From positions 124,001-188,000 of the forward strand of contig NZ_SDWS01000004.1 in the NCBI RefSeq assembly GCF_004137245.1: 64,000 bases of DNA, written 5' to 3'. Source of the stretch: Nocardioides glacieisoli. GTDB lineage: Bacteria; Actinomycetota; Actinomycetes; Propionibacteriales; Nocardioidaceae. Below are positions 1-64,000 of the stretch, one piece after another (within the stretch, counting starts at the first letter, position 1; each line of letters opens with the position of its first letter). The notes below the pieces were generated by a model. It saw only the letters and a program-made list of their open reading frames with translations. It was not told the origin of the DNA and did not search any database. Position numbers and translations under genes: made by a program.

Positions 1-950
1 GCACGCAGCCGCGCCACCACCTCGTCGCGCAGCGCGTCCGGGCCTTCGACGACGACGTCGGTGCCGTAGGTCAGCACCTCGTCGGACAGCTCGTGCACCG
101 GACCTGACACCACCACGGCGTCCCAGCCGGGCTCGTCGTGCGGCTCGACCGACTCGGCCCGTCGGCGCAGTGCCACGCCTGTCCCGCGGCGCACCCGGAG
201 CTCGGCCCGCACCGACGGGAACGACGGCGACAGGCGGCGCGCCACGGCTCGTACGTCGGTGCCGGCCGGCACGTCGTACGCACCGGACTTGCCGCTCGCC
301 CGCACCGGGCCGACGATCCGCGAGAGCCGGAACACGCGCTCGGCGCCGCGGTCGACGTCGAACCCGACGACGTACCAGCGACCCGAGGAGCGGGCCAGGC
401 CCCACGGCTGCACGCGCCGGGTGGTCGGCTCGGACTCGCTGGCGCGCTGGTAGGGGAAGCTGACCTGGCGGCGCTTGCCGACCGCGTCCCACAGCGGCTC
501 GAAGGCCGGCTCCTCAGCGGTGATCGCCGGCGCGACGACCCCCAGCCGGGCGGGGTCGATCTCGACGCCCTGCCCCTTGAGCTTGGCGAGCGCGCGGGCC
601 GTCGCCTTGGCGAGCGTCGCCTGCTGCCACACCTTCGCGGCCAGGCCGAGCACCGCGGCCTCGTCGGACTCGAAGCGGATCTCGGGCAGCGAGGTCTGCT
701 CGGTGGGGATGCGATAGCCGATCTCGTCGTCGAAGAACGCGTCCGCGCTGCCGACCTCGATCATCGCGCCGATCTGGCGCAGCGCGTCCTTGTCGCGCTC
801 GAAGGCGCGCTCGAACGCCTCGTCGCCGGCCGGACCACGGGCGTGCTCGGCGTAGACGGCATCACGGATGGCGTCCTTGCCGATGAAACGCTTCGCCCCG
901 AGCAGCAGGATGTGCAGGTTCATCAGCCGCTCTGCTCGAGGCTGCGCCAT
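1..950 (-). CDS. pafB: WYL-domain transcriptional regulator, PafB-like (partial)
   Basis: This gene runs off the left edge, so only about the first 316 residues are visible. It reads as a WYL-family regulator: an N-terminal helix-turn-helix region begins with the ERLMNL-type segment usual for PafB proteins. A WYL-like core follows further along (GRWYVVGFD, then a VFRLSRI segment). In mycobacteria PafB and PafC together activate the RecA-independent DNA-damage response and are encoded next to pafA, as here. The ATG at 950 is preceded by a GGGGAGAGG-type ribosome site. It lies 36 nt after the FKBP gene on the same strand, so it may be read through from it. The ligand and regulon cannot be seen. 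The full C-terminus and any fused PafC half are outside the window. Confidence 0.85.
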   Translation of the reverse strand, partial: MAQPRAERLMNLHILLLGAKRFIGKDAIRDAVYAEHARGPAGDEAFERAFERDKDALRQIGAMIEVGSADAFFDDEIGYRIPTEQTSLPEIRFESDEAAVLGLAAKVWQQATLAKATARALAKLKGQGVEIDPARLGVVAPAITAEEPAFEPLWDAVGKRRQVSFPYQRASESEPTTRRVQPWGLARSSGRWYVVGFDVDRGAERVFRLSRIVGPVRASGKSGAYDVPAGTDVRAVARRLSPSFPSVRAELRVRRGTGVALRRRAESVEPHDEPGWDAVVVSGPVHELSDEVLTYGTDVVVEGPDALRDEVVARLR

Positions 951-986
951 GCCCTCTCCCCTGCCCTTCCCGGACCGACCGCGCGA

Positions 987-1952
987 CTAGCTCGCGCCGA
1001 GGATGTCGATCACGAAGTAGAGCGTGTCGGTGCCCTTGATGCCGGCGGCCTCGTTGCCCTCCTCGCCGTAGCCGTCGGCCGGCGGGATCTCGAGGATCAC
1101 CCGCGACCCCACGGTGCGACCGACGAGCCGCTCGTCCCAGCCCTTGATGACGCTGCCGGTGCCGATCGGGAACTCCGCCGGCTCCTTGGAGTACGACTCG
1201 TCGAACGGCGCGTCCGCGTCGTAGACCTGGCCGAGGTAGTCCACCGTGAGGGTCTGGCCCGTCTTCACGACCGCGCCGTCACCCTTGATGAGCGTCGTGG
1301 CGAGCAGGTTGCCGCTGGGCTCGCGTGCATCGGTGAAGTCGAGCCCGGTGATGACGCCGTCCTGCTCGATGAGCGTCGGTGCCCACTTGGCGGGTGTCTT
1401 CTCCTCGCCCTGCGGGCCGTCGAGGGCCGGGACGGTGTCCTTGCGGCCCAGGATGTCGACCACGATGAGCGCGGCGTCGCGGTTGCCGAGGTTGAACTGG
1501 GCACCGCCACCCTCGCCGAACGCCTCGTCCGACGGCGTCATCAGCACCACCCGGTCGCCGACGTTGTTGCCGACCATCGTCTCGGCGAGGAACGGGAGCA
1601 CCTCGTCGCCGACCTCGAGGGACTGCGGCTCTCCCTTGCCGTCCTCGCCCCAGGTGCTCTGCGTCTCCTCCTCGGTGAATCCGTTGCCGATCCACCACTG
1701 GGCCTCGACGGTGTCGCCCTCGGCGACCTCCTCGCCGTCACCCTCGATGAGTACCTCGGTCTCGGTCTTCGTGCCGTCGAGCCGGCCGTCGAAGGTCACC
1801 TCGGGCGCCTTGCCATGCTCGCCCTCGATCGTGACCGAGCTCAGCGAGGCGCCTCCCTCGTCGGAGTCGCTCGAGTCGGAGCCGCACGCGGCGAGCCCGA
1901 GCAGGCTGAGGGCGAGGACACCGCTGAGGGCAGCGGAACGGACACGGGACAC
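987..1952 (-). CDS. Secreted FKBP-type peptidyl-prolyl isomerase lipoprotein
   Basis: This 321-residue protein has a lipoprotein signal peptide ending in LAAC (Cys at about 23), followed by an acidic Ser-rich linker. The C-terminal domain (about 215-321) is a recognisable FKBP fold with the GWDERLVG and GYGEEG segments, so it probably catalyses prolyl cis-trans isomerisation on exported proteins. Residues about 50-190 look like a second, more diverged FKBP domain (FLAETMVG in place of the usual core), perhaps a binding rather than catalytic unit. It starts with GTG, with a GAGGTT ribosome site before it and a TAGGGT hexamer about 50 nt upstream. It sits between pafA and pafB on the same strand. 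A link to protein turnover is only positional. Confidence 0.9.
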   Translation of the reverse strand: MSRVRSAALSGVLALSLLGLAACGSDSSDSDEGGASLSSVTIEGEHGKAPEVTFDGRLDGTKTETEVLIEGDGEEVAEGDTVEAQWWIGNGFTEEETQSTWGEDGKGEPQSLEVGDEVLPFLAETMVGNNVGDRVVLMTPSDEAFGEGGGAQFNLGNRDAALIVVDILGRKDTVPALDGPQGEEKTPAKWAPTLIEQDGVITGLDFTDAREPSGNLLATTLIKGDGAVVKTGQTLTVDYLGQVYDADAPFDESYSKEPAEFPIGTGSVIKGWDERLVGRTVGSRVILEIPPADGYGEEGNEAAGIKGTDTLYFVIDILGAS

Positions 1953-2003
1953 AGGTTCAACCTCATCAATTCGTCACGGCGTGGGTCGCGATGGTGCCGG
2001 GTC

Positions 2004-2009
2004 ACCCTA
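2004..2009 (-). promoter_or_regulatory. Candidate -10 element for the FKBP gene
   Basis: TAGGGT on the minus strand, about 50 nt before the GTG start. Unlike many genes in this window, the FKBP gene would have a leader and a ribosome site. No clear -35 box was identified. Confidence 0.35.
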
Positions 2010-2020
2010 TCGAGCGATCC

Positions 2021-3382
2021 CTACATCCCGTCGATCAGCCTCTGCACCCGCTCGTCGTAGGCCTTGAACGGGTCCTTGCACAGCACCGTGCGCTGGGCCT
2101 GGTCGTTGAGCTTGAGGTGCACCCAGTCGACCGTGAAGTCGCGGCGGCGCTCCTGTGCCTTGCGGATGAACTCGCCGCGCAGCCGCGCGCGGGTGTTCTG
2201 CGGCGGCACGCTCTTGGCCTCGAAGATCTTGAGGTCGGTGGTCACCCGGGCGACCGCTCCCCGCTTCTCCAGCAGGTAGTAGAGGCCGCGACCGCGGTGG
2301 ATGTCGTGGTAGGCCAGGTCGAGCTGGGCGATGCGCGCGTCACCGAGGGAGAGGCCGTTCTTCGCGCGGTAGCGCTCGATCAGCTTGTACTTGATGACCC
2401 AGTCGATCTCCCGGTCGACGAGTCCCAGGTCGTCGGACTCGACCGCCTTCAGCCCGCGCTCCCAGAGGTCGAGGGCCCGCTCGATGGTGGGTGTGGAGAT
2501 CTGGCGGCGGTCGACGTAGTCGCGGGCCTTGCCGAGGTACTCCGCCTGGATCTCGAGCGCGCTCGCCTCACGGCCGTTGGCCAGGCGCACCTTGCGCCGA
2601 CCGGTGGGGTCGTGGCTGATCTCCCGGATCGCGCGGATCGGGTTCTCCATGGTGAGGTCGCGCATCACCACGCCGTCCTCGATCATCCGCAGCACCAGGT
2701 CGCACGACGCGACCTTGAGCATGGTGGTGGTCTCGCTCATGTTGGAGTCGCCGACGATGACGTGGAGCCGGCGGAACCGCTCCGCGTCGGCGTGCGGCTC
2801 GTCGCGGGTGTTGATGATCGGGCGGCTGCGCGTGGTGGCGCTGCTGACGCCCTCCCAGATGTGCTCGGCACGCTGACTGACGCTGTACGACGCTCCGCGG
2901 GGCGTCATGACGACCTTGCCGGCGCCGACGACGATCTGCCGGGTCACCAGGAACGGGATCAGCACCTCGGCCAGCTTGCTGAACTCCCCTGCCCGGCCGA
3001 CCAGGTAGTTCTCGTGGCAGCCGTAGGAGTTGCCGGCCGAGTCGGTGTTGTTCTTGAAGAGGTAGATGTCGCCGGAGATGCCCTCCTCGTGGAGGCGGTT
3101 CTCGGCGTCGAGCAGCAGTCCCTCGAGGATCCGCTCGCCGGCCTTGTCGTGCGTGACCAGGTCGACGATGTCGTCGCACTCGGGGGTCGCGTACTCCGGG
3201 TGGCTGCCGACGTCGAGGTAGAGCCGGGCCCCGTTGCGGAGGAAGACGTTGGACGAGCGCCCCCAGCTGACGACCTTGCGGAACAGGTAGCGGGCGACCT
3301 CATCGGGGCTCAGGCGGCGCTGGCCCTTGAACGTGCACGTGACGCCGTACTCGTTCTCGATCCCGAAGATCCGCCGGTCCAT
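2021..3382 (-). CDS. pafA: Pup--protein ligase
   Basis: PafA joins the C-terminal glutamate of Pup to substrate lysines, using ATP and a gamma-glutamyl phosphate intermediate. The 453-residue length is normal for the family. Visible signatures are the N-terminal GIENEYGVT strand (residues 7-15), the [16 protein letters not shown] segment with the expected catalytic Asp at 57, and the [11 protein letters not shown] nucleotide-site region. The ATG at 3382 is preceded by TAGGGT with a 6-nt gap and no Shine-Dalgarno sequence, so the transcript is probably leaderless. It is the first gene of a same-strand run pafA - FKBP - pafB. The other proteasome genes lie 2-8 kb to the right. Confidence 0.97.
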
Positions 3383-3388
3383 GTGCCC

Positions 3389-3394
3389 ACCCTA
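3389..3394 (-). promoter_or_regulatory. Leaderless -10 element of pafA
   Basis: TAGGGT on the minus strand, 6 nt before the pafA ATG, with no ribosome site between them. Confidence 0.55.
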
Positions 3395-3466
3395 GGCGCG
3401 TGGACCACGCCGGGCTGCTGCACTCGCCGCGGAAACCTGCCCGGCGAGCGCCTTGCCGCGCCCGTC

Positions 3467-3472
3467 TAGGTT
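3467..3472 (+). promoter_or_regulatory. Leaderless -10 element of the 3479 gene
   Basis: TAGGTT, 6 nt before the ATG at 3479. It is divergent from the pafA promoter about 75 nt away. Confidence 0.5.
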
Positions 3473-3478
3473 GCGGAC

Positions 3479-3958
3479 ATGGCTGAGCCCGATCCCCGGA
3501 CCCGCGCGACACCCGACTCCGCTCTCGACTCCTGGCCGTCCCACGTCGCCATGGCGGTGGCCACCGGGCTGGTCACGACGTACCTGCCGGTGCAGCGGTG
3601 GAGGCGCCCGGCCCGCTGGGCGCTGCACGGCGGCATGGCCGTCGCGGCCGGCGGAACCATGGCCCTGGCCCTCCGCCGTCCGGACAAGCTGCGGCGCGAG
3701 GGCGGCGGGCCGCGCGAGCCGCTGGAGCCACTGCCGACCGCAGTCCTCGCGACGGGGATCGCCGCGCTGGTGCTCGGTGCGAGCCGGGGCGGTCAGGCAG
3801 CCGACGAGTGGGCCGAGCGGAAGCTCGCTGCCCGGGGCGTACGCCGTCCGCGCGTGTGGATGGGTGCCGTCGCCGCGGCCGCCTCGCTCGCGATGAGTGC
3901 CTCCGACAAGCGTCGCGCCGCGCCGACGGCCACGGACCTCTCGTCGGAACCGGGCTGA
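3479..3958 (+). CDS. Small membrane protein of unknown function
   Basis: This is a 159-residue protein with no recognised family. It shows three weakly hydrophobic stretches (about 22-40, 53-66 and 85-102) and a fourth alanine-rich one near 125-140, separated by basic or charged loops, so it is probably an inner-membrane protein. The C-terminal tail is short and polar. It is divergent from pafA, with a leaderless-type TAGGTT hexamer 6 nt before its ATG. A strong hairpin follows 14 nt after the stop and separates it from the convergent collagen-like gene. The start is well supported by the promoter spacing; the function is unknown. Confidence 0.75.
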   Translation: MAEPDPRTRATPDSALDSWPSHVAMAVATGLVTTYLPVQRWRRPARWALHGGMAVAAGGTMALALRRPDKLRREGGGPREPLEPLPTAVLATGIAALVLGASRGGQAADEWAERKLAARGVRRPRVWMGAVAAAASLAMSASDKRRAAPTATDLSSEPG

Positions 3959-3972
3959 CTGCTCCCCGAGTG

Positions 3973-4013
3973 CCGACGGACCTCCCGGCCTTGGGGTCCG
4001 GGAGGTCCGTCGG
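3973..4013. terminator. Bidirectional hairpin terminator
   Basis: A perfect 16-bp stem (CCGACGGACCTCCCGG at 3973-3988 and its complement at 3998-4013) with a 9-nt loop lies between two convergent stop codons. There is no U-tract, as is common for actinobacterial terminators. Confidence 0.8.
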
Positions 4014-4025
4014 TGGTCCGTCAGG

Positions 4026-4619
4026 TCAGCCGGCGCAGACCACCATCACCTTGAAGGTGTAGTTGGTGTCCGGGCTGTCGTTGCGCATCTGGACCCTCCA
4101 TCCGGTGGCGGGACCGTGCTGGCCGTTGACCAGGTTGAGCGGGCGCGTGTTGTCGACCATGGGGTGTGAGGCGGTGACCGTCATGCGAAGCACGTTGGCC
4201 GGGTCCGGACCTCCGCCAACGGCTTCCATGCCGGCCGGGCAGTTGGCGGTGGCCGAGTTGAAGTCGTCCGGCGCCGTCGAGACGGACGACGCGACCACCG
4301 TCACGGTGTTGGTCGGTCCGGGGATGCCCTGGGCTCCGGCGGGACCAGCGGGACCGGCCGGACCTGCCGGACCGGCGGGCAGCTGTCCGGCGGCGAAGTC
4401 GCCGGCTGCCAGCGACCCGTCCTTGACCTTGGCGCCGGTGACGGCCCCGTCCTTGACGTCGGCGGTCTTCACCTGACCGTTCTTGATGTGCTTGGAGAGC
4501 ACGCTGTTCTTGGCGAGCGTCACGGCTGCGTAGGACGTGCCGCCAGTCGCCACGACCAGGGCGAGGAGGGCGACGACGAGGGCGAGCGAGGGGCGCGGGA
4601 GACGGCGGCTGGTGGACAT
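4026..4619 (-). CDS. Secreted protein with short collagen-like repeat
   Basis: This is a 197-residue exported protein. It has an N-terminal hydrophobic signal segment (about 10-32, ending near SYA). A region of repeated KNGQVKTADVKDG-type units follows (about 38-75), the kind seen in many actinobacterial cell-surface proteins. Next is a short run of GPAGPAG triplets (about 84-95) resembling collagen, and then a C-terminal domain of about 90 residues with paired cysteines (NCPAGM and the final VVCAG). The collagen-like stretch may act as a trimerising or spacer element. Ligand and role are unknown. It faces a hypothetical gene across a strong terminator and is divergent from the 4712 gene. Confidence 0.8.
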   Translation of the reverse strand: MSTSRRLPRPSLALVVALLALVVATGGTSYAAVTLAKNSVLSKHIKNGQVKTADVKDGAVTGAKVKDGSLAAGDFAAGQLPAGPAGPAGPAGPAGAQGIPGPTNTVTVVASSVSTAPDDFNSATANCPAGMEAVGGGPDPANVLRMTVTASHPMVDNTRPLNLVNGQHGPATGWRVQMRNDSPDTNYTFKVMVVCAG

Positions 4620-4711
4620 GTGGATCCTCTCGAGACGGTGCTGGAGACCTCAACGTAGAAGTCCGCGAGCGCCGCGTCGGTAGTGCCAGCCACACCCTTG
4701 GGGAGGTACGG

Positions 4712-5164
4712 GTGACCTTGACGTCCGGCACCGGCTCGGGTGAGCGTTGCCCCATGCAGGCCCGCCACCTCGTCGCCACAGTGCTCGTCGAGCCTGGCGC
4801 CGTGGAGGACCTCGAGCTGCGGGTGATGACCGACGACATGTGGCTGTGGCCGGTCCGCACGGCACCCGTGGTCGTCGACGGGGCCCGGATGGAGTTCCAG
4901 CTGCGGCGCCGGCTGGTCGAGCAACGGCAGGGCACGTGGGACGACGCCGCGGCGTGGACGCCGGCCTGGATCGGCTTCGGTGACGCCTGGCACGAGTTCG
5001 GCCCGGACGGCAACGTCCAGCCGTCGGGCCCGCTCCCCTGGGCCGCCCACCAGCGGCTCTGGAGCGCGCTGGAGGAGTTCGGCCCGCTCGTGCGCTACCG
5101 GCGACGGCTCAGCGGAATCCCGACGGTCGCCACCGATCAGTGGCCGGGGCTCAACGTCCGCTGA
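4712..5164 (+). CDS. Conserved-looking hypothetical protein
   Basis: A 150-residue soluble protein, unrecognised. It is rich in Trp, Asp and Arg, with no signal peptide, membrane segment or known motif. The GTG at 4712 is chosen because GGGGAGG lies 5 nt upstream. An ATG at 4754 (MQARHLV) is the alternative and has no good ribosome site. Its last 14 bases overlap the 3' end of prcA on the other strand, so its C-terminus is constrained by the PrcA tail. It could be a lineage-specific protein; no function can be proposed. Confidence 0.6.
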
Positions 5165-6140
5165 CCGGCGGATCGCCAGGGTCGGGCGTCGGGGGCTGCG
5201 GTGCGGGCGGCTGGGGCTCGCCCGGCGCGACGGGGTCCGACGGCTCCACGGGGGTCGGGTCCTCCGGGGTGGCAGGCGCCGGGTGCACCGGCGGCGCGAC
5301 CGGGGGCTCGCCCGTCACCGGGTCCTCCAGGGGCGGGACGTTGCCCGAGACCTGGTCGGTCGGGTCCTGCGGGTCGTCGACGCCGGTGTGGCGCGGCGCG
5401 GCGCCGGCGAGCACGTCCTCGGGCGAGGGCGCATCGGCGGTGCCCGCATCGCCGAGGATCTCGGTGAGGCGTGCCGCCCTCAGCCGCAGGAACTTCCGCG
5501 GCTGCGAGCGCGTGCGGTCGAGCGCGGCCACCTCGAGGGCGCTCGCCGGGATGACGCGGTCCTCGGTCTCGGAGTGCCCCAGTGCTGCGACGGCCACGCG
5601 GAGCGTGTCCTCCAGCGAGCTGCCGGCGACGTAGTGCTCGCGCAGGTGGCCCGCGACGACGTCGGCGGCACCGCCCATCACGGCGAAGCCGTGCTCGTCG
5701 GCAACCTGGCCGTCGTAGGTGAGGCGGTAGAGCTGGTCGTCCGCGGCGACGTCGCCGATCTCGGCGACGAAGATCTCCACCTCGTAGGGCTTCTCGCCGC
5801 CCGAGGAGAAGATCGTGCCGAGCGTCTGGGCGTAGGCGTTGGCCAGTCCCCGGCCGGTCACGTCGCGCCGGTCGTAGGCGTAGCCGCGCATGTCGGCGAG
5901 GCGGACGCCGGCGATGCGGAGGTTCTCGAACTCGTTGTAGCGACCCACCGCCGCAAAGGCGATCCGGTCGTAGATCTCGCTGACCTTGTGGAGCGCCTGC
6001 GACGGGTTCTCGGAGACGAACAGGATCCCGTCGGCGTACTGGACCGCGACGACGGACCGACCGCGGGCGATGCCCTTGCGGGCGAAGTCGGCCCGGTCCT
6101 TCATCATCTGCTCGGGCGAGACGTAGAACGGCATGGACAT
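5151..6140 (-). CDS. prcA: Proteasome alpha subunit
   Basis: PrcA forms the outer rings of the 20S core and gates access for the Mpa/ARC ATPase. The first 230 residues match the family: an N-terminal [21 protein letters not shown] gate segment, [10 protein letters not shown], and the [15 protein letters not shown] region. The protein is 329 residues, longer than usual. The extra part is a C-terminal tail of nearly 100 residues from about 232, rich in Pro, Asp and Glu and probably disordered. It follows prcB closely (23 nt), and the two are surely co-transcribed with pup. The ATG at 6140 has an AGGAG ribosome site. The 3' end overlaps the convergent 4712 gene by 14 bp. Confidence 0.97.
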
Positions 6141-6163
6141 GTGAGCTGGCTCCTACGACTGCA

Positions 6164-6994
6164 TCAGGTGAGAGGGGCGGCGGGACCGTCGGGGCGCTGC
6201 ATCCGCGAGGCGAGCATCCGGTCCGCGATGACCGCGACCTCCTCGTCGGGCATCCGCCGACCGCCGTCGGGCGTGATCACGTGGACGACCGGGAAGATCC
6301 GCCGGGTCAGGTCGGGGCCGCCGGTCGCGGAGTCGTCGTCGGCGGCGTCGTAGAGCGCCTGGATGACCGCAGTCACCGTGCCCTCCTCGTCGAGGTCCTC
6401 GCGGTAGAGCTTCTTGAGCGAGCCGCGGGCGAAGAGCGATCCGGAGCCGACGGAGTGGAACGCGGTCTCCTCGTAGCGCCCGCCGGTGACGTCGTAGCTG
6501 AAGATGCGGCCCTGGTCGGCCACCAGGTCGTAGCCGGCGAAGAGCGGGACGACGGCGAGCCCCTGCATCGCGAGGCCGAGGTTGGCGCGGATCAGCGCCG
6601 AGAGCCGGTTGGCCTTGCCGTCGATCGACAGCGTCATCCCCTCGATCTTCTCGTAGTGCTCGAGCTCGGTCTGGAAGAGCCGGACCATCTCGACGGCGAG
6701 CCCCGCGGTGCCGGCGATGCCGACCACGGAGAACTCGTCGGCCGGGAAGACCTTCTGGATGTCGCGCTGGGCGATGATGTTGCCCATCGTGGCGCGGCGG
6801 TCACCCGCCATCACCACGCCGCCGCTGAAGGTGGCGGCCACGATCGTGGTGCCGTGCGGAGCCAGGTCGGCGGCGTCACCGCTGGGCAGCGCCCGGCGCG
6901 ACGGCAGGAGTTGGGGTGCCTGGGCCCCCAGGAAGTCGGCGAAGCTCGACGTGCCGGGGGTCATGTAGGACATCGGCAGTCGCGATCCGCTCAT
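6164..6994 (-). CDS. prcB: Proteasome beta subunit
   Basis: PrcB is the catalytic subunit of the 20S core, an N-terminal-nucleophile hydrolase. A propeptide of 48 residues ends in HG, and processing would expose Thr49 (HG/TTIVA), the nucleophile. The GDRRATMG segment and the SVGSGS segment of the active fold are visible. At 276 residues the length fits the actinobacterial family. It lies 52 nt after pup and 23 nt before prcA on the same strand, giving the classic order pup-prcB-prcA. The first ATG is used; internal ATGs at residues 8 and 11 would give a shorter propeptide and cannot be excluded. Confidence 0.97.
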
Positions 6995-7046
6995 CCGGGG
7001 TCCCTGTCGGAACCGCAGCGCAGCGAGGATTTCGATGGGGTGGTCA

Positions 7047-7244
7047 TCACTGTCCGCCCTTCTGGATGAACGACTTCACGAAGTCCTCGGCGTTGGACTC
7101 GAGGACCTCGTCGATCTCGTCGAGGATCGCGTCGACGTCCTCGTCGATCATCTCCTTGCGCTCGGCGACGTCGCTTTCGACGACCTCCTCGGTCGCCGTC
7201 TCCTCCTGCGAGGACTTGCGCGGCTGCTTCTGCTCCTGGGCCAT
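7047..7244 (-). CDS. pup: Prokaryotic ubiquitin-like protein Pup
   Basis: A 65-residue, highly acidic, largely disordered protein that is attached to lysines of proteins destined for the proteasome. The C-terminal helix region ([20 protein letters not shown]) is the Mpa-binding part. The protein ends in KGGQ, so the terminal glutamine must be deamidated by Dop before PafA can use it. TAGGGT lies 6 nt before the ATG with no Shine-Dalgarno sequence, so pup probably has its own leaderless promoter after dop. It leads the pup-prcB-prcA run. Confidence 0.98.
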
Positions 7245-7250
7245 GTCACG

Positions 7251-7256
7251 ACCCTA
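7251..7256 (-). promoter_or_regulatory. Leaderless -10 element of pup-prcB-prcA
   Basis: TAGGGT on the minus strand, 6 nt before the pup ATG and downstream of the dop stop codon. It would let pup and the core subunits be expressed apart from dop. Confidence 0.55.
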
Positions 7257-7309
7257 TCCACTCGCACCGACGCCACAAGGAGGTTCACCGTCGACGGACG
7301 GCGCGAGTC

Positions 7310-8830
7310 TCAGCGAGTGATGGCCGCGACCAGCGCCTGGGCGGTGTCCGAGCGGTCGATCAGCTCGCCGACGTGGGCCTTCGTGCCCCGCAGCGGGTCG
7401 ATCGTCGGCACCCGCTGGAGCGACTCGCGGCCCGGCAGGTCGAAGATCACGGAGTCCCACGACGCGGCCGCCACCGAGTCGGCGTACTTGTCGAGGCAGC
7501 GGCCGCGGAAGTAGGCGCGGGTGTCGGTCGGCGGCTCGTGCATCGCGTGCTCGATCGTGTCGTCGTCGAGCAGCCGCTGGATCCGTCCCGACCCGGCGAG
7601 CCGGTGGTAGAGGCCCTTGTCGGGACGTACGTCGGCGTACTGCAGGTCGATGAGGTGCAGCTTGGCGTCGTCCCAGTCGAGGGAGTCGCGGTCGCGGTAC
7701 TGCTGGAGCAGCTTGAGCTTGGCGACCCAGTCGAGCTCGGTGGCGCACTCCATGGGGTCGCGCTCGAGGCGGGTGAGCACCGACTCCCAGCGGGCGAGCA
7801 CGTCGAGCGTCTGGTCGTCGGCGTCGGACCCGAGCCGGTCCTCGACGTGCTTGCGGGCGAGCTCGAGGTACTCCATCTGGAGCTGGACGGCGGTGAGCCG
7901 GCGTCCGTCGCGCAGCGTGACCAGGTGCTTCAGGGTCGGGTCGTGGGAGACGTCGCGCAGCGTGCGGACCGCGCCCTCCACCGTGAGGTCGCGGTCGATG
8001 AAGCCGTCCTCGATCATCGCCAGCACGAGGGCGGTGGTGCCGGCCTTGAGGTAGATCGAGATCTCCGCAAGGTTGGCGTCCCCGAGGATCACGTGGAGGC
8101 GCCGGTAGACCGCGGGATCGGCGTGGGGCTCGTCGCGGGTGTTGATGATCGGCCGCTTGAGGGTGGTCTCGAGCCCGACCTCGACCTCGAAGTAGTCGGA
8201 GCGCTGGCTGATCTGGAAGCCGCGCTCGGGCGTGGTGTCGCGCCCGTCCTGGCCGATCCCGACCCGGCCGGCGCCGGTGACGACCTGGCGGGACACGAAG
8301 AACGGCGTCAGGTGGCGCACGATCTCGGCGAACTGCGTCGAGCGCCGCATCAGGTAGTTCTCGTGGGCGCCGTAGGACGCACCCTTGTTGTCGGTGTTGT
8401 TCTTGTAGAGCACGATCGGCACGCTGCCGGGCACCTGCGCCGCCATCCGGGAGGCGTCGAGCATGACCTGCTCCCCCGCCTTCTCCCACCGCACCACGTC
8501 GAGCGGCGTCGTCACCTCGGGCGAGGAGTACTCCGGGTGCGCGTGGTCGACGTAGAGCCGGGCTCCGTTGGTGAGGATCACGTTGGCGAGGCCGAGATCC
8601 TCGTCGGTGAGCTGGGTCGGGTCGGCGATCTGGCGGGCCATGTCGAAGCCGCGGGCGTCGCGCAGCGGCGACTCCTCCTCGAAGTCCCACCGGGCGCGAC
8701 GTGCACGGACGGTGGAGGAGGCGTACGCGTTGACGATCTGGGACGACGCGACCATCGGGTTGGCCGCGGGCTGGCCCTGCACCGAGATGCCGTACTCGAC
8801 CTCGGTGCCCATCACCCGTCGTACGCTCAT
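7310..8830 (-). CDS. dop: Pup deamidase/depupylase
   Basis: Dop converts the terminal Gln of Pup to Glu and also removes Pup from substrates. It is a paralogue of PafA, seen here in the GTEVEYGIS strand (residues 8-16) and the [15 protein letters not shown] segment with the expected catalytic Asp at 95. Residues about 40-80 contain the extra loop that distinguishes Dop from PafA. The 506-residue length is normal. It lies immediately upstream of pup on the same strand. Its ATG is only 3 nt from the start of the divergent methyltransferase gene, so its promoter must lie inside that gene or the mRNA is leaderless. Confidence 0.97.
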
Positions 8831-8843
8831 GGCATGAGCCTAC
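8821..8843. repeat. Palindrome holding both divergent start codons (dop and methyltransferase)
   Basis: A near-perfect 23-bp dyad centred on 8832: GTACGCTCATG, then G, then CATGAGCCTAC, with one mismatched pair. The arms carry the two ATG codons read in opposite directions, because the two proteins begin with similar codons (Met-Ser-Val-Arg and Met-Ser-Leu-Arg). Confidence 0.8.
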
Positions 8844-9457
8844 GGGTGTGGGACGAGCGGGTCGTGCCGCGGCTGACGGACCTGAGCCTGCGCGGTCACG
8901 AGGTCGGCGAGATGCGCGAGACGACCTGCGCCGGGCTCACCGGGCGCGTGCTCGAGATCGGCTTCGGCAGCGGGCTCAACGTCCGGTGGTACCCGCCCGA
9001 GGTCACCTCGGTCACCGCGATCGAGCCCTCCGACCTCGGGTGGCAGCTCTCCGAGCGCCGCCGGGTGCGGAGCGCGCTGACCGTCGAGCGTGCGGGTCTC
9101 GACGGGCAGCGGCTCGACCTGCCGGACGACTCGCACGACAGCGCGCTGATCACCTTCAGCCTGTGCACCATCCCCGACCCGCTCCTGGCGCTGCGCGAGG
9201 CACGCCGGGTGGTGCGGCCGGGCGGGCGGCTGCACGTCCTCGAGCACGGGCTGGCGCCCGACGAGTCCGTACGCCGCTGGCAGCACCGGATGGAGCCGCT
9301 GCAGCGTGCGGTCGCCGGTGGGTGCCACCTCACGCGCGACACCCCGTCCCTCGTGGAGGAGACGGGATGGCGCATCGAGGACTCCGAGCAGGCCTACCTG
9401 CCCGGACCGGCCGTGTCACGGCCGTGGACCTACGGGTACCGGCTGCTGGCCGGCTGA
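8834..9457 (+). CDS. SAM-dependent class I methyltransferase
   Basis: This 207-residue enzyme has the UbiE/Methyltransf_11 pattern: motif [11 protein letters not shown] (about 36-45), an acidic post-strand-2 IEPS, the FSLCTIPDP segment, and [13 protein letters not shown] as the post-motif. Substrate unknown; small hydrophobic molecules are typical of this group. It is divergent from dop with a 3-nt gap and has no ribosome site at that spacing, so it may be leaderless. It sits on the opposite strand to nearly all proteasome-region genes, which argues against a direct role in pupylation. Confidence 0.88.
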
Positions 9458-9470
9458 CGGGTCGCGCGGA

Positions 9471-9548
9471 TCAGCGGCCCCGGCGGAGGAAGCCCGCGAG
9501 GAAGAGGACGACCAGGACGATGACGACGATGATCAGAATGGTTCGCAT
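9471..9548 (-). CDS. 25-residue single-pass membrane microprotein
   Basis: A very short ORF encodes a Met-Arg start, a continuous hydrophobic helix of about 18 residues (Ile, Leu, Val, Phe) and a basic tail (Arg-Arg-Gly-Arg). This is the textbook layout of a one-pass membrane microprotein with the positive end inside. It fills the gap between the methyltransferase and the 9615 gene. No strong ribosome site is seen. Similar tiny hydrophobic ORFs are often left unannotated. The coding call rests on composition and position alone. Confidence 0.5.
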   Translation of the reverse strand: MRTILIIVVIVLVVLFLAGFLRRGR

Positions 9549-9614
9549 ACGCTCAACCTAGTGGTTGCGGGACTTCGCACACACCCTCCGAAGGGTGTCC
9601 GGGGTGTCGCTCGA

Positions 9615-9977
9615 TCAGTCGCGACGGTTGCCGTTGACGGCGGCCGCGTGCGCGGCATTGACGCCGACGATGCCGAGCCAGGCGACCACGACCGCGGGAA
9701 GCCCGTTGTCGGCTGCGACCATCGGCACGATCGTGATGGGGATGCCCACGCCGACAAAGATGATGCCGAGGACGAACTGGCGGATCCGCCCGCCCTCGCT
9801 TCCTGCCGTACGGCCCTGCACGAGCGCCACCTGGTCGGCCACGCGACGCTCGACCGTGCGCTCGATCCGCTCGGCGAAGCCGTCCACCAGCTCCGCGTCG
9901 TAGCGCGCGCCGAGCTCGCGACGGGTCGCCAGCGCGGCCTCGATGTCGCCGTGCCCGAGCTCCTCCTCGCGGTTCAT
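9615..9977 (-). CDS. Small two-helix membrane protein downstream of the proteasomal ATPase
   Basis: A 120-residue protein. The first 60 residues are charged and helical (many Glu, Arg and Ala). Two hydrophobic segments follow, about 67-86 and 91-108, with a short polar tail. No family was recognised. It starts 5 nt after the stop of the Mpa/ARC ATPase gene on the same strand, so the two are almost certainly co-transcribed and perhaps translationally coupled. A role as a membrane anchor or partner of the ATPase is possible but rests only on position. Confidence 0.72.
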   Translation of the reverse strand: MNREEELGHGDIEAALATRRELGARYDAELVDGFAERIERTVERRVADQVALVQGRTAGSEGGRIRQFVLGIIFVGVGIPITIVPMVAADNGLPAVVVAWLGIVGVNAAHAAAVNGNRRD

Positions 9978-9982
9978 CGCGG

Positions 9983-11728
9983 TCAGAGGTACTGGCCGGT
10001 GTTGGCCACGGTGTCGATGGAGCGACCCGGCTCGGTGCCCTGCTTGCCGGTGATGAGCGTGCGGATGAAGACGATGCGCTCACCCTTCTTGCCCGAGATC
10101 CGCGCCCAGTCGTCGGGGTTGGTGGTGTTGGGCAGGTCCTCGTTCTCCTTGAACTCGTCCACGCACGCCTGGAGCATGTGCTGCACGCGGAGACCACGCT
10201 GGGCGGGGTTGAGGTCGCTGTCGAGGAAGTCCTTGATCGCCATCTTCTTGGCCCGGTCGACGATGTTCTGGATCATCGCGCCGGAGTTGAAGTCCTTGAA
10301 GTAGAGGACCTCCTTGTCGCCGTTGGCGTAGGTGACCTCGAGGAAGCGGTTCTCCTCCGACTCGGTGTACATCCGCTCGACCGTCGCACGGATCATCGCC
10401 GCCACCGTCGCCTCGCGGTCGTCGTTGAACTCGGCCAGGTCGACCGTGTGCAGCGGCAGCGACGACGTGAGGTACTTGGAGAAGATGTCGCGCGCCGACT
10501 CGGCGTCGGGTCGCTCGATCTTGATCTTCACGTCGAGGCGGCCAGGACGCAGGATCGCGGGGTCGATCATGTCCTCGCGGTTGGACGCACCGATGACCAG
10601 CACGTTCTCCAGCGCCTCGACGCCGTCGATCTCGCTGAGCAGCTGCGGCACGATGGTGTTCTCCACGTCGGAGGAGACACCCGAGCCGCGCGTGCGGAAG
10701 AGCGAGTCCATCTCGTCGAAGAACACGATGACGGGCGTGCCCATCGACGCCTTCTCACGCGCCCGCTGGAAGACCAGCCGGATGTGGCGCTCGGTCTCGC
10801 CGACGTACTTGTTGAGCAGCTCGGGACCCTTGATGTTGAGGAAGTAGGACTTCCCCGACGCTCCGGTGCGCTCGGAGACCTTCTTGGCCAGCGAGTTGGC
10901 GACCGCCTTGGCGATCAGCGTCTTCCCGCAGCCGGGCGGGCCGTAGAGCAGCACGCCCTTCGGCGGCTTGAGCTGGTGGTCCTTGAAGAGCTCGGGGTGG
11001 AGGTAGGGCAGCTCGACGGCATCGCGGATCGCGTCGATCTGCGCGACCAGGCCACCGATCTGCGAGTAGTCGATGTCGGGGACCTCCTCGAGGACGAGCT
11101 CCTCGACCTCCGACTTCGGCACGACCTCGTAGACGTAGCCCGCCCGGGTGTCGAGCAGCAGCGAGTCGCCGGCGCGGATCGTCACGTCCTCGGCGCGCAG
11201 CGGCTCCGCGAGGCGGACGACCCGCTCCTCGTCGGCGTTGGCGATCACCAGCGCCCGCTCGCCGTCGGCGAGGATCTCCTTGAGCATCACGACCTCGCCG
11301 ACCTGCTCGAAGTCGAGCGCCGCGACGACGTTGAGGGCCTCGTTGAGCATGACCTCCTGGCCGCGCACGAGGTCGTCCATGTCGACAGCAGGGCTCACGC
11401 TCACGCGCAGCTTGCGGCCGCCCGTGAACACGTCCACGGAGTCGTCGTCGTTGCGTGCGAGGAACGTGCCGAAGCCGGCGGGCGGCTGCGCCAGCCGGTC
11501 GACCTCCTCCTTGAGCGTGGTGATCTGGTCGCGGGCGTCGCGCAGGGTCTGTGCGAGTCGCTCGTTCTGGCTCGAGACGGCGGCCAGCGACCGCTGCGCG
11601 TCGGCCAGCCTGCTCTCGAGGCCGCGGGCCTGACCCGGCACGTCGTCGAGGCGGCGTCGCAGGTCGGTGACCTCGGCCTCCAGATAGCGCACCTGAGTGG
11701 CAAGTTGCTCGCGTGTCGGCTCGGACAT
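9983..11728 (-). CDS. mpa: Proteasome-associated AAA ATPase (Mpa/ARC)
   Basis: This hexameric unfoldase recognises pupylated proteins and threads them into the 20S core. Domains in order are an N-terminal coiled coil (about 1-80) that binds Pup, two OB-type subdomains (about 85-210), and the AAA module with Walker A GPPGCGKT at 263-270 and Walker B FFDEMDS. The C-terminus ends in Gln-Tyr-Leu, the motif that docks into the alpha ring. The start at 11728 is preferred because GGAGGAGG lies 4-5 nt upstream; an in-frame start nine codons earlier has no such site. The 581-residue length is normal. It is followed 5 nt later by a small membrane protein gene. Confidence 0.97.
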
Positions 11729-11751
11729 GGGCACCTCCTCCGTCGATTGCG

Positions 11752-11757
11752 ACACTA
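11752..11757 (-). promoter_or_regulatory. Candidate -10 element of the proteasomal ATPase gene
   Basis: TAGTGT on the minus strand, 23 nt before the ATG, giving a short leader that contains the GGAGGAGG ribosome site. A small dyad (CCCAC, 6 nt, GTGGG) overlaps just upstream. Confidence 0.4.
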
Positions 11758-11822
11758 CCCACTCACCCGTGGGACGGAAGTGAATATCCAGCCGTGTTGG
11801 TCACCGTTTCGCAACGGCGGCG

Positions 11823-12371
11823 TCAGGCGGTGGCGTCGTTGAGCCGCCCGATCGCGGCGAGCTCGTCGTCGGTGAACTCGCCCGACACCTCGAGCACCCG
11901 CTGCAGCACCGCGGACTTGCCGGCGATGTAGGTCTCGATGTCCATCGCGGGGTCGGCTGCGAGCGCCAGCTTGACCGCGGCGTACGCGTCGCGGAGGTCG
12001 TCGCGGGCGCGGAGCACGTCGCGGACCGCCAGGTGGTTGCGGACGTTCGTCGTGCCCGCGGTGCAGACGTAGACGTGGCGTCGCGGCTCGTCGGGGGCGT
12101 AGAAGGCCTCGCGACCGGTGACGCCGAGGTCGCCCCGGTGGACGTAGCCGACCGACTCCAGCGCGGTCACCGCACCCGTCACGTCGGCGGCGTCCACGAC
12201 CACGTCGATGTCGAGGATCGGCTTGGCGGCCAGCCCGGGCACCGAGGTGGAGCCGACGTGCTCGACGCGCGCCGAGCCGATCCCGGCCAGCGCGTCCCGC
12301 AGGACCGCGGCCACGGCCTCGAACTGCTCGGCCCACCCGGGCGACCAGTCGACGACGCGAATCTCGCTCAC
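11823..12371 (-). CDS. GrpB family nucleotidyltransferase-fold protein
   Basis: A 182-residue GrpB/UPF0157 protein. The family carries a nucleotidyltransferase-like fold, and the signature VEHVGSTSVPGLAAKPILDIDVVV (split over about residues 38-62) is plain, including the GST and DID elements. The substrate is not known; related proteins include CoaE-fused domains. The GTG start overlaps the trmI stop by one base (TAGTG), so it is translationally coupled to trmI. It ends the trmI transcription unit, about 95 nt before the next gene. Confidence 0.88.
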   Translation of the reverse strand: MSEIRVVDWSPGWAEQFEAVAAVLRDALAGIGSARVEHVGSTSVPGLAAKPILDIDVVVDAADVTGAVTALESVGYVHRGDLGVTGREAFYAPDEPRRHVYVCTAGTTNVRNHLAVRDVLRARDDLRDAYAAVKLALAADPAMDIETYIAGKSAVLQRVLEVSGEFTDDELAAIGRLNDATA

Positions 12372-13354
12372 TAGTCCGCTTCGACGGTCTCGACGGTCTC
12401 GACCGGCGGCAGGTCGGCCGGCCGCGGTCCGGTGTAGTCGGGGCCGTACGCCCCGGGCGCGGGCCGGCGGGTCTTGCGCGGCGGCTTTTCCCCCGGTGCC
12501 ATCCGGCGGGCGGTGACCAGGAACGCGGTGTGCCCGATCATCTTGTGGCCCGGTCGCACGGCCAGGCCCTCCACGTGCCAGTCGCGCACGAGCGACTCCC
12601 ACGGCTGCGGCTCGGTGAAGCCACCGTGGACGCGCAGGGTCTCGACCACCCGGGAGAGCTGGGTGGTCGTCGCGACGTAGGCGCAGACGATCCCCCCGGG
12701 CACCAGCGCGTCGGCGACGACGTCGACGCAGTTCCACGGGTCGAGCATGTCGAGGATGATCCGGTCGACCTGGTGGCGACCGTGGTCGGCCAGACCTTCC
12801 TTCAGGTCGCCGAGGCGCAGGTCCCACGCGGGATGGGTCTGGCCGTCCGGGGCGGAGAAGAACTGGTTCACGTTGCGGCGGGCGACGTCGGCGAACTCCT
12901 CACGCAGCTCGTACGACGTCACGCTCCCCCACGGCCCGACGGCCCGGAGCAGCGAACAGGTCAGTGCGCCCGACCCGGCGCCGGCCTCGACCACCCGGGC
13001 ACCCGGGTAGATGTCGGCGAGGGCGACGATCTGCGCGGCGTCCTTCGGGTAGACCACGGCCGCTCCGCGCGGCATCGAGACGACGAACTCGTTGAGCAGC
13101 GGCCGGAAGACGAGGTACTGCCCGCCCGCGGACGAGACGAGGGTGAAGCCCTCGTCGCGGCCGATCATGTCGTCGTGGTCGAGATGGCCCTTGTTGGAGA
13201 AGAACCGCTTGCCGGCGACCAGCTCGAAGTTGTGCTTGCGGCCCTTCTGGTCGACGAGCCGCACCCACTCGCCCTCGCGCAGGGGGCCGCGGTGGACGCC
13301 GGACCAAGCCTCGGCGGGGACGTCAGCTCTGTCGACTGTGGGGGGCTCGGACAT
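12371..13354 (-). CDS. trmI: tRNA (adenine(58)-N(1))-methyltransferase
   Basis: TrmI methylates N1 of A58 in the T-loop of tRNA using SAM. The 327-residue protein has the N-terminal beta-barrel domain (RLVDQKGRKHNFELVAGKRFFSNKG, split over about 33-56). The SAM-binding motif VVEAGAGSGALT is at about 121-132, and the ILDMLDPWN catalytic segment at about 200. The C-terminal tail is Pro/Arg-rich. TAGTCT lies 7 nt before the ATG, suggesting a leaderless message. TrmI next to mpa, a site-2 protease and a RecB-type nuclease is a common actinobacterial arrangement. Confidence 0.95.
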   Translation of the reverse strand: MSEPPTVDRADVPAEAWSGVHRGPLREGEWVRLVDQKGRKHNFELVAGKRFFSNKGHLDHDDMIGRDEGFTLVSSAGGQYLVFRPLLNEFVVSMPRGAAVVYPKDAAQIVALADIYPGARVVEAGAGSGALTCSLLRAVGPWGSVTSYELREEFADVARRNVNQFFSAPDGQTHPAWDLRLGDLKEGLADHGRHQVDRIILDMLDPWNCVDVVADALVPGGIVCAYVATTTQLSRVVETLRVHGGFTEPQPWESLVRDWHVEGLAVRPGHKMIGHTAFLVTARRMAPGEKPPRKTRRPAPGAYGPDYTGPRPADLPPVETVETVEAD

Positions 13355-13361
13355 GGCCGGA

Positions 13362-13367
13362 AGACTA
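13362..13367 (-). promoter_or_regulatory. Leaderless -10 element of trmI
   Basis: TAGTCT on the minus strand, 7 nt before the trmI ATG. Confidence 0.45.
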
Positions 13368-13411
13368 GTGGCGCGGGTGCCGATTCACTCAGCCGACGAA
13401 GCCTCCCGGGC

Positions 13412-14581
13412 TCAGCGCGCGGCGTTCTCGCGGAAGGCCCGGTCGACGTCAGCAGTGGCGAGCACGCCGTAGATGCGGCCGTCGGCCTCGACCAGGAGGT
13501 ACTCCTCGGCAGGGCGCCGGCTGATCGCGAGCACCAGCTCCTCGCCGGCCACCGTCGCCGGCAGGGTGAGACCCTCCTCGATCGCCCGCGCCACGGTCGA
13601 GACGGGCACCCACGGGCGCCGGTCCTCGGGCATCGCGGTCACGGCCGCCTCGCTGACGATGCCGAGCGGCCTGCCGTCGGGCGCGACGGTCACGATGCTG
13701 CCGGCCTGCGCCTCCTGCGCCCGCCGGACGGCCTCGCCCAGCGGCAGGTCCGAGGGGACGGTGAGGGTACGACGCGCGAGCGGGCGCGCGACCAGGGCCG
13801 GCAACCGCTCACGCAGCTTGGCGTGGGCCATCGCGGCGGTGGCGCCGGTCCAGAGGAACAGCCCGAGGATGAAGACCAGGACGATGTCGATGATCTGCGG
13901 CTCCGTGCCGATCAGGGGCCTTTGCACGACGGGCCACAGCAGCAGGGCGAGGGCCGTGATCCGGCCGCCCCACCCGGCGACGATCGTGGCGCGGTACTGG
14001 TTGCCGGAGGCTCGCCACACCGCCGACTTGAGCACGCGGCCGCCGTCGAGCGGGAGGCCGGGGACCAGGTTGAGCACGCCGATCACGAGGTTGGCGCTCG
14101 CCAGGCCGCCGACGGCCAGGCGGACGAGGCCGTCGGGCATCACGAGGTAGCCCCCCAGCGCCACTGCGCCCACCGCGATCGAGGTGAGCGGGCCGACCAC
14201 GGCGATCCAGAACTCGTCGCGCGGCTTGCGGGACTGGCCGTCGATCTCGGTCATGCCGCCGAGGAAGTGGAGGGTGATCGAGTTGACGCCGTAGCCCAGG
14301 CGCTTGGCCACCACGGCGTGCGACGCCTCGTGGAGGAGCACCGACAGGTAGAGCACGACCGCGAAGACGAAGCCGGCGACGTACTTCAGGAACCCCAGTC
14401 CGGCCTGCTCCTGCTCGATCCGCGGGGCGAACGTCACCGCGATCAGGAGCGCGACGATGAACCACGAGCTCGTGATGAGCACGTCGATGCCCACGATCGA
14501 CCCGACCCGGAACGTGCCTGGAGGGCGCGGCGAGGGCGCTCTGTGGCGCTCGCCGTCGGCTGGATCGGTGGGGTCGGGCAC
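13412..14581 (-). CDS. Site-2 protease family intramembrane metalloprotease with CBS domains
   Basis: A 389-residue membrane zinc protease of family M50. The first zinc ligands are in HEASH (about 105-109), with the third in the NLVPGLPLDGGR segment (about 171-182). Five to six membrane helices fill residues 25-235. The C-terminal region (about 260-389) holds two CBS motifs, which usually sense adenine nucleotides. Such proteases release membrane-bound regulators by cutting within the bilayer; the substrate here is unknown. The GTG start lies 6 nt after a TAGGCT hexamer. It is divergent from the nuclease gene at 14676. Confidence 0.93.
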   Translation of the reverse strand: MPDPTDPADGERHRAPSPRPPGTFRVGSIVGIDVLITSSWFIVALLIAVTFAPRIEQEQAGLGFLKYVAGFVFAVVLYLSVLLHEASHAVVAKRLGYGVNSITLHFLGGMTEIDGQSRKPRDEFWIAVVGPLTSIAVGAVALGGYLVMPDGLVRLAVGGLASANLVIGVLNLVPGLPLDGGRVLKSAVWRASGNQYRATIVAGWGGRITALALLLWPVVQRPLIGTEPQIIDIVLVFILGLFLWTGATAAMAHAKLRERLPALVARPLARRTLTVPSDLPLGEAVRRAQEAQAGSIVTVAPDGRPLGIVSEAAVTAMPEDRRPWVPVSTVARAIEEGLTLPATVAGEELVLAISRRPAEEYLLVEADGRIYGVLATADVDRAFRENAAR

Positions 14582-14587
14582 GCCACG

Positions 14588-14593
14588 AGCCTA
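14588..14593 (-). promoter_or_regulatory. Leaderless -10 element of the site-2 protease gene
   Basis: TAGGCT on the minus strand, 6 nt before the GTG start. Confidence 0.45.
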
Positions 14594-14659
14594 GCCAACG
14601 GCCCCGACAGCGGCGCGCTCGGCAGACCCGCCCTCGACGGGACTGTCGGAGTGCTCGCC

Positions 14660-14665
14660 TAGGGT
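14660..14665 (+). promoter_or_regulatory. Candidate -10 element of the intein-containing nuclease gene
   Basis: TAGGGT, 10 nt before the ATG at 14676. The transcript would have at most a few leader bases. Confidence 0.4.
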
Positions 14666-14675
14666 GAGCCGCGCC

Positions 14676-16727
14676 ATGACGATCCCGACCGCAGCGCAGG
14701 GCGCGCCACCTGTCGTCGAGTCCCCCGCCGAGCGGGTCTCGACGCCGGTCGACGGCGTCGACGTGCTGGGTGCGATCTCACCGAGCCGCGCGGGCGACTT
14801 CATGGCGTGCCCGCTGATGTACCGGTTCCGCACCATCGACCGGCTGCCCGAGGCGCCCTCCCCCGACGCCGCCCGCGGGAGCCTGGTCCACAAGGTGCTG
14901 GAGGACCTCTTCGACCTGCCCGCCCCGGACCGGACGCCCGAGCGCGCCGGCGGGATGCTGGAGCCGAGCTGGGACGCGCTCGTCGAGGCGGAGCCGGGGC
15001 TCGAGGAGATGTTCGGCGAGGCCGGCCCCGACTTCACCGCCTGGCTCGCGTCCTGCCGCACGGTGCTCGAGCGCTACTTCGACCTCGAGGACCCGCGCCG
15101 CCTCGAGCCAGCGGACCGCGAGCTCTACGTCGAGGCGCTCCTCGACTCCAAGCTGCTGCTCCGCGGCTTCGTCGACCGGGTCGACGTCGCGCCCGACGGC
15201 CGGATCCGAGTGGTGGACTACAAGGGTCTCGCACTGGACACCCGGCTTCCAACACCCACGGGTTGGACCACGATGGGTGATGTCGTGGTCGGAGACCGGT
15301 TGATTGGGAGGGACGGACGGCCGACCACAGTGACCCTGAAGTCCGAGGTCCACTCCCGCCCGTGCTTTCGAGTGTCCTTCCGCGACGGCTCGTCCGTCAT
15401 CGCGGACAACGTGCACCTCTGGCGTGTCGTCACCAGCCACCGGCAGCACCGCACAGAACACGTCATCTCGACGGAGCAGATGATCGACGAGCTGGCCGCG
15501 TTGCGCGAGCAAGGGCGACCGAACTCGATGTGGGTGGAGGCGGCAGATCGGGTCGACCTGCCACCGGGCAACCCCTTGTTGATTCCGCCGTGGCTGCTCG
15601 GCGCTTGGTTGGGGGACGGCGACACTCGTGCGGGATCGCTGACGGTCGGCCGCGAGGACGTCGCCGACATGAGCACGCTGGTGAAGGCGGTATGGCTGGG
15701 TGACGTGCTCATCCGGGAGGAGCCAACGGCATTCCGAATGACGCCGAGCAAGAGGGCAGACGAGTGCACCTACGGACATGCCGAGTTCCGACCGGCGACT
15801 CCAGGTCATCCCATTCGTCGTTGTGCACGCGAGAGCGAGCACTCCAGCATGCAGCAGACCAACACTCCGCTCTCCGGACTGCTGCGCCGTGAGGGGGTGC
15901 TCGGGCGCAAGCGCATCCCGCAGCACTACCTCCGCGCGTCCAACGACGAGCGTGTGGAGCTCTTGCGCGGACTCATGGACACCGACGGCTGGTGGAACAC
16001 CGTCCGCAGACGGGCGGGATTCACCACCACCGACGACCAGTTGGCGCTCGATGTCGTGGAGCTCTTGCACACGTTGGGAATCAACCCGTGTCACTTCCAG
16101 AAGCCATACGTGAACACGGTCCGGCAGGACCGCACGTGGCACGTCATCGAATTCACGCCCGTCCATTTCAATCCGTTCTCGCTGCCGCGCAAGGCAACTG
16201 CGTGCGAAGGTGCCATCACGTCCGTGCAGCGTGCCCTGGCGACGCGACGCGTCGTGGCACGGGTCGATCCTGTGCCGTCGGTACCGACGCAGTGCGTGGC
16301 TGTCGACGCACCTGACTCCATGTACCTGTGTGGCGACGGTTTCATCCCCACGCACAACACGGGCAAGAGCCCGAGCGAGGGCTACGAAGCCAAGGCGCTC
16401 TTCCAGATGAAGTTCTACGCCCTCGTCATCTGGAAGCTGCGCGGCGTCGTCCCGTCGATGCTGCAGCTGATCTACCTCGGCAACGGCGAGATCCTGCGCT
16501 ATGAGCCCGACGAGGACGACCTGCGCGCGACCGCGCGGAAGGTCGAGGCGGTCTGGGCTGCGATCCGCCTCGCGCAGGAGACCGGCGACTGGCAACCGAA
16601 CCCGTCCCGCCTCTGCGACTGGTGCTCGTTCCACGCGTTCTGCCCCACCAAGGGCGGCACGATCCCGCCCCTTCCCGAGCCGACGCCCGCAGCCGTCGAC
16701 GTCTCGACCGACGAGTCGGAGGACTGA
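14676..16727 (+). CDS. RecB-like PD-(D/E)XK exonuclease precursor containing an intein
   Basis: The host protein (about 305 residues after splicing) is a RecB/AddB-type nuclease. An early FMACPLMYRF segment carries one Cys and a C-terminal LCDWCSFHAFCP carries three, the pattern of the 4Fe-4S staple in AddB-like nucleases. The RGSLVHKVLE segment, the RIRVVDYK strand with catalytic Asp and Lys, and QMKFYAL (motif QxxxY) complete the active site. The intein (residues 184-561 of the precursor) interrupts the gene inside DYK/TG, so splicing is needed for activity. The ATG at 14676 is preferred; GTG at 14664 is in frame but overlaps the -10 hexamer. Synteny with trmI is usual in actinobacteria. 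The exact role is unknown, but DNA repair is likely. Confidence 0.92.
   Translation: MTIPTAAQGAPPVVESPAERVSTPVDGVDVLGAISPSRAGDFMACPLMYRFRTIDRLPEAPSPDAARGSLVHKVLEDLFDLPAPDRTPERAGGMLEPSWDALVEAEPGLEEMFGEAGPDFTAWLASCRTVLERYFDLEDPRRLEPADRELYVEALLDSKLLLRGFVDRVDVAPDGRIRVVDYKGLALDTRLPTPTGWTTMGDVVVGDRLIGRDGRPTTVTLKSEVHSRPCFRVSFRDGSSVIADNVHLWRVVTSHRQHRTEHVISTEQMIDELAALREQGRPNSMWVEAADRVDLPPGNPLLIPPWLLGAWLGDGDTRAGSLTVGREDVADMSTLVKAVWLGDVLIREEPTAFRMTPSKRADECTYGHAEFRPATPGHPIRRCARESEHSSMQQTNTPLSGLLRREGVLGRKRIPQHYLRASNDERVELLRGLMDTDGWWNTVRRRAGFTTTDDQLALDVVELLHTLGINPCHFQKPYVNTVRQDRTWHVIEFTPVHFNPFSLPRKATACEGAITSVQRALATRRVVARVDPVPSVPTQCVAVDAPDSMYLCGDGFIPTHNTGKSPSEGYEAKALFQMKFYALVIWKLRGVVPSMLQLIYLGNGEILRYEPDEDDLRATARKVEAVWAAIRLAQETGDWQPNPSRLCDWCSFHAFCPTKGGTIPPLPEPTPAAVDVSTDESED
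15225..16358 (+). mobile_element. Intein with LAGLIDADG homing endonuclease, class 3-like
   Basis: 378 codons in frame with the nuclease. The N-terminal block reads GLALDTRLPTPTG, with Gly where class 1 inteins have Cys or Ser. Block B reads NVHLW, giving His64 and Trp66. The end reads TQCVAVD ... FIPTHN, followed by Thr as the first extein residue. Trp66, Cys357 and Thr376 match the WCT triad of class 3 inteins, in which the block F Cys replaces the missing first nucleophile. Two LAGLIDADG-type motifs (LLGAWLGDGD at about 124-133, LLRGLMDTDG at 246-255) keep their acidic residues, so the homing endonuclease looks intact. Base composition appears less GC-rich than the flanks, which suggests later arrival. 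Confidence 0.93.
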
Positions 16728-16743
16728 CCGCCCGGGAGGTCAG
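16724..16743. terminator. Compact palindrome over two convergent stop codons
   Basis: CTGACC (16724-16729) and GGTCAG (16738-16743) flank a CCCGGG centre, making a 20-bp near-perfect dyad with one mismatched pair. It contains the TGA of the nuclease gene and the stop of the dppF-like gene. A bidirectional terminator is the simplest reading. Confidence 0.5.
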
Positions 16744-17870
16744 ACCCCGATGTACGCCTCGGGCGGGGCGGTCGGTCCGGCGTCGGGTCCGCCGAAGCCG
16801 GGCGTCGTGATCGTGGCCTCGACCTCGTGGCGCTGGATCTCGCCCGAGGCGATCTTCTCGGCGAAGTGGCACGCGACCCGGTGGCTGTCCGAGGCGCCCG
16901 ACACCTCCACGACCCGCAGCTGGGGTCGCTCGGTGTCGCAGAGCGTCTCCTGCTTCCACGGGCACCGGGTGTGGAAGCGGCAGCCGCTCGGCGGGTTGGC
17001 GGGCGAGGGCAGGTCGCCGGTCAGCAGGATCTGCTCGCGCGTGTCCTCGACCTGGGGGTCGGGCACGGGCACCGCAGACATGAGCGCCCTCGTGTAGGGG
17101 TGGAGCGGTACGTCGTACAGCTCCGCTCCGCCGGACTCCTCGACGAGCGCCCCGAGGTACATCACGCCGATGCGGTCGCTGATGTGGCGCACGACGGCAA
17201 GGTCGTGGGCGACGACGAGGTAGGTCAGGCCGAGCTTGTCCTGGAGGTCCTGGAGCAGGTTGATCACCTGCGCCTGGATCGACACGTCGAGGGCGCTCAC
17301 CGGCTCGTCGGCCACGATCAGGTCCGGCCCGACGGAGAGGGCGCGGGCGATGCCGATGCGTTGGCGCTGGCCGCCCGAGAACTCGTGCGGGTACTTGCTG
17401 AGTGCTGCCACCGGCAGCCCGACGTCCGACATCAGCTCGCGCAAGCGCGCCCGGGTCGCGTCTGTGTCGGTGTCGAGGCCGTGGGCGCGGAGGCCCTCGA
17501 GCAGCAGGGACTCCACGGTCTGGCGCGGGTCGAGGCTGGACATCGGGTCCTGGAAGACCATCTGGAAGCGCTTGCGCGCATGCCTCAGGTCCTCGCCCTT
17601 CAGCGAGGCGATGTCGGTGCCGTCGAAGACGACCGACCCGGCGGTGGGCGGCTCGAGGTTGAGGATCGCCTTGCCGAGGGTGGACTTGCCGCACCCCGAC
17701 TCCCCCACCAGCCCGTAGGTCTCGCCGCGGCGGATGCTCAGGTCGACGCCGTCGACGGCGCGCACATGGCCGACGGTGCGGTCGAAGATGATGCCGCTCT
17801 TGATCGGGAAGTACACCTCGAGGTCGGTGACCTCGACCAGCACGTCCGGAGCGTCGGAGGTCTGCGTCAT
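16740..17870 (-). CDS. Oligopeptide/dipeptide ABC transporter ATP-binding protein (DppF/OppF-like)
   Basis: This is the second of the two ATPases of the peptide importer. Walker [10 protein letters not shown] (about 57-65), the signature FSGGQRQRIGIARAL and Walker B LIVADEP are intact. The C-terminal HTRCPWKQETLC segment is the cysteine-bearing oligopeptide-ATPase tail, as in homologues with an iron-sulfur cluster. The start at 17870 gives 376 residues and an ATGA overlap with the upstream dppD-like stop, so the two are translationally coupled. It is the last gene of the run A-B-C-D-F read on the minus strand. Confidence 0.93.
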   Translation of the reverse strand: MTQTSDAPDVLVEVTDLEVYFPIKSGIIFDRTVGHVRAVDGVDLSIRRGETYGLVGESGCGKSTLGKAILNLEPPTAGSVVFDGTDIASLKGEDLRHARKRFQMVFQDPMSSLDPRQTVESLLLEGLRAHGLDTDTDATRARLRELMSDVGLPVAALSKYPHEFSGGQRQRIGIARALSVGPDLIVADEPVSALDVSIQAQVINLLQDLQDKLGLTYLVVAHDLAVVRHISDRIGVMYLGALVEESGGAELYDVPLHPYTRALMSAVPVPDPQVEDTREQILLTGDLPSPANPPSGCRFHTRCPWKQETLCDTERPQLRVVEVSGASDSHRVACHFAEKIASGEIQRHEVEATITTPGFGGPDAGPTAPPEAYIGV

Positions 17871-18889
17871 CGGGTGCCTCCCATGGGGTTGAAGCACCGG
17901 AAGCCGACGACCTGGTCGCCCTCCCACTGCGGCGTCTCCGCGGTGCACGGGTCGATCGCGTTCGAGCAGCGGGGTGCGAAGGCGCAGGCTGCGGTCCACG
18001 GCAGGTTGTCCGCCACCGAGCCCGGCACCGGCGACAGCTTGTCGCCGCGTGCCGCGTCGAGGCGCGGGATCGAGTTCAGCAGGCCCACCGTGTAGGGGTG
18101 GCGCGGGTCGCGGAAGAGGCCGTGGCGGCCACCGCGCTCGACGACCTTGCCGCCGTAGAGCACGTTCACCTCGTCGCACAGCCCGGCGACGACACCGAGG
18201 TCGTGGGTGATCATCACGAGCGCCGTGCCGGTGTCGACGACGAGCTCCTTGAGCAGGGCCAGGATCTGCGCCTGGATCGTCACGTCGAGGGCCGTGGTGG
18301 GCTCGTCGGCGATGAGCAGCCGCGGGTTGCAGGCCAGCGCCATGGCGATGAGCGCCCGCTGGCGCATGCCGCCGCTGAGCTGGTGGGGGTAGTTCAGCAG
18401 CCGGGCCTTCGGGTCCGGGATGCCCACGCGCTCGAGGAGGTCGGCCGCCTTCGGCGTCGCCTGCTTGCGGCTCAGGCCCTGGTGGCGCTCCATCACCTCA
18501 GTGACCTGGCGCCCGATCGAGATCACCGGGTTCAGCGACGACAGCGGGTCCTGGAAGATCATCGCGATCTCCGACCCGCGCCGGTCGCGCATCGCCGACG
18601 GCGACAGCGTCAGCAGGTCCTCGCCGTCGAAGATCGCGCTGCCCGACACCCGGTTGCCGCGTCCGGGGAGCAGCCCCATGATCGCCAGCGACGTGACGGA
18701 CTTGCCGCAGCCGGACTCGCCGACGAGCCCGACGGTCTGCCCCGGACGCACGTCGAAGCTGACGCCGTCGACGGCGTGGAACTCCTCCTCGCCCTGGCGC
18801 TGGAACGTCACGCGCAGGTCGCGCACGGAGAGCAGCGGCTCGGACGAGCCTGCTCCGGGACGGCTGCTGTGCTGGGTGGCCTGGGTCAT
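17867..18889 (-). CDS. Oligopeptide/dipeptide ABC transporter ATP-binding protein (DppD/OppD-like)
   Basis: A 340-residue ATPase with Walker [10 protein letters not shown] (about 56-64), [15 protein letters not shown] signature, [12 protein letters not shown] Walker B, and the C-terminal [14 protein letters not shown] oligopeptide-ATPase tail. It pairs with the DppF-like subunit to energise the permease. A GAGG ribosome site precedes the ATG. It lies 4 nt after the DppC-like gene and overlaps the next gene by 4 nt. Confidence 0.93.
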
Positions 18890-18893
18890 CTCG

Positions 18894-19865
18894 TCACCTC
18901 CTGGACTTCGGGTCGAGGGCCTCGCGGAGCGACTCCCCCATCAACGTGAAACCGAGGGCCACGACGATGATGCAGCCGGCCGGGTAGAAGGCCAGGTGCG
19001 GCGCCTCGGAGATGTAGCGCTGGGCCAGGCCGAGCATCTGCCCCCACTCGGGCTGCCGCTGGTCGGGGTTGCCGAGGCCGAGGAACGACAGCGCGGCCGC
19101 CTCGATGATGGCGGTCGCCAGCGACAGCGTGGCCTGCACGATCACCGGGCCCATCGCGTTGGGCAGCATGTGCCGGAACACGATCGCCCGGGGTCGTACG
19201 CCGAGGGAGCGGGCCGCCAGGACGTGGTCGCTCGAGCGCTGCGCGAGCATCGACCCACGCAGCAGCCGCGCGAAGATCGGCACCTGCGTCGTCGCGATCG
19301 CGATGATCAGCGTCCACTGGCTCGGCTCCCGTGCCAGCGAGGCGATCGTGAAGGCCAGGAGGAGGGCCGGGAAGGACAGCATCACGTCGACGATGCGCAT
19401 CACGACGGTGTCGACGAAGCCGCCGATCGCGCCGGCGAGCGCACCCAGGGTGATGCCCCCCAGCAGACCCAGAAGGGTGGCGAACACACCGACCACGAGG
19501 GTCTGCCGGCTGCCGACCAGGAGCCGCGAGAACAGGTCGCGCCCGCGGTCGTCGGCGCCGAGCAGGTGGCCGGGCTCCGGACCCGGCACGGGGTTGGACT
19601 GGGGCCGGACCTTGTCGATGAGGGGGTTGGCGGTGACGTCCCACGGCGCGATCCACGGCGAGATGATCGCCAGCACGACGAAGACGAGGGTGATGGCGGC
19701 ACCGACCAGGAAGACCGGGTCGCGGCGCAGCCGCTCCCAGGCGCTGCGCAGCAGGGACTTGCCCGGCTCGTCGACCACGGTGCCTGCGGTGGCGAGCGCG
19801 TCGATGCGCTCCTTGCGACGGTCGCCGAGCGTCGGCCGCCGGGAGGGTCCGGTGTTGTCGTCCAT
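18894..19865 (-). CDS. Peptide ABC transporter permease (DppC/OppC-like)
   Basis: A 323-residue inner-membrane protein with the usual OppC layout: a cytoplasmic N-terminus, one helix (about 50-72), a periplasmic-side loop with the LLGADDRGRDLFSRLL signature, then five more helices. The EAA loop (AAALSFLGLG) that docks on the ATPases is visible near 236-245. ATG at 19865 is preferred over the GTG one codon earlier. It is tightly packed between the dppB- and dppD-like genes. Confidence 0.92.
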   Translation of the reverse strand: MDDNTGPSRRPTLGDRRKERIDALATAGTVVDEPGKSLLRSAWERLRRDPVFLVGAAITLVFVVLAIISPWIAPWDVTANPLIDKVRPQSNPVPGPEPGHLLGADDRGRDLFSRLLVGSRQTLVVGVFATLLGLLGGITLGALAGAIGGFVDTVVMRIVDVMLSFPALLLAFTIASLAREPSQWTLIIAIATTQVPIFARLLRGSMLAQRSSDHVLAARSLGVRPRAIVFRHMLPNAMGPVIVQATLSLATAIIEAAALSFLGLGNPDQRQPEWGQMLGLAQRYISEAPHLAFYPAGCIIVVALGFTLMGESLREALDPKSRR

Positions 19866-19869
19866 CACG

Positions 19870-20880
19870 TCACCTCGTCCTGATCCGTGGGTCGATCAGC
19901 GCGTAGGCGATGTCGACCAGCAGGTTGACGAGCACGAAGATGACGGCCCCCATCAGGATCAGCACCTGGAGGACCGCGTAGTCCTTCTCGCGGAACGCGG
20001 TGGCGAGGGCGTCGCCGATCCCGCGGTAGGAGAAGACGGACTCGGTCAGCACGGCGCCAGCGAGGAGCCCGCCGACCTGGAGGCCGATGGTGGTGACGAC
20101 GGGAAGCATGGCGTTGCGCAGCACGTGGCGACCGCGCACCACCCGGGCGGTGAGTCCCTTCGCCTCGGCGGTGCGCACGTAGTCCTCGTCGAGGACGTCG
20201 AGCACCGAGGCGCGGGTGATGCGGAAGATCACCGCGAACGGGATGCTCGCCAGGGCGACGGCCGGGAGGATGAGGTGCTTGAAGGCGTCCCACGACGCGT
20301 CCCACTCGCGGGTCAGGATGCCGTCGAGGACGAACATCCCGGTCACCCGGGTGGCGTCGAGACCGGTGGTCTGCCGCCCCGAGACCGGGAGCAGGTTCCA
20401 CTCGACGGCGAAGAAGTACTTGAGCAGGAACGCGAGGAAGAACACCGGGACCGCGACGCCGACGAGCGAGAAGATCACCGCTCCGGTGTCGACGGCCGAC
20501 CCGTGGCGACGGGCCGCCATGTAGCCCAGCGGGATGCCGAGCGCGATCGCCAGGAACAGCGCGAGCAGCGAGAGCTCGACGGTGGCGGGCAGCCGGTCGA
20601 GGAAGACCTGCAGGGCGTCCTCACCGGGGAGGACCTTGGTGGAGACGCCGAACTTGCCCTGGGACGCGCGCTCGAGGAACCGCAGGTACTGCACGTGGAG
20701 CGGCTGGTCGAGGCCGAGCGCGGCCTCGAGTGCTGCCCTGCGCGCCGGGGTCTGGCGCTCCCCGAGGATCGCCGACACCGGGCCGCCGGGCAGCGAGCGC
20801 AGCCACACGAAGATGAGCATCGACAGCACGAAGGCCACCAGGCACATCTGCAGGATGCGACGTACGACGAAGCGAAGCAA
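19870..20880 (-). CDS. Peptide ABC transporter permease (DppB/OppB-like)
   Basis: A 336-residue inner-membrane permease. The N-terminal segment (RFVVRRILQMCLVAFVLSMLIF) is typical of DppB, and the GGLLAGAVLTESVFSYRGIG stretch is the conserved EAA-type loop. About six helices are present. The start is TTG at 20880 with GAGGAG 6 nt upstream. A strong hairpin stands between it and the upstream solute-binding protein gene, which should lower expression of the membrane parts relative to the binding protein. Confidence 0.92.
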   Translation of the reverse strand: MLRFVVRRILQMCLVAFVLSMLIFVWLRSLPGGPVSAILGERQTPARRAALEAALGLDQPLHVQYLRFLERASQGKFGVSTKVLPGEDALQVFLDRLPATVELSLLALFLAIALGIPLGYMAARRHGSAVDTGAVIFSLVGVAVPVFFLAFLLKYFFAVEWNLLPVSGRQTTGLDATRVTGMFVLDGILTREWDASWDAFKHLILPAVALASIPFAVIFRITRASVLDVLDEDYVRTAEAKGLTARVVRGRHVLRNAMLPVVTTIGLQVGGLLAGAVLTESVFSYRGIGDALATAFREKDYAVLQVLILMGAVIFVLVNLLVDIAYALIDPRIRTR

Positions 20881-20902
20881 TGGAACTCCTCACGCAGGCG
20901 CG

Positions 20903-20937
20903 GGTCCGGGGGCCGTCGCTGGGACGGCCCCCGGACC
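20903..20937 (-). terminator. Intercistronic hairpin between the binding-protein and permease genes
   Basis: A perfect 15-bp GC-rich stem (20903-20917 with 20923-20937) and 5-nt loop lies between the solute-binding protein stop and the dppB-like start. It probably acts as a partial terminator or 3'-end stabiliser within the operon. Confidence 0.7.
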
Positions 20938-20968
20938 TCACACCGATCGGTCGGTCACCGGGCGGGAG

Positions 20969-22639
20969 TCACTCCCCTCCGACGCTGACGCTGTCGAACT
21001 CCTCGGCCGTCAGCGGGCTCGGGACGACGCCCTCGACACCCGGACCGACCACGAGGGCCGGCGGCGAGTGGCTGATCGGCAGGCCCGGGAGGTACTCGTC
21101 CATGATCTGCTGGTTGATCGTCTCGAAGGCGGCACCACGCTCGGCGTCGTCGACGACGGCGTCGGCGGCCTTCAGGTCGTCGGCCAGCTGCTTGCCCCAC
21201 GGGTACGCCTCGGTGCCGAAGTCGTTCTCCTTGAGGTTGCCGAAGAACGTCCCGACGAAGTTGAACGGCGAGTCGTAGTCACCGGTCCAGCCGAGGATGT
21301 ACGCGTCGTACTTGCCGGCCGTGACGTTGTCGAGGTAGCCACCGTTCCAGGAGGCCGTCTTGACGTTGACCGTGATGCCCACGGCCTCGAGGTCGGTGCG
21401 CAGCGCCTCGTAGATCTTCTCCGGGTCCGGCATGTAGGGCCGGCTGACCTCGGTCGGGTAGGCGAAGTTGAGCGTCAGGTCCTCGGCGCCGGCCTCGGCC
21501 AGGAGTCGCTTGGCCTCTTCGGGGTCGTAGGCGTAGGGCTCAAGCTCGGTGTTGTAGCCGCTGACCGTGTCGGGCATGAACTGCGTCGCCACGGCGGCAC
21601 CCTCGGGCAGTTGCGTGGAGACGAGCTGGTCGCGGTTGAGCGTGTGGTAGAGCGCCTTTCGGACGTTGAGGTCCTTCAGCGCAGGGTTGCCCTCGCCGTT
21701 CAGGCCGAGGTAGAGGATGTTGAACGGGTCGCGCACCTCGACGCTGTTGCCGTCCTCCTCCAGGCCGGCCCAGTCGACCGGGTTGGGGAGGTCATAGCCG
21801 TTGATGCTGCCGGCCTCGAGCTCCTGGCGTCGCGTGCTCTCGTCGGGGATCACCCGGAAGACGAGCTCGCTCGTCTGGGCCGCGTCGCCCCAGTAGTCGT
21901 CGTTGCGCGCGAGCGAGATCGTGCCGTTGGCCTCGTCGTACTCACCGAAGGTGAACGGGCCGGTGCCGACGGGGGCATTGGCGTACGCCGGGAAGCTGAA
22001 GCCCTCACCCTCGGCGGCGATGCCGTTGGCATCACCCTCCTCGAGCGCCTTGGGCGACTGCATCGAGAGCGACTCGAGCGAGAGCATCGTCGGGAAGCCG
22101 GACGTCGGGCCGCTGATCGAGACCGTGGCCTCGAACTCACCGGTGGCCTCGCAGCCCTGGTAGAGCGAGTTCTCGGCGTCGTTGGAGAACGCGCCCATGA
22201 CGTAGCCCCAGTACTCGCCGGCGGTCTGGCCGGCCTCGTTCTGGTCGAACATCCGCTCGAAGTTGTAGCAGACCGCCTCGGCGTTGAAGGCCTCGCCGTC
22301 ATGGAAGGTCACGTCGTCGCGGAGCGTGAAGGTCCACTCGGTGCCGTCGTCGTTGGGGGTCCACTCGGTGGCGAGCTCGGGGACGACCTCGGCGGTGCCG
22401 GGCTCGATGCCCACCAGGCCCTCGAACATCTGCCGGGTGACGCGGAACGTCTCGCCGTCGGTGGCGTAGAAGGGGTCGAACATCTCGGGAGCGCCGGCGG
22501 CACCGAAGACGAACGTGCCGTCGCCGCCGCCTCCCTCGCCGCCGCCGTCGTCGCTGCGCTCACTGTCGGCGCAGCTCGCGAGTGTGGCGGCCGCCAGAAC
22601 TGCTGCGGTGAGTGTGGCCGCGTTGCGTCTCAAAGACAT
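20969..22639 (-). CDS. Peptide ABC transporter solute-binding lipoprotein (SBP family 5)
   Basis: The extracellular receptor of the importer. The start at 22639 gives 556 residues, with a GGAAGGA ribosome site 7 nt upstream; an in-frame start 15 codons earlier lacks one. The signal peptide ends in LASC, so the protein is lipid-anchored. An acidic Gly-rich linker follows, then the family 5 core: FEGLVGIEPGTAEVVPELATEW and WTFTLRDDVTFHDG are the classic dipeptide/oligopeptide-binding landmarks. Substrate class is peptides by homology; the exact ligand cannot be told. It is the first gene of the operon, with a TAGGGT hexamer upstream. Confidence 0.93.
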   Translation of the reverse strand: MSLRRNAATLTAAVLAAATLASCADSERSDDGGGEGGGGDGTFVFGAAGAPEMFDPFYATDGETFRVTRQMFEGLVGIEPGTAEVVPELATEWTPNDDGTEWTFTLRDDVTFHDGEAFNAEAVCYNFERMFDQNEAGQTAGEYWGYVMGAFSNDAENSLYQGCEATGEFEATVSISGPTSGFPTMLSLESLSMQSPKALEEGDANGIAAEGEGFSFPAYANAPVGTGPFTFGEYDEANGTISLARNDDYWGDAAQTSELVFRVIPDESTRRQELEAGSINGYDLPNPVDWAGLEEDGNSVEVRDPFNILYLGLNGEGNPALKDLNVRKALYHTLNRDQLVSTQLPEGAAVATQFMPDTVSGYNTELEPYAYDPEEAKRLLAEAGAEDLTLNFAYPTEVSRPYMPDPEKIYEALRTDLEAVGITVNVKTASWNGGYLDNVTAGKYDAYILGWTGDYDSPFNFVGTFFGNLKENDFGTEAYPWGKQLADDLKAADAVVDDAERGAAFETINQQIMDEYLPGLPISHSPPALVVGPGVEGVVPSPLTAEEFDSVSVGGE

Positions 22640-22682
22640 CCGTTGTCCTTCCGAAAGGGTGGTGCGATCGAGTTGTTCCCGC

Positions 22683-22688
22683 ACCCTA
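22683..22688 (-). promoter_or_regulatory. Candidate -10 element of the peptide-importer operon
   Basis: TAGGGT on the minus strand, about 43 nt before the binding-protein ATG. This leaves room for a leader with the ribosome site. Confidence 0.4.
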
Positions 22689-22741
22689 GACCGGTCGATG
22701 TGACCCGGGCCACCGCGACATGGTCACGGTCGCATCACGTG

Positions 22742-23413
22742 TCAGGCGCGGACCAGTCTCGCGAGACCAGCAGCGCCGAGGCCGACGAGGGTGTCGACGA
22801 AGACGCGGCCCTCGCCCTCGAGGATCGGCACGTGGTGGGGCACGCAGAGGGTCGTGCAGCCGGCCGCGACGGCCGACTTGGCGCCGGTGTTGGAGTCCTC
22901 GATGGCCACGCAGTCCTCGGGGGCGAGCCCGAGCTCGGCGGCCGCGGTCAGGTAGGGCTCGGGGTGGGGCTTGCCGAACTCGACCCGGTCCCCGGTGACG
23001 ATGCTGGCGAAGATCCCGTCCGGGAGGCGAGCCAGGATCGGGTCGACGAAGCGCTGCCACGACATCGTGACGAGCGCGCACGGGATGCCCTGGGCATGCA
23101 GGTCCGCGAGGAGCTCTCGGGCGCCGGGGCGCCACGGCACCTCGACCTCCACCCGCGCCACCACGCCGTCGAGGAGCTCGTCGACGATCTGCTGCGGCGT
23201 GCGGTCGATCCCCATGTGCACGCGGATGTAGTCGCCGGAGTCGAGGAGGGCACTGCCGACGAGGTTCATCGCGTGCTCGTGCGACCAGATGCCGCCGTAC
23301 TTCTCTGCCAGCGCGTACTCGGTGTCGATCCAGTAGGGCTCGGTGTCGACGAGGGTCCCGTCCATGTCCCAGAGCACGGCGGACATCGAGCGAGGCGTCA
23401 CCGGTGCAGGCAC
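22742..23413 (-). CDS. HAD family hydrolase (phosphatase, PGM-beta-like)
   Basis: A 223-residue haloacid-dehalogenase phosphatase of the small-sugar or phosphoglycolate type. Motif I is WDMDGTLVDTEPYW, with the nucleophilic Asp and acid-base Asp. Motif II is the Thr in ALVTMS, motif III the Lys of FGKPHPEPY, and motif IV EDSNTGAKSA. A helical cap lies between motifs I and II. The GTG at 23413 is chosen because TAGGGT lies 7 nt upstream; GTG at 23431 or ATG at 23386 are alternatives. The substrate is not evident. It is on the same strand as the peptide operon but upstream of that operon's own promoter. Confidence 0.9.
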   Translation of the reverse strand: MPAPVTPRSMSAVLWDMDGTLVDTEPYWIDTEYALAEKYGGIWSHEHAMNLVGSALLDSGDYIRVHMGIDRTPQQIVDELLDGVVARVEVEVPWRPGARELLADLHAQGIPCALVTMSWQRFVDPILARLPDGIFASIVTGDRVEFGKPHPEPYLTAAAELGLAPEDCVAIEDSNTGAKSAVAAGCTTLCVPHHVPILEGEGRVFVDTLVGLGAAGLARLVRA

Positions 23414-23420
23414 GCCGAGG

Positions 23421-23426
23421 ACCCTA
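23421..23426 (-). promoter_or_regulatory. Leaderless -10 element of the HAD gene
   Basis: TAGGGT on the minus strand, 7 nt before the GTG start chosen here. Confidence 0.45.
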
Positions 23427-23463
23427 CCCACGCGAGGTGACCGTCGACGGACCGGGCGGGTCG

Positions 23464-24273
23464 TCAGCCTCGGCTGACGAAGTCGACGAGCTCCGCCGCC
23501 ACGCGAGAGGCGCCCGCGGCGTTGAGGTGGGCTCCGTCGGAGGTGTAACCGCCGAACAGCGCCTGATCGCCTGTTGCCCCGTCCGGCCCCTGCGCCTCGA
23601 TCGAGGCGATGTCGAACAGCTGGTCGGGTCCGTACGCCGCGCGCATCAGGTCGTTGTAGCGCTCCCGCGCTGCGTTGTCGTCGCGGCCGAGCACCACCTT
23701 GACGCGGTCCTTGATCCCGCGTGGCCCGGTCGTCAGCGGGACGGTCATGTGGACGAAGCGGACGTCCGGGAAGTCCGCCTCGAGGCGGTCCATCGTCTGC
23801 CGGTAGGTCTCGAACAGGTCCTCGACGTCGGTGTACCAGCTGACGTCGACGTAGCAGAACTTCAGTGCGGCCAGGTCGACCTGGTCGCCCAGGCCGCCTC
23901 GCACCAGGGCCTCGAAGTTCTCCAGCTTGCCGACTGGGTGCCGGTTCTCACCGATGAGGGCGTGCGCCAGCACGCCACCGGCCGGCAGGTCGGGCACCTC
24001 GGTGGCGGCCACCTCGACCTCCACCTCGGCCACCGGTCCGACGCCGTGCGCCGCGCCGACCTCCCGGAGCCCCGACAGGATGTTCTTGCCCACCGACATG
24101 TGGCCGAAGAAGATGCGGCGCTCCGAGAACGCCTGCAGGTCACTGGCCTCCACGAGCGTCGCCCCTTCGTCAGCCGCCGGCTCGAACCTGGGTGTCGGGT
24201 CCCAGAACGTCAGCAACGTCACCGCGGCGGCCAGGCCGACCACGACCGCCGCCGCTGCCAGTCGAACGAACAC
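23464..24273 (-). CDS. Membrane-anchored SGNH-hydrolase-like protein
   Basis: A 269-residue exported or membrane-tethered protein: one hydrophobic segment (about 4-23), then an extracytoplasmic domain. The segment FGHMSVGKNILSG places a Ser where SGNH esterases have their nucleophile. DGAHLNAAGA near the C-terminus resembles the Asp-x-x-His block. Such proteins often remove or transfer acyl groups on surface glycans. It is divergent from the acyl carrier protein gene at the left end of the glycan locus, sharing its intergenic region, which contains a TCCCC/GGGGA dyad. Enzyme activity is inferred from weak motifs only. Confidence 0.65.
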   Translation of the reverse strand: MFVRLAAAAVVVGLAAAVTLLTFWDPTPRFEPAADEGATLVEASDLQAFSERRIFFGHMSVGKNILSGLREVGAAHGVGPVAEVEVEVAATEVPDLPAGGVLAHALIGENRHPVGKLENFEALVRGGLGDQVDLAALKFCYVDVSWYTDVEDLFETYRQTMDRLEADFPDVRFVHMTVPLTTGPRGIKDRVKVVLGRDDNAARERYNDLMRAAYGPDQLFDIASIEAQGPDGATGDQALFGGYTSDGAHLNAAGASRVAAELVDFVSRG

Positions 24274-24348
24274 TCGAGCCCCCTGTCTCCGGTGACGCGA
24301 CCACCTTCTCCCCAGCGCTCCTCACTGGTGGCCCGTCGTGCACGGACG

Positions 24349-24364
24349 TCCCCAAGCGAGGGGA
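24349..24364. promoter_or_regulatory. TCCCC-N6-GGGGA dyad at the left end of the glycan locus
   Basis: A perfect 5-bp inverted repeat with a 6-nt spacer in the 231-bp divergent region between the SGNH-like gene and the ACP operon. The same dyad with the same spacing occurs at 43883-43898, at the other end of the locus. Candidate operator for a shared regulator; the rest of this intergenic region shows nothing I can name. Confidence 0.4.
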
Positions 24365-24504
24365 TATCCACGCTCATCCGGCACCGCCCCGGTGGCTGCG
24401 TGACTGACTCGGCGGGTGGGGAGTTGCGTGGTCGCAGCAGCGACGGCGCGCGCACCGTCATCGGGGCTCCGCTGCGGAGTTCCAGTCATCATGGGGAGAC
24501 GCAG

Positions 24505-24774
24505 ATGCAGGCGCACGTGGAGGATCAGCTCAAGCAGTTCATCGTGGACTCGTACCTGTTCGGGGACACGACGCGGATGCCAGGGGACTCGGAGTCGCTC
24601 CTGCGGGCCGGGGTCCTGGACTCCACCGGGGTGCTCGAGCTGATCGAGTTCCTGGAGGCCGAGTTCTCGATCACGGTCGAGGACGTCGAGACCGTTCCCG
24701 ACAACCTGGACAGCATCGCCGGTGTCGTCCGGTTCGTCGCGGCCAAGCGCCACGCAGGTGAAGGGGCGGCGTGA
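24505..24774 (+). CDS. Acyl carrier protein
   Basis: An 89-residue acidic four-helix carrier. The phosphopantetheine site is the Ser in GVLDSTGVLELIEFLE (about residue 35), followed by the usual helix II and the FSITVEDVE turn. It begins the glycan operon: ATG at 24505 with GGGGAG 7 nt upstream, and GTGA overlap with the next gene. It would hold an activated acyl or amino-acyl group, perhaps for transfer to a sugar. It is probably modified by the AcpS encoded at 41929. It is too specialised in context to be the housekeeping fatty-acid carrier, though that is inference. Confidence 0.9.
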   Translation: MQAHVEDQLKQFIVDSYLFGDTTRMPGDSESLLRAGVLDSTGVLELIEFLEAEFSITVEDVETVPDNLDSIAGVVRFVAAKRHAGEGAA

Positions 24775-24977
24775 CCGCCGACCTGGTGGCCCGCCTCCTC
24801 GCCGAGTCCGTCCACCTGCCCCCTGAGGGGGACCCCGCGCAGGCAGCCCTGCGCTGGGCGATCCTGATCGAGGACTCCCTCGGTGTCGTCCTGTCGGACG
24901 AGCAGATCGGTTCGGTGTCGCTCGCGGACCCCGAGCACCTCAGGGCGCTCGTGACCGCCGCCCCTCGCTCCCGCTGA
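24771..24977 (+). CDS. Tiny ACP-like protein lacking the carrier serine
   Basis: A 68-residue acidic, helical protein between the ACP and asparagine synthetase genes. Its GTG overlaps the ACP stop (GTGA) and its TGA overlaps the next ATG (TGATG), so it is translationally locked into the operon. The stretch WAILIEDSLGVVLSDEQ followed by LADPEHLRALV resembles helices II-IV of a carrier protein, but no Ser sits in an Asp-Ser-Leu context at the right place. It may be a degenerate carrier, a docking or regulatory partner, or something unrelated. No family was recognised. Confidence 0.7.
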   Translation: MTADLVARLLAESVHLPPEGDPAQAALRWAILIEDSLGVVLSDEQIGSVSLADPEHLRALVTAAPRSR

Positions 24978-26962
24978 TGTGCGGCATCTGCGGCATCGTC
25001 AGCTTCGACCGGAGCGTCGACGCTGACCTCGTGGCCGACATGGTCACCAGCCTCGAGCACCGCGGTCCGGACGACTCCGCCGTGGTCGTGGACCACGGTG
25101 CCGTCCTGGGGCACTCCCGGCTGGCGCTGATCGACGTCGCCGGAGGTGCGCAGCCGCTCGGCAGCGCCGACGGCACGCTCTGGGTGACGTTCAACGGCGA
25201 GGTGTTCAACTACGTCGAGCTGCGGGAGGAGCTGCGGTCGCTCGGCCACCACTTCACGACGGTCAGTGACACCGAGGTGGTCGTCCACGCCTACGAGCAA
25301 TGGGGGGCGTCCTGCGTCGAGCGCTTCAACGGTCAGTGGGCCCTCGCCGTGTGGGACCGCAGGCGACGACGACTGGTGCTCGCCCGTGACCGCATGGGCG
25401 TACGCCCCCTCTACTACCGCGTCCTGGGGCGCGAGCTGGCCTTCGCCTCCGAGGTCAAGACCCTCTTCACCGACCGCAGCGTGACCCGCGAGCTCGACCC
25501 GGCGGGCCTGAAGCAGGTGTGGACCTACTGGTCCTGCGTGGCCCCGAGCACCGTGTTCACCGACATCCGGCAGCTGGCGCCCGGTCACGTGGCGACGTTC
25601 GACGACACGGGTCTGCGCGTGGACCCGTACTGGTCCCAGGACTTCCCCGAACGAGGACGCGAGGCCTCCCAGGACCTGGAGGAGAACGCCGCGGCGCTCC
25701 GCGAGGCCGTGACGAGGGCGACGCGGCTGCGGTTCGAGCGGAGCGACTTCCCGGTCGGCGCCTACCTCTCGGGCGGACTCGACTCGGCGGTCACCGCGGC
25801 GACCATCCGCCATGCCACGTCGGCGGACCTCACGACCTTCTCGGTCCGGTTCACCGACGACGAGTTCGACGAGGGCCCCTACCAGCGGTTGATGGTCGAG
25901 CGCCTCGGCACGACGCACCACACTGTCGACGTGTCCCACCGCGACATCGCCGAGGTCTTCCCGGAGGTGGTCCGCCAGGCGGAGTCCCCGCTGCTCCGCA
26001 GCGCGCCCGCCCCGCTGTTCCTGCTCTCCCGGCTCGTGCGGGAGAACGGCTACAAGGTGGTGGTCACCGGGGAGGGCGCCGACGAAGTCCTCGGGGGGTA
26101 CGACATCTACCGCGAGGCGCGGGTGCGCCAGTTCTGGGCACGCGACCCGGGCTCGACGATGCGCGACGGAGCCGTCGGCCTCCTGTACCCCTGGCTGGCG
26201 CGCAACCCGGGCAAGGCCCCGGCCTTCGCCCGCAGCTTCTTCGGCGCCGGCGCCGACCCGACCGACCGGGCCATGTCGCACCACCCGCGGTGGAGCAGCA
26301 CGTCCGCCCTCACCGCCATGCTCTCGCCTGCGCTGCAGAGCAGCATGGCCGCGACGGCGGTCGCCGACCCGGCCGAGCGGATGCCGGCCGCGGCGGAGGA
26401 CTGGGACCCGCTGAGCCGGGCCCAGTGGCTGGAGATCGCCACGCTGCTGCCCGGCTACATCCTGGCCTCGCAGGGCGACCGGATGCTCATGGCCAACTCC
26501 GTCGAGGGTCGCTTCCCGTTCCTCGACCGCGAGGTCGTCGAGCTGGCCTCCCAGCTGCCGGCCCGGCACAAGCTGTTCGGCCTCGAGGAGAAGTTCGTGC
26601 TGAAGCGGGCGTTCGCCGACCTGGTGCCGCCGGAGATCCTGGCCAGGCCCAAGCAGCCCTACCGCGCCCCGGACGCGCCCAGCTTCTTCGCAGACGGAGT
26701 TCCCGACTGGGTCGCGGAGGTGACCTCGCCGCGCGCGCTGGCCGCCGCTGGCGTCTTCGACCCCCGCCAGGTCGCCGGCCTGGTGGAGAAGGCACGCCGG
26801 CGCAGCCGGAGCTTCGGCAACACCGACAACATGAGGATGGTCTCCGTCCTCTCCACCCAGCTGCTCCACGAGCAGCTCGTCGTCGGTTCAGGCCTGGACC
26901 GGCCCGGACGGCTCGCTCCCAGGCGGGTCGTCGACATCCGCGACACCGAGGAGGACGCATGA
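24977..26962 (+). CDS. asnB: Asparagine synthase (glutamine-hydrolysing), glycan-locus type
   Basis: A 661-residue two-domain enzyme. The glutaminase domain starts with MCGICG (Cys2 nucleophile) and carries RGPDD and FNGEVFNY. The synthetase domain has the PP-loop LSGGLDS at 264-270 and TGEGADEVLGGY. It makes an amide from a carboxylate using glutamine and ATP. In glycan loci such AsnB proteins are thought to amidate sugar acids or carrier-bound acyl groups rather than aspartate. It is coupled by single-base overlap to the tiny ACP-like gene and by ATGA overlap to the NAD-synthetase-like gene. The substrate is unproven; a housekeeping role in Asn synthesis is the alternative. Confidence 0.93.
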   Translation: MCGICGIVSFDRSVDADLVADMVTSLEHRGPDDSAVVVDHGAVLGHSRLALIDVAGGAQPLGSADGTLWVTFNGEVFNYVELREELRSLGHHFTTVSDTEVVVHAYEQWGASCVERFNGQWALAVWDRRRRRLVLARDRMGVRPLYYRVLGRELAFASEVKTLFTDRSVTRELDPAGLKQVWTYWSCVAPSTVFTDIRQLAPGHVATFDDTGLRVDPYWSQDFPERGREASQDLEENAAALREAVTRATRLRFERSDFPVGAYLSGGLDSAVTAATIRHATSADLTTFSVRFTDDEFDEGPYQRLMVERLGTTHHTVDVSHRDIAEVFPEVVRQAESPLLRSAPAPLFLLSRLVRENGYKVVVTGEGADEVLGGYDIYREARVRQFWARDPGSTMRDGAVGLLYPWLARNPGKAPAFARSFFGAGADPTDRAMSHHPRWSSTSALTAMLSPALQSSMAATAVADPAERMPAAAEDWDPLSRAQWLEIATLLPGYILASQGDRMLMANSVEGRFPFLDREVVELASQLPARHKLFGLEEKFVLKRAFADLVPPEILARPKQPYRAPDAPSFFADGVPDWVAEVTSPRALAAAGVFDPRQVAGLVEKARRRSRSFGNTDNMRMVSVLSTQLLHEQLVVGSGLDRPGRLAPRRVVDIRDTEEDA

Positions 26963-27963
26963 CCACCACTGCCGAGACGACTACTGCCGGGACGAGCAGC
27001 GCACTCGACATCGACTGCGAGGCCGAGACCCAGCGCATCGTCGTCGTGCTGCGGCGCTACCTCGTCGACGTACGGAGGAAGGGCTACGTCGTGGCCCTCT
27101 CGGGAGGCATCGACTCCAGCGTCACCGCCGCGCTGTGCGTGGCGGCCGTCGGCCCCGGCCGCGTCTTCGGGCTCCACATGCCCGAGCGGGCCTCGGCCCC
27201 CGAGACGCTGCGGCTGAGCCGCGAGGTCTCGGACACGTTCGGCTTCGACTCGGAGGTCGAGGAGATCGCGGACACCCTCGAGGCGGTCGGTTGCTACCGC
27301 CGGTACGACGAGGCGGTGCGCCGCGTGGTCCCGGACTACGGGTCCGGCTGGCGCTCGAAGATCGTGCTGCCGAGCGTGACGGAGGACGACGCCCTGCGCA
27401 TCTTCTCGATCGTCGTGGAGGACCCGGACGGGGTCCGCAGCCGGCACCGGCTGACGACCGAGGCCTACCTGGGCGTCCTGGCGGCCACCAACTTCAAGCA
27501 GCGGGTGCGCAAGATGCTCGAGTACCACCACGCGGACCGCCTCAACTACGCCACCACCGGCACCCCGAACCGGCTGGAGTACGACCAGGGATTCTTCGTC
27601 AAGCTCGGCGACGGTGCCGCCGACGTGAAGCCGATCGCCCACCTCTACAAGACGCAGGTCTACGCGTTGGCCGCGTACCTGGGCGTGCCGGCCGAGATCC
27701 GCGCGCGTCCCTCCACGACCGACACCTACTCCTTGGCCCAGTCGCAGGAGGAGTTCTACTTCTCGCTCCCCCACCACCTCATGGACCTGTGCCTCCACGC
27801 CCGCGACCACGACGTGCCGGTGCACGAGCTGGCCGCCTCCGTGGGCCTGGACGTCCCCTCGGTCGAGCGCGTGCTGCGCGACATCGACCAGAAGCGCCGC
27901 ACCACCACCTACCTCCACCAAGCACCCGTGCTGGTCGAGCCGATCGCGGCGGTCGACGGTTGA
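26959..27963 (+). CDS. NAD(+) synthetase-like ATP-pyrophosphatase
   Basis: A 334-residue protein of the NadE family with the PP-loop ALSGGIDSSV (about 46-55), YATTGTPNRLEYDQGFFVKLGDGAADVKPI (split, about 195-224) and the LYKTQVYALA helix. It has no glutaminase domain, so it would use free ammonia or ammonia from a partner such as the adjacent AsnB. Canonical NadE amidates deamido-NAD through an adenylate. Here the ATGA overlap with asnB and position in a glycan operon suggest it adenylates and amidates another carboxylate. Whether it can still make NAD cannot be judged from sequence alone. Confidence 0.88.
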   Translation: MTTTAETTTAGTSSALDIDCEAETQRIVVVLRRYLVDVRRKGYVVALSGGIDSSVTAALCVAAVGPGRVFGLHMPERASAPETLRLSREVSDTFGFDSEVEEIADTLEAVGCYRRYDEAVRRVVPDYGSGWRSKIVLPSVTEDDALRIFSIVVEDPDGVRSRHRLTTEAYLGVLAATNFKQRVRKMLEYHHADRLNYATTGTPNRLEYDQGFFVKLGDGAADVKPIAHLYKTQVYALAAYLGVPAEIRARPSTTDTYSLAQSQEEFYFSLPHHLMDLCLHARDHDVPVHELAASVGLDVPSVERVLRDIDQKRRTTTYLHQAPVLVEPIAAVDG

Positions 27964-27964
27964 G

Positions 27965-29437
27965 ATGACCACGCAGCAGGCGGAGGAGGTCCGGACGGCG
28001 TCCCGCGGACGAGTCGTCCGGGGCGGGTCGGCGCTCGCGGCCGCGTCGGCCGTCGAACGCCTGGCGCGGCTCGGTCGCAACATGCTGCTCGCGCGCGTCA
28101 TCGCGCCGGACCAGTTCGGCCTCATGGCCGTGGTCCTGGCCGTCCTGGCCCTGTTCGAGGCTCTCACCGAGGTCGGCGTCGCCCAGGCCGTCATCCAGAA
28201 CGCGCGCGGCTCGACACCGGCGTTCCTCAACGTCGCGTGGTGGTTCGGCGTGGCGCGCGGGGTCGTGGTCGCCGTGGCGACCCTCGTGCTGGCGGGCCCG
28301 ATCGCCAGCTTCTACGACATGCCCGACCTCGAGCCGCTGCTCATGGTCGCCGGGCTCAGCGTCGTCTTCACCGGGCTCGTCAGCCCGCGGGTGTACGCCC
28401 TGCAGCGTGAGCTCCGCTTCGGCGCCACCCTCGTCGCCTTCCAGGGCGCAGCAATGCTGGCGACCCTGGCCACGCTGGCGCTGGGGCTGTGGATGCAGAA
28501 CGTGTGGGCGTTGCTGTGGGGCGCCGTGCTCGAGTCCCTGCTCCGGTTCCTCCTCTCGTTCGTGGTTGCCCCGTTCCGGCCGGGCCTGCACTGGGACCGC
28601 GAGTCCCGGCGGGACCTGTTCCGCTTCACTCGCGGCATGGCCGGACTGTCCCTGCTCACCTTCCTCGTCATGCAGGCCGACACGTTCGTCCTGGCCAAGG
28701 TCGTCACCGTGGAGGAGGTCGGCGTCTACGCCATGGCGATCGCCCTGGCCGCCGTCCCGCTGACGATCTTCAGCAAGGCCGTCCAGCCGCTGGTCGTGCC
28801 GGTGCTGGCACGGCTGCAGGCGGACCCGGTCGAGATGCGCCGCGCGGTGCTGCACATGTCCCGCCTGGTGTGGCTGTTCGGCCTCCCCCTGGTGGCCGTC
28901 CTTGCCTCCGCCGCGGAGCCGCTCCTCGTCCTGGTCTACGGCCGGGAGGAGTTCGGTCGTGCCGCAGCGGCCTTCGCGGTCTACTCGCTCTTCGTCGTGG
29001 TCTACATGGCCTCGATGGTGACGTTCTCGGTCTACCTCGCGCTCGGTCGGCCTGAGCTGCAACGGCGCTTCACCGTGGTCAGGGCAGGGCTCGTCGTGGT
29101 GCTGGTCTACCCGCTCACCGCGGCACTCGGCGGCACCGGGGCTGCGCTCGCCCTCCTCGTCTCGATGATCGGGGCGATGGCCGTGCAGCTGACGAGCCTG
29201 CGACGGGTGATCGGCCTGGGCGTCGCCGACTACCTGCGCACCGTGCCGCCGGGGGTCCTCGCCGCCACGCCGGCGCTCCTCGTCGTGCTCACCGTGTGGG
29301 CGTCCGGTCGCCCGGGCTGGCTCGTGGTGGCGGTGGCTGCGGCAGCCGGTGCCGCGACCTGGGTCGTGCTCGCGCTCCTGGAGCGCCACCCCCGCCCGCT
29401 GCCCATCCTGCGCACGGCCGTCGGAGGACCGTCGTGA
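27965..29437 (+). CDS. Lipopolysaccharide-type flippase (Wzx/MurJ superfamily, polysaccharide exporter)
   Basis: A 490-residue integral membrane protein with about 12-14 helices and the N-terminal RGGSALAAASAVERLARLGRNMLLARVIAPDQFG pattern (split over about 19-53) of O-antigen flippases. It would move lipid-linked glycan repeat units across the membrane. Its start is 1 nt past the NAD-synthetase-like stop, and its own stop overlaps the next gene (GTGA), so it belongs to the same coupled operon. Confidence 0.92.
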   Translation: MTTQQAEEVRTASRGRVVRGGSALAAASAVERLARLGRNMLLARVIAPDQFGLMAVVLAVLALFEALTEVGVAQAVIQNARGSTPAFLNVAWWFGVARGVVVAVATLVLAGPIASFYDMPDLEPLLMVAGLSVVFTGLVSPRVYALQRELRFGATLVAFQGAAMLATLATLALGLWMQNVWALLWGAVLESLLRFLLSFVVAPFRPGLHWDRESRRDLFRFTRGMAGLSLLTFLVMQADTFVLAKVVTVEEVGVYAMAIALAAVPLTIFSKAVQPLVVPVLARLQADPVEMRRAVLHMSRLVWLFGLPLVAVLASAAEPLLVLVYGREEFGRAAAAFAVYSLFVVVYMASMVTFSVYLALGRPELQRRFTVVRAGLVVVLVYPLTAALGGTGAALALLVSMIGAMAVQLTSLRRVIGLGVADYLRTVPPGVLAATPALLVVLTVWASGRPGWLVVAVAAAAGAATWVVLALLERHPRPLPILRTAVGGPS

Positions 29438-30378
29438 GCGCCCCGGTCGACGTGTCCGTGGTCATCGTCAGCTGGAACACGCGCGACCTCCTCCTCGAGG
29501 TCGTCGACTCCCTGAGGTCGACCACCCACCGGACGTCCTACGAGGTGATCGTCGTCGACAACGCCTCCAGCGACGGGTCGGTCGAGGCGCTCACCGAGCG
29601 GCACCCCGACGTGACCGTGATCGTCAACCCCGACAACTACGGCTTCGCGAGGGCGAACAACATCGGCTTCGCCGTGGCCCGGGGCGCGGCGTACTGCCTG
29701 GTCAACACCGACGTGGTCGCGCACGACGGCGTGATCGACGAGCTGTGGTCCTACCTGGAGCAGCACCCCGGCGTCGGCGCCGTGGCGCCGATGACGCTGC
29801 ACGCCGACGGCCGCGTCCGCGCGAACGTGCGCCGCTTCCCGGACCTGCGCAACGCCCTGGGCGACCACCTGTGGCTCAAGCGGTTGCTCCCGAGCGTCTT
29901 CCCCGGCCGGTCGACGCCGCTGGACACCCTCCGCTCGACCCACTCGGCGGAGGTCCTCTCCGGCTGCTTCCTCATGGTGCGCCGCGGCGCGGTCGACGAG
30001 GTCGGCCCCCTCGACGAGGGGTTCTTCTTCTACGGCGAGGACACCGACTGGGCCCGTCGGCTGCGCGACGGCGGGTGGGACTGCGTCTACCACCCGGCGG
30101 CGACCGCCACCCACCTCGGCGGCGGCTCCACGGCGGCGCACCCCGTGACGTACTACCTGGCGATGGAGAAGTCGGACCTGCGCTACTGGAACAAGCACCA
30201 GTCCCCCAGGGCCCGCGACGCCTACGTCGCCATCCGGCTGCTCCACAACCTCGCGTCGATCGCGGTCTGGGCCCTCGTGTGGGTCGGGCGACCGCGCCAG
30301 CGCGACCGCGCGGGGCTGAAGGTGCGTGGCAACGCACGGAACACGGGGTGGCTGCTCACCCACCTGGAGAGGGGCTAG
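29434..30378 (+). CDS. Glycosyltransferase family 2, rhamnosyltransferase-like
   Basis: A 314-residue GT-A fold glycosyltransferase. DVSVVIVSWNTRDLL opens the fold; VVDNASSDGS and NYGFARANN are characteristic of rhamnosyl/galactofuranosyl-type members; VNTDVV supplies the DXD-like metal site; and FFFYGEDTDWARRLRDGGW is the acceptor-side motif. A short hydrophobic stretch near 275-288 may associate with the membrane. GTG start with GGAGGA upstream, overlapping the flippase stop. It ends the first coupled operon and overlaps the convergent acetyltransferase-like gene by 4 bp. Confidence 0.92.
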   Translation: MSAPVDVSVVIVSWNTRDLLLEVVDSLRSTTHRTSYEVIVVDNASSDGSVEALTERHPDVTVIVNPDNYGFARANNIGFAVARGAAYCLVNTDVVAHDGVIDELWSYLEQHPGVGAVAPMTLHADGRVRANVRRFPDLRNALGDHLWLKRLLPSVFPGRSTPLDTLRSTHSAEVLSGCFLMVRRGAVDEVGPLDEGFFFYGEDTDWARRLRDGGWDCVYHPAATATHLGGGSTAAHPVTYYLAMEKSDLRYWNKHQSPRARDAYVAIRLLHNLASIAVWALVWVGRPRQRDRAGLKVRGNARNTGWLLTHLERG

Positions 30379-31385
30379 ACATCGTTACCGTCACCCTGCG
30401 AGAGCAACCACGCGTCCGGGTCGGCCGCCGAGGTGCCGGGGAAGCCGGGGCTGAGGAGGAACTTGACCTCGCCGCGACGCCAGCGCAGTCCCGCGCGGCG
30501 CAGGCGCGCGTCCAGCCGGGTGCCGGGCACCGACCAGGCCTGCAGCAGCCGGCAGCCGTTCCGCTCCGCTCGGGCCGCCGCTGCACGGACCAGGTGTCGC
30601 AGCGCGGCCCGGTCGTCGACCTCGTGCACCAGCTCCATCAGCTCACCCACGCCGATGCCACGCCGACGGGTGCGTCCCAGCACCGCGATGCCGACGAGCC
30701 GTCCTTCCCTCCGCAGCTCGAGCAGGTCGTAGTGATCGGGGTTCGCGACGTAGCGCCAGTTCAGGTACGTCGCGTCGCGGACCTGTGCGACCCGGTGGGC
30801 CGGCGCGACCCGCGCCCACAGCTTGTCCGCCTCCTCGTCGAAGCGGTCCACCTCCCTGCACTCGACCCCGGTGGGGAGCCGCGCGCGGCCGCCCAGCGGG
30901 CCCGGCCGCAGGACACGGAGCCGGTAGACCAGCGAGAACTCCTCGCGATAGCCCCAGCGGCCCGTGAAGATCGGGTAGGAGTTCACCGAGGGGGTCACGT
31001 ACCAACCGGCCACACCGGCGCCGGCGGCCTCGTCGAACACCGAGTCGGTGCACCGGCGCATGAGGCCACGGCCCTGCCACTCCGGGTCGGTGAACATGTC
31101 CATGGTCTTGCCGACCAGCACCCGCTCCCCGTCGACGAGGAAGACCTTGGGTGCGAGGGCGAAGCTGGCCACGATCCGGTCGCCGAGCCGCGCGGAGTGC
31201 ACGAAGGCGCGCCCCGCCGGGTTCTGCTCGTACATCCACCGGTAGTAGTCGGCCGACTTGTCGCGCAGTCGCAGACGTGCCCCGTCCCCGCTCATGCGGG
31301 TGACGAGGTCGGAGACCAGCTCGGCGTCGCCGTCGCGGAGCGGTCCGTACGCCGGCTCGGCCGCCGAGTGGTCTGCCGGGTCCAC
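30375..31385 (-). CDS. GNAT-fold N-acetyltransferase-like protein
   Basis: A 336-residue protein with a GNAT-like first half: VFLVDGERVLVGKTMDMFTDPEWQGRGLMRR (split) contains the Gln/Arg-x-x-Gly-x-Gly/Ala-type acetyl-CoA loop (QGRG). The second half resembles a second, degenerate GNAT domain (YLNWRYVANPDHY), as in double-domain transferases of glycan loci. The GTG at 31385 is chosen for its GGGAG ribosome site; an in-frame GTG eight codons earlier is the alternative. It is the only gene on the minus strand inside the central locus and separates two plus-strand operons. The acyl acceptor is unknown. Confidence 0.82.
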   Translation of the reverse strand: MDPADHSAAEPAYGPLRDGDAELVSDLVTRMSGDGARLRLRDKSADYYRWMYEQNPAGRAFVHSARLGDRIVASFALAPKVFLVDGERVLVGKTMDMFTDPEWQGRGLMRRCTDSVFDEAAGAGVAGWYVTPSVNSYPIFTGRWGYREEFSLVYRLRVLRPGPLGGRARLPTGVECREVDRFDEEADKLWARVAPAHRVAQVRDATYLNWRYVANPDHYDLLELRREGRLVGIAVLGRTRRRGIGVGELMELVHEVDDRAALRHLVRAAAARAERNGCRLLQAWSVPGTRLDARLRRAGLRWRRGEVKFLLSPGFPGTSAADPDAWLLSQGDGNDV

Positions 31386-31489
31386 GCCGTCTCCCTTCGC
31401 GAGCCACACCAGTCGTCGAGTGCGAGCCGGGGCCCGCAGGCGTGGGATGGGCCTCAGGGTAGTACGACCGAGCGGGGGTGGCGGGTCTC

Positions 31490-33301
31490 ATGAGTCAGCG
31501 AGCGGGCACCGGGATCCTGGCGGTCGTCACGGCACGGCCGGGCGAGCCGCCGTGCGAGGTGGGGCGCGCCGTCGCCGGAGCCGGGTTGACGCCGCTGCGG
31601 GCGGTCGGCGGGACCTGGCTGACGTCGTGGGGACACGAGTCCGCACTCCCCACGACGACACGTCCGCTGCTGCTGTCCGGCCGGGCCCGACGGCGTGGCG
31701 CACGGGTCGCGGACGACGACGTGGCCCGGTTGATCCGCGCCGGTGACGTGGTGGAGGTCGGACGGTTCGACCCGCCCTTCGCGGCCCTCGGACTCACGGA
31801 GGACGGGGTCCGGGTCGCCACCGACCGGATGGGCTTCTCGCAGGTGTTCTGGTGCCGAGGTCCGGGGTGGGACGCCGTGTCCACGTCGGCCCGGCTCCTC
31901 GGACGCCTGCTGGGCGGGGCGCTCGACGACGAGGGCGTGCTGGTGCAGAGCCAGGTCGGGTGGCAGCTCGGGTGTCGCACGCTCTACCGGGGCGTCACCA
32001 AGCTCGCGCCCGGCGAGTCGGCGACCCTCGATGGTGCGGGGTTGCTGATCTTGCGCAGTGCCGACGACGTCGTGGACCCCGGCTCGATCCGTCTCGACGA
32101 CGCCGTGACGGCCGCAGCGACCGCGTTGCGCAGGTCGATGGCCGGCTACCTGCGGGAGGTGGAGCACCCGGTGCTCCAGCTCACCGGCGGGATGGACTCC
32201 CGCGCCGTGCTGAGCTCGGTGCCGGCCCGGTCACGAGCCGGCCTGCCGGCGTTCACGCTCGACGTCCCGGGTTCGTCCGACGCGACGGTGGCCCGCTCCC
32301 TGGCCGAGCTGACCGGGCTCGAGCACCGCGTGTACTCCCTCGCCGGGCTCACGACCGTGCCGCCCGACGAGTGGTTCGCCCGGGTGCTGGCGGCGGCCGA
32401 GGACCACGACGCGATGGTGAACCCGATCGCCAAGGCCGCCACGGGCTGGGCCGAAGCGTCGATCGACCAGGGTGACCGCCTCGGCGGGATGGGCGGCGAG
32501 GTCGCGCGTGGGTTCTTCTACGCCGGTGCCGTGCGTCCATCCGCGGTGACGCGACACCGCAGCGAGCGGCTCGCCCGGTGGCGCCTCATGGCCAACGAGG
32601 CCGTCGAGCCCGCCGCGCTGCACGTCCGGCACCGGTCGGCCGCAGCCGTCACGGCCGTCGACGCGGTGCACGCCGCGCTCGTCCAGGCAGGTGACGAGTG
32701 GTTCAGCGCGACCGACGACCTCTACTACCGGCACCGCCTGCCTCGCTGGGCCGGCCCGGACCAGACGACCGCGTCGCACCGCCGCCGGATCATGAACGTG
32801 ATGCTGGACCCGGACTTCATGGGCGTCGTGCGGAGCGTGGCCCCCACGGACAAGAACCGTGCCCGGTTCTGGGGATGCCTCCAGATGCAGCTCGACCAGG
32901 ACCTTGGCAGGCTACCGCTGGAGGGACGGCCGTCCCCGGAACACTATGCGCGCGGCGGGCGCAGCGCCTGGGCGCGACACGGCGTTCGCCAGCTCGACAA
33001 GGCGGTGCACAAGGCGCGACAGCGCGTGATCGGTGCGCGGCGGCCGCCCGTCGGGGGCACGACCGTCGCCGCCGGGGTGGTGGACCACCTCCGTGCCCGG
33101 GCGGTGGTGCTCGACCCGCTGCGGGACTCCGGGTGGTTCGACGACGGATGGCTCGACGCCGTGCGCGACGGCAGCGTCCGGCCGCAGCCCAGCACGGTGG
33201 CGTTCATGGTCAACATGCTCGTCGCCCTCGACCCCACGCCCGATCCCACGCTCGACTCCACGCTCGACTCGACGCTCGACTCGACGGAGGTACTCCCATG
33301 A
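31490..33301 (+). CDS. Asparagine-synthase-like protein without the glutaminase Cys
   Basis: A 603-residue protein of the asparagine synthase-related class. The N-terminal half keeps traces of the Ntn fold (the DRMGFSQVFW segment matches DRMG.RPLYY) but has no Cys at position 2, so glutamine cannot be hydrolysed in the normal way. The synthetase half has a changed PP-loop, LTGGMDSRAVLS. Such proteins occur in glycan loci and peptide maturation. It may form amide bonds with an amine supplied by another route. Its C-terminus has a TLDST tandem repeat encoded by 12-bp units. The ATGA overlap couples it to the next gene. ATG 31490 is preferred over GTG 31478. Confidence 0.85.
   Translation: MSQRAGTGILAVVTARPGEPPCEVGRAVAGAGLTPLRAVGGTWLTSWGHESALPTTTRPLLLSGRARRRGARVADDDVARLIRAGDVVEVGRFDPPFAALGLTEDGVRVATDRMGFSQVFWCRGPGWDAVSTSARLLGRLLGGALDDEGVLVQSQVGWQLGCRTLYRGVTKLAPGESATLDGAGLLILRSADDVVDPGSIRLDDAVTAAATALRRSMAGYLREVEHPVLQLTGGMDSRAVLSSVPARSRAGLPAFTLDVPGSSDATVARSLAELTGLEHRVYSLAGLTTVPPDEWFARVLAAAEDHDAMVNPIAKAATGWAEASIDQGDRLGGMGGEVARGFFYAGAVRPSAVTRHRSERLARWRLMANEAVEPAALHVRHRSAAAVTAVDAVHAALVQAGDEWFSATDDLYYRHRLPRWAGPDQTTASHRRRIMNVMLDPDFMGVVRSVAPTDKNRARFWGCLQMQLDQDLGRLPLEGRPSPEHYARGGRSAWARHGVRQLDKAVHKARQRVIGARRPPVGGTTVAAGVVDHLRARAVVLDPLRDSGWFDDGWLDAVRDGSVRPQPSTVAFMVNMLVALDPTPDPTLDSTLDSTLDSTEVLP
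33248..33283 (+). repeat. Three tandem 12-bp units at the end of the asparagine-synthase-like gene
   Basis: ACGCTCGACTCC, then ACGCTCGACTCG twice, encoding Thr-Leu-Asp-Ser units. The length is a multiple of three, so copy-number changes would keep the frame and the coupling to the next gene. Confidence 0.85.
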
Positions 33302-34548
33302 CGGCCCACCGACTCGACCGCGTGCTGCAGCAGGACCTGTGCTCCGGTTGCGGCGCGTGCGCGTTCGTCGGGCGTGACCACGGCGTGGTCATGCTGGACA
33401 TCCCGACCGTCGGCAGGCGGCCCGTCGGCACGGAAGGGTTGCCGACCGCGCTCAAGGACGAGATCGTCCGGGCCTGCCCGGGCTCCCAGGTGACCTCCCC
33501 CGGCTGGCCGGCCACGCCCGACCCCTCCGCGCTGCTGGTGGGTCCCACCGAGGCCATCTGGGAGGGATGGGCGACCGACCCCGTGCTGCGCTGGGCCGGC
33601 TCCTCAGGAGGAGTGGTGACCGCCCTGGCGACGTACGCCTTGGAGGAGCTCGAGATGGCGCTGGTCGTGCACACGGGGATGGACGACACCATGCCGTGGG
33701 GCAACCGCACCGTGGTCAGCCGCGACCGCGCCTCGCTCCTGCACAACAGCGGCTCGCGCTACACCACCTCCTCGCCCGTCGAGGCGCTCGACCTCATCGA
33801 GTCCGCCGACCGTCCGTGCGTCTTCGTCGGCAAGCCGTGCGACGTCGCGGCGGTGCGCGAGCTGCGCCGCGAGCGACCCGCGCTGGACCGCAACCTGGGA
33901 CTGGTGCTCAGCTTCTTCTGCGCCGGGACCCCACCGTCCGACGCCAGCCTGCGGCTGGCCGCCGAGCTGGGGTTCGGTGAGCCGGCCGCCATCTCCCAGG
34001 TCCGCTACCGCGGTGAGGGGTGGCCGGGCAGCTTCGTGGTCGGGTCGACCGACGGGCACCGGTCCGAGCTGACCTACGACGAGTCGTGGGGTCGTCTGGC
34101 GAGCACGCCCCGCCAGCTGCGGTGCACCCTGTGCGCCGACGGCCTCGGTGAGCTCGCCGACGTGACCGGCGGGGACGCGTGGCACCGGCACAGCGACGAG
34201 CCCGGCGGGGCCTCCGACGGCGTGTCGCTGATCCTGGCCCGGACCACCAGGGGCCGCACCGTCGTCGAGGGCGCGATCGAGGCCGGCTACCTCACCGCGA
34301 CAGTCAGTGACGCGAGCGACGTGGTGCTCGCCCAACCGCTCACCCGGCGCCGCATGCTCGTGCCCGCGCGCACGGCTGCCCTGCGCACGGCCGGTCTCGC
34401 GGCGCCCCGCTACCCGGGGTTCCGGCTGGGCGCTGCCGCGCGCCTGCTCGGGCCGAGGGCCTGGGCCAAGGAGTACGCCGGAATGGTGCGGCGCATCGTG
34501 ACCCGAGGCCTCTGGCGCCGAGGCCGGCACATGGGAAGGACCCGTTGA
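33298..34548 (+). CDS. Coenzyme F420 hydrogenase/dehydrogenase beta-subunit family protein
   Basis: A 416-residue FrhB-like iron-sulfur/flavin protein. The N-terminus has a CSGCGACAF cluster motif (C-x2-C-x2-C), with a later Cys in RACPGS that may be the fourth ligand. SSGGVVTALATYAL is the family N-domain signature, and FVGKPCDVAAVREL and FFCAGTPPS belong to the C-domain. Homologues in surface-glycan loci are often close to pyruvyltransferases, suggesting a redox step on a sugar, but this is not established. It overlaps the upstream gene by ATGA and the downstream acetyltransferase by TGATG, so the three form a tight unit. Confidence 0.88.
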   Translation: MTAHRLDRVLQQDLCSGCGACAFVGRDHGVVMLDIPTVGRRPVGTEGLPTALKDEIVRACPGSQVTSPGWPATPDPSALLVGPTEAIWEGWATDPVLRWAGSSGGVVTALATYALEELEMALVVHTGMDDTMPWGNRTVVSRDRASLLHNSGSRYTTSSPVEALDLIESADRPCVFVGKPCDVAAVRELRRERPALDRNLGLVLSFFCAGTPPSDASLRLAAELGFGEPAAISQVRYRGEGWPGSFVVGSTDGHRSELTYDESWGRLASTPRQLRCTLCADGLGELADVTGGDAWHRHSDEPGGASDGVSLILARTTRGRTVVEGAIEAGYLTATVSDASDVVLAQPLTRRRMLVPARTAALRTAGLAAPRYPGFRLGAAARLLGPRAWAKEYAGMVRRIVTRGLWRRGRHMGRTR

Positions 34549-35204
34549 TGAGACACCCGACGAGCAGCGCGATGCTGCGCCTCTACGGCCGTGGGACCGC
34601 AGGCCGGGCCGTCGTCCGGCGGATGGTCAACCGGTTCGAGGGCGGCGAGATCTACTCGGACACGCTGCGCGACATCTTCCGGCAGTACCACCGCGTCGAC
34701 GTCGGCGCGTACACCCACGGCGGCTGCTTCGTGCCCCACGCGTTCGGTCCGGGCACGACGATCGGGCGCTACACCTCCATCGCCCGCTCCGCGTTCGCCG
34801 CCACCCTCGACCACCCGACCCACCTCAAGGGGATGCACGGCTTCTTCTTCAACCCCGAGCTGGGCCTCACCGACGCCGAACGGCACTACAGCCCGCTGGA
34901 GATCGGGAGCGACGTCTGGCTCGGGCACAACTCCGTCATCAGCGCGAGCGTCTCCACGATCGGGCACGGGGCGGTCATCGGCGCCGGGGCGGTGGTCTTC
35001 AAGGACGTCCCGCCGTACGCCGTGGTCGTCGGCAACCCCGGTCGGGTCGTGCGGTACCGCTGTGAGCCGGAGACCATCGCGGAGCTGCTCGCCGAACGGT
35101 GGTGGGAACGGGACGTCACAGACCTGGGACGCGACCTCGACGCGTTCAGCGAGCCGTTCGCACCGGCGCGCGACGCCGGTGTCCAGCACCTCCGGTCGTC
35201 CTAG
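34548..35204 (+). CDS. Left-handed beta-helix acyltransferase (CatB/hexapeptide type)
   Basis: A 218-residue sugar O-acyltransferase. Hexapeptide repeats span about 45-165 (for example IGRYTSIARS, IGSDVWLGHNSVISASVSTIGHGAVIGAGAVVFKDVPPYAVVVGNPGRVV, split), ending in the usual GNPG cap. The His in WLGHNS is the catalytic type residue. It would acetylate a sugar hydroxyl or amine during repeat-unit assembly. The ATG at 34548 has GGAAGGA upstream and shares one base with the previous stop. It ends the second coupled operon. Confidence 0.92.
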   Translation: MRHPTSSAMLRLYGRGTAGRAVVRRMVNRFEGGEIYSDTLRDIFRQYHRVDVGAYTHGGCFVPHAFGPGTTIGRYTSIARSAFAATLDHPTHLKGMHGFFFNPELGLTDAERHYSPLEIGSDVWLGHNSVISASVSTIGHGAVIGAGAVVFKDVPPYAVVVGNPGRVVRYRCEPETIAELLAERWWERDVTDLGRDLDAFSEPFAPARDAGVQHLRSS

Positions 35205-35313
35205 ATTTACCGAATTTTTGACCGGGTCCCCATCGTCTCCGCGCCTAGAGTGGCGACCGACCGCCCGGCTCTCCCCCACGACGTGCCGGGCTCCCCTGCC
35301 TGAGGAACCCCCC

Positions 35314-36774
35314 GTGATCCGTGTCATCCCCCTGCTCCGCCGACGCCGCCCCCGCTGGCTCCAGCTGCGCGTCGTCGCCACCCTCCTGATCGGCCTCGGC
35401 ACTGTCGTGCCGCTCGCGGTCCTCCCCCTCGCCGAGCCGGCGGACGCCGCGTCGACCACCGGCATCCTGGGCTCGAAGATGCGGCCGACGACACGTGCCG
35501 TGCCCCAGAAGACGTCGGTCAACCTCGGCGTGAAGTTCACCTCCCGCCGGGCCGGCCAGGTGACGGCGCTGCAGTTCTACCGCAGCCCACGCCAGACCAA
35601 GTCCTACGTCGCCTCCCTGTGGGACAACGACGGCACGCTCCTGGGGCGGACGAGGTTCCGGGCCTCCGACCGTTCCGGCTGGCAGACCGCGAAGCTGCGG
35701 TCCCCGGTGCGCCTGCTCGAGGGCCGCGTCTACGTCGCGTCCTACCTCGCGTCCCACGGCCAACACGCCGTGAAGCGCGGTGGGTTCGCCCGCAAGCGCA
35801 CCGTCAACGGGTTCACGGTGAACCCGGGCGGAGGGGTGCGGACGCGCAGCAACAAGTCCCGTGCTCCACGCAACTCGGCGGGCGGCGCGAACTTCTTGGT
35901 GGACGTCGTGTTCACGCCCCAGCGCTCGGCTCCGACGGCCACGCCCACCCCCACAACCACGCCGACGCCGATCCCCGGAGGTTGGCCAGGTCCGGACAAC
36001 ACCGGCGTGCCCAACGGCACCACCCTCTCGCCGTACTCCGGGCCGCTCACCGTCACCACCGCAAACACGGTGATCCAGAACGTGGTGGTGAACGGGACGC
36101 TCGAGATCGCAGCGCCCGGCGTACGGATCGTGAACACGCGCGTCAACGGGCACGTGGACCTGCGCGACCCCCGGACCTCCGGGGCGTCGTTCACGATCAC
36201 CGACTCGGAGATCCATGTCGGCGCGACTCTCACCACGGGCCTGTTGCGTGGCAACTTCACCGCGACGCGCATCGAGGTCACGGGTGGCATGCGCTCGATC
36301 TACTGCGAGATCAACTGCGTGGTCGAGGACTCCTGGGTGCACGCGCAGGGCGGCGATCCCGGCGGCAGCACCCACTTCGGTGGCATCCGGATGGGCGAGA
36401 GCACCACGTTGCGTCACAACACCATCACCTGCGAGGCGATGCGCGGACCCGGTACGGGGTGCTCCGCCGGGCTGACCGGCTACGGCGACTTCGGCCCCAT
36501 CCAGAACAACCTCATCGAGCGCAACATCTTCCTCGGTGGTGGTGGCGGCGGATCGACCGTGTGTGCGTACGGCGGCTCGTCGGGTGACGACGGCAGCAAG
36601 CCCTACGGTCATCTGGCCAACAACGTGCGTTTCGTGGGCAACGTGTTCGTCCGGGGCGCATCCGGGACGTGCGGCAACATTCGGGCGGTGAGCGGCTTCG
36701 ATCCGACCCGACCGGGCAATCTCTGGTCCGGCAACACCTGGGACGACGGGACACCGGTCAACTACACCGACTGA
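35314..36774 (+). CDS. Secreted DUF4082-type plus beta-helix protein
   Basis: A 486-residue exported protein. A signal peptide with an Arg-rich start and hydrophobic core ends near DAASTTG (about 48-50). A DUF4082-like domain follows (about 55-200; LGVKFTSRRAGQVTALQFYR and ASLWDNDGTLLGR). A short Thr-Pro linker (about 207-220) comes next. The C-terminal half has repeated short beta-strand motifs (IQNVVVNGTLEI, VRIVNTRVNGHV) typical of right-handed beta-helix proteins that bind or cut polysaccharide. No clear catalytic residues are seen. The GTG at 35314 has AGGAA upstream. It may modify or bind the glycan made by this locus. Confidence 0.82.
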   Translation: MIRVIPLLRRRRPRWLQLRVVATLLIGLGTVVPLAVLPLAEPADAASTTGILGSKMRPTTRAVPQKTSVNLGVKFTSRRAGQVTALQFYRSPRQTKSYVASLWDNDGTLLGRTRFRASDRSGWQTAKLRSPVRLLEGRVYVASYLASHGQHAVKRGGFARKRTVNGFTVNPGGGVRTRSNKSRAPRNSAGGANFLVDVVFTPQRSAPTATPTPTTTPTPIPGGWPGPDNTGVPNGTTLSPYSGPLTVTTANTVIQNVVVNGTLEIAAPGVRIVNTRVNGHVDLRDPRTSGASFTITDSEIHVGATLTTGLLRGNFTATRIEVTGGMRSIYCEINCVVEDSWVHAQGGDPGGSTHFGGIRMGESTTLRHNTITCEAMRGPGTGCSAGLTGYGDFGPIQNNLIERNIFLGGGGGGSTVCAYGGSSGDDGSKPYGHLANNVRFVGNVFVRGASGTCGNIRAVSGFDPTRPGNLWSGNTWDDGTPVNYTD

Positions 36775-36808
36775 GGCGGCGACGGGCGGCGTCACCCTGC
36801 ACGAACAT

Positions 36809-36871
36809 CCCCCATTCTCGGGCCGCGGAGCGCAGCGGCGCGCTTCTACGCTGGCGGCGAGGGAATGGGGG
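36809..36871. repeat. 9-bp inverted repeat around the promoter region of the fusion glycosyltransferase
   Basis: CCCCCATTC (36809-36817) and its complement GAATGGGGG (36863-36871) lie 45 nt apart. The right arm overlaps the presumed ribosome site just before the ATG at 36875, and a TACGCT hexamer lies between the arms (36847-36852). Confidence 0.45.
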
Positions 36872-36874
36872 CCC

Positions 36875-38905
36875 ATGGTCAGCGTCATCATCGCCGCGTA
36901 CGACGAGGCAGTCGTCCTGGGCGCAACACTGGACGCGCTCCGCGCGGATGCTCCCGAAGCCGAGGTGGTGGTCGTCGCCAACGGCTGCCACGACGACACA
37001 GCCGAGGTGGCGAGACGCCGGCCCGGAGTGCGGGTCGTCGAGCTGCCGGACGGCGGCAAGCCGCGCGCCCTCGATGCTGGTGAAGCCGTGGCCACGTCGT
37101 TCCCGAGGATCTACCTCGACGCCGACATGCGGGTGCCGCGCGGAGCGGTGGGCGCGCTCTGCCGAGCGCTCGAGCAGCCCGGGGTGCTCGCGGCCGTGCC
37201 GGCACGCCGCCTCGACGTGGCTGGTCGACCGTGGCCCGTCCGCGCCCACTCACAGGTCCACGAACGACTCCCCCTGTTCCGCGATGCCCTCTTCGGGCGC
37301 GGACTGGTGGCCCTGTCCGAAATCGGCCGGGCGCGCTTCGGCTCCTTTCCCGACATGGTGGCGGACGACCTCTTCCTGGACTCGCTCTTCAGGGCAGAGG
37401 AGAAGGTGCTCGTGGACGACGTGGTGATGACAGTGGCCACGCCGCCGACGACCCGCGAGCTCGTGCGACGGCTCGCCCGGGTCCGACGGGGCTCGGCGGC
37501 CATGCGCAAGGCAGCCACGTCGCTGCAGGCCCACGCCTCCGTGCGGCGTCCGGACCGGTGGTCCTGGCTGCGTGACGTCGTCGCCCGCGACCCGCACCTG
37601 CTGCCCGCCGGTGCGGCGTACGCCACCCTCACCGTGAGCGCCGCGCTGCTGGCCCGCCGCTCACCGGCGGACTCCCTCGCCTGGGGCCGGGTGGCGTCGC
37701 GCGGTCACCGCGGCCGCGTCGGTCTTCTCGGCGTGCAGTACGACACGGCGAACCTGGGGTTGGCGGCGCTGGCCTACTCGTTGACGGCGATCGTCGACTC
37801 CGTCGCCGACGAGGACACCGAGGTCGTCGTCTTCTCGATCAACTCCGAGGAGTCGGTCGCCACCATGCGTCGCTCGCTGGGCACGACCCGTCCCGTGCGC
37901 ACCGTGCCGCTCCGGCACAGGAGCCCGCGCTCCCTGCTGCGAGCGCTGGGCGAGATGAGGCGCTGCGACGTCGTGGTCGACCTGACCGGTGGCGACAGCT
38001 TCTCCGACATCTACGGCGGCAAGCGGTTGCTGCGCAAGCTGCTGCACAAGCAGATGGTGCTTGCGGCGGGCACTCCGCTCGTCCTCGGGCCCCAGACGTA
38101 CGGTCCGCTGCGTCGTCCGGTCTGGCGCCCGTGGTACCGGCACGTGGTCGAGCGTGCAGCCCTCGTCGCCACGCGGGACGGCCTCTCGGCCGAGTTCCTG
38201 TCCACCCTGACGTCCGCGCCCGTGGTCCGGAGCACGGATGTGGCCGTGCTCCTGCCGACGTCGGGCACCGAGCCACGCAGTGGCAGACGTATCGGGCTCA
38301 ACGTGTCGGGGCTGCTCTGGAACGGCGGGTACACCGGATCGAACCAGTTCTCGCTGACTGCCGACTACCGCGCCTGGTGCGACGGAGTGGTCCGGGGGCT
38401 GGTTGCGAACGGGTACGAGGTCCATCTGGTCCCCCACGTGATCGCCCGGGCGACGGCTGACGCCCTCGAGGACGACGTCGCGGCGGCGCAGGCACTCATG
38501 AGGGACCACCCAGGATGCACGCTCGCTCCGACCTTCGACTCGCCGGTCGCGGCCAAGTCGCACATCGCCGGCCTCGACGTGTTCATCGGCTCGCGCATGC
38601 ACGCCACCATTGCCGCGTTCACTGCCGGCGTGCCCACCGTCCCGGTTGCCTACAGCCGCAAGTTCGCCGGGTTCTTCGGGAGCCTCGGCTACGGCGCCCT
38701 GGTCGACCTGACCGACGCAAGCACCGAGGAGGCCGTGGCGCACACGCTGGCCCTGGTCGAGGACCGCGACCGGCTCGCTCAGCTCGCCGTACCCGCCCTC
38801 GGACTCGCCGAGCGTGCGGTCGACGCCTTCGTTGACGCACTCGTCGACGTGCTTCCGGCCACCGTCCGCGAACCGGGCCACGACGTCCCTGTCCCCCGCC
38901 GATGA
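36875..38905 (+). CDS. Fusion of GT2 glycosyltransferase and polysaccharide pyruvyltransferase
   Basis: A 676-residue two-domain protein. Residues 1-235 are a GT-A glycosyltransferase (MVSVIIAAYDEAVVLGATL, ANGCHDDT, and LDADM as the DXD motif at 81-85). A short hydrophobic stretch (about 243-261) joins them. From about 281 the protein is a polysaccharide pyruvyltransferase family domain (VGLLGVQYDTANLGLAAL; VVDLTGGDSFSD; GPQTYGP; HVIARAT; IGSRMHATIAA with the conserved Arg-Met-His). Pyruvate ketals give glycans a negative charge. A fused arrangement would couple sugar addition to pyruvylation, which is my inference. The ATG start is supported by GAGGGAATGGGG just upstream. Confidence 0.9.
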   Translation: MVSVIIAAYDEAVVLGATLDALRADAPEAEVVVVANGCHDDTAEVARRRPGVRVVELPDGGKPRALDAGEAVATSFPRIYLDADMRVPRGAVGALCRALEQPGVLAAVPARRLDVAGRPWPVRAHSQVHERLPLFRDALFGRGLVALSEIGRARFGSFPDMVADDLFLDSLFRAEEKVLVDDVVMTVATPPTTRELVRRLARVRRGSAAMRKAATSLQAHASVRRPDRWSWLRDVVARDPHLLPAGAAYATLTVSAALLARRSPADSLAWGRVASRGHRGRVGLLGVQYDTANLGLAALAYSLTAIVDSVADEDTEVVVFSINSEESVATMRRSLGTTRPVRTVPLRHRSPRSLLRALGEMRRCDVVVDLTGGDSFSDIYGGKRLLRKLLHKQMVLAAGTPLVLGPQTYGPLRRPVWRPWYRHVVERAALVATRDGLSAEFLSTLTSAPVVRSTDVAVLLPTSGTEPRSGRRIGLNVSGLLWNGGYTGSNQFSLTADYRAWCDGVVRGLVANGYEVHLVPHVIARATADALEDDVAAAQALMRDHPGCTLAPTFDSPVAAKSHIAGLDVFIGSRMHATIAAFTAGVPTVPVAYSRKFAGFFGSLGYGALVDLTDASTEEAVAHTLALVEDRDRLAQLAVPALGLAERAVDAFVDALVDVLPATVREPGHDVPVPRR

Positions 38906-38937
38906 GCACGGGACCGGCGCTACCACCTGGAGGATCC

Positions 38938-39870
38938 ATGGAGCTGGGAAGCTCACTGAGACTGCTGCTCCGACAGTGGATCGTCGTCGTCCTCGGCGGA
39001 CTACTGACAGCGGGAGCAGCTGCCTACCTCTACACCTCAACGCCACCGACCTATCGCGCGACGGCCCAGCTGTTGCTCCTGCTGCCGTCGACCGCCGGGG
39101 ACCCGGAGCAGCGGAACAGCGCGTTCCTCTACCTCCCGAACGAGCTCAACATCCTGGCCCGGGTGGTCGCCTCGGTCCCGTCCTCACGCGACTTCGCCGT
39201 GGACCTGGCGGACAGGGGGCTCACCTCGTCCTACGAGGTGGGCGTGGAGCCCACCAGTCCGGTGATCAACGTGGGCGCAGAGGGGGACGACCCGGTCAAC
39301 GTCCTCGCGACACGGGACGGGCTGGTCGAGGCGGTCGGTGACGAGCTCGCGCGGGTGCAGAGGGAGGAGCGGGTGCCGACCGACCAGACAGCGCGCATCC
39401 GCGTCTTCGCCGCCGAGACGACACCGGTCGAGCTGGGCGGCAGCGGACTGCGCGGGGTGATCGCCGTCCTCGCCGCCGGCGGGCTCCTGACGCTGTTGAC
39501 GGCCTTCGCCACGGACTGGCTGGCCGAGGTCCGCCGTCGCCGCCGGGTGACCAGCACATCTCGCACCTCGCCACCACTCACGTCGCCCCCACCCACGTCG
39601 CCTCCTACCACGGCCCCCGTCGCCGCTCGAGCCTCCTCTGGCCCTGTCGACCAGCGTCCAGTTCTTGCGGCGACCTCCCCGGCCCCGAGAAACGGGTCGG
39701 CGCCGGGGAAGCGGCCCCCGGCCAAGGGAGCTCCGCGCAAACGGACACCCAGCAAGAAGGGCTCGCCACGAGCGAGCAAGCAGGCGCCCGCCGAGCGCGA
39801 GCCGGGTGACCGGGCACCGAGCGTGGGTGACGGGGCGTTCGCGTCGGCTCGGGGCGCGGATCGCCCGTGA
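38938..39870 (+). CDS. Wzz/chain-length-determinant-like membrane protein
   Basis: A 310-residue protein with two membrane helices (about 14-34 and 171-190) flanking an extracytoplasmic domain of about 135 residues, the Wzz/capsular-regulator layout (PPTYRATAQLLLLLPS after helix 1 is typical). The cytoplasmic tail from about 195 is long, Pro/Ser/Thr-rich, then very basic (Lys, Arg, Pro), and has no tyrosine kinase domain. It would set polymer length together with the Wzy-like protein that follows. ATG 38938 has GGAGG 5 nt upstream. Its stop overlaps the next gene (GTGA). Confidence 0.85.
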   Translation: MELGSSLRLLLRQWIVVVLGGLLTAGAAAYLYTSTPPTYRATAQLLLLLPSTAGDPEQRNSAFLYLPNELNILARVVASVPSSRDFAVDLADRGLTSSYEVGVEPTSPVINVGAEGDDPVNVLATRDGLVEAVGDELARVQREERVPTDQTARIRVFAAETTPVELGGSGLRGVIAVLAAGGLLTLLTAFATDWLAEVRRRRRVTSTSRTSPPLTSPPPTSPPTTAPVAARASSGPVDQRPVLAATSPAPRNGSAPGKRPPAKGAPRKRTPSKKGSPRASKQAPAEREPGDRAPSVGDGAFASARGADRP

Positions 39871-41285
39871 CCGTCGGTCGTCGGGGCCGCATCCTGCCGG
39901 CGTGGGTGTTCGTCGCCGCGTACGCCGTGCTGCTCCTGTGCGTGCCGACCCGGCTGATCGTCGGCCCGATAGGTGCGCCGGGAACTCCGGCCAACCTGCT
40001 GGCGATCGCGGGTCTCCTCTGGTGGTTGTGCTCCCTCGTCGGCGGCCTCGGACAGGCGCACGGGGCGACGCTCGTGCGCAGCGCCTTCGCGATCTTCGCC
40101 GCCGCCTGCCTGGTGAGCTATGCCTCGGGGCACCTGGGCGGCTGGTCACAGCCCGCCGACATCCACCAGCGCTCGGACCGCCTCTGGGAGCGTGCCGACG
40201 TGCACCAGGTGACCGAGGTCATCGCGAGCGCGTCCGACCGCGGTTTGCTGGCCCTCGCCGGGTGGGCCGGGATCCTCCTCGTCACGGCGGACGGCATCCG
40301 GTCGTGGGAGCAGCTGGACCGGCTGGTGGACTGGATCGTGCACGCAGCGGGTGCCGTCGCAGCGATGGCGGTGGCCCAGTACTTCACCGGCATCAATCTC
40401 GCGGCGTACCTCCACGTCCCCGGCCTGGTCGGCCTGGTCGACTTCGGCAACGCCCTGTCGCGATCCGACCTCAACCGCGTCGTCGCGACCTCGGCCCACC
40501 CGATCGAGCTCGGTGTCGTCATGGCAGCTCTGCTTCCCCTCGCGTCGTACCGCGCCCTGCGCGAACCACGGCGTCCCGGACCCTGGATCCCGGTCGCTCT
40601 GGTCGGGGTGGCAGCGCTCATGTCGGTGTCACGCTCCGCCGTGGTGGTGCTGGGGGTCGCCTCGGTCGTCCTCTTCGTGGGGTGGCCGACGAGGACCAGG
40701 CTCGTCGCCATGGTTGCGGCGGTCCCGCTCGCGCTCGCACTCCGGGTGGCGCTCCCGGGCCTGCTCGGCACCATCCGTTCGCTCTTCACAGGGCTCGCGG
40801 GCGACCCGAGCGTTGCGGGCCGCACGGACGACTACCCCCTGGTCTTCCGCCTGGTCGAGATGCGTCCGCTGACCGGCCAGGGCCTGTTCACCTTCGTCCC
40901 GATGGTCTACCGGACGGTCGACAACCAGCTCCTGATCCTGCTGCTCGAGCTCGGTGTGCTGGGCACGCTCGCCTTCGCCGTCCTCTTCCTCGCGGCCCAG
41001 GTCGCGGCGTGGACGCCGCGTCGTCTCGGCCTGCCGCACCAGCAGTGCCAGCTCGGGTACGCGGTGTCGGCGTCGATGGTGGGGATCGTGGCCAGCTATG
41101 CCACCTTCGACGCCCTGAGCTTTCGGCAGGTGGCCGGCCTCACGTTCCTCTTCTTCGGCCTGGCGGGAGCGGTGCACCATCTCTCGCGCGCCACCGCGCG
41201 CGTCACCGTCGGCGCTTCACCGCCATCGACGTCCGTTGGCGCCACCGGTGCCGACGCGACTCCCCGCCGCGTGCCAGCGACCTGA
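39867..41285 (+). CDS. O-antigen ligase/polymerase-like membrane protein (Wzy/WaaL type)
   Basis: A 472-residue integral membrane protein with about ten to eleven helices. The O-antigen ligase family region is around residues 200-340, including VMAALLPLASYRAL, the short helices with SRSAVVVLGVASVVLFVG, and a large extracytoplasmic loop with RLVEMRPLTGQGLFTFVP. It would polymerise or transfer the glycan outside the membrane. GTG start coupled to the Wzz-like gene. Its last 83 bp overlap the 3' end of the convergent deacetylase gene. Confidence 0.85.
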   Translation: MTVGRRGRILPAWVFVAAYAVLLLCVPTRLIVGPIGAPGTPANLLAIAGLLWWLCSLVGGLGQAHGATLVRSAFAIFAAACLVSYASGHLGGWSQPADIHQRSDRLWERADVHQVTEVIASASDRGLLALAGWAGILLVTADGIRSWEQLDRLVDWIVHAAGAVAAMAVAQYFTGINLAAYLHVPGLVGLVDFGNALSRSDLNRVVATSAHPIELGVVMAALLPLASYRALREPRRPGPWIPVALVGVAALMSVSRSAVVVLGVASVVLFVGWPTRTRLVAMVAAVPLALALRVALPGLLGTIRSLFTGLAGDPSVAGRTDDYPLVFRLVEMRPLTGQGLFTFVPMVYRTVDNQLLILLLELGVLGTLAFAVLFLAAQVAAWTPRRLGLPHQQCQLGYAVSASMVGIVASYATFDALSFRQVAGLTFLFFGLAGAVHHLSRATARVTVGASPPSTSVGATGADATPRRVPAT

Positions 41286-41886
41286 CGCGGGCGGCGTCCC
41301 AGCCCCGGACGTACGACCAGCGAGGCACGATCCAGTCGGTGCCGTCCCAGGTCGTCGCGTCGCTCGTGAGGACGGTCCGGTAGTCCCGCAGGTGCCCCAG
41401 GACGCGACGGTCGTAGCTCCCGAGCGGGACAGCGAAGCTGGTGACGGGCTCACCGCACACCTCGCCCAGCCGCTGCCGGGAGTCCCGGCCGGCACGCACG
41501 AGGTCGGGATCCGACAGCGCCCGCAGGTCCACGTGGTCCCAGCCGTGGCTGCCGATGGACATGCCGCTGCTCCGCAGGTGCTGCACCGCGGACCCGTCCA
41601 CGTAGGCGGGCAGGTCCAGGCGACCCGCGCAGACGTGGAACGTGGCGGTGAGGTCCCGCTCGGCGAGCACCGGCAACGCGTGCTCCACGTCGCTGGAGTT
41701 GCCGTCGTCGAAGGTGATGGCGACCGCGGCTCCCCCAGCGACCTCCACCGCCAGCACGTCGGCGATGCGGTGCCAGTCGTCGAGAGGGCACCAGAAGGGC
41801 ACCTCGTCCGGCGGCACGTGCGCGGGCGGCTCACCGATCCCGTGGAAGTTGACGACCGTCGGGCGCCCGGCCCGCGGGGCGTTCAC
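41203..41886 (-). CDS. Polysaccharide deacetylase family protein
   Basis: A 227-residue NodB-fold (carbohydrate esterase 4) protein. AVAITFDDGNSSD is motif 1 with the catalytic and metal Asp pair. GSHGWDHVDL is motif 2 with the metal His residues. VPLGSYDR is the later motif. No signal peptide is seen, so it may act in the cytoplasm or the exported form may use another start. The GTG at 41886 has GGAGGG 4 nt upstream. It would remove N- or O-acetyl groups from the glycan. Its 3' end overlaps the Wzy-like gene by 83 bp on the other strand, and it is divergent from acpS. Confidence 0.88.
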   Translation of the reverse strand: MNAPRAGRPTVVNFHGIGEPPAHVPPDEVPFWCPLDDWHRIADVLAVEVAGGAAVAITFDDGNSSDVEHALPVLAERDLTATFHVCAGRLDLPAYVDGSAVQHLRSSGMSIGSHGWDHVDLRALSDPDLVRAGRDSRQRLGEVCGEPVTSFAVPLGSYDRRVLGHLRDYRTVLTSDATTWDGTDWIVPRWSYVRGWDAARVRSLARGGESRRHRWRQRTSMAVKRRR

Positions 41887-41915
41887 GCGGCCCTCCGCAC
41901 AGCCGTGCTGCTCGC

Positions 41916-41921
41916 TAGGGT
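41916..41921 (+). promoter_or_regulatory. Leaderless -10 element of acpS
   Basis: TAGGGT, 7 nt before the GTG start of acpS. Confidence 0.5.
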
Positions 41922-41928
41922 GGGGATC

Positions 41929-42309
41929 GTGAGCGTCGTGGGGGTCGGCACGGACGTGCTCGAGGAGGCGCGCATCGCGCGACTCGTCGACTCCGGCGGC
42001 AGCCGCTTCCTGGCCCACTGGTACACCGCCGCCGAGGTCGAGATGTGCTTCACGTCGGCGCGCCCCTCGCGCGTCGCCGCGACCTGCTTCGCCGTGAAGG
42101 AGGCGGCGCTGAAGGCGATCGGGATCTCGTTCCCCGGTCCCCTGATGTGGCGGGAGATCGAGGTCAGCCTCGACGACGCGGGCAGCGTCACCGTCCGGCT
42201 CGCCGGTGATGCGGCCGTCCAGGCGACGCGGTCGGGCGTGGTCCGGCTGCATGCCTCGACGGCCCGGACCGCAGGCTGGCTGGCGGCGGTGGTCGTCGCC
42301 GAAGGGTGA
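41929..42309 (+). CDS. acpS: Holo-[acyl-carrier-protein] synthase
   Basis: A 126-residue phosphopantetheinyl transferase that loads carrier proteins. VGVGTDVLEEARI carries the Mg-binding Asp (residue 9) and CFAVKEAALKAIG carries the KEA motif (Glu58), both as expected for AcpS. The GTG start follows a TAGGGT hexamer by 7 nt. It lies inside the glycan locus, so it is the likely activator of the carrier protein encoded at 24505, though it could equally be the cell's general AcpS. Confidence 0.92.
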   Translation: MSVVGVGTDVLEEARIARLVDSGGSRFLAHWYTAAEVEMCFTSARPSRVAATCFAVKEAALKAIGISFPGPLMWREIEVSLDDAGSVTVRLAGDAAVQATRSGVVRLHASTARTAGWLAAVVVAEG

Positions 42310-42338
42310 CCCCCTGCCCCCATCGTCAGCTGCTGTCG

Positions 42339-43766
42339 CTAGGCGACGGGTGGGAGGGTGGCGGCGGCGATGCTGGAGACGGCGGAGTACTCCTTGACAC
42401 CGTTGGTCGTCCGGTAGGCGCGGATGCTGAGCGTGTAGACGGAGCCGGCCGCCAGCCCGCCGAACTTGTACCCGATGTCGGGGTCCGTGCACGGGGCGTT
42501 CGGGAAGCCGCCGACGTCGCGCCAGTCGGTGAAGGTGCCACCGAGGACCTCGTAGCCGATGTCCGGCTTGCACACGAGGTCAGGGGCTGCGGAGCGCACG
42601 AACCTGATGCTGATCGAGCTGGTCGTGCGGGCCGTCGGGGTGGGCGACATCGCGGCCGGGTTGACGGACCCCGTCGGGGTCCCGGAGCCGCCACCGGCCG
42701 TCGTGTAGTCCAGGCTGCGCGTCGGGGAGTACTCCTTGACGCCGTTGGTGATCCGGTACGCCCTGATGCTGACGGTGTACGTGGTGGCCGGGGCGAGCCC
42801 GGTGAACTTGTAGCCGATGTCGGGATCCGTGCACGGCGCGTTCGGGAAGCCGCCGACGTCGACCCAGCTGGCGGACGATCCGCCGAGGACCTCGTAGCCG
42901 ATGTCGGGCTTGCACACCAGGTCCGGGGCCCCGGAGCGCACGAAGCGGATGCTGAGGGAGGTGGTGGTGACCGCGATCGGGGTGGCGCTCAACGTCGGCG
43001 GGTTGACGCCCTTGGTGACGAACGTCCCGCTCGACACCGCTGAGTACTCCTTGACGCCGTTGGCGATGCGGTACGCCCTGATGCTGAGCACGTAGCTCGT
43101 GTTCACGGCCAGCCCACTGAACTTGTAGCCCGGGTCCGGGTCGTCGCAGGGCGCGTTCGGGAAGCCGCCGACGTCGCGCCAGGTCGTGAAGGTCCCACCG
43201 AGGACCTCGTAGCCGATGTCCGGCTTGCACACGCGGTCCGGTGCGGGCGACCGGAGGAACCGGACGCTGATCGTGCTCGTCGTCGCGGCCGTCGGTGTGG
43301 CATACATCGACGGCGCGTCGGGTGCACCCGCACCGGGCGCCGGGGGCGACGTACCGGTCGTCGTGGCGGTCATCTGGGACGCACCGGAGTACTCCTTGAC
43401 GCCGTCGGTGATCCGGTAGGCGCGGACGCTGAAGGTGTACACAGTGCCCGCGGCGAGGCCGTTGAACTTGTAGCCCGGGTCGGGGTCGTCGCAGGGCGCG
43501 TTCGGGAAGCCGCCGACGTCGCGCCAGTCCGCGAACGTGCCGCCGAGGACCTCGTAGCCGATGTCCGGCTTGCACACGCGGTCCGGTGCGGGCGACCGGA
43601 GGAACCGGACGCTGATCGTGCTCGTCGTCACGGCTGTCGGCGTCGCGTACATCGACGGCGCAGCAGGCGCCGCGGCCACGGCGGCGCCCGCGGACGCCGC
43701 CAGCATCGCCACCGTCACCCCCATCGTCGCCAACGCGGCTCCCCACCGGCGTCCAGCAGTCCTCAT
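42339..43766 (-). CDS. Secreted protein with four fibronectin-III-like repeats
   Basis: A 475-residue exported protein: signal peptide about 1-33, then four repeats of roughly 105-115 residues. Each contains a VCKPDIGYEVLGG segment, a VGGFPNAPC segment, a GYKF strand and an IRAYR...GVKEYS strand near its end, the pattern of a fibronectin-III-like fold with a probable disulfide between the two cysteines of each repeat. Short Thr/Gly/Pro linkers separate them. No catalytic site or sorting signal is seen. It may bind glycan or other surface molecules. It is divergent from the methyltransferase gene, sharing an intergenic region with a TCCCC/GGGGA dyad. Confidence 0.88.
   Translation of the reverse strand: MRTAGRRWGAALATMGVTVAMLAASAGAAVAAAPAAPSMYATPTAVTTSTISVRFLRSPAPDRVCKPDIGYEVLGGTFADWRDVGGFPNAPCDDPDPGYKFNGLAAGTVYTFSVRAYRITDGVKEYSGASQMTATTTGTSPPAPGAGAPDAPSMYATPTAATTSTISVRFLRSPAPDRVCKPDIGYEVLGGTFTTWRDVGGFPNAPCDDPDPGYKFSGLAVNTSYVLSIRAYRIANGVKEYSAVSSGTFVTKGVNPPTLSATPIAVTTTSLSIRFVRSGAPDLVCKPDIGYEVLGGSSASWVDVGGFPNAPCTDPDIGYKFTGLAPATTYTVSIRAYRITNGVKEYSPTRSLDYTTAGGGSGTPTGSVNPAAMSPTPTARTTSSISIRFVRSAAPDLVCKPDIGYEVLGGTFTDWRDVGGFPNAPCTDPDIGYKFGGLAAGSVYTLSIRAYRTTNGVKEYSAVSSIAAATLPPVA
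42345..43663 (-). repeat. Four direct repeats inside the secreted-protein gene
   Basis: The core GAGGACCTCGTAGCCGATGT (plus-strand reading) recurs near 42543, 42883, 43200 and 43543, giving periods of about 340, 317 and 343 bp. The two repeats nearest the 5' end of the gene share about 85 consecutive identical bases (around 43200-43283 and 43543-43628). Confidence 0.85.
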
Positions 43767-43882
43767 GTCCCCATCGCCTTCCCACTGTGCACAGCAATTC
43801 GAAGCCCACTGGCCACTCATCTCGGTGGGGTGTCGCGATCGTGGCACCACCCACCCGCACGGCCCGTCCGCGTGGCGGCAAC

Positions 43883-43898
43883 TCCCCACAAATGGGGA
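43883..43898. promoter_or_regulatory. TCCCC-N6-GGGGA dyad at the right end of the glycan locus
   Basis: A perfect dyad with the same arms and spacer length as 24349-24364. It sits in the 238-bp divergent region between the four-repeat protein gene and the methyltransferase gene. The rest of that region holds a GGGGAGGGG ribosome site for the latter and nothing else I can name. Confidence 0.4.
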
Positions 43899-44004
43899 CA
43901 CGTGTGCGTCGTGGAGCACCATGCGGACGAAGTCGCGACACTCGGGGCACACGGGTGCAGGACTGGGACGGTCCAGCGCGTGCTCGCAGTGGGGAGGGGT
44001 TGAC

Positions 44005-44673
44005 ATGGGTGTGGCCCAGAAGGTCCGCCGGACGCTGGTTGAGGACCCGCGGTCCCTGGGCGCGGGGTTCAGGTCGCGCAGATGGGCGCTGGTCCAGGAG
44101 CTGTTCCCCGACCTGTCCTCGATGGACGTCGTCGACCTCGGCGGGACGGTCGAGGCGTGGGAGCGCGCGCCGGTCCGGCCGGCGCGCGTCACTGTGCTCA
44201 ACCTGACCGAGCCCGGCATCTCGCGCTCGGACGACATCGTGCCGGTGCTCGGCGACGCCTGCGATGCCGGGGCGGCGCTCGCCGCGGCGACTGGCCGAAC
44301 CCGCTTCGACCTCGTCTTCTCGAACTCGGTGCTGGAGCACCTCGGAGGTCATGCGAACCGCGCGCGCTTCGCCGAGACGGTCCACGCCCTCGCACCGCTG
44401 CACTGGGTCCAGACGCCCTACCGCTACTTCCCGATCGAGCCGCACTGGCTCTTTCCCGGCATGCAGTTCCTGCCGATCACCGCGCGAGCCCGCGTCGCCG
44501 AGAGGTGGCCCCTTTCGCACAGCCGGTCACCCGACCGCGAGCGCGCCACGTCGTCGGCGCTCTGGACCGAGCTCATCAGTGTGACCGAGCTGCGGCACTA
44601 CTTCCCGGGGTCCGAGGTCGTGCACGAGCGGTTTCTCGGCCTGACCAAGTCGATCATCGCAGTCCGGCGTTGA
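44005..44673 (+). CDS. SAM-dependent methyltransferase, glycan-locus type
   Basis: A 222-residue class I methyltransferase-like protein: VVDLGGTVEAWE stands at the SAM motif I position, VLNLTEPG after strand 2, and DLVFSNSVLEHLG at motif IV, a hallmark of sugar- and lipid-linked methyltransferases. WVQTPYRYFPIEPHWLFPG follows. The motif I glycine pattern is degenerate (GGT rather than GxGxG). It starts at ATG 44005 with GGGGAGGGG upstream. It could methylate a sugar of the glycan; the target is unknown. Confidence 0.82.
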   Translation: MGVAQKVRRTLVEDPRSLGAGFRSRRWALVQELFPDLSSMDVVDLGGTVEAWERAPVRPARVTVLNLTEPGISRSDDIVPVLGDACDAGAALAAATGRTRFDLVFSNSVLEHLGGHANRARFAETVHALAPLHWVQTPYRYFPIEPHWLFPGMQFLPITARARVAERWPLSHSRSPDRERATSSALWTELISVTELRHYFPGSEVVHERFLGLTKSIIAVRR

Positions 44674-44882
44674 CGCGGACGGTTCAGGCCTCCGCTCGTT
44701 GTCGAGGTTTGACGAGAGCCACCGCAGGCCTCCGGGGCAGGACGGGTCGGCAGGGACGGGCACGAGAGGGGCCAGCCAGGGCCCCCGGGTCCTCGGGACC
44801 TCGGCCGAGATACCTCCCACGGAAACCGCACCTCGTGGCGCGTACCCGATTCTGGGGTTGTCCGCCGCCGCAGACGTGCCGA

Positions 44883-44888
44883 TAGCGT
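44883..44888 (+). promoter_or_regulatory. Leaderless -10 element of the sugar-dehydrogenase-like gene
   Basis: TAGCGT, 7 nt before the GTG at 44896. The 222-bp region before it (44674-44895) also has two short GC hairpins near 44775-44810 and a weak CCC-N6-GGG dyad at 44845-44856. No gene is seen in it. Confidence 0.45.
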
Positions 44889-44895
44889 CGATGAG

Positions 44896-46086
44896 GTGCG
44901 CCTACCTCTCCGGTCCACCCCACTGACGCTCGCGCTCGCACTCTCGTTCGCACTGACCGCGTGCTCAACCACCGAGGCAAACGACCCCGAGCCTGCGTAC
45001 GACCCCGCCGCCGACACGGCGGATTCGCCCGACCCAGCACGCGAGGTGGTCGCGGCACCCCGCCTGAGGGTGCGGATCCTCGCCCGCGGTCTCGACAAGC
45101 CGTGGGACGTCCAACAGGCGCCGGGTGGCCGGCTCGTCGTGAGCGAGCGCAACAAGGCACTGATCAGCGTCGTCCGCGACGGAGAGGTCCGGACCCTCGC
45201 CGACATGTCCAACCAGGTGTGGGTCTCCGGGGAGACCGGCCTGATGTCGCTTGCCGTAGACCGCAAGCGGCGCGTGGTCTGGGCCTGCCATGGTGACGAT
45301 TCGACCGGGACGGAGGACGTGCGGGTGACTCGCATGCAGGTCGACCGGAGCTGGACGCTGGTGCAGAGCGCACGAACGCTCATCGCCGGCTTCCCGACCT
45401 CGACCGGCCGCCATGGCGGTTGCCGACTGCTGCTGGCTCGCTCCGGACCGGACCTGTACATCGGCACGGGCGACGCGGCCATCGGCACCAACCCGCAGGA
45501 CCTCGACTCGCTGGGCGGCAAAGTGCTGCGGGTCCACCGCGACTCCGGCACGGCGATGCGCGACAACCCCTGGGCCTCGGCCCCGACCGAGCGCCGCTTC
45601 GTCTGGACCTACGGGCACCGCAACGTACAGGGCCTCGCCCAGCGCGCTGACGGCTCCGTCTGGTCGGTCGAGCACGGTCCGACAGTGGATGACGAGGTCA
45701 ACCGCCTCGTGCCGGGCGGCAACTATGGCTGGAACCCGGTCCCCGGATACGAGGAGTCGGTGCCCATGACCGACGATTCCCTGCCGGGCCACCAGATGGA
45801 CGCCCAATGGAGCTCCGGCGACTCGACCCGGGCGACCTCCGGTGCCGCTTGGGTGGAGGGCTCGCAGTGGGGATCGCTCGAGGGCACGCTCGCCGTCGCG
45901 GCCCTCGAGGACGAGCAGATGATGTTTCTTCGCTTCGACCGTCGCGGCCGCTTCGTGTCGATTCTGACTCCCCCGGCGTTGACCAAGTTCGGCCGCCTGC
46001 GGTCGGTCACGTCCGCCCGGAACGGCGATCTTCTGGTCACTACCGACAATGGCACGGATCAGGTGCTGCGGGTCTCGCCGCGATAG
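44896..46086 (+). CDS. PQQ-dependent sugar dehydrogenase-like lipoprotein
   Basis: A 396-residue secreted protein with a lipobox LTAC (about 20-23) and an acidic linker. The remainder is a six-bladed beta-propeller of the glucose/sorbosone dehydrogenase family: ARGLDKPWDVQQAPGGRLVVSERNK is blade 1, and GRHGGCRLLLA, GDAAIGTNPQD, FVWTYGHRNVQGLAQ and EHGPTVDDEVNRL.PGGNYGWN are later landmarks. Known members oxidise sugars using PQQ and calcium, but many family members have no proven activity. It could act on the exported glycan. It ends the glycan locus and converges on metH. Confidence 0.88.
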   Translation: MRLPLRSTPLTLALALSFALTACSTTEANDPEPAYDPAADTADSPDPAREVVAAPRLRVRILARGLDKPWDVQQAPGGRLVVSERNKALISVVRDGEVRTLADMSNQVWVSGETGLMSLAVDRKRRVVWACHGDDSTGTEDVRVTRMQVDRSWTLVQSARTLIAGFPTSTGRHGGCRLLLARSGPDLYIGTGDAAIGTNPQDLDSLGGKVLRVHRDSGTAMRDNPWASAPTERRFVWTYGHRNVQGLAQRADGSVWSVEHGPTVDDEVNRLVPGGNYGWNPVPGYEESVPMTDDSLPGHQMDAQWSSGDSTRATSGAAWVEGSQWGSLEGTLAVAALEDEQMMFLRFDRRGRFVSILTPPALTKFGRLRSVTSARNGDLLVTTDNGTDQVLRVSPR

Positions 46087-46203
46087 TCGGCGCTTGCACC
46101 AGGCCCCGAGCGATCGGTACTTCGTGTCCTGGCTGCGACCCCTCGAGCCACAGCAGCTGCGCGACCGGCCCGCTGCCCATCGCCGAGCGAGGCCGCGCTG
46201 GGC

Positions 46204-49980
<3,777 letters not shown>

Positions 49981-50008
49981 AGGCGGCCTTCCGTGCTGGT
50001 GGAGATCC

Positions 50009-50014
50009 AGCCTA
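50009..50014 (-). promoter_or_regulatory. Candidate -10 element of metH
   Basis: TAGGCT on the minus strand, about 28 nt before the GTG, leaving a short leader with the ribosome site. Confidence 0.4.
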
Positions 50015-50107
50015 GGAACGTTGTCCGACACGCGGACCTGGTTCCCACATCGTGGCACCGGCCGACACCCCTCACGAAATCACGGCAGTTCGCTGGGCTG
50101 AGTCTCC

Positions 50108-50113
50108 TAGGGT
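50108..50113 (+). promoter_or_regulatory. Leaderless -10 element of the PAC2 gene
   Basis: TAGGGT, 6 nt before the second of two adjacent GTG codons (50120), which is why that start is chosen. Confidence 0.45.
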
Positions 50114-50119
50114 GGGGTG

Positions 50120-50965
50120 GTGATCGAGTTCGACGACGTGCAGGACCTCGTCTCCCCCGTGGTGATCGCCGCTTTCGAGGGATGGAACGACGCCGCCGAC
50201 GCGGCGTCCGGCCTCGTCGACCACCTGATGGAGCAGTGGAAGGCCGAGGTCATCGGCGCGATCGACCCGGAGGAGTTCTACGACTTCCAGGTCAACCGCC
50301 CGGTCATCAGCACCGACGTCAACGGCCACCGGCGACTCGCCTGGCCCACCACCCGGATCGCCGTCGCCCGCCCCGCCGAGCTCGACCGCGACGTGATCCT
50401 GGTCCGCGGCATCGAGCCCAGCATGAAGTGGCGCCAGTTCTGCGCCGAGCTGCTCGCCGCGTGCGACGACCTCGGTGCCGAGCTCGTGGTGACCCTCGGT
50501 GCGCTCCTCGCGGACACCCCGCACACCCGCCCCATCCCGGTCAGCGGCACCGCCACCGAGCCGGAGCTCGTCGACCGGCTCGACGTCGAGCAGTCGACCT
50601 ACGAAGGCCCCACGGGGATCGTCGGCGTGTTCAACGACGCGTGCACCCAGCTCGACATCCCGGCCGTGTCCTACTGGGCCGCGGTCCCCCACTACGTCGC
50701 GCAGCCGCCGTGCCCCAAGGCGACGCTCGCCCTCCTCGGCCAGCTCGAGGAGCTGCTCCAGGCGCCGATGCCGCTGGGCGACCTCGTCGACGACTCCAAG
50801 GCATGGGAGCGCGGGGTGGACGAGCTCGCCGCCGAGGACGAGGACGTCGCCGACTACGTCCGCGCGCTCGAGGAGACCCGCGACACCGCCGACCTCCCCG
50901 AGGCCTCCGGCGAGGCCATCGCGCGGGAGTTCGAGCGCTACCTCAAGCGCCGCGACACCGACTGA
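50120..50965 (+). CDS. PAC2 family protein
   Basis: A 281-residue member of the PAC2 (proteasome assembly chaperone-like) superfamily, common in actinobacteria. VVIAAFEGWNDAADAAS is the N-terminal signature, and the VLVRGIEPSMKWRQF and ELVVTLGALLADTPHTRP segments follow. No enzymatic activity is known for the bacterial family. Given a complete proteasome 40 kb away, a chaperone link is tempting but not supported by anything in this sequence. It is divergent from metH and convergent with mshC. Confidence 0.9.
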   Translation: MIEFDDVQDLVSPVVIAAFEGWNDAADAASGLVDHLMEQWKAEVIGAIDPEEFYDFQVNRPVISTDVNGHRRLAWPTTRIAVARPAELDRDVILVRGIEPSMKWRQFCAELLAACDDLGAELVVTLGALLADTPHTRPIPVSGTATEPELVDRLDVEQSTYEGPTGIVGVFNDACTQLDIPAVSYWAAVPHYVAQPPCPKATLALLGQLEELLQAPMPLGDLVDDSKAWERGVDELAAEDEDVADYVRALEETRDTADLPEASGEAIAREFERYLKRRDTD

Positions 50966-50975
50966 CGGGCGTAGG

Positions 50976-52214
50976 TCAGAGCGACAGGCCGAGGGCTGCG
51001 TCGAGCAGCCGGTGGACCGACGCCGCCGCCTCGTGGTCCGAGGTGTCCGCGAGCCCGGTCGTGCCGAGCGTGGCCTCGACCCACTCCTGGACGGCCGCGA
51101 CGGCCGTCGGGGCGTCGAGGTCGTCGGCGAGCGCGGCCAACACCCGCTCGACCACCGGTGCGGCGGGTGCGCCGTGGCCCAGCGCGAGCGCCCGGCGCCA
51201 GTCGGCGAGGGTGTCGACGGCGGCCCAGAGCTGGTCGTCGGTCCACTCCCAGTCGCTGCGGTAGTGGTGGCGCAGCAGCACCAGGCGGATGGCCATCGGG
51301 TCGACCTCGCTCATCCGCAGCGCGGAGACGAAGACGAGGTTGCCCTTGGACTTCGACATCTTCTCGCCGTCGTAGGCCACCATCCCGGCGTGGGCGTACG
51401 CCCGCGCGAACCGCTCGCCGGGGTGCGCGACCTGCGCCTCGCCGGCGGACATCTCGTGGTGCGGGAAGACCAGGTCGCTGCCGCCGCCCTGGACGTCGAA
51501 GGACGTGCCGAGGTGGTCGAGCGCGATGGCGGAGCACTCGATGTGCCAGCCGGGGCGGCCGGGTCCCCACGGGCTGGGCCACGACGGCTCGCCCGGGCGC
51601 TCGGCGCGCCAGAGCAGGCAGTCGAGCGGGTCCTTCTTGCCCTCGCGGTCGGGGTCGCCGCCGCGCTCACCGAAGATCTCCAGCATCGCGTCACGGTCGA
51701 GGCCGGACACCGCGCCGAAGTCGTCGTCGGCAGTGACGGAGAAGTAGAGGTCGTCCTCGACCGTGTAGACCGCGCCGGCCTCGTCGAGACGCTCGATGAG
51801 CTCGATCACCTGCGGGATCGACTCGACGGCGCCGATGTAGTGGGCCGGCGGCAGGACGCGCAGCGCCTCCATGTCGTCTCGGAAGAGCTGCGTCTCCCGC
51901 TCGGCCAGCTCCGCCCAGTCGACCTTGACCTTCGCGGCCCGCTCGAGCAGCGGGTCGTCGACGTCGGTGACGTTCTGGACATAGGTGACCTCGTGCCCGG
52001 CGTTGCGCCACGCACGGTTGAGCAGGTCGAAGCCGACGTAGGTCGCGGCATGCCCGATGTGGGTCGCGTCGTAGGGCGTGATGCCGCAGACGTACATCCG
52101 TGCCGGGCCCTCGGGACGGGTCTCGACGACCCCGCCGCCGGCGGTGTCGTGGACCCGCACCGTCGGGCCCGCGACGGGCAGTCGGGGAACGTCGGGGGAC
52201 GACCAAGAACGCAT
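50976..52214 (-). CDS. mshC: Cysteine--1-D-myo-inosityl 2-amino-2-deoxy-alpha-D-glucopyranoside ligase (mycothiol biosynthesis)
   Basis: MshC joins cysteine to GlcN-inositol in mycothiol synthesis. It is a class I cysteinyl-tRNA-synthetase relative of 412 residues. It has the zinc-ligand [17 protein letters not shown] segment (Cys43; HIGH-type signature at 52-55), WHIECSA with the second zinc Cys, FPHHEMS, and EKMSKSKGN as the KMSKS loop. The C-terminal half is shorter than in CysS and lacks the anticodon-binding domain. Actinobacteria only make mycothiol, which agrees with the rest of the window. A REP-like element separates it from the SCO1664-type gene. Confidence 0.95.
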
Positions 52215-52253
52215 GACGGGCAGCCTATCCGTGCGTCGGCTGACTCCTGGCGG

Positions 52254-52313
52254 GAGATCTCGATACGCCCTGGTCGCGGCTTCGTTCCTCAGCCGCGGGG
52301 CTACTCGATCTGG
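52254..52313. repeat. REP-like palindromic element
   Basis: Outer arms TCGATACGCC and a mirrored GGCTACTCGA (8 of 10 pair) enclose a perfect 7-bp hairpin (CGCGGCT at 52275-52281, AGCCGCG at 52291-52297). It fills the gap between mshC and the SCO1664-type gene. I recall similar TCGATACG...CTACTCGA elements in many Nocardioides genomes, but I could not check copy number here. Confidence 0.5.
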
Positions 52314-52358
52314 CCCGGCCCACGCCGCCGGCTCGTTCCTCGCCGACGACTGTCGGTC

Positions 52359-53153
52359 TCAGAACGGCGGCCACGGGATCACGGGGTACGCCGACGAGGC
52401 TGGCGCGGGGAACACACCGCGGTCCAGCAGCCGCCTGACCCGCCGCGTGGTGACCGCGAGCTCTTCGCGGGTCACGAGCCCGGCGAGCGTCGTGCCGAGC
52501 TCGCCGTCGAGTGCCACGGCGAGTCGGCGCAGGCCCTCGGACTCCTCGTCGGTGAGCGCCTCGCCGACGAAGCCCCACAGGACCGTGCGCAGCTTGTTCT
52601 CGACGTGGAAGGTCAGGCCGTGGTCGACGCCGTGGCGGTGGCCGTCGGCCATCGGCAGGACGTGCCCGCCCTTGCGGTCGGCGTTGTTGACCACGACGTC
52701 GAAGAGCGCCATCCGGCGCAGCTCCGGGGAGTCCTCGTGCACCAGCGACACCGGCTGGTCGTGGGCGTCGAGCCCGTCGAAGACGTGGCGGAAGCCGGCA
52801 GGCACCTCGCCCTCGCCGACGATGTCGACGGGGTCCTGGTCCTCGACCTCGTCGCGCCACAGCTGCACCATGCCCGGCCCGTGCGGCCCGTCACCGAGCA
52901 CCGTCAGCGGCACGATGTCCCAGCCGAGCGCCTCCGAGACGGTGTACGCCGCGACCTCGCGGTTAGCGAGCGTGCCGTCGGGGAAGTCCCACAGCGGCCG
53001 CTCCCCCGCGACCGGCTTGTAGACGACGCGGACGCCGCCGATCTCGCCGACGAACGTGGCGTTGGAGGCCGGCAGCACCCGACCGTGCAGGGTCAGCTCG
53101 CCGGACGGGAACCCACCCGGGAGGTCCGGGACAGGGGTCGGCTCAGGGGTCAC
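52359..53153 (-). CDS. SCO1664 family protein (PI3/PI4-kinase-like fold)
   Basis: A 264-residue protein of the actinobacterial SCO1664 family, distantly like phosphatidylinositol 3-/4-kinases: VVYKPVAGERPLWDF resembles the ATP-Lys region, MALFDVVVNNADRKGGHVL holds the catalytic loop with Asn-Asn-Ala-Asp-Arg, and GVDHGLTFH the metal-binding Asp-His. Its substrate is unknown. The GTG at 53153 overlaps the DUF3090 stop by 11 nt, implying coupled expression. It belongs to a conserved actinobacterial block with mshC, DUF3090 and a phosphomutase-like gene. Confidence 0.9.
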   Translation of the reverse strand: MTPEPTPVPDLPGGFPSGELTLHGRVLPASNATFVGEIGGVRVVYKPVAGERPLWDFPDGTLANREVAAYTVSEALGWDIVPLTVLGDGPHGPGMVQLWRDEVEDQDPVDIVGEGEVPAGFRHVFDGLDAHDQPVSLVHEDSPELRRMALFDVVVNNADRKGGHVLPMADGHRHGVDHGLTFHVENKLRTVLWGFVGEALTDEESEGLRRLAVALDGELGTTLAGLVTREELAVTTRRVRRLLDRGVFPAPASSAYPVIPWPPF

Positions 53154-53727
53154 GACGCCGGAAGCCGTTGGCGCGGACGCACAGGTGGCCGTCGGGGTCG
53201 ATGGGCTCACCGCAGAACGGGCAGTCGGGCCGGCCGGCCCCGACGACGTTGCGCGAACGCTCGACGAACGAGCGGGCGGCGGCCGCCGTCAGGCGGACCA
53301 GGAAGATCTCCTCGGGCTCCGGCTCGAGCAGGTCCTCGAGGTCCTCCTGGAGCTGCTCGGGCGACACCACGGCCGCCTCGGTGAACGGGAAGACCTCGAT
53401 GACGAGGCGCTCGTCGCTGCTGTCCCACGACAGCGTCATCGTGCCGGCGCGGAACTCCTCCTCGATCGGCTGCTCCAGCGGCTGGCCGTCGACCATGTCG
53501 CGGGGGGCGATCGCGGGGATGAGCACGTCGTCGCCGGCGGCACCCATCAGCTCGTCGAGGAGCTCGTCGATGCGCTCGGCCAGGGCGGACACCTGCTGCT
53601 TCTCCAGCGAGACGCTGACGATGCGGGCGCCCTCGCGTGCCTGGAGGAAGAACGTCCGCGATCCGGGCTCGCCGACGGTGCCGGCGACGAAGCGCTCGGG
53701 AGGGTCGAAACGGTGCACGACAGGCAT
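53143..53727 (-). CDS. DUF3090 family protein
   Basis: A 194-residue actinobacterial protein of unknown function. FDPPERFVAGTVGEPGSRTFFLQAREG is the family start (about 6-31), and the C-terminus has PFCGEPIDPDGHLC, a small zinc-binding-type cluster (C-x2-C plus a later Cys). TAGGGT lies 7 nt before the ATG, so the mRNA is probably leaderless; this sets the start at 53727. Always found with the SCO1664-type and phosphomutase-like genes in relatives, so the three probably share a pathway. Confidence 0.9.
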   Translation of the reverse strand: MPVVHRFDPPERFVAGTVGEPGSRTFFLQAREGARIVSVSLEKQQVSALAERIDELLDELMGAAGDDVLIPAIAPRDMVDGQPLEQPIEEEFRAGTMTLSWDSSDERLVIEVFPFTEAAVVSPEQLQEDLEDLLEPEPEEIFLVRLTAAAARSFVERSRNVVGAGRPDCPFCGEPIDPDGHLCVRANGFRRRDP

Positions 53728-53734
53728 GTCACTC

Positions 53735-53740
53735 ACCCTA
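53735..53740 (-). promoter_or_regulatory. Leaderless -10 element of the DUF3090 gene
   Basis: TAGGGT on the minus strand, 7 nt before the ATG. Confidence 0.5.
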
Positions 53741-54463
53741 GGACCCGGCTGGCTGGGCCGGTCCCGCTCCCCCGCCGACTGCCGCATCGCGCGCCGCGCG
53801 CGACGAACGACGCCGCGTCTTGGCGGGGGCGTTCAGCCACGAGAGGTCGCCGCCGTGGGTGTTGGTGCCGAGGACGAAGGGGCGCGAGTCGGTGTAGCTC
53901 ACGATCGACACCGACGCAGGGTCGACGTGGATGCGCTGGAAGAGGTCGAGGTGGGTGCCGAGGGCGTCGGCGAGGATCGACTTGATGACGTCGCCGTGGC
54001 TCACGGCGAGCCAGACCGCGTCGTCCCCGTGCTCGGCGGCGATCCGCGCGTCGTGGCGGCGGATCGCTGCGACGGCCCGGTCCTGCATGGCCCGCATCGA
54101 CTCCCCACCGGGGAAGGTCGCCGCGGACGGCTGGGCCTGGACGGTCTTCCACAGCTTCTCCTTGGCCAGGTCCTTCAGCGGCCGACCCTGCCACTCCCCG
54201 TAGTCGCACTCCGAGAGCTGCTTGTCGGTGCTCGCGCGCAACGCGGCGCCCTGCCGGCCGGTGATCTCCTTGGACGTCTCGCGGCAGCGCTCCAGCGGGC
54301 TGGTGACGGCGGCAGCGAGGCGTACGCCGGCCAGGCGCTCGCCGACGGCGACGGCCTGCTTCACACCGGTGTCGTCGAGGTGGACGCCCGGGGCGCGGCC
54401 GGCGAGGACGCCTGCCGTGTTGGCGGTCGAACGGCCGTGTCGGACGAGGATGACGGTGGGCAC
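53738..54463 (-). CDS. Histidine phosphatase family protein (MSMEG_4193-type phosphomutase-like)
   Basis: A 241-residue branch-1 histidine phosphatase. The catalytic LVRHGRSTANT loop is at the N-terminus, RCRETS is the second phosphate-binding Arg, ECDYGEWQG gives the acid, and AVSHGDVIKS the second His. The tail is Arg/Ala/Gly-rich. Actinobacterial MSMEG_4193 proteins are called putative phosphomutases, but the substrate is unknown. The start GTG at 54463 is 7 nt from TAGGGT; a TTG six codons earlier is the alternative. It leads the unit phosphomutase - DUF3090 - SCO1664-type, although DUF3090 seems to have a promoter of its own. Confidence 0.9.
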   Translation of the reverse strand: MPTVILVRHGRSTANTAGVLAGRAPGVHLDDTGVKQAVAVGERLAGVRLAAAVTSPLERCRETSKEITGRQGAALRASTDKQLSECDYGEWQGRPLKDLAKEKLWKTVQAQPSAATFPGGESMRAMQDRAVAAIRRHDARIAAEHGDDAVWLAVSHGDVIKSILADALGTHLDLFQRIHVDPASVSIVSYTDSRPFVLGTNTHGGDLSWLNAPAKTRRRSSRAARDAAVGGGAGPAQPAGS

Positions 54464-54470
54464 GACAGCG

Positions 54471-54476
54471 ACCCTA
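54471..54476 (-). promoter_or_regulatory. Leaderless -10 element of the phosphomutase-like gene
   Basis: TAGGGT on the minus strand, 7 nt before the GTG, 18 nt from the divergent corA element. Confidence 0.45.
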
Positions 54477-54494
54477 GCCAAGGCGGGGTGGGAC

Positions 54495-54500
54495 TAGCCT
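54495..54500 (+). promoter_or_regulatory. Leaderless -10 element of corA
   Basis: TAGCCT, 6 nt before the GTG at 54507. The two divergent promoters share only 43 bp between the start codons. Confidence 0.45.
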
Positions 54501-54506
54501 GACCCG

Positions 54507-55511
54507 GTGATCGTGGACAACGCCCTCTACCACCGGGGCAAGAGGGTGCCGCTCGGCGACGGCGACGACCAGAGCCTCGGCCATGCGCGGGTGCCGTGCG
54601 ACCCGGGCGACTTCCAGTGGATCGGGATCCACGACCCCAGCCCCGACGAGCTCGACCTCATCGCGCGCACCTTCGACCTGCACCCGCTCGCGGTCGAGGA
54701 CGCCGGCGACTCCCACCAGCGGCCCAAGCTCGAGCACTACGGCAACACGCTCTTCCTCGTGCTGAAGACGCTCTGGTACGTCGACGAGGAGGACGCCGTC
54801 GAGACCGGGGAGATCAACATGTTCGTGGGGTCCGACTTCGTGGTGACGGTCCGCCACGGCGCCGGCATCGACCTCGCCGACTCCCGCCGCGACCTCGAGG
54901 CCCGGGCGAAGGTCCTCGAGCACGGGCCGATGGGCGTCATGTACGCGATCTGCGACCGGGTGGTCGACGAGTACGAGAGGGTCGGCGCGGCCCTCGAGGA
55001 GGACGTCGACGAGGTCGAGGAGTCCGTCTTCTCCCAGGCCCGCACCAACGACTCCAACCGGATCTACGTCCTCAAGCGCGAGATCGCTGAGGTGCGGCGC
55101 GCGGTGATGCCGCTGCGCGAGCCGATGCGCAAGTTCTCCCTCCACTCCGACACGGTGCCGACGATCCGCACGCCGATCCCGATCACGGCCGAGACCGCGA
55201 CCTACTTCCGCGACGTGGCCGACCACCTGCAGCGCGTCTCCGAGGTCATCGACAGCCTCGACATCCTGCTGTCGACCGCGTTCGACGCGCACCTCGCACG
55301 CATCTCGGTCCAGCAGAACGACGACATGCGCAAGATCTCCGCCGGTGCCGCCCTCGTCGTCGTGCCCACCCTCATCGCCGGGGTCTACGGCATGAACTTC
55401 GACCACATGCCCGAGCTGCACTGGACCTATGGCTACGCGTTCGCGCTGGCGCTGATGGTCGGTGCGTCCGCGGGACTGCTCTGGTTCTTCAAGAAGTCCG
55501 GGTGGCTGTGA
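54507..55511 (+). CDS. corA: Magnesium/cobalt transporter CorA
   Basis: A 334-residue CorA channel: large N-terminal cytoplasmic domain, long stalk helix, and two C-terminal membrane helices (about 278-297 and 309-327). The YGMNF loop between them is the selectivity filter. The last residues are basic. It imports magnesium. The GTG start is set by the leaderless element, and its stop overlaps the MFS gene (GTGA). Confidence 0.95.
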   Translation: MIVDNALYHRGKRVPLGDGDDQSLGHARVPCDPGDFQWIGIHDPSPDELDLIARTFDLHPLAVEDAGDSHQRPKLEHYGNTLFLVLKTLWYVDEEDAVETGEINMFVGSDFVVTVRHGAGIDLADSRRDLEARAKVLEHGPMGVMYAICDRVVDEYERVGAALEEDVDEVEESVFSQARTNDSNRIYVLKREIAEVRRAVMPLREPMRKFSLHSDTVPTIRTPIPITAETATYFRDVADHLQRVSEVIDSLDILLSTAFDAHLARISVQQNDDMRKISAGAALVVVPTLIAGVYGMNFDHMPELHWTYGYAFALALMVGASAGLLWFFKKSGWL

Positions 55512-56758
55512 CCCGTCCTGCCCCCTCGGCATGGCGGGTGGTGTGGTGGTTCGGGTTCGTCAGCCTGTTCGCCGACATGGTCTACGAGGGCGCCCGCTCG
55601 GTCTACGGCCCGCTGCTCGCCGCGCTCGGCGCCTCGGCCGTGGTCGTCGGACTCGTCACCGGCGCCGGTGAGGCCGTCGCCCTGGTCCTGCGGCTCGCCT
55701 TCGGCCCGATCGCGGACCGCACGGGGCGCTACTGGTCGCTGACGATCCTCGGCTACGGGCTGACCGCGGTCTGCGTGCCGCTGCTGGCGCTGGCGCCGCG
55801 GCTCGGCGTCGCCGGGCTCGCCTTCGGTGCGACGATGATCCTGCTCGAGCGGCTCGGCAAGGCGATCCGCTCGCCGTCGAAGTCCGCCCTGCTGGCCCAC
55901 GTCGCGTCGGCGGTGGGTCGCGGCCGTGGGTTCGGCGTGCACAAGGCGCTCGACCAGGTGGGCGCGTTCGCCGGGCCGCTGCTCGTCGCCGGTGTCGTCG
56001 CGATCAGCTCGCTGTGGACGGGGATGGCGGTGCTGGCCGTGCCCGGCGCCATCGCGATGCTGCTGCTGGTCACCCTGCGGCGGCGCGTGCCTGACCCGGC
56101 GGCGTACGACGAGACGACCACCGTGAGTCCTGCGGACGACGCCGCCGAGCGGCGCGGCTGGTGGGCCGAGGCCGTCGGCGCGGGACTGTCGGGCGACTTC
56201 TTCCGATACGCGATCGCCGCGTCCCTGACCACGGGTGCGCTCGTGACCTTCGGCATCATCGGCTACCACCTCACCGTCGAGGGACTGCTGCCCGTGGCCG
56301 CAGTCCCGGTCGTGTACGCCGCGGCGATGGCCGTCGAGGCGGTCGCGGCCCTCGCCGTTGGGTCGGTCTACGACCGGACCGGACCGCGGGTGCTCCTCGT
56401 CGTGCCGGTGCTCGTGGCGCTCGTGCCTGCGCTGGCCCTCGGGTCCGCGCTCACGGCCGTCCTGGTCGGCGTCGTCGCGTGGGGCTTCGCCCAGGGCGTG
56501 CAGGACTCGACGATCAAGGCGGTGGTCGCCGACCTGGTGGAGGCGCCGCGGCGGGCGACGGCGTACGGCGTGTTCGCGGGCATCCAGGGGCTGCTCGCGA
56601 TCGTCGGCGGCGTGGGCGCGGGCTGGCTCTACGAGCGGTCGCTGGTCGCGCTGGTGGTGGTGGTCGCGATCACGCAGGTCGTGGCGCTCGCCCTGCTGGT
56701 GAACACGCTTGGAAACGGCACCGTCAGGCGGTCAGCACGCCGGCGCCGAGCAGGATGA
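55508..56758 (+). CDS. Major facilitator superfamily transporter
   Basis: A 416-residue transporter with about 12 helices. Loop 2-3 has FGPIADRTGRYW, the MFS signature, and the central loop is around residues 190-215. The start at 55508 overlaps the corA stop by four bases; GTG 55502 is in frame. The family includes efflux pumps and permeases, and the substrate cannot be assigned. The last 35 bp overlap the 3' end of uppP on the other strand. Confidence 0.88.
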   Translation: MTRPAPSAWRVVWWFGFVSLFADMVYEGARSVYGPLLAALGASAVVVGLVTGAGEAVALVLRLAFGPIADRTGRYWSLTILGYGLTAVCVPLLALAPRLGVAGLAFGATMILLERLGKAIRSPSKSALLAHVASAVGRGRGFGVHKALDQVGAFAGPLLVAGVVAISSLWTGMAVLAVPGAIAMLLLVTLRRRVPDPAAYDETTTVSPADDAAERRGWWAEAVGAGLSGDFFRYAIAASLTTGALVTFGIIGYHLTVEGLLPVAAVPVVYAAAMAVEAVAALAVGSVYDRTGPRVLLVVPVLVALVPALALGSALTAVLVGVVAWGFAQGVQDSTIKAVVADLVEAPRRATAYGVFAGIQGLLAIVGGVGAGWLYERSLVALVVVVAITQVVALALLVNTLGNGTVRRSARRRRAG

Positions 56759-57548
56759 GCGTGCCGGCGCCGAGCAGGATCCGGTAGACGACGAACGGCG
56801 TGTAGGAGCGGGTGCTGACGTAGCGCAGCAGCCACGCGATGGCGGCGTACCCCACGACGAAGGAGACGATCGTCGCGGTGATCGTCGGTCCCCAGCCGAA
56901 GTCGTTGTGGCCGTTGGGGATCTCCTTGAGCTCGAAGATCCCGGCGCCGACGACGGCGGGGATCGCGAGCAGGAAGGCGAAGCGCGTCGCGGCCTCACGG
57001 TCGAAGCCGAGGAAGCGGCCCATCGAGATCGTGGCGCCGGAGCGGGAGACACCGGGGATCAGTGCGAGCGCCTGCGCGGCCCCCATCAGCACGGCGTCCT
57101 TGAGGGTGATCCTGCCCAGCGGGCGGTCGGTGCGGCCGACGCGGTCGGCGACGCCGAGCACGATGCCCATCACGATGAGCGTGGTGCCGATGATCCAGAG
57201 GTTGCGGAAGTCGCGCTCGATGAGGTCCTTGAGCAGGACGCCCAGCACGACGATCGGCAGCGAGCCGACGATGATGTACCAGCCCATGCGGGAGTCCAGC
57301 GTGCCGCGGTGCTCGGGGCGGAAGAGCGACTTCACCCAGGCGCTGCCGATGCGCCAGATGTCCTTGCGGAAGTAGATCAGCACCGCGAGCTCGGTGCCGA
57401 TCTGGATGACGGCCGTGAACGCGGCGCCCGGGTCGCCCCACCCGAAGAGCTCCGGGAAGATCCGCAGGTGCGCGCTGCTGGAGATCGGCAGGAACTCGGT
57501 GAGCCCCTGGATGATGCCCAGGACGACTGCCTTGAGGAGATCCGTCAC
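56724..57548 (-). CDS. uppP: Undecaprenyl-diphosphatase (BacA/UppP)
   Basis: UppP recycles the lipid carrier for cell-wall and surface-glycan synthesis by removing one phosphate. The 274-residue membrane protein shows the two family motifs: GLTEFLPISSSAHL (residues 15-28) and PGVSRSGAT (about 168-176), both containing catalytic Glu, Ser and Arg. About eight helices. The GTG start follows TAGGCT by 8 nt. It would also serve the glycan locus of this window. Confidence 0.95.
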   Translation of the reverse strand: MTDLLKAVVLGIIQGLTEFLPISSSAHLRIFPELFGWGDPGAAFTAVIQIGTELAVLIYFRKDIWRIGSAWVKSLFRPEHRGTLDSRMGWYIIVGSLPIVVLGVLLKDLIERDFRNLWIIGTTLIVMGIVLGVADRVGRTDRPLGRITLKDAVLMGAAQALALIPGVSRSGATISMGRFLGFDREAATRFAFLLAIPAVVGAGIFELKEIPNGHNDFGWGPTITATIVSFVVGYAAIAWLLRYVSTRSYTPFVVYRILLGAGTLILLGAGVLTA

Positions 57549-57556
57549 AGGTGGTG

Positions 57557-57562
57557 AGCCTA
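57557..57562 (-). promoter_or_regulatory. Leaderless -10 element of uppP
   Basis: TAGGCT on the minus strand, 8 nt before the GTG. Confidence 0.4.
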
Positions 57563-57600
57563 CGGGCGCGTCCCTGCCGCTCGCGCGCAGGACCCGTGGC

Positions 57601-57606
57601 TACGCT
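57601..57606 (+). promoter_or_regulatory. Leaderless -10 element of the aldo/keto reductase gene
   Basis: TACGCT, 7 nt before the ATG at 57614. Confidence 0.4.
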
Positions 57607-57613
57607 CGCCTCC

Positions 57614-58561
57614 ATGCAGCAGCGTTCGCTCGGCGCCACCGGCCTGAAGGTCTCCCGGCTGGGCCTGGGCACCATGACCTGGGGTCGCGACACCGACGAG
57701 CACGAGGCCCGTGACCAGCTGATCGCCTTCGCCGAGGCGGGCGGCACGCTCGTCGACACGGCGGCGGGGTACGGCGACGGGGCGAGCGAGGAGCTGATCG
57801 GCACCCTGCTCGGTGACGTGGTCGCCCGCGACGAGGTGGTCCTCGCGACCAAGGCGGGCATCTCACGGCGTATGGGCGAGCGGGTCACCAACACCTCGCG
57901 CGGCACCTTGCTCACCACGCTCGACGCGTCGCTGAAGCGGCTCGGCGTGGACCACGTCGACCTGTGGCAGGTGCACGTGTGGACCGACGAGACCCCGGTC
58001 GAGGAGACGCTCACCGCCCTCGATCTGGCCGTCACCTCCGGGCGCGTGTCCTACGTCGGCATCTCCAACTACACCGGGTGGCAGACCGCGCAGGCCGCGA
58101 CCTGGCAGCGCGCGGTGCCCGGCCGCACTCCCCTGGCCTCGACACAGGTGGAGTACTCCCTGCTCAACCGCCACGTCGAGCACGAGGTCATCCCGGCCGC
58201 GCAGGCCCTCGGCCTTGGCGTGCTGCCGTGGTCACCGTTGGGACGCGGCGTGCTGACGGGCAAGTACCGCACCGGTACGCCGTCCGACTCACGCGCGGCG
58301 AGCGAGCACTTCGCCGGCTTCGTCGGCGCCTACCTCGACGAGCGCGGCCGCGGGATCGTCGAGGCCGTCGCGCGTGCCGCCGACGGGCTGGGCTGGACCC
58401 CGCTGGAGGTCGCCCTGGTGTGGGTGCGCGACCGTCCCGGCGTCACCGCCCCGATCGTCGGTGCTCGCACCGCCGCCCAGCTCGACGGGGCGCTCGGCAT
58501 CGAGGAGCTGACCCTGCCCGCCGAGATCGTCGAGGCGCTCGACGACGTGTCCGCCGAGTAG
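57614..58561 (+). CDS. Aldo/keto reductase
   Basis: A 315-residue NADPH-dependent TIM-barrel reductase: RSLGATGLKVSRLGLGTMTWG start, LVDTAAGYGDGASEELIG with catalytic Asp and Tyr, VLATKAG with catalytic Lys, VDLWQVHVWTDETP with the active-site His, and the SPLGRGVLTGKY loop. The C-terminus holds the cofactor-binding PIVGART segment. Substrates are various aldehydes and ketones. The start is supported by the TACGCT element. The DUF5703 gene follows 17 nt later on the same strand. Confidence 0.93.
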   Translation: MQQRSLGATGLKVSRLGLGTMTWGRDTDEHEARDQLIAFAEAGGTLVDTAAGYGDGASEELIGTLLGDVVARDEVVLATKAGISRRMGERVTNTSRGTLLTTLDASLKRLGVDHVDLWQVHVWTDETPVEETLTALDLAVTSGRVSYVGISNYTGWQTAQAATWQRAVPGRTPLASTQVEYSLLNRHVEHEVIPAAQALGLGVLPWSPLGRGVLTGKYRTGTPSDSRAASEHFAGFVGAYLDERGRGIVEAVARAADGLGWTPLEVALVWVRDRPGVTAPIVGARTAAQLDGALGIEELTLPAEIVEALDDVSAE

Positions 58562-58578
58562 ACCCGAGGGGAGACCCC

Positions 58579-58806
58579 ATGGCCAGGATCCAGCGACGCC
58601 CACCCGGGCGCGGTGTCGAGTGGGAGTTCGAGACGCTCGTCCTTCCCCAGGACTTCTCCCGCAACGTCGTCACGCGCGTGCTCGTCGACCGCGCGGAGCA
58701 CGGAGGCTGGGAGCTCGACCGCCTCCGGATCGGCAACGACGGAAAGCGCCGCGTCGTGCTGCGGCGCAAGATCATCCGCCAGCGTCTGACGCTCTTCGCC
58801 GGCTGA
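58579..58806 (+). CDS. DUF5703 family protein
   Basis: A 75-residue basic protein: VEWEFETLVLPQDFSRNVVTRVL and ELDRLRI...RRVVLRRKIIRQRL are the family landmarks. Function unknown. ATG 58579 has GGGGAG upstream. It is probably co-transcribed with the aldo/keto reductase and ends at a clear hairpin. Confidence 0.85.
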   Translation: MARIQRRPPGRGVEWEFETLVLPQDFSRNVVTRVLVDRAEHGGWELDRLRIGNDGKRRVVLRRKIIRQRLTLFAG

Positions 58807-58815
58807 GCTCGTCGA

Positions 58816-58835
58816 CATGGGGTGCGGACCCCATG
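58816..58835 (+). terminator. Hairpin terminator after the DUF5703 gene
   Basis: A perfect 8-bp stem (CATGGGGT and its complement) with a 4-nt GCGG loop, 10 nt after the stop codon. No U-tract. Confidence 0.6.
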
Positions 58836-58901
58836 GCCCTTCCGGGCGCCCGGTGATCGACTCCTCGGAACGGGGCCGCCGGTCCCACGGAGGAGGACCC
58901 C

Positions 58902-59276
58902 ATGCCGTCACGGCGTACGCGCAAGGTGGAGCTCGCGATCGTGGAGCTCGCCGTCGACCCCTCGGACGTGGACGCCGAGACCTATCCCGTCCGGATCCGG
59001 CTCACCCGCCCGTTGACGACGTACGAGGCCGAGGGGCTCGCGATGATCGAGCCGGGCCTGCGGTGCGAGGGCGACGCGATCGTCGTGCAGAGTGCGACGC
59101 TCGACGACGTCGCTCGTGCCCACGACACGTGGGCGGCCCGCCTCGAGCGGGTCCAGACCCGCGCCGGCGAGCTCGAGGGTGCGACCCTGGTCGCCGACCA
59201 CCGACGGATCGACGCGCAGACCCGCCACGGCTCGCACCTGCTGAGCCAGTCGGCCGACGACCGCGGGATGCACTGA
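58902..59276 (+). CDS. Small hypothetical protein
   Basis: A 124-residue soluble, acidic-basic mixed protein with no recognised domain. It has a basic N-terminus, then ELAIVELAVDPSDVDAET, and a helical C-terminal half. ATG 58902 is strongly supported by GGAGGAGGACCCC just upstream. It is convergent with the DUF427 gene, 16 nt away. No function suggested. Confidence 0.75.
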   Translation: MPSRRTRKVELAIVELAVDPSDVDAETYPVRIRLTRPLTTYEAEGLAMIEPGLRCEGDAIVVQSATLDDVARAHDTWAARLERVQTRAGELEGATLVADHRRIDAQTRHGSHLLSQSADDRGMH

Positions 59277-59292
59277 GCACGCGGCCCGGAGC

Positions 59293-59760
59293 TCACCAGC
59301 CCTGGGTGCCCGGCGCTCCCTTGAACGGGCCCGCGACGCGCGAGGTGATCCAGCCGCCGTAGAAGCTGCCCGGCTGTGGCTCCACTCGCTCGCCGTCGAC
59401 CGTGCAGCGGTCGACGCGGCCGGGGTAGAGCGCGACGTGGTCGAGCAGTGCCTCGAAGCCCGCGGACGGCGTCGGGTAGGCCCACGCGATCGACCGCAGC
59501 ACCTCGTCACCGACGACGAGGTCGAAGTAGTCGGCCGCGCCCTTCCACTCGCACCAGCTCGCGCCCTTCTGGGCCTCCCGGAGCACGCCGTCGGCGAAGG
59601 CGCTGCGCGGCAGGTAGTAAGTGGGCGGGTGGCTGGTCTCGAGCACGCGCAGGCTCTGCGTCGTGTCAGCGAGCACCAGTCCCCCGTGCTCGACGACGAC
59701 GTGCTCGGTGCTCGGGTCGACCCGCGGCGGGCGCGGGTAGTCCCACACGGACTCGGTCAT
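59293..59760 (-). CDS. DUF427 domain-containing protein
   Basis: A 155-residue protein of the DUF427 family, a small beta-rich fold of unknown function: ESVWDYPRPPRVDPS, VVEHGGLVLADT, LETSHPPTYYLPR and CEWKGAADYFDLVVGDE are the landmarks, and SFYGGWITSRVAGPFKG ends it. TAGGCT lies 7 nt before the ATG. Adjacent to a YjbR-type gene on the same strand, with a few dozen bases between. Confidence 0.93.
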   Translation of the reverse strand: MTESVWDYPRPPRVDPSTEHVVVEHGGLVLADTTQSLRVLETSHPPTYYLPRSAFADGVLREAQKGASWCEWKGAADYFDLVVGDEVLRSIAWAYPTPSAGFEALLDHVALYPGRVDRCTVDGERVEPQPGSFYGGWITSRVAGPFKGAPGTQGW

Positions 59761-59767
59761 GTCGTCG

Positions 59768-59773
59768 AGCCTA
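59768..59773 (-). promoter_or_regulatory. Leaderless -10 element of the DUF427 gene
   Basis: TAGGCT on the minus strand, 7 nt before the ATG. Confidence 0.45.
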
Positions 59774-59778
59774 CGACC

Positions 59779-60195
59779 TCACTCCGACAACCCACGCGAC
59801 TCGAGCCACGCTGTGCGCCGGCGGGCCGAGGCCTGGGCGAGCCATGCCTCTTGGACGATCTCGACCAGCTCGTCGCGGTCGACCTCGGCGACCCGCGAGG
59901 CCCGGAGCAGGACCGACGGGTGGCTGTCGAAGTGGGGCGTGGTGAAGAACGGCAGCCGCTCGTCCTGCACCAGCGCCTGCTTGTCGCCCTCGGAGCCGAC
60001 CCAGAGGACGATCACGTCGTCGTAGCGCTCCCCCGTCTCCGGGTCCACCGCGTCGGGCCGGGGCGTCCGGAAGAACACGAAGGACTTGCTGCCGACCTGG
60101 TAGACGGGCCGGGCGGTGTCCGGGCGGTACGCCGTGACGTGCGGCATCGCCCGCGCCGTGGCGTGGATGTCGTCGACCGACGCCGGCCGGCTCAC
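59779..60195 (-). CDS. MmcQ/YjbR family DNA-binding-like protein
   Basis: A 138-residue protein of the YjbR/CyaY-like superfamily: a split N-terminal helix with ATARAMPHV, then [25 protein letters not shown] and the [17 protein letters not shown] segment, and a C-terminal helical tail ([12 protein letters not shown]). Annotated as DNA-binding in relatives but without firm evidence. The GTG at 60195 overlaps the rpe stop by four bases (GTGA). Confidence 0.88.
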
Positions 60196-60854
60196 GCGGT
60201 CGCGGCCTCCGCCTTCGCCTTCAGCTCGCGCACCATCGCGTCCGGGTCGTCGGCGGAGTAGACGGCAGAGCCCGCGACGAAGACGTCGGCGCCGGCCTCG
60301 GCGCACCGCTCGATCGTCTCCAGGGAGACCCCGCCGTCGACCTGGAGCCAGGTCTCGACGTCGTGCTTGCGCATCAGCTCGCGTGCGGTGCGGATCTTCG
60401 GCAGGCACAGGTCCAGGAACTTCTGGCCGCCGAACCCCGGCTCCACGGTCATGATCAGCAGCATGTCGAGCTCCGGCAGGAGCGACTCGTAGGGCTCGAT
60501 GGGTGTGGCCGGCTTGAGCGCCATCGACGCCCGCGCGCCCTGGTTGCGGATCTCGCGCGCCAGCCGCACCGGTGCCTTCGCCGCCTCGGCGTGGAACGTC
60601 ACCGACCCGCACCCGGCCTCGGCGTACGCCGGTGCCCACCGATCGGCGTCCTCGATCATGAGGTGGACGTCGATCGGCTGCGTGGCGTGCTTGCTGAGCG
60701 CCTCGATCACCGGGAGCCCGAGGGTCAGGTTGGGGACGAAGTGGTTGTCCATCACGTCGACGTGCACCCAGTCCGCACTGGGGATCCGGGCGACCTCGTC
60801 GGCCAGGCGCGACAGGTCGGCGTTGAGGATGCTCGGCGTGATCTGGATGCCCAC
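60192..60854 (-). CDS. rpe: Ribulose-phosphate 3-epimerase
   Basis: A 220-residue TIM-barrel enzyme that converts ribulose 5-phosphate to xylulose 5-phosphate. [29 protein letters not shown] (with metal His and Asp), [24 protein letters not shown] and [10 protein letters not shown] are the classic motifs. The GTG start lies 6 nt from a TAGGAT element. It is coupled to the YjbR-type gene downstream. Confidence 0.96.
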
Positions 60855-60860
60855 GGGTCG

Positions 60861-60866
60861 ATCCTA
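60861..60866 (-). promoter_or_regulatory. Leaderless -10 element of rpe
   Basis: TAGGAT on the minus strand, 6 nt before the GTG. Confidence 0.5.
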
Positions 60867-61808
60867 GGGAATCGTGAGCCCGTCCATCCGCGCGGCACGA
60901 CTGTTCGCGGGCACGACGACGTGCAGCGCGTTGCGGTCGACCTCGAACGTCGCCGTCGTGGACGCGGCGATCTCGCCGTCGACGTTGACCGGGAGCGGCT
61001 CGTCGGTGACCAGTCGGAGCCGGCGGGTGCTGACGTGGTGGACGCGCTCGTGGTCGACGAGGTGGCCGGTGCGGAGCAGGCGGGCAACCGACACATGGTC
61101 GCGCAGCCGCCCCTGCTCGACGGCGTACACGTCGAGGAGGTGGTCGTCGATCGACGCGTTCGGCGCGACGGTGAGCCCGCCGCCGTAGTGCCGGCCGTTG
61201 CCGATCGCGACCTGCATGAGGTCGGCCAGCTCCAGGACGCTGCCGTCGTCGAGCTCGAGGCGCGCAGCGAAGGGCCGGTGGTCGCGGTAGGCCGCCAGGG
61301 TGGCCGCCGGGTAGGCGAACCTCCCGAGCCGGCGCTTCAGTCCGGGCGTGAGGCGCTGGGTGACGGCGACCGAGAGGCCGACCGAGGCGACGTTGAGGTA
61401 CGCGCGCCCGTCGACGCGGCCGAGGTCGACGTCCACGACTCGGCCAGTGACGAGCGTGTCGATCGCGCTCGCCAGCACCGACGGGATCTCCAAGGTGCGG
61501 GCGAAGTCGTTGGCCGTCCCCAGGGGCAGCACGCCGAGGGCCGAGCCGGTGTGCGCGACCATGCCGGCCGCGAAGCCAATGGTGCCGTCACCGCCACCGA
61601 CGACGAGCAGGTCGGGCCCCGTCCCGAGCGCTGCGTCGAGCGCCTGCGCGAGCTCCGCCCCGCCGTCGACCGCGTGCACGGTCACCTGGTCCGCGACGCC
61701 CCTCAGCGCCCGCTCGACCAGCGGCAGGGCGCGAGCGCCGCTGCGGGCGCGGGTGTTGACGACGACGGCGACGCGGTCGGTACGGCGCAAGGCCGGGGTC
61801 TGCTGCAT
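60864..61808 (-). CDS. Diacylglycerol kinase family lipid kinase
   Basis: A 314-residue protein of the DAGK/sphingosine-kinase family. VVVNTRARSG at the N-terminus and LVVGGGDGTIGFAAG (with the GGDGT loop) are the nucleotide-binding parts, LPLGTANDFART follows, and the C-terminal beta-sandwich ends in VNVDGE and VVPAN. It could phosphorylate diacylglycerol or another lipid. A TAGCGT hexamer is 6 nt before the ATG. Behind it lies a 226-bp region with two palindromic elements. Confidence 0.92.
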   Translation of the reverse strand: MQQTPALRRTDRVAVVVNTRARSGARALPLVERALRGVADQVTVHAVDGGAELAQALDAALGTGPDLLVVGGGDGTIGFAAGMVAHTGSALGVLPLGTANDFARTLEIPSVLASAIDTLVTGRVVDVDLGRVDGRAYLNVASVGLSVAVTQRLTPGLKRRLGRFAYPAATLAAYRDHRPFAARLELDDGSVLELADLMQVAIGNGRHYGGGLTVAPNASIDDHLLDVYAVEQGRLRDHVSVARLLRTGHLVDHERVHHVSTRRLRLVTDEPLPVNVDGEIAASTTATFEVDRNALHVVVPANSRAARMDGLTIP

Positions 61809-61814
61809 GTCTCG

Positions 61815-61820
61815 ACGCTA
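61815..61820 (-). promoter_or_regulatory. Leaderless -10 element of the lipid-kinase gene
   Basis: TAGCGT on the minus strand, 6 nt before the ATG. Confidence 0.5.
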
Positions 61821-61880
61821 GGTGGGCCACGTGAGAGGAGGGTGAGGACGACCTGTGCGCGCGCTGTGTCCGCGTCCCCC

Positions 61881-61939
61881 GGGGGTGGCGGCACATCGCA
61901 GTTGGCGGGCACCGAACAGCGCAATGTGCCGCCACCCCC
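61881..61939. repeat. Palindromic element A (GGTGGCGGCACAT type)
   Basis: A perfect 16-bp inverted repeat: GGGGGTGGCGGCACAT at 61881-61896 and its complement at 61924-61939, with a 27-nt spacer. It lies between the lipid-kinase promoter and the LigD-type gene, which is transcribed toward it. Confidence 0.85.
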
Positions 61940-61955
61940 GCCGGCGGGTCGGCCC

Positions 61956-62012
61956 GGGGTGGCGGCACATCGCGAATCGCGAATCTTCAACATTGCAATC
62001 TGCCGCCACCCC
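61956..62012. repeat. Palindromic element B, second copy
   Basis: 18-base arms (61956-61973 and 61995-62012) related to element A: the GGGGTGGCGGCA core is kept exactly and two pairs are mismatched. The spacer is less GC-rich and unlike that of A. It ends 22 nt after the LigD-type stop, so B or A could be its terminator. Confidence 0.8.
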
Positions 62013-62034
62013 AACGACGGAGCGGGGCACAGAA

Positions 62035-63003
62035 TCAGTCCTCGGGCTCCGGCGGGGCCTCCGCGCCTTCGGAGTCGTCGCGGTCGGCCCACGCGAGGAG
62101 GGGCGCGATGTCGAAGGGGTGGTCGTCGATGTCGGCGTGGAGGTCGCCGAGGTCCGCGAAGCGCGCCGGCATCGTGAAGATCGTGAAGTCGTCGGGTGTG
62201 CAGCCGTCCACCTCCTCCCAGCGGATCGGCGCGGAGACGCGGGCCTGCGGCACGCCGCGCACGGAGTACGCCGCTGCGATCGTGTGGTCGCGGGCGTTCT
62301 GGTTGTAGTCGACGAAGAGCTGCGACGGGTCGCGGTCCTTGCGCCACCAGGCCGTCGTGACGTCGCCGTCGGAGCGGCGTTCGACCTCGCGGGCGAAGGC
62401 CAGCGCGCCACGGCGTACGTCCTGGAAGCCGTGGTCGGGCGGGATCCGGACGTAGATGTGCAGCCCCGAGCCGCCACTGGTCTTGGGGAAGCCGACAGCG
62501 CCGAGCTCGTCGAGCACCTCGTGGGCGACGTGCGCGACCCGCTGGACGGTGGCCCAGTCGCACTCCGGACCGGGGTCGAGGTCGATGCGCCACTCGTCGG
62601 GCTTCTCGGTGTCGGCGCGGCGGCTGTTCCACGGGTGGAACTCGACGGTCGACATCTGCACGGCCCAGATCACGCTGCCGAGCTCGGTGACGCACAGCTC
62701 GTCGGCGGTGCGCTTCCACCGCGGGAAGAACAGCTGCACCGTCTCGACCCACTCGGGCGCGCCCGCGGGCAGGCGCTTCTGGTGGACCTTGTCGCCGGCC
62801 AGCCCCTTCGGGAACCGGTGCAGCATGCACGGTCGCTCGTAGAGCGCGTTGACGATGCCGTCGCCGACCGACAGGTAGTACTCGACCAGGTCGAGCTTGG
62901 TGGCTCCGGGGCGACCGTCGAGCGGCGGGAAGTACTCCCGGTCGGGGTTCGTCACCTTGACGACGCGGTCGTCGACCTCGATCTCGGTGAACGGCGACGC
63001 CAT
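62035..63003 (-). CDS. LigD-type polymerase/primase domain protein (stand-alone)
   Basis: A 322-residue archaeo-eukaryotic primase-type polymerase, equal to the polymerase domain of LigD in bacterial end joining. ASPFTEIEVDDRVVKVTNPD begins it, RIDLDPGPE carries the metal-binding Asp pair (about 140-150), and PKTSGGSGLHIYVR and the SVRGVPQARVSAPIRW segment are family landmarks. No ligase or nuclease domain is attached, and no Ku gene lies nearby. It would fill gaps with NTPs at breaks. ATG 63003 is preferred, 8 nt after TAGGGT; a TTG two codons earlier is possible. The C-terminus is acidic. Confidence 0.93.
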   Translation of the reverse strand: MASPFTEIEVDDRVVKVTNPDREYFPPLDGRPGATKLDLVEYYLSVGDGIVNALYERPCMLHRFPKGLAGDKVHQKRLPAGAPEWVETVQLFFPRWKRTADELCVTELGSVIWAVQMSTVEFHPWNSRRADTEKPDEWRIDLDPGPECDWATVQRVAHVAHEVLDELGAVGFPKTSGGSGLHIYVRIPPDHGFQDVRRGALAFAREVERRSDGDVTTAWWRKDRDPSQLFVDYNQNARDHTIAAAYSVRGVPQARVSAPIRWEEVDGCTPDDFTIFTMPARFADLGDLHADIDDHPFDIAPLLAWADRDDSEGAEAPPEPED

Positions 63004-63011
63004 GATCAAGG

Positions 63012-63017
63012 ACCCTA
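63012..63017 (-). promoter_or_regulatory. Leaderless -10 element of the LigD-type gene
   Basis: TAGGGT on the minus strand, 8 nt before the ATG. Confidence 0.45.
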
Positions 63018-63027
63018 GCCGGGTCGG

Positions 63028-64000
63028 CTACTTGCTCGTCGCAACCTCAGCGGCGACAGGCACCTCGGCGACGGTGACCGTCACCGGCTCGGACCAGCCC
63101 TCGTCGGCGTACTGGCTCTCGGGGCGGTGCCAACGGAACTCGGTGGTCTCCGTGAGGGGTACGTCGACGCGCGCCAGGCCGCCCGGCCCGCCGAGCACCA
63201 GGTCGCCGACCGCGCCCCACTCGCCGCCCGGGCGCCGGGACTCGAGGACGAGCGGGTCGCCCGTGACGCGACCGCCCGGGTCGGTCACCCGGCCGGTCAG
63301 CGAGACCGACTGGCCGGCGTCGACCGACGTGCGGTTGACGTCGACCGCGGTGGCGAGGGTCGTGCCCTCGAAGTCGAACGTCGAGCCCGACCCGCGGACC
63401 TCGTCGATGTTGAAGGACGAGCCGTCGCAGCCGAAGCCGATGATCGAGAAGCCGGCGCCGTCGCCGTGCGCAGCGGCGAAGGCGGCAGTGGTCGCGGTCT
63501 CCGCGGGGCCGAGCGGTGAGAGCGTCGCCAGGTCGACGAGCGTCCAGTCGTACGCCGTCGCGGCCGTCGACACCGTCGTCCACGAGCCCGGCGGCGCCGA
63601 GAGCGCGGCGCGCCCACGCCAGGCGGTGCCGGGGACGTTGTCGGGGGTGATGCTCATGACGTAGGAGACGCCCTGGCTGCCCGAGGTCGACGCGACGGCG
63701 ACCGTCGAGTCGAACGAGGCCAGTGAGTCGAAGCGGGTGAACGGGCCGGAGGCGGTGCCGGACGCCGCCGGCACCAGGCCGAGCGAGCGGCGACCCATGG
63801 GTGCCGTGTAGGGACCGAGGTTGAGCCGCGACTGGGGAGGCTGCGCGGCGCCGAAGAGGTTGTCGCAGCCGACATAGGTCAGGAAGACGTCGGGGTCGCC
63901 GGTGCTGGGGCCGGACAGCCGGTTGGCGCCCTCGGCAGCTTGTGCCGGAGCGGTGCCGAGCGCAGCCAGCGTCGTCGCAGACGCAACCAGCGCCATGGTG
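63028..64000 (-). CDS. Secreted protein, N-terminus cut by the window edge
   Basis: At least 322 residues of an exported protein. The first visible Met (63996) is followed by a hydrophobic signal core and ends near AQAAEG, but no positive n-region precedes it, so the true start is probably to the right of the window. The middle is rich in Ser, Gly and Ala with paired cysteines (YVGCDNLFG, GFGCDGSS). The C-terminal 110 residues (SVDAGQSVSLTGRVTDPGG) look like an Ig-like domain. No enzymatic motif or anchor is seen; function unknown. Confidence 0.75.
   Translation of the reverse strand, partial: TMALVASATTLAALGTAPAQAAEGANRLSGPSTGDPDVFLTYVGCDNLFGAAQPPQSRLNLGPYTAPMGRRSLGLVPAASGTASGPFTRFDSLASFDSTVAVASTSGSQGVSYVMSITPDNVPGTAWRGRAALSAPPGSWTTVSTAATAYDWTLVDLATLSPLGPAETATTAAFAAAHGDGAGFSIIGFGCDGSSFNIDEVRGSGSTFDFEGTTLATAVDVNRTSVDAGQSVSLTGRVTDPGGRVTGDPLVLESRRPGGEWGAVGDLVLGGPGGLARVDVPLTETTEFRWHRPESQYADEGWSEPVTVTVAEVPVAAEVATSK

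Follow-up and report, generated by a model that had tools for sequence, protein, structure and literature searches.

Genes for an acyl carrier protein (ACP), an AsnB-type glutamine amidotransferase, a NadE-like ATP-pyrophosphatase and an AMP-forming ligase make up a widespread, well supported cassette, as judged from genome comparison, and the first three of these stand in one tightly packed operon in the window (the whole 64,000-nucleotide stretch of Nocardioides glacieisoli DNA analyzed here). We propose, at a confidence that stops a little short of even, that this is a carrier-protein-dependent amidation cassette building an amide-bearing group for a surface glycan. The parts, their linkage and co-occurrence, and the homology to ACP of p68, the 68-residue product encoded between carrier and AsnB, are read directly from the sequences. 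The families of all the parts are known, and the novelty lies in their being combined with a NadE-like amidating enzyme and with a carrier paralogue that lacks the Ser; no description of the combination of carrier, AsnB, NadE-like and ligase genes was found in the literature searched. The relevant features of the window are:

23464..24273, minus strand: SGNH/GDSL-type protein with a hydrophobic N-terminus, upstream of the operon and divergent from it.
24505..24774, plus strand: ACP (carrier protein) with a D-S-T-G phosphopantetheine motif.
24771..24977, plus strand: p68 (68-aa, Ser-less ACP paralogue), with TGATG coupling to asnB.
24977..26962, plus strand: AsnB-type glutamine amidotransferase, above the TIGR01536 cut-off; best specific subgroup eps_aminotran_1 (TIGR03108), below cut-off.
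26959..27963, plus strand: NadE-like ATP-pyrophosphatase of NCBIfam NF002048/PRK00876; carries an insert relative to the canonical NadE rows aligned.
27965..29437, plus strand: Wzx/MOP-type flippase, accessory and outside the conserved core.
29434..30378, plus strand: GT2 glycosyltransferase, with a 4-nt overlap with the flippase gene; 29434 is a possible start.
31478-33301: divergent AsnB-like protein, downstream of the operon.
41920..42309 (start approximate), plus strand: AcpS-type phosphopantetheinyl transferase.

The five-gene coupled operon of the preliminary description, running from ACP to flippase, is found with all its genes and four tight junctions: a GTGA between ACP and p68 (4-nt overlap), a TGATG between p68 and asnB (1-nt overlap), an ATGA between asnB and the NadE-like gene (4-nt overlap) and a 1-nt gap before the flippase gene. 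Because the flippase gene overlaps the GT2 gene the operon is longer than these five, and the gene set first listed had missed, besides GT2, the divergent SGNH-type protein and an AMP-forming ligase encoded on another contig; no AMP-binding gene was found on contig C31, which bears the window. Both amidating enzymes keep their motifs (N-terminal Cys, SGGLDS and GEGADE in AsnB, SGGIDSS in the NadE-like protein). The window ACP shows carrier homology with DSTG, its nearest solved matches being peptidyl, D-alanyl and PigG carriers, and gave no Pfam match at 1e-3. Downstream of the operon are encoded a GNAT protein, the divergent AsnB-like protein, a fusion of glycosyltransferase and pyruvyl-transferase, a Wzy-like protein and AcpS.

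A genome scan for relatives of the NadE-like enzyme confirmed at least 562; the analysis used the best 80 loci, with genes in unannotated loci called by our own script based on open reading frames and codon position. Across these best 80 of 562 loci, which come from many phyla, 65 have ACP, 69 AsnB, 71 the ligase and 57 all three, and among those of at least 17 kb the three partners stand together in 41 of 51. Control loci centered on canonical NadE were drawn from N. glacieisoli and 19 cassette genomes (17/20 reach 17 kb); none of the 20 carries ACP or ligase, and AsnB appears in one, as a weak match. By this control the linkage exceeds chance, and the suggestion that carrier, AsnB and NadE-like enzyme form a conserved unit is borne out, whereas the flippase, originally counted as part of the set, falls outside the conserved core with a relative in only 13 of 84 cassette loci. 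AcpS relatives occur in 23 of the 84. Gene order within the cassette differs between phyla, and a tblastn search against plasmids returned 117 records, including 76 from Sinorhizobium and 9 from Ensifer. Cassette AsnB sequences (n = 71, some cut by contig ends) retain MCGxxG in 63, SGGxDS in 67 and GEG[AS]DE in 70 cases; cassette ACPs were trimmed by motif pattern ahead of their motif count, which 68 of 69 passed. Over 56 loci the four cassette proteins show correlated pairwise distances (0.55-0.77), a figure that includes species relatedness.

The linkage has its exceptions. Long loci without AsnB exist, L077 having ACP and ligase only beside the NadE-like gene; in L055, L063, L067 and L075, likewise long, AsnB and ligase are kept with no detectable ACP; L085 has the ligase as its sole partner, and L076 and L097 have a NadE-like gene without any. 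The NadE-like family is therefore not purely a cassette enzyme. Closer to N. glacieisoli, among 149 genomes sampled from its family, the NadE-like gene is present in three (E 1e-60) and ACP in the same three (E 1e-8). In the third of these, G575, from the same genus, ACP and NadE-like genes stand alone with no other cassette gene, the ACP Ser is replaced and the NadE-like PP-loop is degraded, so that both genes look dead.

By its sequence profile p68 is an ACP homologue and not a working carrier. A p68 HMM built from 17 members finds the cassette ACPs (best 4.4e-7) along with two further members, the reverse search with an ACP HMM picks up one p68 protein (1.5e-5) out of eight checked, and hhalign of p68 against 24 ACPs gives 95.2% at E 2.5e-8 over the region from mid helix II to the end. 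The predicted structure is a four-helix bundle (pLDDT 79) whose listed structural matches are largely carrier proteins; the best Z, 7.3, is a modest one for a bundle of helices, so the assignment is based on the sequence profiles, and Foldseek with the same model returned no match at E 0.001. That the protein does not have the carrier Ser, as first noticed, is confirmed in the wider family: D-S is missing from the attachment segment in all 18 members, and the E-D-S-L of the window p68 lies 14 residues past that segment and is not conserved. The expected adjacency to asnB also held, p68 always lying just before that gene, but in a subset of loci only (19/84, from actinobacteria and two Spirochaete records), and the p68 HMM finds none in several actinobacterial loci, for instance L047, L050 and L073. 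The two genes overlap by 1 nt at 15 junctions, touch at two and are separated by 4 nt at one; in locus L038 the p68 frame runs past the asnB start, where a shift in the draft sequence is probable. AsnB enzymes need a free N-terminal Cys, which makes an N-terminal fusion impossible, and a separate coupled gene is thus the form to be expected of an AsnB subunit. p68 probably docks on AsnB as such a carrier-like subunit. It presents a clean case of a carrier paralogue that has lost its attachment site and is still tied to one enzyme and, if the docking is true, an unusual way of handing substrates to an amidotransferase.

In the pathway that we propose, the AMP-forming ligase (encoded on contig C22) would activate a small carboxylic acid that probably bears another anionic group and load it onto the phosphopantetheine arm of ACP, the local AcpS being the candidate for arming the carrier. 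The mechanism of the preliminary description, in which the acid is adenylated on the carrier or sugar, is supported in part; for activating the acid on the carrier, a dedicated AMP-forming ligase is the simplest candidate, ahead of AsnB or the NadE-like enzyme. AsnB, drawing its nitrogen from glutamine, and the NadE-like enzyme, using ammonia, would each adenylate a carboxylate and convert it into an amide, with either the carrier-bound unit or the recipient sugar as substrate; actinobacterial p68, made in step with AsnB, would probably be docked on that enzyme. The finished group would then pass to a glycan precursor by way of the GNAT protein or a glycosyltransferase and be flipped out, and the SGNH protein may trim or transfer it outside. 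What we infer in this scheme is which acid is used, in which order the steps run, that amidation takes place on the carrier, that p68 docks, that the C22 ligase is paired with this carrier and that a glycan is the end point. A broader proposal is offered more tentatively still, as something possible though less likely than not: the PRK00876-type 'NAD synthase', found in hundreds of stretches, would be no NAD synthase but a carrier-pathway amidating enzyme working beside a second ATP-pyrophosphatase amidotransferase, and in actinobacteria and some spirochaetes a Ser-less pseudo-carrier translationally locked to AsnB would steer the loaded carrier to that enzyme.

Which carboxylate AsnB acts on is not fixed by its match to the general asparagine synthase model TIGR01536 (486.3 bits against a cut-off of 267.1), as this model is broad; against TIGR03108 (eps_aminotran_1, XrtA amidotransferase) it scores 424 of 816.9 bits and does not reach the cut-off. 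Given that TIGR01536 is passed and that the N. glacieisoli genome holds only three other Asn_synthase matches, AsnB may have a role in ordinary asparagine synthesis. A glycan setting is indicated by glycan markers, present in 31 of the 51 long loci and in one of 17 long controls, a comparison biased in favor because most markers were drawn from these very loci; 20 of the 51 are without a marker. SGNH-type relatives (phmmer) are present in 27/84 cassette loci and the GNAT type in 18/84, each against 0/20 controls. Uronamide and malonamyl-ACP chemistries both fit, each appearing compatible with the sequences. An unlikely reading, to be weighed against our proposal at this point, is that two separate modifications are encoded, AsnB (with the NadE-like enzyme) amidating a hexuronic acid of the glycan in the manner of WbpS and the ligase with ACP acylating another position. 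It draws on the best specific subgroup of AsnB, eps_aminotran_1, whose members WbpS and WbqG are reported to make uronamides (PMC7468200), and on the flippase, glycosyltransferase and Wzy-like genes around the operon, but it leaves unexplained both why the NadE-like gene tracks ACP and ligase across phyla, even where glycan markers are missing, and why it is AsnB to which the carrier homologue p68 is coupled.

The ligase of this cassette has its best own-genome match, with the Sinorhizobium ligase as query, on contig C22, unlinked to the operon. With the ligases of two Nocardioides cassettes, L043 (Nocardioides sp. SYSU D00778) and L044, the C22 enzyme shares 73-75% identity, and it falls with them in one clade of 75 ligases (support 0.999) that excludes seven other N. 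glacieisoli ligases, the set having been picked for its likeness to the S. medicae ligase and 7 of 9 outgroup stretches having given usable sequence. Its type (E 1e-75) occurs in two of the 149 family genomes, both among the three with ACP and NadE-like genes, and in L038, the most similar cluster (from Ornithinimicrobium), a cassette-type ligase shares the contig, some 17 kb further on, in an interrupted frame. Identity, clade, co-occurrence and the L038 linkage together point to, rather than prove, a C22 ligase that serves the window carrier.

Among solved structures the best relatives of the cassette ligases are NRPS adenylation domains, followed by malonyl- and oxalyl-CoA synthetases, with feruloyl- and fatty-acyl-CoA synthetases also among the nearest relatives of the C22 ligase. 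At the residue that we number 330 and presume to lie in the acyl pocket, Arg is invariant in all 75 ligases, and the outgroup ligases of N. glacieisoli have Pro, Ala or Gly in five cases, the motif not being found in two. The invariant Arg and the nearest solved relatives together suggest that the load is probably a small carboxylic acid that carries another anionic group, such as an amidotransferase would neutralize. Adenylation of an amino acid by the classical Asp235 code was rejected, the Asp being kept in only 29 of the 75, and no amino acid can on this account be named as substrate. It is quite improbable that the ligase instead loads a long-chain fatty acid onto ACP, for the amidotransferases to turn into a fatty-acid primary amide or an N-acyl amide lipid: PRK06187-type fatty ligase models do score high, and the fatty-acyl- and feruloyl-CoA synthetases among the relatives of the C22 enzyme fit such a load, but the best solved relatives are NRPS domains, with short-acid activators among the next, the carriers match peptidyl types and the Arg of the presumed pocket is never replaced. 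Reports on the Sinorhizobium ligase SMb20650 bear on both sides, as this FadD homologue acylates the carrier SMb20651 in E. coli but fails to complement fadD (PMC7232532), and is among the fatty-acid activation genes lowered under predation (PMC10315480).

The NadE-like enzyme scores 487.9 bits in NCBIfam NF002048 (PRK00876) against a cut-off of 313, a model exceeded in only two of 396 genomes sampled across the phylum, N. glacieisoli being one of them. It contains the PP-loop ATP-pyrophosphatase motif and the NAD-synthase core residues, and its AlphaFold model (pLDDT 92) matches the fold of NAD synthases, including the NMN synthetase entry 3fiu. Motifs and fold are thus those of NAD synthases, an observation that counts against the amidation reading.

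Comparison of 82 NadE-like sequences with 13 canonical NadE domains (obtained from 13 of the 20 control loci) shows that 20 positions, including SGGxDS, have the same residue in at least 90% of the members of each group. The NadE-like proteins retain N178, R182, R184 and D218 of canonical NadE, have switched residues at five positions that are conserved in the canonical enzymes (39, 196, 214, 254 and 256, for example V214, T254 and T256) and carry an insert near residues 110-165 that is absent from the three canonical rows examined. The preliminary description had named, among the findings that would speak against its scheme, a NadE-like gene that was the sole nadE of the genome. This is not so, since a second NAD_synthase gene is present in N. 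glacieisoli (681-aa open frame, contig C10) and another NAD_synthase match lies elsewhere in 39 of 39 other genomes with the NadE-like gene (hand count, L047 not included). As a main role, housekeeping NAD synthesis is unlikely in view of these second genes and of the linkage to ACP, AsnB and ligase, and the large PRK00876-type family annotated as NAD(+) synthase is probably something else. That the NadE-like enzyme is a second NAD (or NMN) synthase placed in the operon by chance, next to an AsnB that is an ordinary asparagine synthase, has the 488-bit family match, the likeness to NAD synthases and 3fiu and the TIGR01536 score of AsnB in its favor, but is rendered highly improbable by the other NAD_synthase gene in every genome counted, by a tight ACP/AsnB/ligase linkage that no control locus shares for ACP or ligase, and by the insert and switched residues.

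Several known systems share components with the carrier-dependent amidation cassette. D-Alanylation by Dlt systems, made up of a ligase, a carrier and an SGNH-type protein, resembles it in all three. The likeness ends at the DltB-type MBOAT, missing in 19 of 20 cassette genomes: the one MBOAT found lies far from the cassette, and N. glacieisoli has none. Dlt/Alg-like O-acylation was rejected on this ground, and the scheme is therefore not Dlt-like. Exosortase A EPS clusters have related ligase and AsnB types (TIGR03098 ligase, TIGR03108 amidotransferase), and L053 has, beside a cassette, a ligase that scores above the TIGR03098 cut-off. Ligases L118 and L035 differ in falling below it (318 and 458 of 592 bits), 318 of 592.35 bits being the score of the C22 ligase, and the exosortase A set is not known to include a NadE-like enzyme or p68.

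WbpS and WbqG are like the window in that an AsnB-type enzyme stands beside Wzx in a glycan locus, and unlike the cassette in that the part of PMC7468200 treating them names no carrier, ligase or NadE-like enzyme. In the glutarimide pathways SmdFGH, ChxBCD and GdsBCD, AsnB homologues are hypothesized to convert malonyl-ACP into malonamyl-ACP (PMC7756379). These systems share with the cassette a carrier, an AsnB homologue and a hypothesized amidation of a carrier-bound diacid; they differ in that an acyltransferase loads the carrier, in their polyketide context and in that no NadE-like enzyme or p68 is named in the sections of that work describing them.

The closest known system is that of Sinorhizobium, where asnB, ACP, ligase and NadE genes run head to tail on one strand in S. 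medicae and S. meliloti GR4, the first three cassette proteins being 93% identical between the two. This four-gene unit has the ligase inside and none of p68, AcpS and flippase. The ACP SMb20651 and the FadD-like ligase SMb20650 are reported to be co-transcribed on pSymB (PMC7232532), and the Sinorhizobium cassette appears to be the operon of this orphan carrier, an identification drawn from the published adjacency on pSymB together with the matches in S. medicae and GR4, whose records are without those gene tags. The function of SMb20651 was stated in 2017 to need further investigation (PMC5686131). The cassette places this orphan carrier in a genetic context and gives it a chemistry that can be tested.

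PqqD-like and AsnB-like genes lie near the Nocardioides-type ligase in two Nocardioides cassettes (L043 and L044) and in the stretch carrying the contig C22 ligase (L118), with gene labels in these ligase regions assigned by eye from translations:

L043 3140-7771, ligase, PqqD-like gene and AsnB-like gene
L044 4432-7774, the same three genes
L118 9251-12674, the same three genes

A short glycine-rich peptide gene falls within this group in L043 and L044. Judged from sequence, these ligase surroundings look like a lasso-type RiPP cluster interleaved with the cassette.

The genome holds four Asn_synthase matches, namely the cassette AsnB, C22:481032-482054, C22:474645-475568 and the following, which shares one cluster with the cassette AsnB:

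window 31478-33301, second, divergent AsnB-like protein (PF00733, 24.6 bits)

Also of note are two NadE-like genes from other genomes:

L151 (G575:C1) 9245-10641, paired ACP and NadE-like genes from a different genome within the window organism's genus
L076 8976-10972, NadE-like gene in a Desulforapulum record

In the L151 pair, the attachment Ser of the ACP is replaced (motif DAAG) and the NadE-like PP-loop is degraded to AGDVGSA; from these sequences the pair appears to be a remnant in decay, or else to have been repurposed. The L076 gene, which immediately follows a kinase-like gene (labelled by eye) and lacks ACP, AsnB and ligase neighbours, may point to a second setting in which the NadE-like family occurs.

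The record titled Bacillus subtilis SK6B4 (L103) carries an alphaproteobacterial-type cassette similar to that of Pseudochrobactrum (L091), and this assembly is probably mislabelled or contaminated. Finally, a cassette in a Nocardioides genome adjoins a TIGR03098-type ligase:

L053 11813-13300, ligase scoring higher than the cut-off of TIGR03098 (exosortase A)

An actinobacterium would here carry an EPS gene of the exosortase type.
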